This document shows positions 1 to 58,530 of a stretch of DNA of 58,530 nt, piece by piece. The notes below the pieces were generated by a model, which saw only the letters and a program-made list of their open reading frames with translations, did not search any database and was not told where the DNA came from. The stretch covers positions 1 to 58,530 of the forward strand of contig JANXBG010000007.1 of assembly GCA_025060715.1 (NCBI GenBank), given 5' to 3'. The position numbers were made by a program, and so were the translations under genes. The first letter of the stretch is position 1. Each line of letters begins with the position of its first letter. This DNA is from Caldifarciminota bacterium (GTDB taxonomy: Bacteria; Hydrothermota; Tepidihabitantia; Tepidihabitantales; DTDR01).

Positions 1-99
1 ATATTTATCAATTTACCAATCATTTAGATTTTAGCAGAGAAAGAGATAGTTATTAAAACCCAATTTAATATATATTCAAAAACTTCATTTGGGTATAAT

Positions 100-790
100 A
101 TGAATAATCTCACTTTAGAAAAATTAAAATCCTTAGGTTTAACTCATTTGGATGAAAACTCTGCTAATTTTCTAAATTGTTTATAGTTGGTAATGATTTT
201 TAAAATTGATATAAACATTTAAAGGTACGAAAATAAAAAACCTACTAAAGTAATATTTAACAAAAGAACAAATTAATTTAATTTTAAACGGGTTAAAAGG
301 ATTATAAAATCTTTGCAAAATAATCTAACCCTAATAATTATAAATAACTTATGGGAAAACAATTCACGGTATCCATTACATTCATATATTGTAGAAGTAA
401 TGGGAAAAAATAGGATATAAGTTAATACCTAAGTATTACCTTTGAATGCATTCTTGACTTTTGGAAACCACCAAAATGAAATAAAGAAGATGAAATGGAT
501 TAAAACGCATCCTCCTGGACCTACAGGTGTGGGAAAAACTTTAGAGGTTTTTAGGAATTGAAGAAAATAATATTTCTGATCCCCATGTTACAATGATTGA
601 GTTAAAAACTGTAAGAAAAAACTAAAAGATTATAATTACATTAAATCTGATTAATACAGAGAAAGAAATTTTAGGTTATTTTATTATATGTAAAAGCAAA
701 AACCAGAGGCAAGGCAAAGAATTTGATATAATGAAGTTTGGCTTTTATTTAGCCCAAAATTTCGCAGATTTCCGATTATTTGTTTTTCAA
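100..790 (+). pseudogene. degraded MvaI/BcnI-like type II restriction endonuclease remnant (multiple frameshifts and stops)
   Basis: Frame from 481 reads IKKMKWIKTHPPGPTGVGKTLE (to 546). After a frameshift, the frame from 548 reads FLGIEENNISDPHVTMIELKTVRKN* (to 625). Further downstream KAKTRGKAK and EFDIMKFGFYLAQNF occur in different frames. The order THxxGxTGxGKTLExxLGIEENN...ELKTxR matches my recollection of the MvaI/BcnI family. No intact ORF. Confidence 0.58.
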
Positions 791-894
791 ATTATTATCC
801 TTTTCACTATTTTTGTAAGGTAAAGGGACACCTCTTTAAATAAACTTCACATTTTTGTTGAAAATTTTATATAAGAATATATGCCTTAATTGTT

Positions 895-1137
895 TTGACA
901 ACAACTTTGGTATTAATTTTTAAAAAGGAATTGCCTAAATCTCTTGTTTTTCTTTTGATTATCTTATGGATACTAGTGATTATTGGTGTTATCTTTTGGT
1001 TGATAATTATTAGACCCGAAATTATTTTAAGTCCCTTAGATTTTTTAAGAGCCCTTTATGTTTTGGGAGGTCCTTTAATTTTTCTTCTTGGCTTTGTTTT
1101 GATTTGGGAGTTAATAAAATTTCTCTGGCGATTATGA
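895..1137 (+). CDS. small hydrophobic membrane protein (TTG start)
   Basis: 80-aa ORF with two hydrophobic segments; start uncertain because TTGACA at 895 also resembles a -35 box. Confidence 0.4.
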   Translation: MTTTLVLIFKKELPKSLVFLLIILWILVIIGVIFWLIIIRPEIILSPLDFLRALYVLGGPLIFLLGFVLIWELIKFLWRL

Positions 1138-1145
1138 ATTTTCTA

Positions 1146-2246
1146 CTAAATAGGTATCAATTCAACAACCAGTTCTAAATTTTTTGTTTGAGGAAAGAAA
1201 TCAAAGAAAGCAACCGATTTTATTTTGTACTTGGTAAGTTCTTTAAGGTCCTTTACTAATTGATTAAGATTACAGGAGATATAGATTATCAATTCTGGTT
1301 TAATTTTATTTAAATAATTTATTGCCTTCGGATGGATACCTGCCCTTGGTGGGTCAGCAAGAACAAATAAAGGATTTTTTAAAGAGATTTCTTTTATGTT
1401 TTTATCTTCTAATAAGATAGGATAGACATTTTTGACCTTATTTATCTCACAATTCTTTTTTACTAAATTTAATGACAAGGGATGGTTATCGATGACAATT
1501 ACTGATTGGAATTTATTGCTGTTCATAATTCCAAAAACTCCCACACCACCATAGAAATCTAAGAGGTTTCCATTGGTAGTATCATATTTTTCTAAAATTT
1601 GGGCAACATATTGATGTAGTTTTTCAGTTAACTCATCATTCACTTGGAAAAATCCTTGAGAATGGAAATAAAATTCTTTTTTATTTACTATTGTATATAA
1701 CAAATCAATTCCTTTAATAACCTGGTAATTTTCCGAAACACTGACATCAGTATTTGGCGGTACCTCACAGATTATAAGATTATCAGCCGAAGTTATAAAA
1801 GCAAAGTTAGCAATAGATTTTATTGCTTCTTCTTTTTTGGGACTTTCTTGATTAATAACAATAGAAATAGTAGAGGTTAAGGCACTGCGGATTACTGCAT
1901 AGCGAAAAGTACCAATATGTTTTCTGATATCAAAGGAATCTACCTCTTTAAAAAAATCTCTTATTTCTTTTAAAAGAGTATTTATTTTTTCTTTGGCAAT
2001 TAAACAATATTCAATATCAACAAATTTATACCATTTTCCCTTTTCTCTTAAACCGATGCCATTTTTAAAAAAGGCAAAATCCATTCGGTTACGATAGTGA
2101 AAAGGTTGAGAAGGAAATACTTCTTTAATATCCGTATTGAGATATTTTTTAATCAAATCAATTTTCTTATTCAACTGCTCTTCATAAGATAAATCTTGGA
2201 AATCGCATCCGCCACATTTATTAAAATAAGGACATATTTTTTCCAT
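1146..2246 (-). CDS. class I SAM-dependent RNA (uracil-5-)-methyltransferase, TrmA/RlmD family, short form
   Basis: N-terminal CPYFNKCGGCDFQ Fe-S cysteines; FLDFYGGVGVFG; ADPPRAG; YISCN. Confidence 0.88.
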   Translation of the reverse strand: MEKICPYFNKCGGCDFQDLSYEEQLNKKIDLIKKYLNTDIKEVFPSQPFHYRNRMDFAFFKNGIGLREKGKWYKFVDIEYCLIAKEKINTLLKEIRDFFKEVDSFDIRKHIGTFRYAVIRSALTSTISIVINQESPKKEEAIKSIANFAFITSADNLIICEVPPNTDVSVSENYQVIKGIDLLYTIVNKKEFYFHSQGFFQVNDELTEKLHQYVAQILEKYDTTNGNLLDFYGGVGVFGIMNSNKFQSVIVIDNHPLSLNLVKKNCEINKVKNVYPILLEDKNIKEISLKNPLFVLADPPRAGIHPKAINYLNKIKPELIIYISCNLNQLVKDLKELTKYKIKSVAFFDFFPQTKNLELVVELIPI

Positions 2247-2247
2247 T

Positions 2248-3141
2248 TTATCTTCGGGGATGAAAGGTATTATAAATTTGTTTTAAATACTCTTTATTTA
2301 ATTTAGTATAGATTTGGGTTGTAGAAATATTGGAATGGCCTAATAATTCTTGAACAATCCTGAGGTTCGCTCCACCTTCTAAAAGATGGGTAGCAAAAGT
2401 ATGACGAAAAGTATGGGGAGTAACTTTTTTTTCTATACCTGCTAATTTTACATATTTTTTTAGAATTTTCCAAAAACCCATTCTAGTAAGTTTTTTACCT
2501 CTCTGGTTTAAAAATAGATAAGGTGTTGATATTTCTTTTTTATTTAAAAGAGTAGGTCGCACAATATTAAGATATTCCTTTATTGCTAAAATTGCTGGCT
2601 CACCAATTGGAACAATTCTTTCTTTATTTCTTTTACCCATAACTCTTATAAACCCTTCTTCTAAATTTAAATCATTCACCTTTAAATTTAAAAGTTCGGA
2701 AATTCTAATACCAGTGGCATAAAGCAATTCAAACATTGCTTTTGTTCTGATACTTTCTTTATCTTTTTTATACTCTGTGGCATTTAGTAATTTTTCTACT
2801 TCTGAGATAGTTAACACAGTAGGTAACCTTCTTTTTACTTTTGGAAGTTCAATCTCTTCTAAAGGATTTTTTGAGATTATTCCCTCTTTATTTAAAAAAT
2901 AAAAAAAGGATTTCAAAGAAGAAATTTTTCGGGCCACTGTGGAAGAGCTTCTTTTTTTTATTATAAGATAATGAATAAAGCCTTTTATATCTTCTTCAGA
3001 AATATCTGTAAAATCTTTTTTTAACCAATTTAAAAATTCGGTTGTATCCTTTAAATAAAATTCAGAAGAGCTTTTGCTCAATTTTCTTTCTAAAAGAAGA
3101 TAAGAATGAAAACTTTCAATTAGATTATTTAAAGATATCAT
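2248..3141 (-). CDS. xerC: tyrosine recombinase XerC/XerD-like
   Basis: ATGIRISELL...HTFRHTFATHLLEGGANLRIVQELLGHSNISTTQIYTKL; about 297 aa with an N-terminal SAM-like domain. Confidence 0.88.
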   Translation of the reverse strand: MISLNNLIESFHSYLLLERKLSKSSSEFYLKDTTEFLNWLKKDFTDISEEDIKGFIHYLIIKKRSSSTVARKISSLKSFFYFLNKEGIISKNPLEEIELPKVKRRLPTVLTISEVEKLLNATEYKKDKESIRTKAMFELLYATGIRISELLNLKVNDLNLEEGFIRVMGKRNKERIVPIGEPAILAIKEYLNIVRPTLLNKKEISTPYLFLNQRGKKLTRMGFWKILKKYVKLAGIEKKVTPHTFRHTFATHLLEGGANLRIVQELLGHSNISTTQIYTKLNKEYLKQIYNTFHPRR

Positions 3142-4708
3142 CTTTTGTTAAAATTGTATCTTTCTTAAAGTTTATATCATCTTTTTCTGGATGGTTAATA
3201 TTAAAATGAAGACCGCGCGATTCTTTTCTTAGACTTGCAGAATAAGCAATTAATAAACCACAGAGAATCATATTTTTCGCTTCCAAAGAAGAGATATTAA
3301 CACCTTTCTCTAAAATTTTATAGATCTCTTCTTTTAATTCATGCAACTCTTCTACAGCTGAGGTTAAATCTTTATCATTGCGAACGATTCCAACTTTATC
3401 CCACATCAATTTTTTTAACCTTTTAACTAATTCTTCAATTTTCTTATCCTCTTCACAGAGTTTTTCAACTTTTAAATTAAGGTTTTTTGGTATTCTTTTT
3501 TCTTTTAATAATTCTTTTGATTTTAAATAGGCCCTTTCGGCAAATACTAGAGATTCTAATAATGAATTGGAGGCTAGACGATTAGCACCATGCATTCCAG
3601 AACAGGCCGTTTCACCAGCGGCTAGAAGATTTTTTATGGCAGTCTCCCCATATTCATTTATTAAAATTCCTCCGCAAATATAATGCGCAGCTGGAACTAC
3701 AGGAATTGGTTGTTTAGTAATATCAATTCCAAAATTTAAACAGGTTTCGTATATGTGAGGGAAACGGGTTTTCACTTTTTCAGGATTTAGATGGGTTAGA
3801 TCTAATAGAACATATTCTTCTTTTCTCTTTTTCAATTCCCTATCAATTGCTAAAGCGACAACATCTCTGGGAGCTAAGCAGCCAAGGGGATGATATTTTT
3901 CCATAAAAGTTTTACCATCAATTGTTTTTAAAATTCCTCCCTCTCCTCTTACGGCTTCAGAAATTAGAAAGGCACGATTATTGATTTTCTTTCCAAAAAG
4001 AGAAGTAGGATGAAATTGGATAAATTCCATATTGGCAATTTTTGCTCCCTTTTCAAAAGCGATAGCAATCCCGTCACCGGTAGCGATTGGTGGATTAGTA
4101 GTGTGTAGATAAACCTGACCCAAACCACCGGTTGCTAAAAGGGTGAGATTTGATATTATTTTTATAAATTTCTTCTCTTTTTGGGACAAAGCATAGGCAC
4201 CAAAGCAGGTATTCTCTTCTACAAGAAGATTAGTAAGAAAACAATTTTCTATTATTTTAACATTTTTTTCTTTAACTTTTTTAATTAAAGTTTTTTCAAT
4301 TGCGTAACCGGTATAATCTTTCACATGAACAATCCTTCTCCGAGAATGGCCTCCTTCTTTTCCTAATTCAAATCTTAATTTACCCAAAGAATTATGATAA
4401 GTTAAAAATTCTACACCTAAATGGTATAATTCATAAACAAGCCTTGGGCCTTCTTCGCACACAATTTTAACGATATTTTCTTTTGCTAAACCTTCACCAG
4501 CTTTTATCGTATCTTCATAATGGATAGCCGGTGAATCGTCCTCTCCTAAAGCGGCAGCAATTCCACCTTGAGCATAATTTGTATTACTTTCACTACTCTC
4601 TTTTTTAGTAATTAATAAAACATTACCAAAATCAGCCATCCTGTAAGCATACCATAAACCAGCTATTCCGCTGCCAACAATTAAAACATCAGTTTTTAAA
4701 ATCTCCAT
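3125..4708 (-). CDS. nadB: L-aspartate oxidase
   Basis: VGSGIAGLWYAYRMA FAD motif, NYAQGGIAAALGEDDSP, EGGHSRRRIVH, AAHYICGGI, GETACSGMHGANRLASNSLLE. Confidence 0.95.
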   Translation of the reverse strand: MEILKTDVLIVGSGIAGLWYAYRMADFGNVLLITKKESSESNTNYAQGGIAAALGEDDSPAIHYEDTIKAGEGLAKENIVKIVCEEGPRLVYELYHLGVEFLTYHNSLGKLRFELGKEGGHSRRRIVHVKDYTGYAIEKTLIKKVKEKNVKIIENCFLTNLLVEENTCFGAYALSQKEKKFIKIISNLTLLATGGLGQVYLHTTNPPIATGDGIAIAFEKGAKIANMEFIQFHPTSLFGKKINNRAFLISEAVRGEGGILKTIDGKTFMEKYHPLGCLAPRDVVALAIDRELKKRKEEYVLLDLTHLNPEKVKTRFPHIYETCLNFGIDITKQPIPVVPAAHYICGGILINEYGETAIKNLLAAGETACSGMHGANRLASNSLLESLVFAERAYLKSKELLKEKRIPKNLNLKVEKLCEEDKKIEELVKRLKKLMWDKVGIVRNDKDLTSAVEELHELKEEIYKILEKGVNISSLEAKNMILCGLLIAYSASLRKESRGLHFNINHPEKDDINFKKDTILTKDDIFK

Positions 4709-4709
4709 A

Positions 4710-5303
4710 TCAAAAATTATAACTTACCTTAAAACCGGAAGGATTAAATTCAAAGGAAATTTTTTTACTCTTACTAAGAAATAAACAGTTCAAAAAAGAA
4801 CCTAATCTTAATAGAATTGAACCTGAAAGAAAGAAAGAAGAAACCATTTTTTTATTTCTTGCTTCCCTTCTTTTTTTAAAATAATCCATTCTTAAAGAAT
4901 CATTTTCCCAGTGCCAACTATCTTTATCAAAATAACCATTCTTTTTTAAATATTCTTTCTGTTTTTCTGGGTCCTCAGGAAATTTATCGCGGGCTTCTCT
5001 TAAAACATCTTTGTTATATTCTTCACTGGAAGAATAAGTTTCTAAAAGGTTGAAATATTTTTCATTTTGTAAAGGATTTGCTTTTGCATACTGGCAGGCA
5101 AAAATTTTGGCGTTCTCATTTTCCTTTTTTGATAAGAAATTAAAGGTTTGATAAAAGGAAAGAAAAATAATATCTGAATAGATAAAATATTCACCCTTTT
5201 TCTCTTTTAAAAGTAATTCACCAGTACCAGGAATAACCAATGAAGATAAGGCATAAAATTGAGGTTTTAAACCAAAAAGATAAGAAAGTAAAAGAAGAAT
5301 CAT
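4710..5303 (-). CDS. hypothetical protein with N-terminal hydrophobic segment
   Basis: 197-aa ORF in a tight operon with flanking genes. Confidence 0.6.
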   Translation of the reverse strand: MILLLLSYLFGLKPQFYALSSLVIPGTGELLLKEKKGEYFIYSDIIFLSFYQTFNFLSKKENENAKIFACQYAKANPLQNEKYFNLLETYSSSEEYNKDVLREARDKFPEDPEKQKEYLKKNGYFDKDSWHWENDSLRMDYFKKRREARNKKMVSSFFLSGSILLRLGSFLNCLFLSKSKKISFEFNPSGFKVSYNF

Positions 5304-7774
5304 TTTATCGCTCCTTTTAAATAAATAATTTTTTTGAAATTTTTATCTTTTTTTACAAAATAAATCCCTGTCCTTAAATTCTTTTTATAAATCTTTCCAA
5401 TTACAGAAAAAATTTCTTCCTCTTTAAAATCTAATTTAGAAATAATTTTTGTTTTTTTAATATCTTCTAAAAAAAGATAATTTTTCTTCACAATCTTAGC
5501 ATAAACATCCCATCCTTTATGTCTTCTATTATCAATCCAAGAGAAACAGAGAAAATTATTTATTGAAGAAATACTTTGAGATAAAATCCATTGGTTATTT
5601 CCAAAAAACCAATCAGGCTCATGAACCAACCGATTATTACTAATCTTATTACCAAAATAATCAAACCTTTGAGCATAAACATCCACATCACCATATCCTT
5701 TTCTAAAATCACAAAAAGTAATTACAAACTCACCATCAGCAGTAAAACTTATTGATGGAGAATATTGATCATATACGGTATGATCATCATTTACCAATAT
5801 ATTTCTACCAATCCTCTCACCATTAATTTTAAAAATTTGACAATAAATATCAGTATTACCGTTTCTTTCATCTTCCCAACTAACTACAATTATTGAATCC
5901 TTAAAAGCACAAGTAGGATAACCTTGAAAATTATTTGTTATATCATTTACTAAAATACTAGGATTATTGCCAATTTTTAAATAAATATTATATTCACCTA
6001 AACGATTATCCATCCAAGTAAATATTGGCAAAGTATCAGCAAAAGTTATAAATCCATATAATGCGTCCCCTTCATTATTATCACTTATTTTAAAATTATT
6101 ACCAATTTTATTTCCTAAGGAATCAAAAAATTGTCCATATATTGCGCCATTTTCTTCCCTGTGATCAGTCCAAATCACTAAAAATTTCCCTGTGGAAGAA
6201 CTTGCCACAATAGGCCAATCTTGAAAATTGTTATTAGTATCATCATTTATTTTAAAATTCCTACCAATTAAATTTCCAAAAGGGGTTATTATTTGACCAT
6301 AAATATCCGTGTTTCCTTTTCTCAAGGATAACCAAGCAACAAGAGCTTTATTATAGCAGTTTAATCCGAAGGATGGAAAAAAATTATAACTAACTTCACT
6401 TATTTTTTTATTGGGAATTAAAAAATTTCCTAAGGTGTCAAAAAAAGTTGCATAAATATGACACTCTTCTTTCCGCTCATCTTCCCAACAGATTCCAAAG
6501 AATTGTTGATTAGCAGAAATAAAGGGACATCTTTGATGAGAAGAAGCATAATCATTATTGATTTTAAAATTGTTACCAATTTTTATATTATTTTCATCAT
6601 AAAACTGGGCATAAATATCATCGTTTCCTTCTCTTTTATCTTGCCATAAAATTAGATGAGAATTGTTAGAAAGGGAAACAACCCAAGGAGAATTTTGAGA
6701 CAAATTAGACAAGTCATCATTAACTAATTCATTATTTCCAATTCTTATTCCTTCTTGGGTTAATCGTTGTTTATAAATATCCCAATTGCCTCTTCTTTCA
6801 CAACTAAAAGCGATAATGAAATTTCCTAAAGTGTCAGCGGAACAGCTCGGTGAATTTTGATTTGCTAATGTATTATCATCGTTGATAAGAAAATTATTAC
6901 CTATTCTTCGGTTTAAGGAATCAAAAATTTGGGCGTAGATATCCCAATTGCCATTCCTTTCATCTTCCCAGACTACTAACCAATAATTATTTTTGTTTAC
7001 GTAAATTCTTGGAGAAAATTGCCAGGCAGAAGTATTATCGTCATTAATTTTAAAATTATTGCCAATACGATTTCCATAAAAATCAAAAATCTGACAGTAT
7101 ATATCCCAATTACCATTTCTCCCATCCTCCCAAAGGATTATAAATTGACCATTACTTTTTACCCCAATGCTTGCTGAATATTGCCAAGCAAATCCGATAG
7201 GATCATCATTAACTCGTAAATTATTACCTATTTTATTACCATTTTCGTCAAAAATTTGTAGATAAATATCTCCATAATCATTTCGCCAATCTTCCCAAAC
7301 GATTACAAATTTTCTATTTGGTAGGAAGGCTATTGATACCCCTCTTTGGTCTTGGGAAGTATTGTCATCATTTGCTTTCCGATTATTGAAAAGCCTGTTT
7401 CCTAAAGAATCATAAATTTGATAATAAATATCAGAATTACAATTTCTTCTATCTTCCCAAGCAACCGCAATTCGGTTATCAAAAAACGCAACTGCTGGTT
7501 CACCTTTCCATCTTAAACCTCCATCATCACTTACCCTTTCTTCTTCCATTAATCTTTGACCATTCAAATTAAGAATTAAAAAGTAGGGAGAGGAGTTGCC
7601 ATCTCGGAAATCACTAAAGGTAATTGCTATTCTTCCTCCCCAGGAGATACCTTTTGGTAGTTCCTGAGTTGCGCCACCTATATTATCATCGTTTATCAAA
7701 AAATCATTTCTAATAATTGAATCCCTTATCTCTCCTTTCAAGTATAAAATTAATAAAATTAACAAAAGTCTCAT
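5300..7774 (-). CDS. secreted repeat protein (about 14 WEDxRNGNxDIYxQIFD...GNNFxINDD units) with C-terminal sorting-like tail
   Basis: Signal-peptide-like N-terminus; repeat period about 50-57 aa; C-terminus KKNLRTGIYFVKKDKNFKKIIYLKG. Confidence 0.8.
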   Translation of the reverse strand: MRLLLILLILYLKGEIRDSIIRNDFLINDDNIGGATQELPKGISWGGRIAITFSDFRDGNSSPYFLILNLNGQRLMEEERVSDDGGLRWKGEPAVAFFDNRIAVAWEDRRNCNSDIYYQIYDSLGNRLFNNRKANDDNTSQDQRGVSIAFLPNRKFVIVWEDWRNDYGDIYLQIFDENGNKIGNNLRVNDDPIGFAWQYSASIGVKSNGQFIILWEDGRNGNWDIYCQIFDFYGNRIGNNFKINDDNTSAWQFSPRIYVNKNNYWLVVWEDERNGNWDIYAQIFDSLNRRIGNNFLINDDNTLANQNSPSCSADTLGNFIIAFSCERRGNWDIYKQRLTQEGIRIGNNELVNDDLSNLSQNSPWVVSLSNNSHLILWQDKREGNDDIYAQFYDENNIKIGNNFKINNDYASSHQRCPFISANQQFFGICWEDERKEECHIYATFFDTLGNFLIPNKKISEVSYNFFPSFGLNCYNKALVAWLSLRKGNTDIYGQIITPFGNLIGRNFKINDDTNNNFQDWPIVASSSTGKFLVIWTDHREENGAIYGQFFDSLGNKIGNNFKISDNNEGDALYGFITFADTLPIFTWMDNRLGEYNIYLKIGNNPSILVNDITNNFQGYPTCAFKDSIIVVSWEDERNGNTDIYCQIFKINGERIGRNILVNDDHTVYDQYSPSISFTADGEFVITFCDFRKGYGDVDVYAQRFDYFGNKISNNRLVHEPDWFFGNNQWILSQSISSINNFLCFSWIDNRRHKGWDVYAKIVKKNYLFLEDIKKTKIISKLDFKEEEIFSVIGKIYKKNLRTGIYFVKKDKNFKKIIYLKGAIK

Positions 7775-10700
7775 TTCACAATGCCAAATTTATAGTATCT
7801 TACTTCTTTTGTATCAGAAAAACTAATTTCTAATTTTAAAAGATAAACACCGCTTTTAAACTTTTTAATATCAATCTCATATTCATTATCAATCACTTTT
7901 ATGTTCTTTATTTTTCTTTCTAATAATTTCTTAAAGGAGAAATCATAAATTTCAATTTTTGCTTCAATCGCTTCTTTTGTGGTTTTAAATCGTAAATATC
8001 CTCTTTGGTCATTGATTGTAATCGGATTAGGATAAACATAAAAATAATTGATAAGAGATTTATTAGAAATTGCCTCTTTTTCTAATTTTTTTAAAATTCT
8101 TCCATCCCTTTCGGTTGTTGATAATTTTGTCTGCCAAAATATATCTTTCTCTTTTCCAAAAGTATTATATACATATAAATATCTATCCTCAGTAGTTAAA
8201 ATTAATTCAATCAAGGAATCATTATCTAAATCGGTAATAAAAGGAACAGTTTTTATTCCTCCGGTAGTAAATAATCTTTGCTGATTATTTATAGAAACAC
8301 CAAAATTCGGAAGACCAGCAAAGATATCGCAAATTTCGTTACCATCAAAATCACCGATAATTGGCGAAGTATAAAAATAAAAGGGTATTTCTTCATAAAA
8401 AAGATAGCCGTTTAAAATTATTTCTTTAAGATAAATAGAATCAAAAATAATTGGAAAGTTTTCGATTAAGGTAAGATTATAATTAAAAGCAAAAATTTTA
8501 TTTTTGCTGAAAGTTATAATATCATAATTTTTATCGTTGTTCACATCACCAATTGCTATATAAGAAAAAGCAGGATATTCCATAATTTCTTTGGAAGAAT
8601 ACTTAATATCTCCTTCCGGAGAGATAATAAATAATTTATAATTTAAGTTAATGGGAACTAATAAAAGAATCTCTTTATTTTTATCATTATCAAAATCAAA
8701 AACTATTGGAGAAGAAGGAGAAGAAAAAGGAGAATAGGAGAGAGAAATTGGAAAACCATTTTTCATTCTTCCTTCAAAAGATACCAAATGCAATTGATTA
8801 TTATCAGTAAGAATAACAATGTAAGAATCACAAATAGCCGGTGTTAATTTTATTTTTCCGATAAGTTTTATTGGAAAATTCTCTTTTATTCTTCCTTCCC
8901 CATTAATTATATATAAATATCCTTTTTCTGTTCCAACAATGATTTCTTTTTTGTTATTATTATCGATATCATATAGCAATACTTCGCTTTTTATTTCACC
9001 ATTTAAAAACAGATCAAAGAGGACATTACCAAAAGCATCAATAACAACTATTCGTTCGTAGGAAATAACCACAATTTCTAACATACTATCACCCGTAATA
9101 TCACCTATAGATAAATCTGAGGTTATCTCTAAAGGTAATTGACAAAGAATTTCATATCCCAAATAAGGTTCTCCATTGGGTTCGTAAGCATAAATTATTC
9201 CCGTTGAGCAAGGAACAATTACTTCTTTTATTCCATCACAATTTAAGTCCTTTCCTAAAGGAGATAATAAAGGTTCGGAAAAATTTCTTATCAATTCCTT
9301 CTTTAACAATTTGTTTTTAAAAGAAAAATACATAATTGTTTCTGGTTCAGAATGGATATAAAATTGGTAATAAGTTTTCCCATAATAACCATCGCTACTA
9401 GGAGAAGTATTTTCGGTTAGGCTATCTAAAAAACCGCCTTTAAAAAAAGGGTCATATTTAGAACCGACCATCTCATAATAATCTTGATAAATAAATTTAT
9501 CAAAATCCTGAATTCCGTCAGCTTCTACTAAATCAACCCCTTTATGAGAAGGATTGATATTTATGGCATTATAGGGTCCGTATTCCCTAATTATTTTTTC
9601 ATCAATATGCCAGATTAAAATTCCGCTTCCAGCCAGGAAAAAATCATATTCACCGTCTTCAACACCAATAACAACCCCATTTTCTCTTTTAACAACAATC
9701 GTATCTTTTTTACGTATATCTGTTTGACGATTTTCAATCAAAAAATATTCATCTTCAGAAATAGGAATTTTATAAATAAAAGTTAAAGTTTCTCTTTCAG
9801 AAAATAATAAAGAGTCCATACACATTGTAAAACAAGCCAAATTATTAGTTGATAAATTAACAACTTTGGGTTCTACAAAACCAAATAAAATTTTATGAAA
9901 AGGATCAAGAGAAGAAGGAATTGTTCCTGGTGGGCAATCATGACTACCAAGCCAACCGCCATATCCCATTAAACTCCAGCCACCAACTCCCATAGAATGC
10001 CCGGTAACGTCATATAAATCATAACCACCGAGAGGATGAACAAACTCATGGGCAAGAAGCCCCAGCATCCCCATCATTCCGTAATAATTAATCCCTCCTT
10101 CATATAAAGTATCCTGCCTTGTCATTTCGGGCAAAATACAGGCAATATCAATTCTTTTTTTACCATTGTCAACTTCAATATAGGGTTTTCCTAAATAATA
10201 TTCTAAGGCTTCACTGTTAATTGTGGCTGCCCATAAATCAAAAGGCGAATTTTCTTTTATATCAGTTTGGGCACAAGAGCCAGCATGAAAAATTATAAAA
10301 TAGTCATAATCACTAAAATTAATATTAGTATCTTGGTCAGCAATAGTAAAAGCATCTTCCATTAATCGACACAATCCCATTTCTACTCCCCGAAAATCGT
10401 AATTGGGCCATTTCCACATAGTATCACCATAATATTTCATTTCGTATGGTAATTGATAGGCATCTAAAACTCCCTCTGGCATTACTTTAAATTCAATATG
10501 AAGCTTTCCTAAGGAATTATGCCAAAAATAATTTCTTAGTCCTAATAAAAGATTTTCAAAATATTTCTTAGTATGGGGAGGGTCATAATAAAGTCCATCT
10601 TCTTCGGTTAAAAATCCTTTTAAATCCATTTTTCCATTTCCAGTAGTTAAAGTATCGTTATCTTCTTTAAATTCTACTCTAATTGCTAATACTCTTATCG

Positions 10701-10998
10701 TATCAATATTTCTTTTATTTAAAGCAAGTTTTTTGGGTAATGAATATATATTTTTATTTCTTCTTGATTTATACAAGGAAAATCTTTTTATTATTTTGGA
10801 ATAAAAATTTGTTTCTCTAAAATTCTCTTTTCTTTTTAATGTAAGAGTTTGACCGAAAATTAAATTAAAGATAAAAAAAATGATAAAAAGCGGAGAGGGA
10901 GGGATTCGAACCCCCGACCCACTTTTAAGTGGGTTCGCGATTTCGAGTCGCGCGCCTTCGTCCACTCGGCCACCTCTCCTATTTAATCTTATTTTCAT
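7771..10998 (-). CDS. M6-family metalloprotease domain protein with FG-GAP/VCBS-like repeats and T9SS-type-A-like C-terminal domain; true start uncertain
   Basis: HEFVHPLGGYDLYD zinc motif, GGWSLMGYGGWLG, repeated DxDNDxxxEI motifs, C-terminal YPNP...KSGVYLLKL. The annotated ATG overlaps the tadA stop and the ORF runs in frame through tRNA-Ser. Confidence 0.82.
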   Translation of the reverse strand: MKIRLNRRGGRVDEGARLEIANPLKSGSGVRIPPSPLFIIFFIFNLIFGQTLTLKRKENFRETNFYSKIIKRFSLYKSRRNKNIYSLPKKLALNKRNIDTIRVLAIRVEFKEDNDTLTTGNGKMDLKGFLTEEDGLYYDPPHTKKYFENLLLGLRNYFWHNSLGKLHIEFKVMPEGVLDAYQLPYEMKYYGDTMWKWPNYDFRGVEMGLCRLMEDAFTIADQDTNINFSDYDYFIIFHAGSCAQTDIKENSPFDLWAATINSEALEYYLGKPYIEVDNGKKRIDIACILPEMTRQDTLYEGGINYYGMMGMLGLLAHEFVHPLGGYDLYDVTGHSMGVGGWSLMGYGGWLGSHDCPPGTIPSSLDPFHKILFGFVEPKVVNLSTNNLACFTMCMDSLLFSERETLTFIYKIPISEDEYFLIENRQTDIRKKDTIVVKRENGVVIGVEDGEYDFFLAGSGILIWHIDEKIIREYGPYNAININPSHKGVDLVEADGIQDFDKFIYQDYYEMVGSKYDPFFKGGFLDSLTENTSPSSDGYYGKTYYQFYIHSEPETIMYFSFKNKLLKKELIRNFSEPLLSPLGKDLNCDGIKEVIVPCSTGIIYAYEPNGEPYLGYEILCQLPLEITSDLSIGDITGDSMLEIVVISYERIVVIDAFGNVLFDLFLNGEIKSEVLLYDIDNNNKKEIIVGTEKGYLYIINGEGRIKENFPIKLIGKIKLTPAICDSYIVILTDNNQLHLVSFEGRMKNGFPISLSYSPFSSPSSPIVFDFDNDKNKEILLLVPINLNYKLFIISPEGDIKYSSKEIMEYPAFSYIAIGDVNNDKNYDIITFSKNKIFAFNYNLTLIENFPIIFDSIYLKEIILNGYLFYEEIPFYFYTSPIIGDFDGNEICDIFAGLPNFGVSINNQQRLFTTGGIKTVPFITDLDNDSLIELILTTEDRYLYVYNTFGKEKDIFWQTKLSTTERDGRILKKLEKEAISNKSLINYFYVYPNPITINDQRGYLRFKTTKEAIEAKIEIYDFSFKKLLERKIKNIKVIDNEYEIDIKKFKSGVYLLKLEISFSDTKEVRYYKFGIVK
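10891..10979 (-). tRNA. tRNA-Ser(CGA)
   Basis: 89-nt fold: acceptor GGAGAGG/CCUCUCC, anticodon stem-loop CGCGA-CUCGAAA-UCGCG, long variable arm ACCCACUUAAAAGUGGGU, T arm GGGGG-UUCGAAU-CCCUC; no encoded CCA. Confidence 0.95.
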
Positions 10999-11444
10999 TT
11001 TCTCTTCTTTTCAAAAAACTTTTTTAACAAAAATTTTGTTTCTTCCTCTTTTATTCCACTAATTACCTCAACTTTTCCCTTAATAGAATTATAAAATTCA
11101 GGGTAATTTGAAAAAAAGCCAAACTTTTCTTCTTTAGTTCCGTATACAATTCTTTTTATTCTTGCTAATAATATTGCTCCCATACACATCAAACAAGGTT
11201 CACAAGTGATATAAATAGTAGCTCCTTTTAATCGCCAATCTTTTAAATAATTACTGGCAGAAGAGAGTGCAATTATTTCTGCATGGGCAGTGGGATCTTT
11301 TAGTTTTTCTACCTGATTATGTCCTCTACCAATAATTTTATTTTTATGAACTATTACCGCACCTATTGGTACCTCATTTTCTTTTAAAGCAAGCTCTGCT
11401 TCTTTTATTGCTTCTTCCATAAAAGAAATGTCTAAAAATTTCAT
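10995..11444 (-). CDS. tadA: tRNA-specific adenosine deaminase
   Basis: VPIGAVIV, AHAEIIAL, CEPCLMCMGAILLARI zinc-deaminase motifs; 149 aa. Confidence 0.93.
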   Translation of the reverse strand: MKFLDISFMEEAIKEAELALKENEVPIGAVIVHKNKIIGRGHNQVEKLKDPTAHAEIIALSSASNYLKDWRLKGATIYITCEPCLMCMGAILLARIKRIVYGTKEEKFGFFSNYPEFYNSIKGKVEVISGIKEEETKFLLKKFFEKKRK

Positions 11445-11452
11445 AAAATCTA

Positions 11453-11526
11453 TGCGCCCGAGAGGACTCGAACCTCCAGCCTACGGATTCGTAGTCCGTC
11501 GCTCTCTCCAATTGAGCTACGGGCGC
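11453..11526 (-). tRNA. tRNA-Arg(ACG)
   Basis: 74-nt cloverleaf: GCGCCCG...CGGGCGC-A, anticodon arm ACGGA-CUACGAA-UCCGU; no encoded CCA. Confidence 0.96.
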
Positions 11527-11589
11527 ATTTTTTTAACTATTATTTTACTTAATAATCCTAATTTTTCAAGATTTATTGGTTTTATTTAT

Positions 11590-11618
11590 TTGATTTTTGA
11601 AAGATTTTATTTTATAAT
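11590..11618 (+). promoter_or_regulatory. sigma70-like promoter, near-leaderless (TPR gene)
   Basis: TTGATT (11590-11595)-N17-TATAAT (11613-11618), 9 nt before ATG at 11628. Confidence 0.6.
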
Positions 11619-11627
11619 TAACTTTAT

Positions 11628-13130
11628 ATGGAAAATTATGTTTTATTTTTAGAAAAAGAAATAGAAAAAAAGAAAAAAGAAGCAATTGATTTACTTAATA
11701 AAGAGAAAAACGGAATTATTCTATTGAATGAACAGGAAAAGGAGAGATTGAAAAGAATAGCACTGGGTGAAAAATTTTTTTCTGAAGATGAAAAAGAAAA
11801 AATAGAAGAAATTTTAAATCTTTCTTTTTTTTCTTATCAGGAATTTTTAAATCAACCTGAATGTTTCGATGAAAAAATCATCGCAATTGAAAAAGTAATT
11901 GGCAGTGCTTCCAGTTTTATTTATCCTTTAATAATTATTTCTTCTAAAAATTCTCAAGAGGTTTTAGAAATTAGTTCAGAGTTCAGCAAGATTTATTTTT
12001 TAGTAAAAGAAAAATTTAATGAGAAATTTTCTAAACTGAACAAAGGAAAAGAGTATCGGCTTAATTTTCTTATGGCACTAAGGGATATTCTATTAGAATT
12101 ACGACCTCAATTGATCGATGATTTTATTAATTTGAAAGAAGCGATTATTTATTACCAAATGCGAAAAAAAATACCTTTCTTATATCTTTTAATTATTGAA
12201 ATTTATATTTTAAAAATGTTTAACTATTTTTTAAATTTTGTTAAAAGAGAAAAGGATTTTCTTTTAGCAATAAAAGTGGATAATAAATTGCTTTATTGGG
12301 AAGTTGCGTATTCTTCACCCCTTTCTTATGTTCCGGTTGATTTTGGTTTAACAATTTCCTTTCTTCAATTTTTTAGTTATTATGTTAATTTTTATTCCAG
12401 CAAAATAAATAATTACAATTTAGCAATTAGAAATTTGGAATTTTTGAGAAAAATTTTAGAAAGCAAAAAATTATTAGGAAAGGAATATTTTTTAACTTTA
12501 AAAAATCTTTCTTTGCTTTATTTAGGAAAAGAAGATTTAGTGAATGCTAAAAAGATTGCAGAAATTTTTTGTAGAGTTAATCCCAATTCCTATGAAGGTT
12601 ATCTTTTACTTGGTAATATTTTAGCAAAAAAACAGGAATATGAAGAGGCTTTAAAATTATATGAAAAAATTTTGAGTTTTGACTTTTTTGAAGAAGAAAA
12701 AGAAAATGTTCTATCTCAAGTATATTGTAATCAAGGGTATATTTTTTTAAATCTCAATAAAATAGCAGAAGCGATTGAAAGTTTCCAAAAAGCTTTGGAG
12801 TTAAAACCTAATTATTTTGAAGCCTATTTTAATTTGGGCAATGCTTATTTTCAAAAAAGAGATTTTTCCTTAGCTGAAAAAAATTATCAAAAGGCATTGA
12901 AATTAAACAAAAGAATACCAATGGTCTATTTCCAATTAGGAAGGCTTTATACCGAATGGAATAAGAAAGAAAAAGCAATTCAATATTACAAAAAATTGAT
13001 TGCTTTAGAACCTAATAATTATATGGGTTTATATAATTTAGGGCTTTTGTATCGGGATTTGGGAAAGAAGGAAGAAGCAGCAAAATATTTAGAAAAGGCA
13101 ATAAGATTAAATCCTAATTTAGGAAAATGA
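11628..13130 (+). CDS. TPR-repeat protein
   Basis: Multiple TPR units, e.g. AIESFQKALELKPNYFEAYFNLGNAYFQKRDFSLAEKNYQKALKLN. Confidence 0.85.
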   Translation: MENYVLFLEKEIEKKKKEAIDLLNKEKNGIILLNEQEKERLKRIALGEKFFSEDEKEKIEEILNLSFFSYQEFLNQPECFDEKIIAIEKVIGSASSFIYPLIIISSKNSQEVLEISSEFSKIYFLVKEKFNEKFSKLNKGKEYRLNFLMALRDILLELRPQLIDDFINLKEAIIYYQMRKKIPFLYLLIIEIYILKMFNYFLNFVKREKDFLLAIKVDNKLLYWEVAYSSPLSYVPVDFGLTISFLQFFSYYVNFYSSKINNYNLAIRNLEFLRKILESKKLLGKEYFLTLKNLSLLYLGKEDLVNAKKIAEIFCRVNPNSYEGYLLLGNILAKKQEYEEALKLYEKILSFDFFEEEKENVLSQVYCNQGYIFLNLNKIAEAIESFQKALELKPNYFEAYFNLGNAYFQKRDFSLAEKNYQKALKLNKRIPMVYFQLGRLYTEWNKKEKAIQYYKKLIALEPNNYMGLYNLGLLYRDLGKKEEAAKYLEKAIRLNPNLGK

Positions 13131-13753
13131 ATGATTATGAGTTAAAAATTTTAGAGTTAAAAAAGGGAGTAAAAATTTCCTTGTTTTTAAACGAAAGACT
13201 AATTGGTGAGGGTTTCGGAGAAATAGATGGTGATAAAGGGATTCTTTATGATGTTTACGTTTTTAAAGAATATCAAAGAAAAGGATTTGGAAAAATTTTG
13301 GTTAAAGAAGTTTTTAAGGAGTTGATAAAAAAGTTTAAAGTAAAAAATTTTTTAGTAAGAATGGTGATGAAAGGAGGACAAAAAGATAGTCTTTTAGAAA
13401 ATGCTGGGATGGGAATTTTAGTTTATAAAATGGGTTTTTCACCCCAAATTGACCCTTATCAACTCTTTTCTGAAGAAAATATTAAGAATATTGAAATAAT
13501 TCCCGAAAAGGATATTTATCCTGCTGGTTATCAAATTACCCTTGCTACAGCTCCTTATATTTTAACAGCAATTGTTCTTGATACTTTTTCTCAAAAACCT
13601 CAACCAGAAAAATTTTATTACCGATTTGTTTCTCATAAAAATTTTATTGAATGGGTTTTGGAAAATAAGGTAATCTTAGGAAATATAAATTATTACCTCA
13701 AAGAGGAGAATAAAGAAAAATTTTATAATTTTTTAGAAATAAAAAATGGTTAA
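13127..13753 (+). CDS. GNAT-like acetyltransferase domain protein
   Basis: LYDVYVFKEYQRKGFGKILVKEVFKELIKK resembles GNAT motif A; overlaps the neighbouring ORF. Confidence 0.65.
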   Translation: MNDYELKILELKKGVKISLFLNERLIGEGFGEIDGDKGILYDVYVFKEYQRKGFGKILVKEVFKELIKKFKVKNFLVRMVMKGGQKDSLLENAGMGILVYKMGFSPQIDPYQLFSEENIKNIEIIPEKDIYPAGYQITLATAPYILTAIVLDTFSQKPQPEKFYYRFVSHKNFIEWVLENKVILGNINYYLKEENKEKFYNFLEIKNG

Positions 13754-14381
13754 AAGAGAAGAAGAGAGATTTTTAGTTATTTCTTCGGAATATTTAAGCG
13801 AAAAAGTTGGTTGTGGCGCAATTTTAAAAAATATTCCTGTTTTTCGGGAGATAATTGGTTTATGGCAGGCCTTTAAAAATTACGGAATAGAGGAAGTTCG
13901 GGCAGATAAACAGTCACAGAAGATTTTACAAAAAGAAGAGATTGTTGGGCCATTTTGTTCAAATGCTTTGGTAAATAAAATTCCTTTAAAACCTAATTTT
14001 AAAACATCTTTTCTTAATCAGGATATCTATTTGATTGTTGATGAATATAAAAAGATAGCTTATTTTATTTCTGAACCGGCAAATAAATTGGCAATTGTGA
14101 ATTATTATCGTGACGCAGTTCCTAATTTAGCAAAGAAGTTAAATATTTTTATTCGGGGTGCTTTAAGTAAGTTGAATCCAAAAGGATATAAAAATCTTTA
14201 TGAACTTTTAAATTCGGAAATAATTCCTTTATTAAAAGAAAAAAATATTAAAAATATTGAGATAATTAGTGCCGGAGTAGGAATATCTATTGTTAATCAT
14301 TCTTTAAGACTAGAAACTGGTTTAGTTAATTTTTCTGATACACCAAAATTGATAGCAGAGATTAAGAAAAATTTAGTTTGA
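13746..14381 (+). CDS. hypothetical protein
   Basis: 211-aa ORF; stop overlaps the purN start (TTTGATGATT). Confidence 0.6.
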   Translation: MVKREEERFLVISSEYLSEKVGCGAILKNIPVFREIIGLWQAFKNYGIEEVRADKQSQKILQKEEIVGPFCSNALVNKIPLKPNFKTSFLNQDIYLIVDEYKKIAYFISEPANKLAIVNYYRDAVPNLAKKLNIFIRGALSKLNPKGYKNLYELLNSEIIPLLKEKNIKNIEIISAGVGISIVNHSLRLETGLVNFSDTPKLIAEIKKNLV

Positions 14382-14992
14382 TGATTAAGATTGCTGTTTT
14401 AGTTTCTGGAAGGGGAACAAATTTACAGGCAATTATTGATGCCTGTGAGAATAATTTTATTCCCGGAAAGGTTGTTTGTGTAATTAGTAATATTGAAAAT
14501 GTTTATGCTTTAGAAAGAGCAAAAAAGCATAATATTCCTAATTTTGTAATCTCGCACAAAAATAAAGAGCGAATCGAGTTTGAAAAAGAATTGATTAAAA
14601 AATTGGAAGAGTTTAAACCGGATTTAATCTGTTTAGCAGGATTTATGAGAATTTTAACTCCTTATTTTATAGAATATTATCGCAATCGTATTATGAATAT
14701 CCATCCCGCTTTATTGCCAGCATTTAAAGGTTTATACGGAGAAAAAGTTCATAAAGCGGTAATTGAAAGTGGTGCAAAATTTTCTGGTTGCACTGTCCAT
14801 TTTGTTACTGAAGAAGTTGATGGTGGACCAATTATTCTTCAAAGGATAGTACCCGTAGAAGATGAAGATACTCCCGAGACTTTGGCTGAAAGGGTTTTAA
14901 AAGAAGAACATATTGCTTATCCAATGGCAATTAGATTATTTGCCGAAGGTAGATTAAAAATTGAAGGAAAAAGGGTCAAAATTCTTTATTAA
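14378..14992 (+). CDS. purN: phosphoribosylglycinamide formyltransferase
   Basis: AVLVSGRGTNLQAI, LAGFMRIL, NIHPALLPAFKGLYG, GCTVHFVTEEVDGGPII. Confidence 0.95.
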   Translation: MMIKIAVLVSGRGTNLQAIIDACENNFIPGKVVCVISNIENVYALERAKKHNIPNFVISHKNKERIEFEKELIKKLEEFKPDLICLAGFMRILTPYFIEYYRNRIMNIHPALLPAFKGLYGEKVHKAVIESGAKFSGCTVHFVTEEVDGGPIILQRIVPVEDEDTPETLAERVLKEEHIAYPMAIRLFAEGRLKIEGKRVKILY

Positions 14993-16463
14993 ATTACTCT
15001 TTTTTTTATCTCCTTTAATTCTTAATTTCTCTTATGCACCAATAAGTTTATTTTTTCTTGCTTATTTTTCTTTCTTACCATTATTTTATTATATTGAAAG
15101 GCTAAGTCCTAAAAAAACTTTTATTTATGGTTTTATTTATGGCTTTTTATTTTCTTTTGGTCATCTTTGGTGGCTATATTTTTTAAAACCCCAAATTGCT
15201 TTAAAAACAAAAATTCTCCTATTTATTGGAATTATAATTCTCTTTTTTTATTTTGCTTTCTATTTTGGTTTATTTTCTTATTTAACCAAGATAACTTCTT
15301 TTTACCTTGCTCCTTTTATTTTGCCAATTTTAGAGTTTATTAGAACAAAAGGAGAAATTGGTTTTCCTTGGGGATTAATTGGTTATACCCAAACCACTAA
15401 CTTAATTTTTTTAAATACTGCTTCCCTTTTTGGAATTTATGGAGTTTCTTTTTTGGTTATTTTTATCAACCTTTTGATTTATAAAATAATATTCTCTAAT
15501 AATAAAAAACCTTTTATTTTATTAATAATTGGTGTAATATTTTTAACCACTCTTCATTATTTTTTTCGTTTAAAAGAATTACCCGATTATTTTAAAGTTG
15601 CTCTTTTACAACCGAATGTTTCACCCGAAGAAAAGGGAACAAAAGAAGAACAGATTAGGCTATTAAACCAGTTGATATCTATGACTAAAAAGGCTTCTAA
15701 GGAAAGGCCTTATTTGATAATCTATCCGGAAACTGCTTCTTTAATTGATATTACTGTTGACACTCCTTATAAAGAATTTTTGAAGATGGTTGCTGATACT
15801 TATAACTGCTATCTCTTTATTGGCACTCCTCGTTATGAGGAGGATAAAGATGGATTTAAGTATTATAATGGAGCAGTCCTATTTGCCCCAAAAAAAGGCA
15901 TTGTTAATGAATATCGGAAACTACATCTTGTCCCTTTTTCAGAAAGAATTCCTTATTATGATAAGATAAAAATTTTTAGATTAATTGAAACCCAAGATAT
16001 GGGAAATTATTCCAAAGGTAAAGAGTATACTGTCTTTAACACCGATAAAATCTTTTTCTCTTGTGCTATCTGTTTTGAAGTTATCTTTCCTGATTTAATA
16101 AGAGAGTTTGTTAAGAGAGGTGCTCAAATGATTGTGAATATTACTAATGACGGTTGGTTTGGTAAGACTTTTGGCCCTTATCAACATTGTGAATTAGCTA
16201 TCGCTCGGGCAGTGGAAAACGGTGTTCCTTTAATAAGATGTGCTAATAATGGAATTAGCCTTATTTGCGACCCTTTTGGTAGAGTAAAGAATAAATCAAA
16301 GTTATTTGAAGAGGAAATAATTTTTGGTAATGTAAAAATACCTTTAAAAAATACCATCTATCGGCAGTTCGGAGATTGGTTTATTTATCTTTCGGTTCTT
16401 ATTATTTTTTTCTATTTTATAATTAAAATTTTATACCCTTTATTTCCTTTTAAGAAGAAGTAA
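14961..16463 (+). CDS. lnt: apolipoprotein N-acyltransferase
   Basis: Multiple TM segments followed by a nitrilase domain: IYPETAS, YRKLHLVPFSERIP, CAICFEVIFPD, NITNDGWFG. Confidence 0.93.
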   Translation: MKEKGSKFFIKLLFFLSPLILNFSYAPISLFFLAYFSFLPLFYYIERLSPKKTFIYGFIYGFLFSFGHLWWLYFLKPQIALKTKILLFIGIIILFFYFAFYFGLFSYLTKITSFYLAPFILPILEFIRTKGEIGFPWGLIGYTQTTNLIFLNTASLFGIYGVSFLVIFINLLIYKIIFSNNKKPFILLIIGVIFLTTLHYFFRLKELPDYFKVALLQPNVSPEEKGTKEEQIRLLNQLISMTKKASKERPYLIIYPETASLIDITVDTPYKEFLKMVADTYNCYLFIGTPRYEEDKDGFKYYNGAVLFAPKKGIVNEYRKLHLVPFSERIPYYDKIKIFRLIETQDMGNYSKGKEYTVFNTDKIFFSCAICFEVIFPDLIREFVKRGAQMIVNITNDGWFGKTFGPYQHCELAIARAVENGVPLIRCANNGISLICDPFGRVKNKSKLFEEEIIFGNVKIPLKNTIYRQFGDWFIYLSVLIIFFYFIIKILYPLFPFKKK

Positions 16464-18202
16464 ATTCCTTTTTTTAATTCGCCTTTATATCTTTGACCCG
16501 TTGGTAAATAAAGGGAAGCTTTTATATCGTACTTTTTTATATTTTTTATATTTCTTGCTTCTTTTTCTTTCACCACTTGAGAGGATTGGACATAAATCTT
16601 AAATCTTAATGATTGGTTTAAAGGATAACCATCATCAAAATAATTGCAAATCAAATTTATTGGTATGCTTTCTGAAGGAGCATCTGCTTGAAGATAAACT
16701 TTAAAAAAGCCTATTTGACTATCATTCCTCATAATATTTGGAAAATTGAATAAAGTATCAATAATAGTTAAATAAGGATTTTCCGTGATTGGTTTAATAA
16801 AAAGGTTATAAACAGAATCAATTGGATGGATTGCCCGATTTCTAATCTTTAAATAAATATAAGCAGATTCATTAGGATTTAAAACACTATCCCGATTACC
16901 ATAAAAATCATAAATTTTTACATTTTTTAATTCCAAAAAGGCACCACTAACTTTCGTGAGATAGATATTTACTCCCAAATTTCTTTGACATTCTTGTCGT
17001 ATAAAACTGCTATCATTCCAGCCATACCAAAAGTCATTGGTTGAGGCTTCGATCACAAAGGCGTAGGTGATAAACTTTCTCACACCTTCCCATAAAGTAT
17101 CAGCATATTCCCAATCTGCTGAATTGCCATTAGCCGTATATAAAACCTTAGCAATTTGTCCGGTGCGGGAAGTGGAGTAATTATTATATAATCTAAAACT
17201 ATCAACAACTTCTCTTAAAGTTCTAACATCTGGTGGTGTAAAGGTATCATAACCCCAAGGATACATATTATATCTTCCATAAGTATGATAATCAATTTGA
17301 GCTCTTATCTTTTTAGAAAGCATAAAATCTCTTACTACCCTTGTTTCAGGTTCAGAAAACCTTTCTGGACCGCGATAGGCTTCGCTACTAGGATTAGGTG
17401 AAGAGCCAATATTATCATATGCCCATTTATAACCATAATTTCTATTTAAATCAACACCAACATAAGGAGATTGGATAATTCTCCTATTTTTTCGCCAATT
17501 GGCAGAAGCACCGCCAGAATCAGAATTATAAACATAACCATCCGGATTCATAACTGGTATAAAATAGATTTCCCGGTTATTAATAAGCCAAGTGATTAAA
17601 TTAAAAGGATTTGTTGGGTCATAATTGGTCAAAAGATAGGTAATATAATAAATAAGTACGGAAACTCCCATCGGTTCACGGGCATGGGTTGCCGCATTAA
17701 AAAAGACAGCCGGCTCATTCTCATTAGAATCAGGATAATCAGAAATTTTTACACACCATAAAGGACGATTTTGATGGCTTCGCCCAATATCATAAACTCT
17801 TACTAAATTAGGAAAATTATTTGCCAATCTTTGAATTGTGTCAACCATTTCCCAATAAGTAAAAAAATAACCAAAATCTCTCAGAAGTTCCAAATTATCG
17901 GGATCTATTTTAGTAATCTCTCTAAATTTATCTTTAATATTATAATAAGTTATTTCTACTTTAAAACCTTTTTCTCTTATCTTTTCAATCTGTTTTTGAT
18001 TAGTGATAATAACAATAAAACATTCCTCTTCTTCTTCACCAGCCGTGGCAATATCCAATTCCGAAAAAAAATCTCCCAATTTAGTAAAAAGTTCACAAGC
18101 AGTTTTAAAATATACTTTTGCTTCCATTTTTACTTCTTCACTTTTTAAAAAAGAAAAGATAAAAAGAAAAGATAAAAAGACTGCAAGATTTACTTTTCTC
18201 AT
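16412..18202 (-). CDS. M14-family zinc carboxypeptidase, secreted, with C-terminal sorting-like tail
   Basis: NAATHAREPMGVSVL (HxxE), NPDGYVYN, NWRKNRR, VDLNRNYGYKW, YHTYG; C-terminal KKGIYFFLKGNKGYKILIIK; GGAGG SD upstream. Confidence 0.92.
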   Translation of the reverse strand: MRKVNLAVFLSFLFIFSFLKSEEVKMEAKVYFKTACELFTKLGDFFSELDIATAGEEEEECFIVIITNQKQIEKIREKGFKVEITYYNIKDKFREITKIDPDNLELLRDFGYFFTYWEMVDTIQRLANNFPNLVRVYDIGRSHQNRPLWCVKISDYPDSNENEPAVFFNAATHAREPMGVSVLIYYITYLLTNYDPTNPFNLITWLINNREIYFIPVMNPDGYVYNSDSGGASANWRKNRRIIQSPYVGVDLNRNYGYKWAYDNIGSSPNPSSEAYRGPERFSEPETRVVRDFMLSKKIRAQIDYHTYGRYNMYPWGYDTFTPPDVRTLREVVDSFRLYNNYSTSRTGQIAKVLYTANGNSADWEYADTLWEGVRKFITYAFVIEASTNDFWYGWNDSSFIRQECQRNLGVNIYLTKVSGAFLELKNVKIYDFYGNRDSVLNPNESAYIYLKIRNRAIHPIDSVYNLFIKPITENPYLTIIDTLFNFPNIMRNDSQIGFFKVYLQADAPSESIPINLICNYFDDGYPLNQSLRFKIYVQSSQVVKEKEARNIKNIKKYDIKASLYLPTGQRYKGELKKGIYFFLKGNKGYKILIIK

Positions 18203-18467
18203 TTTTCCTCCTTAACTAACATCATTAAATAAATTATAAATAAATTTTTATTTTTATTCAATTTTTAAAATATTAATTTTTTAAATTTTTACAATTTTAC
18301 AAAAAGTGTGAATAAAAAAGAGGTTTTTGATATAGATCGCCCAAATCTTTCCTTTGTTGTCAACCTATTTTTTTGCGTATTTCAGCGAGGATAAAGAGGA
18401 TATATTGGTAATTTATCTAATATGGGAGTATAGAAGTAGGATGAAGTTTTTCTACCTAGTAAGTAAA

Positions 18468-18594
18468 TTTTAGAGAAAGTGATACAATTGATATTGGTAG
18501 TGATGCCTATATTTATCCTTTTGAAACAGAGAATAAACGATTTAATATTTCTATTAATATCAGCGAGCCAATTTTTAAAGGTCATATCTTATAA
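18468..18594 (+). pseudogene. possible 3' remnant of a secreted/outer-membrane protein gene
   Basis: Short frame NFRESDTIDIGSDAYIYPFETENKRFNISINISEPIFKGHIL* without an upstream start; stops immediately upstream. Confidence 0.25.
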
Positions 18595-19565
18595 ACTTGA
18601 AAATCTTCCTTTTGGGGAGTGCTAGCTATTATAATGTTTTCTTCTTTTATTATCTCTTTTCCTTTTTTTATAATAACTAAAAAATTTTTTTTCTTATCTT
18701 TGGAATAGGCGGAGAGCAAATTAAACATTTTTTCTTCAATTTCCTTATCCGGTGAAAGTAACACAGGTGCATTAAAATTTTGGGGAATAATTAATAGATA
18801 GTTTTTAATCTCACCCAATTTTATTAACCTTTCGTTCTCTTCTTTATTTCGACCAATTACATATTTCTTGCCATCAACCCGAAAATGGCGACCAATTTTT
18901 AGAATTTCAATATCAATTAAATCAAAATCACCTTTTAAATTATCTTTAAAATCTTTTAATCTCTTAGAAAAATTCTCATCCACTAAAAGACAGCCACAAG
19001 AGGTTGGTGGAATCTCAAAAATCCCAAATTCTTGTAATAATCTTATCTGTTCTTTTCTTTCTCTTCCTTTTATGGCGTATAATTTTTCTCTGTCAATCAA
19101 TCCCTTTTCTTCAAAAATTGTTGGCGGTAATAACTTGGCTGATAAGGGCCGCAAAACAATCCCTTTTACCTCTGCTTCCTTTTCAATTATCATTAATTGG
19201 TGAAAATGTTGGCTTTTTGGTCTTTGGGATAAAACCTCACCAGTAATTAATAAATCTCCTTTTATTTCGGCTAAATATTTTTTTGCCTTTTTGAAAAGAT
19301 ATATCCGACAATCAATACAAGGATTCATTCCTCGACCATAACCATATTTTGGTGAAAAAACAACTTCTTTTATGTAATCAATTCCTGCTACTTCTAATTT
19401 TATATTTTTTAAGAAAGTGATTTTATTTCCGCTTGTTTTTGGGCATTTACAAAAAGGTGTTTTTAAATGGTAAGGATAAATTTCTATCCCTAATTTTTCA
19501 CAAATAAGACCAGCTAAAGTAGAATCTAATCCTCCAGAATATAATAACACACCCTTTAATTTCAT
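18582..19565 (-). CDS. PP-loop ATPase, ThiI/MnmA-like tRNA thiolation family
   Basis: LLYSGGLDSTLAG PP-loop; CxxC-type cysteines (FCKCP, CIDC, SCGC). Confidence 0.78.
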   Translation of the reverse strand: MKLKGVLLYSGGLDSTLAGLICEKLGIEIYPYHLKTPFCKCPKTSGNKITFLKNIKLEVAGIDYIKEVVFSPKYGYGRGMNPCIDCRIYLFKKAKKYLAEIKGDLLITGEVLSQRPKSQHFHQLMIIEKEAEVKGIVLRPLSAKLLPPTIFEEKGLIDREKLYAIKGRERKEQIRLLQEFGIFEIPPTSCGCLLVDENFSKRLKDFKDNLKGDFDLIDIEILKIGRHFRVDGKKYVIGRNKEENERLIKLGEIKNYLLIIPQNFNAPVLLSPDKEIEEKMFNLLSAYSKDKKKNFLVIIKKGKEIIKEENIIIASTPQKEDFQVYKI

Positions 19566-19571
19566 AAATAA

Positions 19572-19608
19572 ATTATATTTTGACTTTTTATTAAATTCAA
19601 ATTAAAAT
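19572..19608. promoter_or_regulatory. overlapping divergent sigma70-like promoters
   Basis: Forward TTGACT (19580-19585)-N17-TAAAAT (19603-19608), 6 nt before ATG 19615. Reverse TTGAAT (19600-19595)-N17-TATAAT (19577-19572), 6 nt before ATG 19565. Confidence 0.7.
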
Positions 19609-19614
19609 AAATTA

Positions 19615-20676
19615 ATGCCAAGAATTTGTGAACTTCCTTTACATTACGGTGAGACACCAAGATGGCTTTTTTCTTTAATGGTAAAATTGGGAGCAAAGAT
19701 TATTGAACTTTTCTTAATGGAAAAAAGCCCTTCTTTTCTTTTAGAAAAGCTTTCTGACCCCTTTTGGTTTCAAGCTTTAGGCTCTGTTTTGGGTTTTGAT
19801 TGGCACTCTTCAGGATTAACTACCACACTCTGTGCTGCATTAAAACAGGCAATAAGAGAACTTTCTTTAAAAGAGATAATTATTGCTGGTGGCAAAGGGA
19901 AAGCAGGTTTAAATACTCCACAGGAATTAGATGAAATTGGTTATAAATTGGGAATAGATGTTAGTTCTTTAATCTTTGCCTCCAAAACCACCGCTAAAAT
20001 TGATTCTGTTGCTTTACAAGATGGATACTTTTTATATCACCACACAATTTTTGCTACTAAAGATGGTGAATGGGTGGTTATCCAACAGGGAATGAATACT
20101 GATACTTCTTTGGCAAGAAGATACCATTGGTATTCAAAGGAGTTAAAAGACTATGTGTGTGAGCCTCATAAAGCAGTAGTATCTCTAAAATCGCATAAAA
20201 AAGTGCTAAATTTAGTTGCTTATGAAAATGAAAATATAAGAAAAACGATATCAGAAATTGCTCAACGTAAGCCGGAAAAGAATTTGAAAGATTTATATTA
20301 TATTTTCAGTTTGAAATTACCAAAAGAACATCCAGTGAGAATTGAAGACCTATCTTTAGAAAGATTACATAAGAAATTAAAAAAAATTTATGAAGAAAAA
20401 CCAAAAGATTTTTTATCTTTAATCAACCTTGAGGGAGTAGGGGAGAAGACAATAAGAGCATTAACTTTAATTTCTCATTTAGTATATAAAGAAAATATTA
20501 GTTTCCGAGACGTAAGGATTTTTTCTTATGCCCATGGCGGTAAAGATGGTCATCCCTATCCAATTGTTAAAAAAGATTACGAATTAACAATCAGCCTTTT
20601 AGAAAAAGCAATAAAAGAAAGTAAGATCGGGAGAGAAGAAAAAATCTCTTGCCTTAAAAGATTGTCAACAATTTGA
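19615..20676 (+). CDS. DUF763-like protein
   Basis: PLHYGETPRWLF, DWHSSGLTTT, VIQQGMNTDTSLARRYHW, HhH-like LEGVGEKTIRAL, YAHGGKDGHPYPV-like motif. Confidence 0.8.
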   Translation: MPRICELPLHYGETPRWLFSLMVKLGAKIIELFLMEKSPSFLLEKLSDPFWFQALGSVLGFDWHSSGLTTTLCAALKQAIRELSLKEIIIAGGKGKAGLNTPQELDEIGYKLGIDVSSLIFASKTTAKIDSVALQDGYFLYHHTIFATKDGEWVVIQQGMNTDTSLARRYHWYSKELKDYVCEPHKAVVSLKSHKKVLNLVAYENENIRKTISEIAQRKPEKNLKDLYYIFSLKLPKEHPVRIEDLSLERLHKKLKKIYEEKPKDFLSLINLEGVGEKTIRALTLISHLVYKENISFRDVRIFSYAHGGKDGHPYPIVKKDYELTISLLEKAIKESKIGREEKISCLKRLSTI

Positions 20677-21596
20677 AACTTCCTGAAAAGTTTATTTTAC
20701 GATATGAAAAAATCATTCCTGAGTTTACACTTTTTTTAAAATCCTTAGAGAAAAAGAGAAAACTTTCTATAAGAATAAATTCTTTAAAAGTCAATAAAAG
20801 AATGATGGAAGAGATTCTTAAAAAATATGACTATGAATCAATCACTTTTTATCCTTATGCTTTTAGATTAAAAAGTGAAAGAGATGAATTTTCTATTGGT
20901 AATACTTTGGAACATTTTTTAGGTTATATCTATGTTCAAGATATTGCTTCAATGATTCCACCGATTGTTTTAGAACCAAAAAAATATGAAAAAGTTTTGG
21001 ATTTAACCGCAGCTCCTGGTTCAAAAACAACTTTAATTTCAGCGATAATGGAGAACACCGGATTAATAGTGGCTAATGATATAAATATAGATAGATTAAA
21101 AGCATTAACCGGTAATATTGATCGCATGGGTTGTTTGAATGTAGTGATTACTAATCTTCACGGCGAAAGATTTGGCAATCTTTTTCCTGAATATTTTGAC
21201 AAAGTTCTTTTAGACGCTCCTTGTAGTAGCGAAGGAACAATCAGCAAAAATTATGAAGTATTAAACCATTGGAATGAGTTATATATTAATAAAATGGCAA
21301 AAATCCAAAAGAATTTAATTATCTCTGCTTTTAAAAGTCTTAAAAAAGATGGTATTTTAGTTTATTCTACCTGCACCTTTGCTCCCGAAGAAAACGAAGG
21401 AGTGATTGATTTTCTTTTAAGGAGATATGATAATGCCCTTTTAGAAGAGATAAATATACCGGGAATAAAAACCTGTGAAGGAATAACCGAATGGGAAGGG
21501 TTTAAAAATGAAGAGTTAAAAAGATGTGTAAGAATTTATCCTCATTATAATGAATGCGAAGGTTTTTTTATTGCCCGAATTAGAAAACTTCCTTAA
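20673..21596 (+). CDS. NOL1/NOP2/Sun-family RNA m5C methyltransferase
   Basis: VQDIASMIPP, LDLTAAPGSKTT, LLDAPCSSEGTI, YSTCTFAPEENEGVI. Confidence 0.93.
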   Translation: MKLPEKFILRYEKIIPEFTLFLKSLEKKRKLSIRINSLKVNKRMMEEILKKYDYESITFYPYAFRLKSERDEFSIGNTLEHFLGYIYVQDIASMIPPIVLEPKKYEKVLDLTAAPGSKTTLISAIMENTGLIVANDINIDRLKALTGNIDRMGCLNVVITNLHGERFGNLFPEYFDKVLLDAPCSSEGTISKNYEVLNHWNELYINKMAKIQKNLIISAFKSLKKDGILVYSTCTFAPEENEGVIDFLLRRYDNALLEEINIPGIKTCEGITEWEGFKNEELKRCVRIYPHYNECEGFFIARIRKLP

Positions 21597-21598
21597 AG

Positions 21599-22147
21599 AT
21601 GAAAAATAGCTGGGTAATTATAATCTTAATATTTATTGGTATAATAATTTTAAGTTTGGTTTATCTTTCACAGAAGATAAAGAGAGAAAAATTTAAAATA
21701 GAATATTTCCCCATCTATGGTGTTGATGCCCAAAGAGGAAAAGAGAAAATAAATTTTTATGTTCCTATACCAAAAAATCTTTCTTTAATAAAAAAATTAA
21801 AAATAATTGCTGACCAATTATCTAAATTTAAATTTAATGGCTTACCAATTAATGTTTTAAGGATTGAAGAGAAGAATAACAAAAAGATTGCGATTATTGA
21901 TTTACAAGAAACGGCTTTTTCCGATTCCAAGAATTTTTTACCTTCTTGGCGAACAAAATATTTTCAAGGTTCTACCGGTGGCTATATTACTACCTTAACT
22001 TTAACCAAATCTTTTTTACAAGAAGATTATCAAGGAGAATGGATTGATGGAATAGAATTTTATTACGAAGGAAAACCAATATTAGAAGGTGAATGGGACC
22101 ATATTACACTGTATGGAACAATATACCGATTTAAAAATAAATATTAA
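21599..22147 (+). CDS. hypothetical membrane-anchored protein, possibly GerMN-like
   Basis: N-terminal TM segment; KINFYVPIP...LINVLRI-like region; operon position. Confidence 0.5.
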   Translation: MKNSWVIIILIFIGIIILSLVYLSQKIKREKFKIEYFPIYGVDAQRGKEKINFYVPIPKNLSLIKKLKIIADQLSKFKFNGLPINVLRIEEKNNKKIAIIDLQETAFSDSKNFLPSWRTKYFQGSTGGYITTLTLTKSFLQEDYQGEWIDGIEFYYEGKPILEGEWDHITLYGTIYRFKNKY

Positions 22148-22154
22148 AAGATTT

Positions 22155-22182
22155 TTGACTTTTTTTTCTTATATTTTATAAT
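22155..22182 (+). promoter_or_regulatory. sigma70-like promoter of metG
   Basis: TTGACT (22155-22160)-N16-TATAAT (22177-22182), 5 nt before ATG 22188. Confidence 0.7.
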
Positions 22183-22187
22183 TTTTT

Positions 22188-24164
22188 ATGAAAATTTTAG
22201 TAACTAGTGCTTTACCCTATGCCAATGGTGATATCCATTTAGGCCATTTAGCCGGTTGTTATTTACCTGCTGATATCTATGTCCGTTATCAAAAATCAAG
22301 AAAAAGGGATTGTATTCATATTTGTGGCACTGATGAGCACGGTGTGCCCATTATTATTGCTGCCTTAGAAAAGAAATGTTCGCCAAAAGAAGTAATTGAT
22401 TATTATTATGAAAGAATTAAAAAAGCTTTTGAAGATTTTGGTATTATCTTTGATAACTTCTCAAGAACCTCTCTACCTCTTCATCATAAAATCTCTCAGG
22501 ATTTCTTTTTGAAGATTTACCAAGATGGATATATCTACAAAAAAGAAATGAGTCAATTTTATTGCGAAAGTTGTCAACTATTTTTAGCCGATAGATATAT
22601 TTATGGAATTTGTCCTTTTTGTCATAACCAAAAAGCTCGAGGTGACCAATGTGAACTCTGTGGCCGTTGGCTTGAACCTTTTCAATTAATTTCGCCTAAA
22701 TGTAAAATTTGCAATAGCTCACCAATTGAAAAGAAAACTTTTCACTATTTTTTTGCTTTAAGTAGATTACAAGAAAAATTAAGAGAGTGGCTTTCTACTA
22801 AAGATTTTTGGAAAGATAATGTAAAAAAATTTTCTCTCGGTTTATTAAATCAAGGGTTGGAAGATCGAGCAATTAGTAGAGATTTACCGTGGGGAGTAAG
22901 AATTCCTTTGGAAGAAGCTAAAGATAAAGTTCTTTATGTTTGGTTTGATGCGCCGATTGGTTATATTTCATCCACAGTGGAATGGGCAGAAAAAAATAAT
23001 AAAGGAGATTTGTGGAAAGAGTATTGGCTAAATTCTGATACAAGATTAATCCATTTTATCGGTAAAGATAATATTATCTTCCACGCGTTAATCTGGCCGG
23101 CAATGCTTATCGCTCATGGAGATTATATTCTTCCTTATAATATTCCCGCTAATGAATTTCTCAATTTAGAGGGTAGAAAATTATCTACTTCAGAAAACTG
23201 GGCAGTTTGGCTTATTGATTATTTAAAAGAATTTCCTCCTGATATGCTTCGTTATACCCTGGCGGTAAATCTACCCGAAACCAATGATATTGATTTTACT
23301 TGGAAAGATTTTCAAACAAAAGTGAATAACGAATTGGCTGATATTTTAGGCAATTTTGTTAATCGAGTTTTATTGTTTATTAAAAGAAGTTTAAAAGGAA
23401 AAATCCCCGAAGATTTGGAATTAGATAATAAAGTTTTAGAAACCATTAAAGAAATAAAAACAAAAGTAGAAAATTTGATTGAAAATTTTGAAATCAAAAA
23501 TGGTATAAAAGAATTGATGAAATTACCTTCTTTTGGCAATCAATATTTTGATCATGAAGCTCCTTGGCAGACATTAAAAAGCAATTTTAAAAAATGTGAG
23601 AAAACAATTACTAACTGCTTAATTTTGATTAAAAGTATTGAAGTTCTATTTCGCCCCTACTTGCCTTTTACTTGTGAAAAAATTAGAAATTTTTTGAATT
23701 TAAAAAAATTTGAATGGGATGACGTTTTAGAAAAAGAATTTTTATTAAGCAAACCAATTTTAAAAGAAGTAGAAATATTGTTTAACAAAATTCCTGAAGA
23801 AAAGATTGAGCTACAGTTAAAAAAATTAAAAGGAGGAAAAATGGAGATAACCATTGAGGATTTTAAAAAACTTGATCTAAGGGTCGGAAGAGTTTTAAAT
23901 TGTGAAAGGGTAAAAGGAAGTGATAAACTGTTGGTTTTAGAAATAGATATTGGTAAAGAGTTGCGACAAATAGTTGCTGGCATAGGCAATACTTATGAAC
24001 CTAAAGATTTGATTGGTAAAAATGTTATTGTTATTTGTAATCTCCAACCAGCAAAAATTAAGGGTATTGAGTCTAACGGTATGCTTTTGGCGGTTGGGGA
24101 AGAACGGGCAATTGCTATTTTGACTACGGATAAAGATGTGCCACCGGGAAGTATTGTAAGATAA
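22188..24164 (+). CDS. metG: methionyl-tRNA synthetase with C-terminal tRNA-binding (EMAP-like) domain
   Basis: LPYANGDIHLGHLAG (HIGH), four-Cys zinc knuckles, FIGKDNIIFH, GRKLSTS, C-terminal LDLRVGRVLNCERVKGSDKLLVL. Confidence 0.97.
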   Translation: MKILVTSALPYANGDIHLGHLAGCYLPADIYVRYQKSRKRDCIHICGTDEHGVPIIIAALEKKCSPKEVIDYYYERIKKAFEDFGIIFDNFSRTSLPLHHKISQDFFLKIYQDGYIYKKEMSQFYCESCQLFLADRYIYGICPFCHNQKARGDQCELCGRWLEPFQLISPKCKICNSSPIEKKTFHYFFALSRLQEKLREWLSTKDFWKDNVKKFSLGLLNQGLEDRAISRDLPWGVRIPLEEAKDKVLYVWFDAPIGYISSTVEWAEKNNKGDLWKEYWLNSDTRLIHFIGKDNIIFHALIWPAMLIAHGDYILPYNIPANEFLNLEGRKLSTSENWAVWLIDYLKEFPPDMLRYTLAVNLPETNDIDFTWKDFQTKVNNELADILGNFVNRVLLFIKRSLKGKIPEDLELDNKVLETIKEIKTKVENLIENFEIKNGIKELMKLPSFGNQYFDHEAPWQTLKSNFKKCEKTITNCLILIKSIEVLFRPYLPFTCEKIRNFLNLKKFEWDDVLEKEFLLSKPILKEVEILFNKIPEEKIELQLKKLKGGKMEITIEDFKKLDLRVGRVLNCERVKGSDKLLVLEIDIGKELRQIVAGIGNTYEPKDLIGKNVIVICNLQPAKIKGIESNGMLLAVGEERAIAILTTDKDVPPGSIVR

Positions 24165-24923
24165 ATGTTTTGTGATATTCATGCTCATTTAACTGAAGAG
24201 GATTATAAACAAGATCTACCCTTGGTGATTGAACGAGCAAAAATAGAGAATGTGAACTTAATTATTTTAGTTGGAATTGATATAGAAGATAGTAAAAAAT
24301 TAATTGAAATAATAAAAAAGGATAAAATTCTTTATGGTAATGTAGGTATTCATCCCCATGAAGCAGACCGGATAAAAGAAGAGGATATAAAAAAAATTTA
24401 TAATTTATTAAAGGAAGAAAAAATTTGTGGAATTGGTGAAATTGGTTTAGATTTTTATAAAAACTATTCTCAGAGGGAAAATCAGATTAAGGTTTTTAAA
24501 GAACTTGTAAAAATTGCTAAAGAATTCAATTTGCCAATGAATATCCATTTACGAGAAAGTCATAGAGAGGGTTTAAAAATATTAAAAGAAATTAATTATT
24601 TTAAAGGTGTTTTACATTGTTTTTCGGGTAATGAAGAAATTTTAAAATCAGCAATTGATTTGGGATTATACATTTCCTATTCGGGTGTGATAACTTTTGG
24701 TAGTGAAAGATTGGAAAGGCTTTTAAAGAAGACACCCTTAGATAGATTATTATTAGAAACTGACGCTCCTTATCTTACTCCCGTCCCTAAAAGAGGAATG
24801 AGAAATGAGCCTTCTTACATAAAATATATCTATCAAAAAGTAAGTGAAGTTTTAGAAATGGAAATTAAGGAATTAGAAAGAAGAATTGAAGAAAATGTTA
24901 AAAGACTTTTCACAATTAATTAA
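24165..24923 (+). CDS. tatD: TatD-family hydrolase
   Basis: DIHAHL, GEIGLDFYKN, NIHLRES, LHCFSG, LLLETDAPYLTP. Confidence 0.94.
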   Translation: MFCDIHAHLTEEDYKQDLPLVIERAKIENVNLIILVGIDIEDSKKLIEIIKKDKILYGNVGIHPHEADRIKEEDIKKIYNLLKEEKICGIGEIGLDFYKNYSQRENQIKVFKELVKIAKEFNLPMNIHLRESHREGLKILKEINYFKGVLHCFSGNEEILKSAIDLGLYISYSGVITFGSERLERLLKKTPLDRLLLETDAPYLTPVPKRGMRNEPSYIKYIYQKVSEVLEMEIKELERRIEENVKRLFTIN

Positions 24924-25695
24924 AAAAGTTAAATTAAAAAAATCTCTTTCCCAAGTTTTTTTGAAAAATAAAAAGATTGCTGAACGAATAGTTGACTTCT
25001 TAGAGTTAAAAGGTGAAGAAATTGTATTGGAAATCGGTGTCGGTGACGGAATTTTAACAGAGTATTTAATAAAAAAAGCAAAATTTGTTTATGGAGTAGA
25101 AATTGATAAAAGATTAGTTGATTTATTAATAGAAAAATTTAGAGGAGTGGAAAATTTACAATTAATTTGCCAAGATATTTTACAATATGATATTAGTGAT
25201 AAAAAAAATTTAATAATTGTGGGTAATATTCCTTTTAATATTTCTACCCCTTTAATTTTTTGGTTATTAAAATATCACAAGAATTTTCAAAAGGCAATTC
25301 TTTCTTTTCAAAAAGAGTTTGCTTTAAGGTTATTAGCAAAAATAAAAAATAAAAATTATTCACCTATCACAATTTTAACAGATAATTTTTTTATTAAAAA
25401 AAGTCTTTTTGTGATTGACCGAAAATATTTTTTTCCGCCGCCAAAGGTTTCCACAATGGTAATGTTAATTATTCCTAAAGAAGAACCTCTTTATAAAGTA
25501 GAGTATGAAAGTTTCTTTAAATTTTTAAGAATTATTTTTTCTCAGAGAAGAAAAAAATTATTAAATATTATTGTCAATAATTTTGGTAAAGAAAAATTAG
25601 AATTATTAAAAGGATTATCAATCGATCTAACTAAAAGGCCAGAGGAAATTGAACTAAAGGAATTTTATCTTCTTTTTAATCACCTTGCCAAATAA
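24886..25695 (+). CDS. rsmA: 16S rRNA dimethyladenosine transferase
   Basis: SLSQVFLKN, VLEIGVGDGILTE, VGNIPFNISTPL, FPPPKVSTMVM; true start may be downstream given the 38-nt overlap with tatD. Confidence 0.9.
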   Translation: MKKMLKDFSQLIKKVKLKKSLSQVFLKNKKIAERIVDFLELKGEEIVLEIGVGDGILTEYLIKKAKFVYGVEIDKRLVDLLIEKFRGVENLQLICQDILQYDISDKKNLIIVGNIPFNISTPLIFWLLKYHKNFQKAILSFQKEFALRLLAKIKNKNYSPITILTDNFFIKKSLFVIDRKYFFPPPKVSTMVMLIIPKEEPLYKVEYESFFKFLRIIFSQRRKKLLNIIVNNFGKEKLELLKGLSIDLTKRPEEIELKEFYLLFNHLAK

Positions 25696-27154
25696 TCTCA
25701 CCTTTTTTAATTACTGCTTTTATTTTTATATCATAATTATCTATTGGTAAACTTTCTAAGACTACTAAATCTGCTTCATAGTCTTTTTTAATCTCACCTA
25801 TTTTATTTTCTAAGAATATTCCGTAAGCAGCATTTTTGGTAAATAAATTGACTGCTTCTTTTAAATTAATTCTTTCCTTTTCATTAGGATGATTGAGTGC
25901 TGAATAGATTCCTAATAATGGATTAGGTGGTGTGATAGGGGCATCCGAGCCACCAACTAAAATAATATTTTCATTAAGTAAACTACGATAGGGATTAGTA
26001 AATTTTATTCTTTTACCTAATCTTTTTTCATACAATTTATTTTCTCCTCCCCAGTAATATTCAAAAGCTGGTTGACAAGAAATAATTAAATTTAATTTTT
26101 TTATTTTTTTTATTAATTGATTATTTAAAACTTCACAATGTTCAATTCTATGGCGCAAAGAATTATCTTTTAAAAATTTTTCATAAGTATTCACTACTTG
26201 TTCAATTGCTCTATCGCCAATAGCATGAAGGGCAGTTTGTAAATTTTCATCGTTAGCCTTTTTTAAAAAATTATACAGTTCTTCGTCAGAAAAATAGAGA
26301 ATTCCTCTAGTATTAGGATTGTCTTCGTAAGGTTGAGAAAGAGCAGCAGTATAAGAAGATAAGGAACCATCAATGAGAATACACCCACCTATTCTTTTTA
26401 ATCCTAAATTTTTGACTTTATTAATATCTTTTATCTGAGGAAAGATTATGATATCAATTTTAAAACTATTTAAACTTTCTAAAAGAATCTCATAAGAATT
26501 ATCCTCTTCTTCCCCCACCATTGCGCATAAAGTAGTTATACCATTTTTCATTGCTACTTTTTCTGCTTCTTGAAAAGCAAGAATTTTTATATCTCTTGGT
26601 AAATTTTTTTTGTAATATTTATGGACCAATTCATTGGCTTCTCCTCGTAATACTCCAGTTGGTTCTTTATAAGCATCTAATTCCATTCCGGAAACAACAT
26701 TTTTCTCAAAAATTTTTATTAGACCATAAGTATTTAAAATCGTTGTGTGACCATCTCTTTGAGAAATTATTAAAGTTTTTTTATCAACAATTTTATCTAA
26801 TTCTTTTCTTTTAGGATATCTTTTTTCTTTTATTTTTTCTAAATCAAAATTAAAAAATATTAAAAAAGGAAAAAAAGAAAGATTTCTTTTTGTCTCTGCA
26901 ATTACATCAAAAAGGTCATTAAGAGAAGAGATAGAGGAGAGGTCTGGAAAAATATTTAAAAGTCCTAATTCTAAAAGATGAATATGAGAATCAATAAAAC
27001 CTGGTAAAAGATAACAATTTTTATAATCAATTATTGGATAATTAGGCCTCTCTTTTCCTAAGAATATTTCAACAAACTTTTTATTTTTAACCAAAAGAAA
27101 ACCTTCTTGAAAATTATTATCCACATATATTTTTCCTTTAATTAGGTATTCCAT
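25676..27154 (-). CDS. amidohydrolase, YtcJ-like
   Basis: LLPGFIDSHIHL, GITTLCAMVG, ALHAIGDRAIEQV, HRIEHCEV, GSDAPITPPNPLLGIYSA. Confidence 0.9.
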   Translation of the reverse strand: MEYLIKGKIYVDNNFQEGFLLVKNKKFVEIFLGKERPNYPIIDYKNCYLLPGFIDSHIHLLELGLLNIFPDLSSISSLNDLFDVIAETKRNLSFFPFLIFFNFDLEKIKEKRYPKRKELDKIVDKKTLIISQRDGHTTILNTYGLIKIFEKNVVSGMELDAYKEPTGVLRGEANELVHKYYKKNLPRDIKILAFQEAEKVAMKNGITTLCAMVGEEEDNSYEILLESLNSFKIDIIIFPQIKDINKVKNLGLKRIGGCILIDGSLSSYTAALSQPYEDNPNTRGILYFSDEELYNFLKKANDENLQTALHAIGDRAIEQVVNTYEKFLKDNSLRHRIEHCEVLNNQLIKKIKKLNLIISCQPAFEYYWGGENKLYEKRLGKRIKFTNPYRSLLNENIILVGGSDAPITPPNPLLGIYSALNHPNEKERINLKEAVNLFTKNAAYGIFLENKIGEIKKDYEADLVVLESLPIDNYDIKIKAVIKKGEIIWQGD

Positions 27155-27155
27155 T

Positions 27156-28478
27156 TTATTTCTTTACCAACTTTCCTAACACCTCAATATGATAAGTTTG
27201 GGGAAACATGTCAAAAAGTTCAATTGTTTCAATTTCGTAACCGATTTCTAAAATTCTTTTTAAATCTCGTGAAAAGGTTGCTGGATTACAAGAGATATAT
27301 AAAATAATTTTTGGTTTAATTCTTTTTAAATGAAAAATTACTTTTTCATCAATTCCTTTTCGTGGAGGGTCTAAAATTATCTTATCAATATTATCAAAAC
27401 TATCTAAAACTTCTTCACATTTTCCTAATTGAAAACTTACATTAAAACAATTGTTTATTAATTTATTAAAAATTGCATCATTATAAGCGCTTTTTTCGCT
27501 TTCAATACCAGTTATTTCTTTTACATAGGGAGATAAAACAATACTGAAAACTCCAACACCTGAATATAAATCTAATATTCGATCTGTTTCTTGAGGTTCA
27601 ATTAATTCAATAATTCTCTTAATCAAAAGTTGAGTAGCCTCATAATGATTTTGGAAAAAAGAGTTTACTGATATCCGAAATTTTTTATTAAATAATTCCT
27701 CAAAATAGTAATTCCGACCAAAAATCGATAAAAAATTATTAGTGAGAACCCGGTTTTTAGGGAAAGGATTTATATTAAAAAGAAAACCCACTATTCTCTC
27801 CTTTATCTCTGTTGGTAAGATATCGTAAAATTTATCAATCTTTTTTTCGTAAAATCTTCCCACGATAATTAATAAAATTTCTTTTAATTTATTTGCTTGC
27901 CTTAATACTAAAAATCTTAAATTTCCAGTTTTTTTGTTTTCATCATAAATTTCTAAATTATTGTTATTAAGAAATTGATTAAGATAGTTTTTTATTTCAT
28001 TAAAAATAACAGGGTTAATAAAACAATCAGAAACTTCCACAACCTTATGAGTATTTTTTTGATAATAACCAATATAAATTCTATTATTATTTCTATTAAA
28101 CATCATTTGGACTTTATTACGATAATGCCAGGGATTTACGGGCAAAGGATTTTTGGGAGGGAAAAAAATATTGCTTAAATGTTGTAAACAATCGCTAACC
28201 AAGAGTTTTTTTAAAATTAATTGATAAATGTACTCAGCATGTTGGAAATCACAGCCGCCACATATTTTAAATATTGGACATTTAGGTTCTGTTCTAAAAG
28301 GAGAAGATTCTAATATTTGAGAAATTTCTCCCAACCAATAATGCTTCTTTTTTTCTTTAACTTTCACTAACAATTTTTCTTCCGGTAAAGAATAAGGGAC
28401 AAAAACTTTCATTTTTTGATAATTACCCAATCCAAAACCACCAAAAATAATTTTATCAATTTTTAATTCAATTACCAT
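27156..28478 (-). CDS. rlmD: 23S rRNA (uracil-5-)-methyltransferase, RlmD/TrmA family with TRAM-like N-terminus
   Basis: TRAM-like N-terminus, CPIFKICGGCDFQH, LDLYSGVGVFS, LDPPRKG, YISCNPATFSRDL. Confidence 0.9.
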   Translation of the reverse strand: MVIELKIDKIIFGGFGLGNYQKMKVFVPYSLPEEKLLVKVKEKKKHYWLGEISQILESSPFRTEPKCPIFKICGGCDFQHAEYIYQLILKKLLVSDCLQHLSNIFFPPKNPLPVNPWHYRNKVQMMFNRNNNRIYIGYYQKNTHKVVEVSDCFINPVIFNEIKNYLNQFLNNNNLEIYDENKKTGNLRFLVLRQANKLKEILLIIVGRFYEKKIDKFYDILPTEIKERIVGFLFNINPFPKNRVLTNNFLSIFGRNYYFEELFNKKFRISVNSFFQNHYEATQLLIKRIIELIEPQETDRILDLYSGVGVFSIVLSPYVKEITGIESEKSAYNDAIFNKLINNCFNVSFQLGKCEEVLDSFDNIDKIILDPPRKGIDEKVIFHLKRIKPKIILYISCNPATFSRDLKRILEIGYEIETIELFDMFPQTYHIEVLGKLVKK

Positions 28479-28957
28479 TGAGAAGAAAGCTGCTGATAAA
28501 TTTCGGAAGCAATTTTTTTCATAATTTCTCTGATTACCTTTTCTTCCGCTTCTTCTATTGGATAATTTAAAGACTTACTTATAGAATTATTAAAAATAAT
28601 CCTTTCGGTATCCCTTTCTTTTCCTTTTACTTGACAAGATATTATTATTTGCCATTCGCTAATATTTTGAAAAGCATCATAAACAGCTGGTTTTTTTTCG
28701 TAATTATCAATTACTCCGGAGATAATCAATTCTGCTTCTTCCAAATTTACTAATTTTATTTGAGGCTGGTTTTTAAAATAATTTTCTAACTCTTCAGTTA
28801 GAATTATTTCTAACATTGGTTTTAAAGTTTTATTTTCTATGAAGGAAAGAGCAATTTTTTTATAAACAATTTGAGAGGGTATCCTGGTGGTATAACCGCA
28901 ACGAAAAGTTATTAAGTTTAATATTAGGCTTAAAAGGAAGAGAAAAATGTATTTCAT
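28472..28957 (-). CDS. lptE: LptE-like LPS-assembly lipoprotein
   Basis: Lipobox-like TFRCGYTTR; IALSFIENKTLKPMLEIILTEELENYF typical of LptE; about 161 aa. Confidence 0.78.
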   Translation of the reverse strand: MKYIFLFLLSLILNLITFRCGYTTRIPSQIVYKKIALSFIENKTLKPMLEIILTEELENYFKNQPQIKLVNLEEAELIISGVIDNYEKKPAVYDAFQNISEWQIIISCQVKGKERDTERIIFNNSISKSLNYPIEEAEEKVIREIMKKIASEIYQQLSSQW

Positions 28958-28987
28958 AAATTATATAAATTATAAAAATTAATAACA

Positions 28988-29036
28988 TTTTATCAATAGA
29001 TATTTTTATCAATAGATATTTATTGATTTTTATCAA
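28988..29036. repeat. tandem intergenic operator-like repeat TTTTATCAATAGATATTT
   Basis: TTTTATCAATAGATATTT at 28988-29005 and 29004-29021 (period 16), plus a partial TTTTATCAA at 29028-29036; second copy also forms ATCAATA-gatatt-TATTGAT. Confidence 0.7.
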
Positions 29037-29061
29037 AATTTTAGTATTTTTATATATATAA

Positions 29062-29445
29062 ATGGAAAGAAATCAAAAAGAAAGTTTAATACTAGCGGCT
29101 TTAAGTTATTTCCCTTTTTTTGGGCTTATTCCGTTAATTTTTACTAAAGATGATGAATTTGCTTGCCATCATGCGAAGCAGGGTTTAACTCTTTTTATTT
29201 TTTTACTAATTATTACATTTTCAATCTGGATATTCCATTTTATTTTCTCTAATCTTTTAGGACAAATTTTTATTATTGGCTTAATCTTTAAAATCATTGC
29301 TTGGATAATAAAAAATATAATAGGAATAATTGTTGGTTTATTATATCTCTATTTAGTTTTTGTTGGTTTCATAAATGCTTGGCGAGGAAATTACTGGGAA
29401 ATCCCATTTATCAAGCCTTTAAGTGAAAAAATCATAAAAATTTAA
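29062..29445 (+). CDS. DUF4870-like integral membrane protein
   Basis: AALSYFPFFGLIPLIFTKDDEFACHHAKQGLTLF and GFINAWRGNYWEIPFI pattern. Confidence 0.72.
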   Translation: MERNQKESLILAALSYFPFFGLIPLIFTKDDEFACHHAKQGLTLFIFLLIITFSIWIFHFIFSNLLGQIFIIGLIFKIIAWIIKNIIGIIVGLLYLYLVFVGFINAWRGNYWEIPFIKPLSEKIIKI

Positions 29446-29621
29446 AAATTATCAAAAATTTTTTAAGTTCTGATAATATATATTATGTAAACTAAATTAA
29501 AATTAGTATTCAGAATATTCGTGTAGGTTATCCTTATAACTATATAAGCCTTTGATTTATATTTATAAAGGTTTATGGATATATACCCCCCTCCTCCTAT
29601 GTCTTTATGATTACTTCATAA

Positions 29622-31486
<1,865 letters not shown>

Positions 31487-31487
31487 T

Positions 31488-31967
31488 TTATTCTAGTAAT
31501 TCTAAAATTTTTAATTCTAATTTTTTTATTCCTTCTTCAGAAAAGCCAACTTCTCTATAATAAATTTTTCCGTTTTTATCCAAAAGAACCAAAGTGGGTA
31601 TCGCTTGAACTTGATAGAATTTAGCAATTTCGTTATTGCCAATTAAGATTGGATATTTGATATTCATCTCCTCTTTCATTTTAATTAACAGCTCTTTTTC
31701 GTCTAAACCAATACCTAAAACAACGAAATTTCTGTTTTCAAATTTTTCGTATAAATTTACTAAATGGGGAATTGCTGCCCGACAAGGTGGACACCAAGTG
31801 GCCCAAAAGTCAATAAGAATTATTTTTCCTTGGTAATTTTTTAAAGAAACCTTTTCGCCAGCAAGATTTTCTAATTGAAAACTTAAAGGGTCTTGAAATC
31901 TTTTTCCACCGCAATAAAATAAAAAAGTAATTATTAAAAAAAATTTAAAAATCTCAAAATACTTCAT
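31488..31967 (-). CDS. TlpA-like thiol-disulfide oxidoreductase lipoprotein
   Basis: FWATWCPPCRAAIPHL; lipobox-like FLFYCGG; cis-Pro IPTLVLLD. Confidence 0.9.
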   Translation of the reverse strand: MKYFEIFKFFLIITFLFYCGGKRFQDPLSFQLENLAGEKVSLKNYQGKIILIDFWATWCPPCRAAIPHLVNLYEKFENRNFVVLGIGLDEKELLIKMKEEMNIKYPILIGNNEIAKFYQVQAIPTLVLLDKNGKIYYREVGFSEEGIKKLELKILELLE

Positions 31968-32287
31968 TCTTCCTCCAAAAGTTTATTTAACTTTTCTACT
32001 AAAATTGATTTGGGAACCGCACCAATAACTTTGTCAATTACTTTGCCTTTTTTCATAAAAAGGAATGTGGGAATACTCATTATCATATATTTTTCTGCCA
32101 GTTCATTCTCTTCATCAACATTAACCTTTCCAACTTTAACTTTTTTTTCGTATTCCTTTGCTAGTTCTTCAATAATCGGCATCATCATTTTACAGGGTGG
32201 ACACCATTCTGCCCAAAAATCGATCAATACCGGAATTTCACAATTTAAAATCTCCTTCTCAAAATTTTCTTTGGTAATTTTTAACAT
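31964..32287 (-). CDS. trxA: thioredoxin
   Basis: FWAEWCPPCKMMMPII, SIPTFLFMKKG. Start chosen at MLKITKENF (32287) rather than the longer ORF, supported by the promoter at 32293-32320. Confidence 0.92.
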   Translation of the reverse strand: MLKITKENFEKEILNCEIPVLIDFWAEWCPPCKMMMPIIEELAKEYEKKVKVGKVNVDEENELAEKYMIMSIPTFLFMKKGKVIDKVIGAVPKSILVEKLNKLLEEE

Positions 32288-32292
32288 ACAAA

Positions 32293-32320
32293 AATATAGC
32301 AAATTTTTTATTAAAATCAA
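32293..32320 (-). promoter_or_regulatory. sigma70-like promoter of the trxA operon
   Basis: Minus strand TTGATT (32320-32315)-N16-TATATT (32298-32293), 5 nt before ATG 32287. Confidence 0.62.
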
Positions 32321-32386
32321 TAATTTTTTGTTTTATTTAAAAAGTTCTTTTATTTTCCGATAAAGCTAATTGCTTCTAAACGGTTT

Positions 32387-33049
32387 TTATTTATTTTTTC
32401 CTATTGAACCTTTTGCGTAAAATAATAGAGCTTTTGTTTCACTATTCTCTTTATATTCGGGATATTTTTTTAATGCTAATTCTAAAAATTCAATTGCCTT
32501 TTTATAATTATTTATTTGAATATAACACCTACCTGCTGATTGTAATGCTTTAGGAGCAAATAAAGATTTTGGATATTTTTTATAAACTTCTTCATAGGTA
32601 TTTGCTGCTTTTTTGAATTCGTTCATTTCTTCATAACAGGCAGCAATGCCCATTAAAGCTCCTGGTGATAAAACAGGATTTTTCTTATTTTTGGCATAAA
32701 ATTTTTCAAAAGCTCTTTTGGCTTCAATATATCTTTGGGTTTGGTAATAAATCTTTCCTAAATAAAAATGGGCTTTTATTCCTAAGGGGGTATTACCAAA
32801 TAATCGGGTTAATTCCAAAAATTGGGTTTCAGCTTGGGAAAGGTTATTAATAGAATATAAACCTAAGGCTTGAGTAAAACGGATTTGGGCTTCAGGATGG
32901 ATTTTGGGTTTACCAGTCAAGGAAATAATGATTATAACAATCCCAGCGATAATTGAACCAAGAATAATGAAAAAATTTCTTTTGTTTTTATAATAATAGC
33001 TAATAATTTTAGTTAAAATATTTTGTAATATATCTTCTTTTATTTTCAT
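32387..33049 (-). CDS. TPR protein with N-terminal TM anchor
   Basis: TM segment FFIILGSIIAGIVIIIISL followed by TPRs; start at MKIKEDIL (33049), since the upstream ORF extension is tRNA sequence. Confidence 0.8.
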   Translation of the reverse strand: MKIKEDILQNILTKIISYYYKNKRNFFIILGSIIAGIVIIIISLTGKPKIHPEAQIRFTQALGLYSINNLSQAETQFLELTRLFGNTPLGIKAHFYLGKIYYQTQRYIEAKRAFEKFYAKNKKNPVLSPGALMGIAACYEEMNEFKKAANTYEEVYKKYPKSLFAPKALQSAGRCYIQINNYKKAIEFLELALKKYPEYKENSETKALLFYAKGSIGKNK

Positions 33050-33063
33050 ACTATTTTTTACTC

Positions 33064-33137
33064 TGCCCCTGGTGAGATTCGAACTCACGGCCTACAGTTT
33101 AGGAAACTGTCGCTCTTTCCAACTGAGCTACAGGGGC
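33064..33137 (-). tRNA. tRNA-Arg(CCU)
   Basis: GCCCCUG...CAGGGGC-A; anticodon arm ACAGU-UUCCUAA-ACUGU. Confidence 0.96.
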
Positions 33138-33150
33138 ATTTTTAAACCTA

Positions 33151-33245
33151 CGGAGAGGGTGGGATTCGAACCCACGGTCCATCCTTTTAGGGATGGACTT
33201 CCGCTTAGCAAGCGGATGCCTTAGACCAATCTCGGCCACCTCTCC
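33151..33245 (-). tRNA. tRNA-Ser(GCU)
   Basis: GGAGAGG...CCUCUCC-G; anticodon arm UCCGC-UUGCUAA-GCGGA; long variable arm. Confidence 0.96.
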
Positions 33246-33249
33246 AAGA

Positions 33250-33336
33250 CGGAGGGTGAGGGATTTGAACCCCCATGTCGCTTTTCGCGACGGCGGATTT
33301 CAAGTCCGCTGCCTTACCAGATTAGGCTAACCCTCC
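33250..33336 (-). tRNA. tRNA-Ser(UGA)
   Basis: GGAGGGU...ACCCUCC-G; anticodon arm GCGGA-CUUGAAA-UCCGC; long variable arm GUCGCGAAAAGCGAC. Confidence 0.95.
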
Positions 33337-33437
33337 AAAAATTTTACTATAATAATTATGCCAAGAAAAAAATTTTATGTCAATTAAATTGATTAAGAGT
33401 GTTAGGTTAAATTTATCCGTATAAAAGTTGGCTGTTG

Positions 33438-33465
33438 TTGAAAAATTTATTTTTTTATGTAAAAT
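33438..33465 (+). promoter_or_regulatory. sigma70-like promoter of tRNA-Gln
   Basis: TTGAAA (33438-33443), N16, TAAAAT (33460-33465); tRNA starts at 33475. Confidence 0.65.
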
Positions 33466-33474
33466 TTTATAAAC

Positions 33475-33546
33475 TGGGGGATCGTCTAACTGGCAGGACA
33501 TCTGACTCTGGATCAGATGGTCGGGGTTCGAATCCCTGTCCCCCAG
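33475..33546 (+). tRNA. tRNA-Gln(CUG)
   Basis: UGGGGGA...UCCCCCA-G; anticodon arm UCUGA-CUCUGGA-UCAGA. Confidence 0.95.
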
Positions 33547-35226
33547 CTAAAATTTTTTCAATATTTCTCTTATCTCTTTTATTTTTTCTTTTTCACCAAT
33601 TTTTTCTAAAAAATAAATATTAGCATTTATCATTTTTATATAATAATCCAAAATTAAATTTTCTCGCTCATCCAAAATCTTATTTGGCTTTCGATAACGG
33701 AAATTTTTAAACTCATAATATTCATACTCTAAAGTATCTTTAATTTGTAAAGCTAAAAAATAGGGAACAAGTTTTTTATTTAAAAGTACACTTTTTAAAT
33801 CGTAATCATTTAAATTTAAATAGATAAGATAAGCCCTCTCTTTTTTATTTTCAATAAAACTATAAAGTAAATTTATATAAGCCCTCTGAATTCCAAAATT
33901 ATCTTTCAATCTATTATATTCAAACTGGTAAAGATATTTTTCATATTCTTCTAATTCTTTTTTTACTCTGTTTGTCAAATCCGGATAAACTTTTCTTAAA
34001 TAATCTAAATAAAAGGTTCTTCTTAAAAGTTCCTTATCAATGATAATCAAATCTTTACGAAAATTTTTTAAATAACGAAAATATAATGAGGGTGAATAAA
34101 AATCCCACCAATCAGTTAATATTAATGAATTCTCGGGTAAAGATTTCAAAATATTGTAGACAAAATCATAGGCTAAATAAAAATCTCTTTTATTATTTTT
34201 TTGATAATTAAAGATGAGTAATATTAAAAAAGTGATAAAAAAAAATGCTAATTTTATAATTTTTTTAGAGAAAATTTTGATATTTAAAAATCCATAAGAA
34301 GAGAATATGATTAAAGGAATAAAGGCAGGTAAATAATAGGGTTGAATATCAGGAATACTATAATTTATTGAATTTAAAATGCCGATACTAATTGTCAAAA
34401 TTAAAATTATTGCTAATTCCAAATTTTTCTTTAAAAGAAGATAAATTCCCAAAATTGCTAAAAAGAAATAAAGATAAAGCATTTCTTTAATTAAAAAACT
34501 TATTTCGCTAAGAAAATTTTTTATCACTTCGTTAAAAGGTAAAGAAAAAGACCAAACACGATATTGCCGACCACTAATATGCCAAAAAAGTCTTAAAATA
34601 TCCTTCGGGTTTCCCCAATTAAATAATGGTTCGGAATTAGCCCTAATTAAAAGATAAAAATAAAGAGATATACCCAGCAAAAATAAAAAGATAAAAGGTA
34701 AGAGTTTTTTTCTTTTTAAAATAAAATAGAAGAAAATGGGCAAAATTATTGAAAGCAACATTAAATGATGGGTTAAAGCTATACCTAAAATATATGCAAT
34801 AAAAAGAAAATTATTTTTCTCTCTCTTTAAAAATAGATATATTAATAGAATAAGAAAAAAAGCAGTTAAAGAATAGACTTCTATTTCGTTAACGATTGAC
34901 CAAAAAAGATTACTAAAAGAAAAAAGGGTAAGATAAATTAAAGAGACAATTTTATCTTTGGTAATTTCTTTAATCAAAAAATATAGAAGAATAATTGCTC
35001 CAAAACCGACTAAAAAAGAAAAAAGGTTTCCTTTAAAAGCTGGCTCAGAAAAAGGTAAAAGAAAAAATACTTTGCCTAGTAAAGTAAATAAAGGATAACC
35101 GGTGGGATGTAAAATATTTAAGTAGTGAATACTAAAAATAATCTCACCAGAATCAATTAAACCAACTGTTGGTGAAAGGGTAGAAAAAAGAATGAGAAAA
35201 ATGATAAAAAAATAAAGATAAATCAA
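33547..35226 (-). CDS. DUF2723-like polytopic membrane protein (glycosyltransferase-like)
   Basis: N-terminal PTVGLIDSGEIIFSIHYLNILHPTGYPLFTLLGKVFFLLPF motif; many TM segments; LTDWWDFYSP. Confidence 0.75.
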   Translation of the reverse strand: MIYLYFFIIFLILFSTLSPTVGLIDSGEIIFSIHYLNILHPTGYPLFTLLGKVFFLLPFSEPAFKGNLFSFLVGFGAIILLYFLIKEITKDKIVSLIYLTLFSFSNLFWSIVNEIEVYSLTAFFLILLIYLFLKREKNNFLFIAYILGIALTHHLMLLSIILPIFFYFILKRKKLLPFIFLFLLGISLYFYLLIRANSEPLFNWGNPKDILRLFWHISGRQYRVWSFSLPFNEVIKNFLSEISFLIKEMLYLYFFLAILGIYLLLKKNLELAIILILTISIGILNSINYSIPDIQPYYLPAFIPLIIFSSYGFLNIKIFSKKIIKLAFFFITFLILLIFNYQKNNKRDFYLAYDFVYNILKSLPENSLILTDWWDFYSPSLYFRYLKNFRKDLIIIDKELLRRTFYLDYLRKVYPDLTNRVKKELEEYEKYLYQFEYNRLKDNFGIQRAYINLLYSFIENKKERAYLIYLNLNDYDLKSVLLNKKLVPYFLALQIKDTLEYEYYEFKNFRYRKPNKILDERENLILDYYIKMINANIYFLEKIGEKEKIKEIREILKKF

Positions 35227-36152
35227 TTAGATAAGAAATCTTCTTTTTTAGAAAAATTATATATAATTGCCCTTTCTTCGGTCTTTTTTACAAGCCCACT
35301 TAAAATTTTTCCCGGACCAATTTCATAAAAAATTTGGCAACCATAATTTATTGCTGTTTCAACACTTTTCTTCCATAATACCGGTGAAATCATTTGAATT
35401 TCTAAATTCTTTTTAATTATTTCAATATTTTCACAAACTTCACCATTGGCATTCATCACAATGGGAATCTTAGGTTTATTAAAATTGAATTGAGTAAGAT
35501 ACTCTTTAAATTCCAAATAAGCAGGCTCCATCAATGGTGAATGAAAAGCACCAGAAACCGGTAGCATTACAACTTTCACCTTTTCTTTTGTTAATATTTC
35601 ATATGCCTCTTTTACTGCCGAAACTTCACCAGCAATTACTATTTGGGAAGGGCTATTAAAATTTGCTGGCACACAGATACCAGAAACTTTTTTACAAACT
35701 TCTTTTATTTTCTCTTCGGATAAACCAATAACTGCTGCCATTGTGCCTGCTCTTTCTTTTCCTGCCTTTTCCATTAGCTCTCCCCTCTTTTTTACTAATT
35801 TTAAAACCGTTGGAAAGTCAAAAACTCCACTGGCATAAAGGGCGGTATACTCTCCTAAACTATGGCCCATTACTAAATCAAATTTTTCATCTTTTAAACT
35901 TTTAAAAATTTCTAAAGAGGCTATTGAATGAATTAGAACTGCGGGTTGAGTAATAGAGGTTCTTTTCAATTCTTCTTCACTTCCTTCAAAGGAGATTTTT
36001 TTAATATCAAAGTTTAAAATTTCGCAGGCTTCATCATAAATTCTTTTTGCTATTGAAAATTCTTCATATAAATCTTTTCCCATTCCCACATATTGGGAAC
36101 CTTGTCCGGGAAAAAGAGCACAAATTTTTCTTTCCATATTAAATACCTCCAA
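35223..36152 (-). CDS. fabD: malonyl-CoA:ACP transacylase
   Basis: ALFPGQGSQYVGMG, VMGHSLGEYTALYASG, SGAFHSPLMEPA; likely start MERKICAL. Confidence 0.96.
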   Translation of the reverse strand: MEVFNMERKICALFPGQGSQYVGMGKDLYEEFSIAKRIYDEACEILNFDIKKISFEGSEEELKRTSITQPAVLIHSIASLEIFKSLKDEKFDLVMGHSLGEYTALYASGVFDFPTVLKLVKKRGELMEKAGKERAGTMAAVIGLSEEKIKEVCKKVSGICVPANFNSPSQIVIAGEVSAVKEAYEILTKEKVKVVMLPVSGAFHSPLMEPAYLEFKEYLTQFNFNKPKIPIVMNANGEVCENIEIIKKNLEIQMISPVLWKKSVETAINYGCQIFYEIGPGKILSGLVKKTEERAIIYNFSKKEDFLSN

Positions 36153-37194
36153 ATGGTTTTGGTGGAAAAGTTAATAATAAAATTACAAAAGCAAGTATTG
36201 CTAAAAATATATCCTTCTTAGTTAAAGGAGTAATCTCATCTTGAACGGGTGGATGTTTTAAACTTAATAGAGAAACAATAATTACCCAAAATAACCAACC
36301 CATCCAATATTTGCTTAAATAAATAAGAACCCCTAAAACAGCAATTATAAATATCTTAAAACGACCAAAGATAGCATAGGCGATATGACCACCATCTAAT
36401 TGTCCTAAGGGAATAAGATTTAAGGCGGTTACAAAAAATCCCAACCAACCAGCAAATGCCATCGGATGCAAAACAATATCAACACCTTGGGGAAGATCTT
36501 TAAAAACAATTTTTGTTAATGTGGAAAAAATAAGAGAATTTCCTAAAGATAAACCATATCTTATTTCTTCTAATCTTGCTATTTTGGAAAGTTTTAAACC
36601 AAAATAGGTAATTGGCAAAGCAACTAGAAAGCCGGTTAAAGGACCAGCAATTCCTACTCGAATTAAAGATTTTTTAGAAGGAACAACGGAACGCATTTTT
36701 ATAAAAGCTCCCATTGTGCCAATTAAAGGATGAGGAACTGGTAAAAAATAGGGTAAAGTTACAGAAACTTTTTCTTTCTTTGCTATAAAATAATGTCCCA
36801 ATTCATGAGAACCTAAAATTGCCAGCAAAGAAAAAGAGAAAGGAATTCCCAAAAATATATCACTAATCCTTAAAAAAGGATTGCCTCCTTGATGAAAAGA
36901 ACCAACTAATAAAGTAGTTAAAAGGGTTAAAAGGAATAAAATCAAATTTACCCAATAACTTTCTTTTTTCTCTTCTTTATAAATTTTTCCTGCCAGAGTT
37001 AATATATGAAGATTTTTCTTTTTAGAAAAGAAAGGAATAAAACCATAAGATTCTAATGCCATTTTTAAATTCCTTAAATTTATCTCCCAAGGTTCCCTTA
37101 ATTTGCCAACAAAACTTTTATCATCTATCTGATGAATCTCAAAATAATTATTTATCAAAAATATTAAATCCTCTCTTTGATGATTAGAAGCCAT
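36139..37194 (-). CDS. site-2-protease-like M50 metalloprotease
   Basis: GSHELGHYFIAKKEKV (HExxH) and NLIPLGQLDGGHIAYA in a polytopic protein. Confidence 0.92.
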   Translation of the reverse strand: MASNHQREDLIFLINNYFEIHQIDDKSFVGKLREPWEINLRNLKMALESYGFIPFFSKKKNLHILTLAGKIYKEEKKESYWVNLILFLLTLLTTLLVGSFHQGGNPFLRISDIFLGIPFSFSLLAILGSHELGHYFIAKKEKVSVTLPYFLPVPHPLIGTMGAFIKMRSVVPSKKSLIRVGIAGPLTGFLVALPITYFGLKLSKIARLEEIRYGLSLGNSLIFSTLTKIVFKDLPQGVDIVLHPMAFAGWLGFFVTALNLIPLGQLDGGHIAYAIFGRFKIFIIAVLGVLIYLSKYWMGWLFWVIIVSLLSLKHPPVQDEITPLTKKDIFLAILAFVILLLTFPPKPFGGI

Positions 37195-37804
37195 TTTTAA
37201 AAACCTCTATCAATTCTTTTTTTACATCTTCTATTGAAACATCTTTTTTTAACTCTTCTTTAATGGAAGTCATTTTTAAATCTTTAATTCCGCAGGGATT
37301 GATCAATTGGAAATAGCTCAAATCATTATTAACATTTAAAGCAAATCCGTGAAAAGTGATATTTTTATTAATTGCCATTCCAATAGAACAGATTTTTCTA
37401 TCCTCCACAAAAACACCAATAAATTTCTCTTTTTTTTCACCTTTAATATTAAAAGATTTTAGAACTTGAATAATTAAATCTTCAACTTTATTAATAAAAC
37501 TCTTCATATTCCAAAAACCGTTTTTTAAATAAAAGATTAAATAACCAACCAACTGACCGAGATTATGTATAGTTATATCTCCTCCCCTTTCAATCTGATA
37601 AAATTCTATATTCAATTCCTTCAATTTTTCCTGACCAATTAAAAGATTTTCTATTTTTCCGTTTCTACCAATAGTAATCACTGGTGGATGTTCCACCAAA
37701 ATTAATAAATCTTCTATCTCATTATTCCTTCTTTTTTCTAAATAAAATTTTTGTAATTGATAGGTCTCAAAAAAATTTCTTATTCCCAAGTCAATAATTT
37801 CCAT
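37184..37804 (-). CDS. lipB: lipoyl(octanoyl) transferase
   Basis: LLILVEHPPVITIGRNG, RGGDITIHNLGQLVGYLI, ITFHGFALNVNNDL, INPCGI. Confidence 0.93.
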   Translation of the reverse strand: MEIIDLGIRNFFETYQLQKFYLEKRRNNEIEDLLILVEHPPVITIGRNGKIENLLIGQEKLKELNIEFYQIERGGDITIHNLGQLVGYLIFYLKNGFWNMKSFINKVEDLIIQVLKSFNIKGEKKEKFIGVFVEDRKICSIGMAINKNITFHGFALNVNNDLSYFQLINPCGIKDLKMTSIKEELKKDVSIEDVKKELIEVFKNGF

Positions 37805-37826
37805 TAAATTAATTATAAAAATTTCC

Positions 37827-37839
37827 TTGAAATTTTCAA
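37827..37839. promoter_or_regulatory. palindrome TTGAAATTTTCAA providing -35 elements for both divergent genes
   Basis: Forward TTGAAA (37827-37832)-N16-TATTAT (37849-37854); reverse TTGAAA (37839-37834)-N16-TATAAT (37817-37812). Confidence 0.6.
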
Positions 37840-37867
37840 ATTTTTAAATATTATAAAGAGGAATATA

Positions 37868-38548
37868 ATGAAAGAAAAAAAACCTGTAATTGAAATTGGT
37901 GGCAAAAGATATTTGAGGATACCAATAAAAACAGGATTAATCAAAAAGGGTGATAATTTAATAGAGATTATTAAAGAGAAGACCAAAGGGATTTTAAAAG
38001 AGAATGATATCATCACGATTAGTGAAAGTGCGGTTGCTTGTAGCCAAGGAAGGGCAATACCAATAAAGGAGATAAAAGTATCTTTTTTAGCAAAATTATT
38101 ATGGCGATTTGTTAGAAAGGTTCCTTATGGGATTGGTTTAAGAAATCCTTATAGTATGGAATGTGCGATAAGAGAATGTGGAAAAATAAGAATTTTAATA
38201 GCGGCAATCATTGGTGGGATAACTAAACTTTTCGGTAGAAGGGGCGATTTTTATCGGATTGCCGGTAAGCAGGCAGCAATGATTGATGCTCCCTATACCT
38301 CAGGAATAAAAGAATATTACGAATGCGTAATAATGGGACCAAAAAATCCCGAAGAAATGGTAAAAAAAATAAGTTCCTATTTCTCTTTACCCGTAGCTAT
38401 TGTCGATGTTAATGATATCGGTGGTAGTTGGGTTATCGCCTCTTCAGATAGATTGAATAAAACATTGGTAGAAAAAATACTAAAAGATAATCCTGCCGGT
38501 CAGGGTGACGAAATGACACCCATTGTTATTATCAGAGAATTAAAATAA
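37868..38548 (+). CDS. coenzyme F420-0:L-glutamate ligase (CofE)-like protein
   Basis: IPIKTGLIKKGDNL, NDIITISESAVACSQGRAIP, DIGGSWVIASS, GQGDEMTPIVIIR. Confidence 0.75.
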   Translation: MKEKKPVIEIGGKRYLRIPIKTGLIKKGDNLIEIIKEKTKGILKENDIITISESAVACSQGRAIPIKEIKVSFLAKLLWRFVRKVPYGIGLRNPYSMECAIRECGKIRILIAAIIGGITKLFGRRGDFYRIAGKQAAMIDAPYTSGIKEYYECVIMGPKNPEEMVKKISSYFSLPVAIVDVNDIGGSWVIASSDRLNKTLVEKILKDNPAGQGDEMTPIVIIRELK

Positions 38549-38727
38549 ATAAAACCTATACTATCTACCATACTGCCCCCTATTTAATAGCGCCTATAAT
38601 ATTATATATAACGAACATACCCCTACTTTGGTTAGCACAATTTTTAATATTGACAAAATTTGAAAAAGTAAATAAAAATTTCCCTTCTTTTCTTATTGAC
38701 TTTTTTTTTCATGTTATAATTTATTGT

Positions 38728-39345
38728 ATGAAAAAAATACTTTTAGCTATTTTTATTGTAATTTCTTTTACCTTTACTCAGGAGTATATTCTCTTTAACG
38801 AGTGGAATGTAGATAAAAATATGCCTATGGAAAAAATTATTCCTTCTTACTCCTCATCGGCCGAAGCCGAAGAAGTTGAAGAAGAAACTAAAAGGTATTG
38901 GAAAAAGAAATTATATGTTGATAAAGGAGGAAATGGATATCCCTATTATATTAGGGTTGCGGCTTGGACAAAGAAAACTGGTCTGAGACCTCATTTTCTT
39001 GACCTTTGGTATAACATTATCTGTAATATATTACAATTTAATAACCTTCACAGTGGTTTTAGAAGAAACCCATATTACTATTTATATCCTTTAAGAAATC
39101 CCCAAATTCCTGATGATACTCTTGCGGAGTATATTATGGAGTTTCATTGTTATATGGATGAGCAGGTTGTAGAACTTAGAGACGGAGACCACATCGAATG
39201 GTATTGGTCTAACTCTCCATATTCTCGGACAGTAAGGGTAGCAAGTGGTCATATGGGTTATGAACCGAACACAGCTGGTTTTGAGCTTGATGTTCTCGCT
39301 GCGTATAGTAAAGCGAGATACAACCCTGATAAGTATGTTCGCTAA
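38728..39345 (+). CDS. secreted hypothetical protein
   Basis: Signal peptide MKKILLAIFIVISFTFTQ; start moved to 38728 from the longer ORF. Confidence 0.6.
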   Translation: MKKILLAIFIVISFTFTQEYILFNEWNVDKNMPMEKIIPSYSSSAEAEEVEEETKRYWKKKLYVDKGGNGYPYYIRVAAWTKKTGLRPHFLDLWYNIICNILQFNNLHSGFRRNPYYYLYPLRNPQIPDDTLAEYIMEFHCYMDEQVVELRDGDHIEWYWSNSPYSRTVRVASGHMGYEPNTAGFELDVLAAYSKARYNPDKYVR

Positions 39346-39407
39346 TGATAAAAAGGAAGCCGGGGTTATTTTAACTCTGGCTAAAATAATAATTAATAAT
39401 AATTTAT

Positions 39408-41606
39408 ATGATGAAAAAGTATTTTATTATATTTAATTTTTTGCCTTTATTAGTTTTTTCATCTTTAAGAGATTCCTTAAACATTAGATTAATCGGCGCT
39501 TGGCCCTATGATTTTCCTCGGCAAGTATATCCTATTTCTCATAGCATAGTTTATCTTGCTGTTGGCCATGGTATTTGGATTTATAATACTACAAATCCAC
39601 AAAATCCAATAAAGATAGGTGAAATACCTTTTATTGAAGGAAGGCTTATTTCAGAAATAGAAAGAAAAGATAACCTTCTTTATGTAGCCCATTTGGACGA
39701 AGGTTTTTCAATTTTAGATATCACAAATCCTATTCAACCACAAAGAATAGGCTATGTAGAATTATCTAACACGCAAGATATTTATATTCAAGAAAATAAT
39801 GCTTATATTATTGCTACGGATACCTTTTTTATTTATAATGTTTCTAATCCAAGAAATCCTATTAGAATAAGCGCTACTCCTATTTATGGTGGTTATATAT
39901 GGTCTCGTCAACACATTTTTGTTCTTCAAAATTACGCCTATCTTGGAATAACTGGGATTGGTCTTTTAATTTATGATATTTCAAATCCTTCACAACCAAG
40001 AGAAATTGGCAGACGGAGTATGTCTATGGAAGAAATTATTTCAAACATTTGGATAAAAGATACTTTTGCTTATATTAGCATAAAAAAGGGATGGGATTCA
40101 TGTCGATTAAAAATCTTCAGTGTTTCTAATCCGAGAAATATCTATCAAATTGGTGAGTGGCGACGAATTAGTGAGGATGTTGGTGGACTTTATATAAGGG
40201 ATAGTTTTGCCTATTTTGGCTATACGGGAAAGGTTCGCTTTTCTTTTGGTTTAGATATTATTAATATTGCTAACCCACGCTCTCCTTCATTAATAAGTAA
40301 TTGTAGTATTTTTCCTACGGATATAATAATATTAGATAGTTTAATATATGTTTCTTCTTATCCAGGTTTAGGAATAATAAATATAAAAAACCCTCATCAG
40401 CCGGTAATTTTATGCCACTACCTTTATACTCCCGGCTGGATATTAGGAATGGAAACCTTTAATAATTTTGCCTTTCTTTCTTGTTTTAATGGAATTAGTG
40501 TGATTGATTTTTCTAATCTATCTAATCCGCGGGAAACTACTCATTTATGTTGATGGGCAAGTTGGTGCTATGACATTGCTATTAAAGATACCTTTCTTTA
40601 TACTTCTAGTTTGAAGGATAGCTTGTTAATAATTAACATTGCTAACCCTTATTCAATAAGTTTAATTAATTCTATTCACTATTCTTATGCCCGGGCATTA
40701 TTTATAAAAGATACCTTTCTTTATATGGCACATTCTTGTCTAAATGAATGGACAATTGGATTTAGTGTTTGGAAAATAACTAATCCGGCTTCACCAATCT
40801 TATTAGGCTATGTAGAAAATGAAGATGCTGATGCTTATGGAGTATTTGTAAAAGATAGTTTTGCTTATGTTGGCGATGGCCCATGGGATGCGGGTGAAAA
40901 TTATGGTGGTTTTAGAATTTTTAATATTGCTAACCCTTATTCACCGTATCAAGTATATCATTTTGTTCCCAATTTTATTGCTGGGGGCGCAACCAATGAA
41001 ATTTTTATAAAAGATACGATCGCTTTTGTCTGTGATGATGCTGCCTTATTTATCTTTAATGTTTCTAATCCAAATAATCCAAGACTTTTAACTTATTACG
41101 AAGAGTATGGCCCTTCTGATATTTTAGTAATAGGAAATTTAGCATATCTTGCTGATGGTTATTTTGGTATAAGGGTTTTAGATATTTCTGATGTTTATAA
41201 TATCCGACAACTTGGCTATTATAAAATACCAGGATTCGTTCATACCCTAAGAGTAATGGGAAGATATATTCTTGCTTGTTTAGACCATGGAGGATTTTAT
41301 GTATTTGAATATTATGGAATTGATATTGAAGAAAATCAAACAAGTAAAAAGAGATTAAAATTAGAAAATTTTAAAATAGAAAAAAGAAAATTATCTTTAA
41401 ACTTTTCACTTCCCAAAGAGGAAGATATTCAATTAGAGATTATAAATAATTTAGGAAAAATAGAAAGGATAATTAAATTAGGGAAGATGAAAAAGGGTGA
41501 ATATTCGATAAATTTAAATTTATCTGATTTATCAGCAGGAATGTATTTTATTCGTCTTAAAAAAGAAAAAGAAGTAATTTTAAAGAAATTGATACTTTTA
41601 AAATAA
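39408..41606 (+). pseudogene. LVIVD-repeat beta-propeller secreted protein interrupted by an in-frame TGA (40551-40553)
   Basis: ORFs 39408-40553 and 40611-41606 share a frame (offset 1203 nt = 401 codons). Reading through gives ...ETTHLC*WASWCYDIAIKDTFLYTSSLKDSLLIINIANP...; repeats such as DISNPxxPxxIG occur in both parts; sorting-like C-terminus. Confidence 0.75.
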
Positions 41607-41619
41607 CTCATTTAACACT

Positions 41620-41784
41620 CTATTCTTTCTTCTCTTTTCCTTTTACTAACCAGAGATAAACAGACCAGAAGATTATTGAGAATAATAGAAAACCTAAAAT
41701 AAGATAAATAAATCCTAAAAAACCAATCCCCAATCTTCTAATAAAAGATTGAAGAAAAATTTGCTGGGAGATTAAAAAAATCAC
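41620..41784 (-). CDS. small membrane protein (54 aa, GTG start) overlapping the rpsH stop
   Basis: [57 protein letters not shown] overlaps the rpsH TGA (TGGTGA); one TM helix. Confidence 0.6.
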
Positions 41785-42176
41785 CAAACCTCCAAGAGAA
41801 GTTCACCGCCAACATTTTCTTTTCTTGCCTCTCGGTCGGTGAGAATTCCTTTTGGAGTTGAAAGAATAGCAATTCCTAAACCACCTTTTACCTTTGGAAT
41901 CTCTTTTACCCCAACATATACTCTTCTACCGGGTTTGGAAATTCTCTTTAAACCATAAATTACAGGTTTATTGTCTTCAGTATATTTTAAAATAATATTT
42001 ATTTCTTTTTTTACGCCTTCACCAATAATTTGAAAATTGGTAATATATCCTTCTTCTAAAAGAATGCGGGCAATTTCTAATTTCATTTTAGAATAAGGAA
42101 TTTTCACTTCTCTGTGACGCACCATTAAAGCATTTCTTATTCTTGTAAGCATATCACTTATTGGATCAGTAATCAT
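41781..42176 (-). CDS. rpsH: 30S ribosomal protein S8
   Basis: [47 protein letters not shown]. Confidence 0.97.
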
Positions 42177-42193
42177 CTTTTTCCCTCCTTAAT

Positions 42194-42379
42194 TTACCAA
42201 CTTGCCTTTCTTACTCCTGGAATTTCACCTCTTAAAGCCAGTTCCCGAAAACAGATTCGGCAAAGACCAAATTTTCTTAAATAACCTCTTGAACGAAAAC
42301 ACCTTTGGCAGCGAAATTTTATTCTTGTTTTATATTTTGGCTCTCTTTTACTTTTTTCAATTTGACATTTCCTTGCCAT
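42194..42379 (-). CDS. rpsN: 30S ribosomal protein S14 type Z
   Basis: MARKCQIEK...[38 protein letters not shown]; start corrected to MARKC. Confidence 0.96.
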
Positions 42380-42380
42380 A

Positions 42381-42953
42381 TTACCCCTTTTTAAAAACCA
42401 TTCCAAATTCTTCTAATAATGCCTTTGCCTCATCATCCCTTTTTGCTGTAGTAACAATTGCGATATCCATTCCAAAAATTTTTTTCACTTTACTGGCATC
42501 AATTTCGGGGAAAATAACCTGTTCATCAATTCCTAAATTATAATTTCCTCGGGTATCAAAGGAAGAAGGGTTAAAACCTCGAAAATCTCTTATTCTGGGT
42601 GCGGCAAAGTTAAGAAATCTATCTAAAAACTCATACATCCGATAGCCTCTTAAAGTAACTTTACAAGCGATTGGCATACCTTTTCTCAATTTAAATGCTG
42701 AAACCGATCTTTTTGCCCGCACAATCATCGGTTTTTGACCTGTTATTAAACTTAAATCTTCACTAATAATATCCAAAATCTTTGGGTCAGAAATTGCTTC
42801 TCCCGCAGCCACATTTATTACAATCTTCTCTAATTTTGGAACCTGCATTGGGTTTTTATAACCAAATTTCTTCATTAAAATAGGAATAATCCTTTTTCGG
42901 TATTCTTCTAATAACCTAGGAATATATTTACTTTTTTCAGTCGATGATTTCAT
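42381..42953 (-). CDS. rplE: 50S ribosomal protein L5
   Basis: [44 protein letters not shown]. Confidence 0.97.
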
Positions 42954-43269
42954 TGCATTTTTTACAAATTCTTACTCTACGGTTTTCTATTTTTTCTCTT
43001 CTTACCTTTGTCTTTTGCCCGCATTTAGGGCATATCAAAGCTAACTTACATACTGGTAATGGTAAAGGAATATCAATAATTCCGCCTGGCTGGTCTACTC
43101 CCCTTGGTCTTTGGTGTTTTTTATGTAAATTCACTCCTTCCACAATTGCTCTTATCCGATTTTTTTCTCTTTCATAAAGCATTTTGATAATTTTCCCTCT
43201 TTTGCCTTTCTCTTCGCCAGAAATTACCTCCACAATATCATTTTTTTTGAGATAGGTTTTGAGTCTCAT
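42937..43269 (-). CDS. rplX: 50S ribosomal protein L24 with C-terminal zinc-ribbon cysteines
   Basis: [26 protein letters not shown]...CKKCNEIID. Confidence 0.96.
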
Positions 43270-43634
43270 ACCACCTCGGCTGCTAAGGAAATTATTTTGG
43301 TAAACATTTTATCTCTCAATTCCCGGGCAACCGGTCCAAATACTCTTGTACCTTTTGGTTCTCCTTTTTCATCAATCAAAACACAAGCATTATCATCAAA
43401 ACGGATATAAGAACCATCAGGCCGACGATATTCTTTCTTTGTTCGCACAATCACTGCTCTTGCCTTATCACCTTTTTTAATAGGCGCTTGAGGTAAAGCA
43501 TCTTTTATAGTAACCACCACGATATCACCAACATATCCGTATCTTCTTCTTGAACCACCTAAAACCTTTATTAACATTGCTTCTTTGGCACCGGTATTAT
43601 CAGCAACAACTAATCTTGTAAAATCTTGAATCAT
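43266..43634 (-). CDS. rplN: 50S ribosomal protein L14
   Basis: [32 protein letters not shown]; start corrected to MIQDF. Confidence 0.97.
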
Positions 43635-43870
43635 AATTTTTTCACCACCCGCCAACGTTTTAATTTTGATAAAGGCCTTGTTTCCATTAATAAAACCTTA
43701 TCACCAATTTGGCATTCATTATTAGGATCGTGAGCATATAATTTAGTTTTTTTCCTAATATATTTTTTATATTTTGGATGCATTACTAATCTTTCAACCT
43801 CACAGACTACTGTTTTGTCCATTTTATTACTTTTAACTACTGCAATTACTGTTTTTCTACGTCCGCGCAT
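43631..43870 (-). CDS. rpsQ: 30S ribosomal protein S17
   Basis: [63 protein letters not shown]. Confidence 0.97.
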
Positions 43871-44096
43871 TTTTTCTACCCCATAATAAAACTTTCTCTT
43901 TTGTATACCCTCTCTCTCTTAAAATTGTTAAAACTCGTGCAATTTCCCTTCTTATAGTTCTCAATCGTAAAGGATTAGGAAGAGTTTCTGTTACCTTTCT
44001 TATTCTCAATTTAAAATACTCATCACTCAATTCAAAATATTTTCTTAAAAGCTCTTCGTCAGAAAGCTCACGCAGTTCAAATGGTTTCATATACAA
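43857..44096 (-). CDS. rpmC: 50S ribosomal protein L29
   Basis: [27 protein letters not shown]; position between L16 and S17. Confidence 0.95.
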
Positions 44097-44505
44097 TCTC
44101 CTCTCTTTTTAATACTCTTGTCTTGCAAGGCAATTTTGCACTCGCCAAACTGAAAGCCCTTTTTGCCTCTTCCTCACTTACTCCCTCTATTTCAAAAATT
44201 ACCCTACCCGGTTTTACCACTGCTACCCAAAAGGCCACATCACCTTTTCCTTTTCCCATTCTTGTTTCTGCTGGTTTTTTTGTCACCGGTTTGTCAGGAA
44301 ATATCCTTACCCATAATTTTCCGCTCTTTTTAAGAGATTTACTAATTGCCACTCGGGCTGCTTCCAATTGAGCTGCAGTAATCCAAGCCGGTTCTAATAC
44401 TTGTAGGCCATATTCACCAAAATCTAATTTATTACCACTTGTAGCCTTTCCTTTTCTTCTTCCTCGGTGATGTTTCCGATATTTTACTCTTTTAGGCATT
44501 AACAT
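44077..44505 (-). CDS. rplP: 50S ribosomal protein L16
   Basis: [42 protein letters not shown]. Confidence 0.97.
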
Positions 44506-44507
44506 AT

Positions 44508-45152
44508 TTAACCTCCTTGTGGCATTTCAATATCTCCTTTATAAATCCAAACTTTTACTCCAATAGTTCCGTATACGGTAAAAGCAGTATCGGTTCCATA
44601 ATCAATATCTGCTTTTATTGTCTGTAAAGGAACTCTACCTTCTTGAAGCCATTCTGAACGGGCGATCTCAGCACCACCAATTCTTCCTGAAATCCTTATT
44701 TTTATCCCTTTGGCGCCAAATCTCATTGCCTGACTGATATGTCTTTTCATTGCCCTTCTGTGAGCCACTCTTTTTTCTAATTCTCGTGCCAATTGAAAAG
44801 CAACGATTTTAGCATCCAACTCCGGAACCCTTATCGCTTCACAATCAATGTCTACATCCACTTTCCGATTAATTAATTTTAAAATCTCATTAATCAACTT
44901 ATCTTTACCTCTTCCACCTCGGCCGATAATAAAAGGTGGTCGGGCAGTGTAGATAAAAATATTAATCCTTTCAGGAAATCTTAAAATTTCAATATCAGAA
45001 ATTAAAGCATCTTCATAATTTTTTCTAATAAAATCTTTTATCTTTAAATCCTCTAAAAGATATTGTCGATAATTTCTTTCATCAAACCAATGGGACTTCC
45101 AAGTTTTGGTAATTCCTAAACGAAAACCGTAAGGATGGGTCTTTTGTCCCAT
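44508..45152 (-). CDS. rpsC: 30S ribosomal protein S3
   Basis: [53 protein letters not shown]. Confidence 0.98.
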
Positions 45153-45511
45153 TATTCCTCCTTTTCCTCTTTTGTTGCTACAGTAATATAGATATGAGAT
45201 GTTCTTCTTCTAATCATCATCGCCCTTCCCATAGGTCCAGCTTGCCATCTTTTTAACATTGGACCGGGAGTAACCCGGGCTTCTTTTACATACAAATCTT
45301 CTTCTTTCAATCTTGCTTTTCCTGATTTATATATAGCATTGGCAATTGCTGATTTTAAAGCCTTTAATATTGGCACTTTATGTCGGGGTTTTGGTAAAAA
45401 ATATAAAATATTTAATGCTTCTTTAGCATTTCTGCCACGAATTAACTCCAATATCCGATTTGCTTTTTTAACCGAAATCCTTTGATACTTACTAATCGCT
45501 CTAGCTTCCAT
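45152..45511 (-). CDS. rplV: 50S ribosomal protein L22
   Basis: MEARAISKYQRISVKKANRILELIRGRNAKEALNIL; GRAMMIRRRTSHI. Confidence 0.97.
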   Translation of the reverse strand: MEARAISKYQRISVKKANRILELIRGRNAKEALNILYFLPKPRHKVPILKALKSAIANAIYKSGKARLKEEDLYVKEARVTPGPMLKRWQAGPMGRAMMIRRRTSHIYITVATKEEKEE

Positions 45512-45519
45512 AATTATTT

Positions 45520-45810
45520 CTATTTTTCTTTTTCTTTACCTTTTTCTTTTCTCTGTCCTGCATGGGCTCTAAATGTCCGGGTCGGAGCAAATTCACCTAA
45601 ACGATGTCCTACCATTCTTTCCGTAATATAGACCGGAATAAATTTTATCCCATTATGAACAGCAATAGTATGACCAACAAATTCTGGTGGAATCACTGAT
45701 GCCCGAGCATAAGTTTTTATTACCTTTTTTATTCCTTTTTCATTCATTTCCATTATTCTTTTATATAATTTTTGGTCAATATAAGGTCCTTTTTTAGAAC
45801 TCCTTCCCAT
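45520..45810 (-). CDS. rpsS: 30S ribosomal protein S19
   Basis: [55 protein letters not shown]. Confidence 0.98.
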
Positions 45811-45812
45811 AA

Positions 45813-46655
45813 TTACTTTCTTCTTTGGACGATAAACTTATCAGATACTTTTCTTTTCTTTCGGGTCTTTTTACCTTTTGCTAATAAACCGGTTTCTGAA
45901 CAAGGATGTCTTCCACCGTGAGAACGTCCTTCGCCACCTCCCAATGGATGGTCAATTGGATTCATTGCTACTGCTCTTGTTCTTGGTCTTCTTCCCATAT
46001 GTCTCTTTCTACCGGCCTTACCAATAGTCACATCTTTATGTTCAGGTTTAGAAACTTTACCAATTGTTGCCATACAGTCTAAATGGAATTTTCTTATCTC
46101 TCCGGAAGGTAATTTAACAATTGCATATTTCTCTTCTTTTGCCAAAATTTGACAATAAGTCCCGGCTGCTCGGGCGATATAAGATGGATAATTAGGATAG
46201 AGTTGTAAATTATGAATCTCAATACCAACTGGAATAAGTCTTAAAGGCATTGCATTTCCAATCTTTATAGGAATTTCTTTATCTTTTGTAGAAATAATAA
46301 CGTCACCAATTTGTAAACCATCCGGCGCGATAATATATCGATATTCGCCATCTTGATAGCAAACCAAAGCGATCCAAGCTGTTCTATTAGGATCATATTC
46401 AATAGAGACGACCTTTGCTGGTATGTCATATTTATCTCTTTTAAAATCAATAATTCGATAATATCTTTTCTCTCCCCCGCCTCGATATTTTGCCGTAATC
46501 CTACCTAAATTATTCCTTCCAGCTTTACTCTTTTTAATTACCAATAATGGCTTATAAGGTTCCCTTTTTGGAACACCTTCTAATTTAATAACACTATAAA
46601 ATCTCCTTGCTGGTGTAATGGGAGGATATTTTTTAATATAAGTTCTAATTCCCAT
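45813..46655 (-). CDS. rplB: 50S ribosomal protein L2
   Basis: [56 protein letters not shown]. Confidence 0.98.
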
Positions 46656-46657
46656 AA

Positions 46658-46942
46658 TTACCTCTCTAAACCTTCTATTTTTTCACCTTCTTTTAAGGTA
46701 ACAATTGCTTTTTTCCAAGAAGATGTTCTTCCGGAAAATATTCCTAACCTTCTTGGTTTTCCTCGCATATTTATTGTTCTTACCTTTTCTACTTTTACTT
46801 TAAACAATTCTTCTACTGCTCTTTTAATATCAATTTTATTAGCTTCTTTCGCTACCTTGAAAACATATTGATTATACTCTCTCAATCTCAAAGCCTTTTC
46901 ACTTAGGACCGGTTCAATTATTATTTTTCTTGGGTCAAACAT
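46658..46942 (-). CDS. rplW: 50S ribosomal protein L23
   Basis: IIEPVLSEKALRL...YVFKVAKEANKIDIKRAVEELFKVKV. Confidence 0.97.
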   Translation of the reverse strand: MFDPRKIIIEPVLSEKALRLREYNQYVFKVAKEANKIDIKRAVEELFKVKVEKVRTINMRGKPRRLGIFSGRTSSWKKAIVTLKEGEKIEGLER

Positions 46943-47556
46943 AATTCTTTTAAACTTTCTAATCCACTTTCTGTAAAAATAATTTTATCATTTACTAAAA
47001 CCTCATAGGCATTTAAACTATTTGCTGGCATTAATGTTAAATTAGGAATATTTCTGGAAGCCAATTTAATATTCCTCTCCATTTCTTTTATTACTAACAG
47101 AACCTTTTCACTATCCATTTTTAAATTCTTTAAAATATTATACATTAACTTTGTTTTTGGCTGTTCTAAATTAAAGTTTTCTAAGAAAAGTATTGCTTTA
47201 TCTTGATAGCGGGCAGAAAGAGCAGAAAGTAAAGCAAGTCTTTTCTTTTTTCTTGGTAAAGAGTAATAATAATCTCTTGGCTTCGGACCAAATACCACTC
47301 CTCCTTTTCGCCAGATGGGTGAACGAATAGAACCGTGTCTTGCCCTTCCGGTATGCTTCTGAGGCCAAGGTTTTCTTCCACCACCTCTTACTTCACCACG
47401 AGTTTTAGTAGAAGCAGTTCCCTGTCTTTGATTATTCAAATAATTGGTAACTACTTCCCAAATTAGTCCCTCATTTATTTCACAGGCAAAAATCTCTTCG
47501 GGTATCTCAATTTCACCTTTTAATTCGCCATTAATTGATAAAAGCTGTGCTTTCAT
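46921..47556 (-). CDS. rplD: 50S ribosomal protein L4
   Basis: RQGTASTKTRGEVRGGGRKPWPQKHTGRARHGSIRSPIWRKGGVVFGPKPRDY. Confidence 0.98.
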   Translation of the reverse strand: MKAQLLSINGELKGEIEIPEEIFACEINEGLIWEVVTNYLNNQRQGTASTKTRGEVRGGGRKPWPQKHTGRARHGSIRSPIWRKGGVVFGPKPRDYYYSLPRKKKRLALLSALSARYQDKAILFLENFNLEQPKTKLMYNILKNLKMDSEKVLLVIKEMERNIKLASRNIPNLTLMPANSLNAYEVLVNDKIIFTESGLESLKELCLTQEK

Positions 47557-47558
47557 AA

Positions 47559-48188
47559 TTATTTAACAGCACTTTTTGCTTTTTTCACAATTACTAAACT
47601 ATTAGAATAACCAGGAATAGCACCAGAGATATAAGCCAAATGATTTTCATCATCAATTTTTACAATACGTAAATTTTTGATAGTTACCCTTTCGCCACCA
47701 TAACGACCTGGCAAAGTTCTTCCTTTCCAAGGTCTTCCTGGATCCGTTCCACTTCCTAAAGAACCTATGCGACGATGGGATTGAGAACCATGAGAAGCAG
47801 GACCACCCTTCCATCCCCATCTTTTCATACCTCCAGCAAAACCTCTTCCTTTTGTCCAACCTGTGACATCTACCAAATCACCCTCTTTGAAAACATCCCG
47901 AATTTTCAACTCCATCCCTAATTCAAATTCATCAATATTATCTACTTTAAACTCTTTTAAATACCTCAAAACTGGTAAATTTGCCTTCTTAAAATGCCCT
48001 GTCATCGGTTTATTACCTTTTTTTGCTTTTTCAAATCCCAATTGAATAGCACAGTATTTATCTTTTTCTTTTGTCTTTTTTTGCACAACATAACAAGGGC
48101 CCAGTTTTACAATTGTACAAGGAATAACCCTACCTTTCTCATCAAATAACTGCGTCATCCTTAATTTTTTACCCAATAGTCCCATCAT
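47559..48188 (-). CDS. rplC: 50S ribosomal protein L3
   Basis: MGLLGKKLRMTQLFDEKGRVIPCTIVKLGPCYV; GRGFAGGMKRWGWKGGPASHGSQSHRRIGSLG. Confidence 0.98.
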   Translation of the reverse strand: MMGLLGKKLRMTQLFDEKGRVIPCTIVKLGPCYVVQKKTKEKDKYCAIQLGFEKAKKGNKPMTGHFKKANLPVLRYLKEFKVDNIDEFELGMELKIRDVFKEGDLVDVTGWTKGRGFAGGMKRWGWKGGPASHGSQSHRRIGSLGSGTDPGRPWKGRTLPGRYGGERVTIKNLRIVKIDDENHLAYISGAIPGYSNSLVIVKKAKSAVK

Positions 48189-48190
48189 AA

Positions 48191-48520
48191 TTAAGTTATT
48201 TTAATTTCCACATCAACCCCTGCCGGCACTTCTAAACGAATTAAGGCATTAATCATATCTGGTGTTGCATTATCAATTTCAATTAACCTTTTATGAATTC
48301 GTAATTCAAATTGCTCCCTTGATTTCTTATCAATAAAAGTAGAGCGTAAAACAGTAAAAAGTGAACGTTTTGTTGGCAAAGGAATAGGTCCAGCCACCTT
48401 ACCACCCAATTGTTTAATAACCTCCACAATCTGCTTTGCCGATTGGTCCAATATCCGATGGTCATAACTTTTTAACTTAATTCTTACTTTTTCTCCTTTA
48501 AGTTCTTCAAAATCTTTCAT
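48191..48520 (-). CDS. rpsJ: 30S ribosomal protein S10
   Basis: [48 protein letters not shown]. Confidence 0.98.
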
Positions 48521-48563
48521 AATAAAAAATTAGTTAATAATTTTAATAAAAATTTTTGAAAAG

Positions 48564-48911
48564 TCAAGAATTTTTTTCTTCATACTCACAGGCGTATTTT
48601 TCATTTTCCCACAATCTAATTTTTACAATTGGATACTTCTCTTTGATCTTATAAAAAAGATATTTAGCAATATTCTCACAAGTTGGCGCAAAATCAAAAA
48701 ACTCATTTAAAAATTTGTGTTCAGGCAAAATGCTTTTTAAAAATTTTTCAACTTCTCGAAAATCAAATTGATAACCCTTCTTATCAACTTTCTCTTCTTT
48801 AATAAAGACTTCTACTAAATAATTATGACCATGAATTTCCTCATCATTCATTAACTCTTTAAGTCTGTGAGCAGCACTAAAATTAGAACGAATAATAATA
48901 TAAAAACTCAT
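48564..48911 (-). CDS. 6-pyruvoyltetrahydropterin synthase paralog with ExxHGH motif (PTPS-III-like)
   Basis: FSAAHRLKELMNDEEIHGHNYLVEV; the Cys normally just upstream of HGH is replaced by Glu residues. Confidence 0.85.
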   Translation of the reverse strand: MSFYIIIRSNFSAAHRLKELMNDEEIHGHNYLVEVFIKEEKVDKKGYQFDFREVEKFLKSILPEHKFLNEFFDFAPTCENIAKYLFYKIKEKYPIVKIRLWENEKYACEYEEKNS

Positions 48912-48929
48912 AATATAAAATTTATTAAA

Positions 48930-49619
48930 TTAAAAACCAGATTGAAAAGTTATATAAGCAATTCGATTTAAATGGCAATTATTATAATTATGGTTTTTAA
49001 TAATTTCTCTCAATGCAAAAAGGAACCGAACCTGTTCAGTAAAATTCCAAGCAATGCCAGCGTTTAAAAAACCATAATTTTTAATATCTCTTTCCTTTTC
49101 GTAAAAGGACGATGAATATTCAAATATCACATTAAAATCATTTGGTAATAATTGGGTTATTGATATAAAGAAATTAACCTTATCCTGATAATATACCCCA
49201 CCCGAAAAATTAGTATTGGTAATGTCAATTGTTTTACCTAATAATAAATAAAACATTTTTTCTGGAACTGAATAGCCTTTTTTATTAGTATCATAACTGC
49301 CAAATCCTTGGGAATCAAAACCCAAAATTATATCAGGAAAAACAAAAGTTTCTTCACCAACCAATTTTAAACGAAATTGAAATTCGGGACCTCTTTTTTC
49401 GGGAAAAGTTGGTTTACCACTTCCTAAAATACTCTCACCAGAATAAGAGATACCCATATTTAACCTGTCAAATAATCCAATTCCAAAATTTGCCATTATT
49501 CCATTATTTCCTTGAAGCCGAAACCCAATCAAATACTCACCATGCCCTAAAAAAATTGGCGATGGGTTATCAATAAGATAAGTTTGGTTAAAAATTATTA
49601 AAGATAAAATAAAAATCAT
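48930..49619 (-). CDS. hypothetical secreted/outer-membrane protein
   Basis: Signal-like N-terminus, alternating beta-strand pattern, terminal aromatic (QSGF). Confidence 0.6.
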   Translation of the reverse strand: MIFILSLIIFNQTYLIDNPSPIFLGHGEYLIGFRLQGNNGIMANFGIGLFDRLNMGISYSGESILGSGKPTFPEKRGPEFQFRLKLVGEETFVFPDIILGFDSQGFGSYDTNKKGYSVPEKMFYLLLGKTIDITNTNFSGGVYYQDKVNFFISITQLLPNDFNVIFEYSSSFYEKERDIKNYGFLNAGIAWNFTEQVRFLFALREIIKNHNYNNCHLNRIAYITFQSGF

Positions 49620-49625
49620 AAATAA

Positions 49626-49653
49626 ATATTAACAAAAAAATAAATAATGTCAA
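49626..49653 (-). promoter_or_regulatory. sigma70-like promoter
   Basis: On the minus strand TTGACA (49653-49648)-N16-TAATAT (49631-49626), 6 nt before ATG at 49619. Confidence 0.65.
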
Positions 49654-49949
49654 CAAATTTCTAAATGATTTCTAAATGCCGGCCATTGATAAAAATCGTA
49701 TAAAAAGCTAAGAAAACAGCAAGAATAAGACAATATTCATTTCCATTACTTATTATCAATGAGGATGATAAAAGAATAGGAAAAATTGTATTCGAGTATT
49801 ATTGTGTAATATTTATTTTAATTTAAAGAAATTAAATTTTGAAATTTATTAGAAAGTTGGACAGCCTATTATTCTATTATTCTATCTTTTTAAAAATTGG
49901 AAAAAGAAAGAATAACTAACGCTAAAAAAATCTTTATTTATTTTTTTCC

Positions 49950-50560
49950 TCATTTTCTTTTTTAAATCTTCTTTTATTGTCTTCTTGTCTATCTTTTGTA
50001 TCATATAAATATTTTCTTACCAGTCCCTCAATTTTACTTCATTCCCTACAATACTTTCCCAAAAGAACTTTATTTAATTCCCTTTCTTCACCCCTTCTTT
50101 TTCATCTATATTTTTTCTCTAATTTTGCTAAATAACTTTCACTTTTCTTACAATATTGGGCAATCTCTTAAACTATATCCCTTTTCTATCCGCCATCTCC
50201 TCAACAAGTTCCCCATAAACTTTCTTAACATCGCCTAATTATAAAGATAAAAAACTTATTTTAAGTGTCCTCTAAGGACAGAAATTTTTAAACCGAATTT
50301 CCTTATAAGTCTTTATATTTCAAATATTTATTTAAAATTTAAAATAAAAATAGGGAACAATACCCAGTACGGTCCTATCTTTGTCTTAACAGGTATCTTA
50401 TTATTTATTTTCGTAATTGCTTTATTTTTTGCTTTCATAAGTATATTAACTTTAATCTTTTAAAATGTTTTGTTGTTTATTTTATTTAGTGTATTATTAT
50501 TTGTCTTTAAGAGTGTCTTGTTGATAGTCTTCTTAATTTTAGGGGTATAAACAATGGGAT
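49950..50560 (-). pseudogene. possible highly decayed coding region
   Basis: Minus-strand frame reads YCKKSESYLAKLEKKYR*KRRGEERELNKVLLGKYCRE*SKIEGLVRKYLYDTKDRQEDNKRRFKKENEEKNK*; other fragments nearby (GDVKKVYGELVEEMADRKG, KTKIGPYWVLFPI). Confidence 0.3.
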
Positions 50561-50573
50561 AATATGATATTAA

Positions 50574-51137
50574 TTATGAACCACCTAATTTTTCTAAGGG
50601 GATATATTTTTTACAAAGAGGACAATTTCCTTTTTCAAAAACAGGGATTTCTTTTTTGTAAATAGAGTAATATTCAAAGTCTTCTATCTTCTTAACACTG
50701 CGGTCAATTAAAACTGCGATGCCGGCTATTTTACAACCAAAAGGTTTTAAGGCATTTATTGTTTCCCTTATTGAAGCACCGGTAGTTAAAACATCATCAA
50801 CAATTAATACTCGGTCAGTTTTTTTAATAACAAACCCTCTTTTTATTACCCTTTTCTCATTCTCTTTTTCAGCAATTACTAATTTTTTCTTAAATTGCCG
50901 AGCAAGTTCATAGGCAATAATTGCTCCACCAGTTGTCGGTCCACAAACGATGTCAATCTTTTTATCTTTGAAATTCTTTTTGATTAAAGAACAAAATTTA
51001 GTAAGTAAAACAGGGTTTTCAATTATCCTAAACTTTTCAAAGTAGTATTGGGAATGTAAACCTGAAGATAATAAAAAATGGCCTTCTTTTAAAACCTGAT
51101 ATTTTAATAAAAGTTTTTCAATTTTCTCTTTTTTCAT
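50574..51137 (-). CDS. pyrE: orotate phosphoribosyltransferase
   Basis: GHFLLSSGLHSQYYFEKFRI; CGPTTGGAIIAYELARQ; VLIVDDVLTTGASIRETI. Confidence 0.96.
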   Translation of the reverse strand: MKKEKIEKLLLKYQVLKEGHFLLSSGLHSQYYFEKFRIIENPVLLTKFCSLIKKNFKDKKIDIVCGPTTGGAIIAYELARQFKKKLVIAEKENEKRVIKRGFVIKKTDRVLIVDDVLTTGASIRETINALKPFGCKIAGIAVLIDRSVKKIEDFEYYSIYKKEIPVFEKGNCPLCKKYIPLEKLGGS

Positions 51138-51858
51138 TTATTTCTTTAATTTCTTCTTTGATTTTTAATATTAATTCTATTGGGTCTTCCGCTTTTAATA
51201 TTGGGCGACCAATAACAATATAATCAGCGCCGGCTTCTGCTGCCTCTTTTGGTGTCATTGTCCTTTCTTGGTCATCTTTTGCTATTTCTATTTCCGGGAT
51301 TCTAATTCCCGGTGAGATAACTAAAAAATCTTTACCACACTCTTCTTTGATTCTTTTTATGTCTCTTGGCGAAGCGACCACGCCATCTAAATTTGCTTTT
51401 TTAGCAATTAATGACAATTTTACAACCATATCTTGAAATTTTTCTTTTTCTATATTTAATGTCTCCATTAAACTATCTTCTCTAAAACTGGTTAATAAAG
51501 TAACACCAATAATCTTTGGCCTCTCCTTTATTTTCTTTTTCTCACAATAATTGAAAACAAAATCACTTGCCCTTTTTAACATCTCATAACCACCAAGGAT
51601 ATGTAAATTAAACATATCAACCTGCCACTTTAAACAACTTTCACAAGCCTTTTCCACAATTGAAGGGATATCAAAAAATTTTAGGTCTAAAAAAACCTTT
51701 TCATTATATTTTTTTATTGTTTTTAAAATATTAGGACCAGCCCGAGAAAAAAGAAAAAGGCCAACTTTAAACATATCGGCCCAACCTTTTAAACGATTAA
51801 CAAGTTTTCTTGCTTTTTGATGGGAATCTACATCCAAGGCAACTATTATTTTTGTCAT
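51118..51858 (-). CDS. pyrF: orotidine 5'-phosphate decarboxylase
   Basis: IIVALDVDSHQKA, VFLDLKFFDIPSIV, LDGVVASPRDI, ADYIVIGRPILKAEDP. Confidence 0.95.
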   Translation of the reverse strand: MTKIIVALDVDSHQKARKLVNRLKGWADMFKVGLFLFSRAGPNILKTIKKYNEKVFLDLKFFDIPSIVEKACESCLKWQVDMFNLHILGGYEMLKRASDFVFNYCEKKKIKERPKIIGVTLLTSFREDSLMETLNIEKEKFQDMVVKLSLIAKKANLDGVVASPRDIKRIKEECGKDFLVISPGIRIPEIEIAKDDQERTMTPKEAAEAGADYIVIGRPILKAEDPIELILKIKEEIKEINEKREN

Positions 51859-52787
51859 ATCTCAATATTTATTCCTTTTATTATCTCTTTTATACTTTTT
51901 ATCTCTTTCTCTTTTCCCCATTTTTTTAAATCTTCAATAATCTTTGCTACTAAAAAAGGATTTAATAAATTTAAAGTGCCAATCTCAACAAGCATTGCTC
52001 CACAAAATAAATATTCTAAAACATCCTTATAATCTCTAATTCCACCACAACCAATTATTGGTATTTTAACAACTTTTTTAATTTTTGCAATAAGATAGAG
52101 AGAATAATATTTCAAAAAAGTGCCAGAAATTCCGCCACTAATTCCGCCTAAAAAAGGTTTTTGTCTTTCAATATCAATAACCAATCCTGGAATAGTATTA
52201 GTAATAGTAATAAAATCAGCACCACCTCTTTCTGCTGCTTTACTAATTTCTATTGGATTACAAAATACTGTTGGTATTTTAGCAATTATTGGTTTTTTAG
52301 TTATTTTTTTTGTTTCTTTACAAATTTCTTCAACTACTTTGGGATTTTGTCCCAAACTAATTCCTCCTTCTTTCACATTTGGACAGGAAAGGTTTAATTC
52401 ATAAGCAGAAATTATTTCATCATCAAGAATTTTTATTACCTTTACTATTTCTTCAATGGAAGTTCCGCCAACACTTAAAATAAGATTAGTATCTAAATTT
52501 TTAAGATTTGGTAAGATTTTGTTTTTAAAGTATATTGCTCCTGGATTTTCTAAGCCGATAGAATTAATAATTCCTCCCTCAAATTCATAAATTCTTGGTG
52601 GCGGATTACCCGTTATTGGAGTAAAAGTGATTGTTTTTGTAATAATTCCACCGGTCAAATTTATTATTTCTTTAAATTTTAAACCAAATCCATAAGTACC
52701 ACTGGCTAATAATATAGGATTTTGGAAATTAATATTTTTAATTTTTTGTGAAAGGTTCATAATAAAATCTCTTCCAATAATAGACAA
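51855..52787 (-). CDS. pyrD: dihydroorotate dehydrogenase B, catalytic subunit
   Basis: ELNLSCPNVKEGG, IAKIPTVF, PIIGCGGIRDYKDVLEYLFCGA. Confidence 0.95.
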   Translation of the reverse strand: MSIIGRDFIMNLSQKIKNINFQNPILLASGTYGFGLKFKEIINLTGGIITKTITFTPITGNPPPRIYEFEGGIINSIGLENPGAIYFKNKILPNLKNLDTNLILSVGGTSIEEIVKVIKILDDEIISAYELNLSCPNVKEGGISLGQNPKVVEEICKETKKITKKPIIAKIPTVFCNPIEISKAAERGGADFITITNTIPGLVIDIERQKPFLGGISGGISGTFLKYYSLYLIAKIKKVVKIPIIGCGGIRDYKDVLEYLFCGAMLVEIGTLNLLNPFLVAKIIEDLKKWGKEKEIKSIKEIIKGINIEI

Positions 52788-53530
52788 GGACCTTCTTCAC
52801 ATAAATGGATATAAGTTCCATCAATTTTTGGTACAGCACAACAAGCACATAAACCAACGCCACAACCCATTCTTTCTTCTAAAAATCCATAAATTTTTAT
52901 TCTTTTTTCTAACATTAATTTTATTTTTCTTAACATCTCAAGAGGACCACTAACATAAGCAATTTTAAATTCTCTCTTTTCAATTAATTGAGGAATTCCA
53001 TCAGTTACTTTACCTTTTATTCCATAACTCCCATCTTCGGTACAAAAGATTAATTTATTTAAATTTAGATTTTCAAATTTTTCTTTTAATATTAACTCTT
53101 CATAATTTTTTGCTCCTAAAATAACAAATAAATTTTTTTTATTTTCTATTAAAGTTTTAGAAAGGAGATAAAGAGGAGCAATTCCTAAGCCACCACCAAA
53201 GATTAAAATATCCTTCTCTTCGGGTATTTCAATCGCTTTTCCCAAAGGTCCTAAAATATCTATCTCATCATTTTTATTTAGCTTACTTAACAAAAAAGTT
53301 CCTTTACCAACAATCCGGAAGATAAAAAAGATTTCACTATCTTTTACATCGGCAATAGAGAAGGGTCGTCGTAAAAGTAGATTACTATTTTCATTGATTT
53401 TTATATGGATAAATTGGCCCATCTTACTATTTTTGCCAATATTTTCCGTTATTAACCAAAAGCCAATAATCTCTTTTGAAAAATTTATTTTCTCTTTAAT
53501 CTTTACTTTTTCCCAAAAGATTTTATTCAT
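52757..53530 (-). CDS. pyrK: dihydroorotate dehydrogenase electron transfer subunit
   Basis: LLRRPFSIAD, DILGPLGKAI, IFGGGLGIAPLYLL, EERMGCGVGLCACCAVP 2Fe-2S motif. Confidence 0.95.
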   Translation of the reverse strand: MNKIFWEKVKIKEKINFSKEIIGFWLITENIGKNSKMGQFIHIKINENSNLLLRRPFSIADVKDSEIFFIFRIVGKGTFLLSKLNKNDEIDILGPLGKAIEIPEEKDILIFGGGLGIAPLYLLSKTLIENKKNLFVILGAKNYEELILKEKFENLNLNKLIFCTEDGSYGIKGKVTDGIPQLIEKREFKIAYVSGPLEMLRKIKLMLEKRIKIYGFLEERMGCGVGLCACCAVPKIDGTYIHLCEEGPCLLLEEILL

Positions 53531-54792
53531 AATTTTAAAATCTCTTTTGCCTTTTTAGCATATTCACTATCAGGGGCTTCTTTAATAATCTCTTCAAAAA
53601 GATTTTTACCTTTCTCTTTATCGATCTCTTTATAATAAATATAAGCTGAAGCAAATTTTGCCTTTAAGGCATATCTACTATTAGGATAATTCTTATAAAT
53701 TTTTTCATATTCTTTTAAAGCTGAAGAATAATCCTTTAAGGAAAGAAGATAAACTTCAGCCAATTTAAAATGGTAAAAAGCTGGTTCTAAGGTATCTTCT
53801 TTTGTTGGATTTAATAATTTCTTTATTAGATTTTTTTTCCATTTTACAATTGAACTCAATTCAGTAGTTGGGCCTTTAAGATAAGAAGAATCATAATAAA
53901 TTAAAGCACTATCAAATACTCCTTTTTCTTCCCATCTTTCCCCGATAAGATAATAGGCCCTTTGGGCTTCAGTACCTTTAACTTTTTTGAGATTTAAAAA
54001 GGCATTATTATCATCTTTAAGCCATAAATAAATTTTCCCAATATTTAAATAAAGAAGGTCCCTTAAATCAGAATACTTATCTAAATACTTTTCTAATTTT
54101 CTAAGATAAGTTTTTAAAGTATCTTTGTTTTCAGTATCTAAACAGTCAACTATTTTTATTAAAATCTTAATCTTTTCTTTCTCATCCTTTTCTATTTTAA
54201 ATAACTCATTATAAAAAATTTTTGCTTCGGATAATTTATTCGTCTCTTTTTTAACTTCAGCAATCTTTAACAATCCTTCTTTTCTTAATGGATGTTTTTT
54301 AAAGGTATTAACAAAAGTGAGCATTGAATCTAAAAATATCTGATACTCCTTTTGAAGATAATAAATTAAAGCAATTTGGTATTTTGTTAAGGGGAGATAT
54401 TTTTTAGAAAGTTTTCTTAAAATTTCTATTGCCTTATGATATTCTTTTAATTCCAAATAAGTAAGAGCTTGGTAATATAAAGCATCTTCTCTCTTTTTAT
54501 GATTAGGAAAATAGGATAAGAAAAGTTCAAACTGTTCTAAAGCTTTTTTATACTCTTTAAGATAATAATTACTAACAGCAATAATAAAGAGGGCATCACC
54601 TTCCCATTTAGAATTTGGATATTTCACTAAAAGTAAATTACTTTTTTCTTTTGCCTTATTAAACTTTACCTGGGCCTCACTAATATTTTTTGTTTTTAAA
54701 CCTTCTTGGAAATATTTGTTGGCGTTATAAAAAAGATTAAAATAGGCACAATTAAAAAATAAAAGAGAAATTATTATAAATATTTTTGCCAT
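53527..54792 (-). CDS. TPR outer-membrane lipoprotein (BamD/YbgF-like)
   Basis: Lipobox-like LLFFNCAYF; repeated TPRs. Confidence 0.75.
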   Translation of the reverse strand: MAKIFIIISLLFFNCAYFNLFYNANKYFQEGLKTKNISEAQVKFNKAKEKSNLLLVKYPNSKWEGDALFIIAVSNYYLKEYKKALEQFELFLSYFPNHKKREDALYYQALTYLELKEYHKAIEILRKLSKKYLPLTKYQIALIYYLQKEYQIFLDSMLTFVNTFKKHPLRKEGLLKIAEVKKETNKLSEAKIFYNELFKIEKDEKEKIKILIKIVDCLDTENKDTLKTYLRKLEKYLDKYSDLRDLLYLNIGKIYLWLKDDNNAFLNLKKVKGTEAQRAYYLIGERWEEKGVFDSALIYYDSSYLKGPTTELSSIVKWKKNLIKKLLNPTKEDTLEPAFYHFKLAEVYLLSLKDYSSALKEYEKIYKNYPNSRYALKAKFASAYIYYKEIDKEKGKNLFEEIIKEAPDSEYAKKAKEILKL

Positions 54793-55176
54793 TTAAAAGA
54801 AAAATTTTATTTCCCTCTCTACATCCTCTTTGGGATTAGCAGCATGAACTACATTTTTTTGAATAGAAGTGCCAAAATCTCCACGAATTGTTCCTTTTTT
54901 AGCTTTTTTTGGGTCAGTATCTCCTACTAATTCTCGCAGTCGCCTTTGAGAATCTTTACCCGCTAAAAGAATAACAACAATTGGTCCGCTTGCCATAAAT
55001 CTACAAAGAGAAGGATAAAAATCTTTTCCTTTATGGATTTTATAAAACTCTTTTGCTTCTTTTATTGTCAATTTTAAAGATTTAATAGCCAAAATATCAA
55101 AACCCTTTTCTTCTATCCGCGAAATTATTTTACCAATTAATTTTCTTTTTACGCCATCAGGTTTAATGATTAACAA
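54793..55176 (-). CDS. ndk: nucleoside diphosphate kinase
   Basis: LIIKPDGVKRKLIGKIISRIEEKGF; GDTDPKKAKKGTIRGDFG; NVVHAANPKEDVEREI. Confidence 0.96.
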   Translation of the reverse strand: MLIIKPDGVKRKLIGKIISRIEEKGFDILAIKSLKLTIKEAKEFYKIHKGKDFYPSLCRFMASGPIVVILLAGKDSQRRLRELVGDTDPKKAKKGTIRGDFGTSIQKNVVHAANPKEDVEREIKFFF

Positions 55177-55192
55177 AGTTCTCTCAATCTTT

Positions 55193-56170
55193 TTAGCTAC
55201 CCCATCTTCTTATTCTTTTTTTCCAAAATTCCTCAAAAAGAATATTAAATTTAAAAGCAAAAATAAATTCTTCTAAATTCTCTTTTTTGTGATAAGAGAT
55301 TATTAATTCCGGATAGAAACTTCCATAATTTTTAATAATAATTTCGGAAAGCAGCCCAAAATTTATCTTTTTTATTTTATTTAAAGAGAAACCAAAGTTT
55401 ATTTTGTTTATCCGATTTAAAAAAAGAAAATCAAAAGCAAAAGAGAAGGTATTTTTTAAAGGAAAAAGTAAACTATCTTTTTGGTAAAAATAATTAAAAT
55501 TTAATTGAGAATTATTTTTTAAATAAAGAGTTAAAAAAAGAGAAAAATCGGGTTTTAAAGAATATTTTTTCAATCTCTTTTTTTCTTTAATCTTTTTAAA
55601 AAATCCTAATTGAAACCCAAAAGAAAATTTTTCTAATTTTCTAATAAACCCAGCTTTAAAATTTCTACCAATATAATCATAAGAAATAGTTTCGCAGGCA
55701 AGAATATTTTTATCTTTCTCAACGGCAAAGATTTCTAAATTATTTCCTAAATTAAAATTTCCTTCGCCAAATAAAAGGAAGCTATTAAAGGATTTTAAAA
55801 AAAGTAAACCTAAATTATAAATTCCTCCTTTTGAACTTACGTGCCAAAAATAATCTTTCTTTTTAAAATTTTCCGATTGATAATAAATATCATAACCTTG
55901 ATTTAAATATTCATCCATTTTCAAACCAATTTGATAACTTTTTAAAAAGGGAATAAAGAGATATAGTTCCTCGGGTTGAAAATTAAAAACTGCTCTTTTT
56001 TCTTTATTTTCTTTTCCTAAAATAAAGTAATTATTAAAAGAGAAAAATACTTTAGTTTTTGGGGCAAATAATATATTCTCTTTTTTTAATAAAAATTTAT
56101 CCTTTTCTTGTCCAAAAAAAAATGGGTTAAAAAAGGAATAATTTAAAAGAAAAAAAACAACTACACTCAT
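55193..56170 (-). CDS. hypothetical outer-membrane beta-barrel-like protein
   Basis: Signal-like N-terminus, alternating amphipathic strands rich in F/N/Y. Confidence 0.55.
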   Translation of the reverse strand: MSVVVFFLLNYSFFNPFFFGQEKDKFLLKKENILFAPKTKVFFSFNNYFILGKENKEKRAVFNFQPEELYLFIPFLKSYQIGLKMDEYLNQGYDIYYQSENFKKKDYFWHVSSKGGIYNLGLLFLKSFNSFLLFGEGNFNLGNNLEIFAVEKDKNILACETISYDYIGRNFKAGFIRKLEKFSFGFQLGFFKKIKEKKRLKKYSLKPDFSLFLTLYLKNNSQLNFNYFYQKDSLLFPLKNTFSFAFDFLFLNRINKINFGFSLNKIKKINFGLLSEIIIKNYGSFYPELIISYHKKENLEEFIFAFKFNILFEEFWKKRIRRWGS

Positions 56171-57258
56171 AATCTTTCTTTTGGTTTTAAGAAATAGAAG
56201 ATTTCAATTCTTGGCATTTTTTTATCTTCTTTTTTAATAAGTAGAAAGCGGGGATAGGAATTAAAGGGATAGAGAGAGAGAAATAATCCAAAATTGGAGT
56301 CCGGTTTTTCTTTCCAAAAATTGATTAAACTCTTAATATCAATTTTTATTATTGTATCTCTTCTTAAAATTAATGTTCTTTTATAGATTTCATAGGAGGC
56401 TTTTTCTCTATTTATTAAATAATCACTCGTTAGTTTTAAAATTACAATTTCGTTAGAATCTAAAGGAAAATAAGAACTTTCAGTTTCGGGATACAGAAAT
56501 AAATCAGCATTTATAATATTGGTTTCTTTGGAGAGATTATTTAAATCAAATTTTAGATAACTAAAAAAGGGATAGCCGCTACCGATAACAAAATAATTTT
56601 CAGGAACTTTAAAGAGAGTATCAACAATATAAGCATTGGCTGTAAGATTAAAAATAGTATCTCTATTATTTTTTCTTAAATAGAGTTTTGGTGGTTTAAT
56701 TTCTGTACGACTATAAAATGAAATAAATTTTTCAGTTTTGTTTTGGGGAATTAAAATAACTCCGTAATTAATTTTAAAAAGGGTATCAAAATTATGAGGA
56801 TTTAATTCTATCACTGTTGAATCTTCTTTAGTTTCTCCCTCTCCCAATAAAAGTTCATAATAATCACCACCGTAATTAATCCAACGGACAAAAGAACTTG
56901 CTAATCTCCAGGTAACTTCATTTTCATTCCATTCTAAAATTATCGGATAAACTTTAAAGGTTATTGAAGAATAATATTTAGGATAAAGAATTAGTTTTAT
57001 CTCTTCACTATTTTTAAAAGAGGTATCTAAAGAAAAATTTAATAAAATGCGACATTCATAAAAATCATTTTTTCCTAAAAATAATCCTTGGCCGCCACCG
57101 CAGGGATAAGACTTACCGAATATATCAGAAGTAATGGGGTTAAGAAAAATTAAAGTATCGCTACCAACCCGTTCTTTTACTCCCTCTCTACCAACTTCGT
57201 TGATATGGCAAGAGAAAAAAATTAAAAGGATAAAAAGTGAAAAATTTTTAATTTCCAT
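56167..57258 (-). CDS. lipoprotein with DNRLRE-like domains
   Basis: Lipobox-like LIFFSCHIN; VYPIILEWNENEVTWRLASSFVRWINYGGDYYE pattern; second similar half. Confidence 0.6.
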   Translation of the reverse strand: MEIKNFSLFILLIFFSCHINEVGREGVKERVGSDTLIFLNPITSDIFGKSYPCGGGQGLFLGKNDFYECRILLNFSLDTSFKNSEEIKLILYPKYYSSITFKVYPIILEWNENEVTWRLASSFVRWINYGGDYYELLLGEGETKEDSTVIELNPHNFDTLFKINYGVILIPQNKTEKFISFYSRTEIKPPKLYLRKNNRDTIFNLTANAYIVDTLFKVPENYFVIGSGYPFFSYLKFDLNNLSKETNIINADLFLYPETESSYFPLDSNEIVILKLTSDYLINREKASYEIYKRTLILRRDTIIKIDIKSLINFWKEKPDSNFGLFLSLYPFNSYPRFLLIKKEDKKMPRIEIFYFLKPKERL

Positions 57259-58261
57259 TTTTTATATTAAGATAAAAAGGTAAATTTTCTTTTAAAAAAG
57301 AGACTAAATTGCTTTGGGCAAAAAAGGCAGCCGTTTGGATAGCATTTTTAATTGCCCTTTCATTACTTCTACCATGGGCGACAACTATTGTGCCATTAAT
57401 TCCTAACAAAATTCCGCCACCTTGTTCTTCATAATTGAGTTTTTCTATAAACTCTTCTAAGACCGGTTTAGAAAACCATCTTCTCATTCGGTATTTGGTT
57501 TCAGAAGAAAGATAATTTTTTAATGCCTGATTTAAGGTTTCTACAATTCCTTCACCAAATTTCAAAAGGATATTACCAACAAAACCATCACAAACGATAA
57601 CATCGACAACTCCTTTAAATATATCACATCCTTCAATATTACCAATAAAATTGAGAGGAGAATTTTTTAATAAATTATAACTCTGCTGATACAACTCAGT
57701 TCCTTTATTTTCTTCTTTCCCAATATTTAATAAACCGATAGTGGGATTTGCCTTTTTGAATAATAATTCATAGGTCAAAGAGCCTAAGATACCAAATTGC
57801 CAAAGGTTAATTGGCTTTACTGTTGGATTGGCCCCAGCATCAATCAAAAGAGAAAAACCCATTTGGGTTGGCAAAAGAATACCAATCGCCGGTCTTAAAA
57901 TTCCTTCTAAAGTTCCTAAAAATTTTAAAGCAATTACTAACAAGGCACCGGTATCACCCGCACTTACTACTGCGGAAACTTTATTCTCCTTCATTAAGGA
58001 AACAGCACTAACTATAGAATTGTTCAGCTTTCTTTTCAATAATTCAACCGGTGAATCAAAGGAGAGAGTAGTGCTCTCACATTCTAAAAATTCAATCCTT
58101 TCTGAAAATTTTTCTTTTAATAAAGAGATGGGAAATAACTCTTTTTTTCCAATAAGGATAATATTTAATTCAGGATTTTCCTCTAATGCCTTTTCTACAC
58201 CTAAAATTTCTGGCTTTGGTGCTTCATCACTTCCTAAACCATCAACTGCAATTTTTATCAT
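57248..58261 (-). CDS. plsX: phosphate acyltransferase
   Basis: [75 protein letters not shown]. Confidence 0.97.
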
Positions 58262-58449
58262 TCTTTCTCTTTTTTACTAACCACCATCATTTCTCTTCCT
58301 TTATAAAAACCACAATGAGGACAAACAGTGTGAGGCAATTTTAATTGATGACAATGAGGACACTCCACCCATTGAGGAACCTTTAACTTCCAATGGGTTC
58401 TTCTTTTTCTTCCTCTTGATTTAGAATGTCTTCTTTTTGGAACCGGCAT
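58258..58449 (-). CDS. rpmF: 50S ribosomal protein L32 (zinc form)
   Basis: [37 protein letters not shown]. Confidence 0.96.
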
Positions 58450-58530
58450 ATTATCTCCTTCTTTATATTTAAAAAATTATTATAATTATAAATTTAAAAA
58501 TGTCAATCTAAACATAAAATAGACAGTAAT

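What the first reader, a model, noticed from the sequence alone, without database searches (positions are those of the whole stretch)
100..790. Unannotated fossil of an MvaI/BcnI-like restriction endonuclease in the ORF-free first 0.8 kb
Seen directly: frame from 481 reads IKKMKWIKTHPPGPTGVGKTLE; after the GAG at 544-546 the frame shifts and continues as FLGIEENNISDPHVTMIELKTVRKN*. Joined with a 2-nt loss in one codon this gives THPPGPTGVGKTLE-x-FLGIEENN...ELKTxR, which I recognise as the conserved MvaI/BcnI endonuclease core. Downstream pieces (KAKTRGKAK, EFDIMKFGFYLAQNF) are scattered in other frames, and MNNLTLEKLKSLGLTHL at 100 could be the original N-terminus. No cognate methyltransferase is visible in the window, so this could record the decay of a restriction-modification system.
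Basis: partly seen in the sequence, partly recalled or inferred. Interest (0 to 1): 0.66.

Follow-up and report, generated by a model that had tools for sequence, protein, structure and literature searches.

The report
Dead remnant of a restriction-modification operon
The first 0.8 kb of this contig holds the broken remains of a bacterial DNA-cutting enzyme (MvaI type) and, just before it, the tail of the protective methylase that once partnered it, so it is an ordinary but clear record of a lost phage-defence system.

Summary
A frameshift-tolerant alignment of window 1-1145 to ten intact MvaI/BcnI endonucleases scores 222 against 37.6 +/- 5.4 for shuffles. The pieces are collinear from 478 to 811, with one 2-nt loss at 547, a stop, further frameshifts and large deletions. 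The DNA-recognition C-terminus is gone. The genome has no other MvaI/BcnI match, and two same-genus genomes have none.

Correction 1: a cognate methyltransferase is visible. In the closest intact loci a PF01555 methyltransferase precedes the endonuclease. Its C-terminal end survives at 328-470 (score 158.8 against 28.8 +/- 4.6; independent tblastn E 3.0e-5). So this is a decayed M-R operon, not an orphan endonuclease.

Correction 2: MNNLTLEKLKSLGLTHL at 100 is not the endonuclease N-terminus. Window 1-215 resembles other scattered, degenerate sequences of this genome, and 248-309 resembles the 3' end of an intact TPR gene.

The system is non-functional. Site avoidance does not tell this genome from its relatives. 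Interest is low to moderate.

The parts
1..215 (+). Copy of a degenerate sequence scattered through this genome; contains MNNLTLEKLKSLGLTHL. Upstream neighbour, not part of the R-M fossil.
   Evidence: 79-99% identity to places on C3, C85, C6, C28, C46 and others; no similarity to the endonuclease in 1-470 or to the methylase in 1-172.
248..309 (+). Short stretch like the 3' end of a TPR gene (YLTKEQINLILNGLKGL then stop). Upstream debris, not part of the R-M fossil.
   Evidence: 84% DNA identity to the end of an intact 242-aa TPR gene at C25:14807-14868; not methylase, since 173-327 scores 29.3 against 27.5 +/- 4.5.
328..470 (+). C-terminal remnant of the cognate PF01555-type DNA methyltransferase: TLIIINNLWENNSRYPLHSYIVEVM, EKIGYKL, LSITFECILDFWKP, with about 24 codons deleted at 424/425 and frame changes at 403 and 428.
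   Evidence: Frameshift-aware profile score 158.8 for 313-480 against 28.8 +/- 4.6 for shuffles; alignment; tblastn 63% identity, E 3.0e-5.
476..479 (+). ATGA: stop of the methylase frame overlapping a likely old endonuclease start, followed by a deletion of about 34 nt.
   Evidence: Sequence and junctions of L050, L047 and L005; assignment as the old start is inferred.
478..811 (+). Decayed MvaI/BcnI endonuclease: core 478-546 and 548-643 (2-nt loss at 547, in-frame TAA), then short collinear pieces to 811. About 53 and 15 codons are deleted and the C-terminus is absent.
   Evidence: PF15515 hit without joining, E 1.8e-4; score 222.5 against 37.6 +/- 5.4 for shuffles; traceback; DNA alignment.

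Best explanation
Window 328-811 is the decayed remnant of a Type II restriction-modification operon: an N4/N6-type DNA methyltransferase followed, with an ATGA overlap, by an MvaI-like endonuclease. When intact, the methylase would have marked the host's own sites and the endonuclease would have cut unmarked DNA. The cassette is absent from the two same-genus genomes and its family is patchy among relatives, so it was probably gained horizontally. It was then broken by truncation of the methylase, frameshifts, stops and mostly deletions. Nothing functional is left. Shown: homology, order, damage, and no other copy found in this genome. Inferred: horizontal gain, former activity, and a CCNGG-type target.
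For: Collinear frameshift-aware alignment of both genes in the M-then-R order of the closest intact loci. Unjoined PF15515 hit E 1.8e-4 and independent methylase tblastn hit E 3.0e-5. A hundred other tiles of the contig score at most 74.0 (endonuclease) and 59.4 (methylase), against 222.5 and 169.7 here. Closest solved structures of the intact L050 homologue are R.MvaI (E 2.1e-30) and R.BcnI (1.6e-17). Neither same-genus genome has either gene.
Against: The remnant is at a contig end, and reads were not available to confirm coverage. The upstream three quarters of the methylase are missing, so when and how it was cut off is unknown. Absence from relatives could also reflect loss there. Site avoidance gives no specific trace.
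Confidence: 0.94

Rival explanations
1. The genes are intact in the organism, and the damage is a sequencing or assembly artefact at a low-coverage contig end.
For: The window begins at the first base of contig C77, and the contig end lies in a sequence that recurs elsewhere in the genome.
Against: The damage includes deletions of about 53, 24 and 15 codons as well as single shifts, which is not a typical error pattern. The neighbouring gene from 1146 on is open and 80-82% identical to relatives. Similar degenerate sequences occur well inside other contigs.
Confidence: 0.04
2. The small open frames are expressed as a split or frameshifted protein with a new role.
For: A 39-aa open frame (442-561) covers part of the core.
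Against: Several stops and frameshifts, loss of the recognition part, and no conservation in the genus.
Confidence: 0.01
3. Chance resemblance in AT-rich DNA.
Against: Unjoined searches with two different proteins hit neighbouring stretches in the right order, and scores are far above dinucleotide shuffles and other tiles.
Confidence: 0.005

Closest known systems
R.MvaI (PDB 2OA9, 2OAA) and R.BcnI (2ODH), Pfam PF15515
   Same: The remnant keeps the conserved core THPPGPTGVGKTLE..FLGIEENN..IELKT; its intact homologue L050 matches R.MvaI best.
   Different: No open frame, no N-terminus, and no C-terminal HDHGT-FR part; cannot be active.
Intact M-R operons in Parcubacteria (L050), Chloroflexi (L047) and a same-class relative (L005)
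   Same: Same gene order and a close junction; about 56-57% identity in the endonuclease core and 61-71% in the methylase LWENN stretch.
   Different: Those genes are open over about 290-305 and 235-240 aa; here about half of the endonuclease and most of the methylase are missing.
Traces of lost Type II R-M systems (site avoidance, PMC4687349)
   Same: Both concern systems once present and now gone.
   Different: Here the trace is a pseudogene pair; avoidance of CCWGG or CCSGG does not set this genome apart from its relatives.

Membership tests
MvaI/BcnI endonuclease (PF15515) | Significant match to the family profile | tested here: met
   Unjoined E 1.8e-4, 21.5 bits, below the 25-bit cut-off; joined read 1.2e-9, 38.9 bits, above it; own profile 222.5 against 37.6 +/- 5.4.
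MvaI/BcnI endonuclease (PF15515) | Conserved E-x-K stretch of the core (IELKT) in order with the GxTGxGxTxE motif | tested here: met
   GPTGVGKTLE then IELKT, collinear with all ten homologues. That E-x-K is the catalytic pair is my own knowledge of the PD-D/EXK fold.
MvaI/BcnI endonuclease (PF15515) | C-terminal (H/R)(D/N)HGT-FR stretch | tested here: not met
   Alignment ends at profile position 196 of 231; 791-1145 is at chance level.
MvaI/BcnI endonuclease (PF15515) | Uninterrupted gene | tested here: not met
   Frameshifts, stop and deletions: a pseudogene derived from the family, not a working member.
Type II R-M system | Cognate methyltransferase gene next to the endonuclease | tested here: met
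   Only as a remnant: C-terminus at 328-470.
Type II R-M system | Methylase motifs DPF-G-G and TSPPY | tested here: not met
   Both lie in the missing part; 173-327 and 1-172 show no methylase similarity.
Type II R-M system | Cleavage and methylation of a CCNGG-type site | not testable with these tools
   Needs the bench; the remnant cannot be active.

The most novel reading that the evidence does not exclude
The scattered degenerate sequences of this genus are remnants of an element that collects or truncates gene ends, so that the TPR tail, the methylase tail and the endonuclease were brought together and broken by the same process. A comparable join is seen at the end of contig C3, where the same sequence lies beside a broken caspase-like gene.
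Probability: 0.08. Interest if true: 0.45.

Novelty: new member of a known kind. Interest (0 to 1): 0.2.

Why it matters
Decaying R-M systems are well known. This case is useful because both halves of the operon are still recognisable, no other copy was found in the genome, and ordinary gene calling would miss it. It suggests that single-frame annotation under-counts lost defence systems in AT-rich genomes known only from draft assemblies.

Tried and rejected
1) N-terminus at 100: rejected, it lies in a dispersed degenerate sequence. 2) The first methylase alignment began at 254: that part was rejected, because 173-327 alone is at chance level and 248-309 matches a TPR gene end. 3) Decayed PF01555 match at G000:C55:66-356 as the missing methylase half: rejected, tblastn with the cognate methylase finds nothing there. 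4) Intact PF01555 gene at C44 as the cognate enzyme: a different methylase, 37-38% identity over the shared domain only. 5) C5 methylase: none in the genome. 6) Site avoidance as a relic: inconclusive. 7) Dispersed sequence as a decayed caspase gene: the W/L029-type sequence does not match the intact caspase genes; only the C3-end locus carries caspase sequence beside it. 8) Plasmid DNA search of 1-1150: no match. 9) Further copies of the fossil in samples of 0.34-0.48 Mb each of G000, G001 and G002: none.

Full report
Setting. The window is a complete contig (C77, 58,530 bp) of a 1.6-Mb, 86-contig genome, so the finding lies at a contig end. No open frame of 100 aa or more lies before 1146. 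The first intact gene is a 366-aa RNA (uracil) methyltransferase-like protein on the minus strand (1146-2246; name from its sequence, not tested), 80-82% identical to copies in two same-genus genomes.

The observation. PF15515 (MvaI_BcnI) finds the place in an unjoined six-frame search of the whole genome at E 1.8e-4, and it is the only place in the genome. The joined 45-aa read gives 1.2e-9, though joining favours a match. For a less biased test I built a profile from ten intact homologues and aligned raw DNA to it with frameshift, stop and gap penalties. Window 1-1145 scores 222.5 on the plus strand and 40.0 on the minus strand; dinucleotide shuffles give 37.6 +/- 5.4, maximum 55.7. A hundred other tiles of the contig reach at most 74.0. 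The order is collinear: 478-546, a 2-nt loss, 548-643 with an in-frame stop, a deletion of about 53 codons, 644-679, a deletion of about 15 codons, then 681-811 in short pieces. The part from 656 on is above chance by itself (p about 5e-5). The C-terminal part is absent (791-1145 at chance level).

The missing methylase is there. In L050 (Parcubacteria), L047 (Chloroflexi) and L005 (same class) the gene directly before the endonuclease encodes a methyltransferase of 289-305 aa (PF01555 for L050 and L005) ending ...FEY(I/L)LDFW(K/R)P, whose end overlaps or abuts the endonuclease start. The methylase is also upstream in L004, L006, L014, L002 and L003, and downstream in L009 and L011. Window 328-424 reads TLIIINNLWENNSRYPLHSYIVEVM plus EKIGYKL, and 429-470 reads LSITFECILDFWKP; both align to the end of that methylase. 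Window 313-480 scores 158.8 against 28.8 +/- 4.6 for shuffles. A plain tblastn with the L050 methylase also finds 328-408 (63% identity, E 3.0e-5). An ATGA overlap survives at 476-479, followed by a deletion of about 34 nt that removed most of the endonuclease N-terminus.

What lies upstream. Window 1-215 resembles other scattered sequences of the same genome at 79-99% identity, with no long open frame at the copies looked at. MNNLTLEKLKSLGLTHL belongs to this and not to the endonuclease. Window 248-309 is 84% identical to the 3' end of an intact TPR gene on C25. The methylase is thus truncated and its upstream neighbour is unrelated debris.

Origin and fate. MvaI/BcnI genes occur over the curated cut-off in 15 of 100 genomes searched, and in neither same-genus genome. 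Synteny with G001 stops at about window 1150, where G001 continues with an acetyl-CoA-synthetase-like gene (name from sequence, not tested). This suits horizontal gain followed by decay, but loss in the relatives is not excluded. PMC4687349 reports that site avoidance can be a trace of lost Type II systems. Here CCWGG has an observed/expected ratio of 0.82, against 0.73 and 0.82 in the relatives; CCSGG has 0.64, against 0.72 and 0.54. There is no specific trace. The target itself is only inferred from the MvaI and BcnI relatives.

Limits. The profiles, penalties and Gumbel p-values are my own construction and are rough; the unjoined PF15515 and tblastn hits do not depend on them. No reads were available. 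Gene names marked as not tested rest on sequence inspection only.

Verdict. An ordinary but well-supported fossil of a Type II M-R operon with an MvaI-like endonuclease.

Noticed in passing
L029:952-1300 (G000:C3:8056-8404) and many other places in G000: A sequence of about 345 bp with common ends but differing flanks occurs in some 20 near-full, degenerate copies and many fragments in G000; fragments also in G002 (35 matches) and G001 (8). It carries an AGGAG-ATGG-like start but no long open frame and no Pfam or NCBIfam match. Possibly a dead mobile element.
   Followed up: partly
L028 / L055 (end of contig C3 of G000): The dispersed sequence shared with window 117-197 (99%) lies directly beside a broken caspase-like (Peptidase_C14) gene, 94% identical over 107 bp to an intact relative on C40.
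   Followed up: partly
L053:66-560, minus strand (G000:C55): A second decayed DNA methyltransferase (PF01555 E 1e-8, three stops inside) near a contig start, not related to the one here.
   Followed up: partly
L057 (G000:C25, near the contig end): Beside the TPR gene a reading with DPACGTGEFL and GNPPYFEF suggests an adenine methyltransferase with a frame break near its start; seen by eye only.
   Followed up: no
window 895-1137: An 80-aa open frame, rich in hydrophobic residues, between the fossil and the next gene; no Pfam or NCBIfam match.
   Followed up: partly
L050:4126-5001 and homologues: The intact cognate methylases have the DPF-G-G motif before TSPPY, and their N-terminal part matches the C-terminal part of PF01555 (22-113 to 132-221), so the domain looks circularly permuted.
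   Followed up: no
G000, G001, G002 samples of 0.34-0.46 Mb: CCSGG is the most depleted of 32 interrupted palindromes in G002 (0.54) and third in G000 (0.64); GAWTC is the most depleted in G000 (0.57).
   Followed up: no
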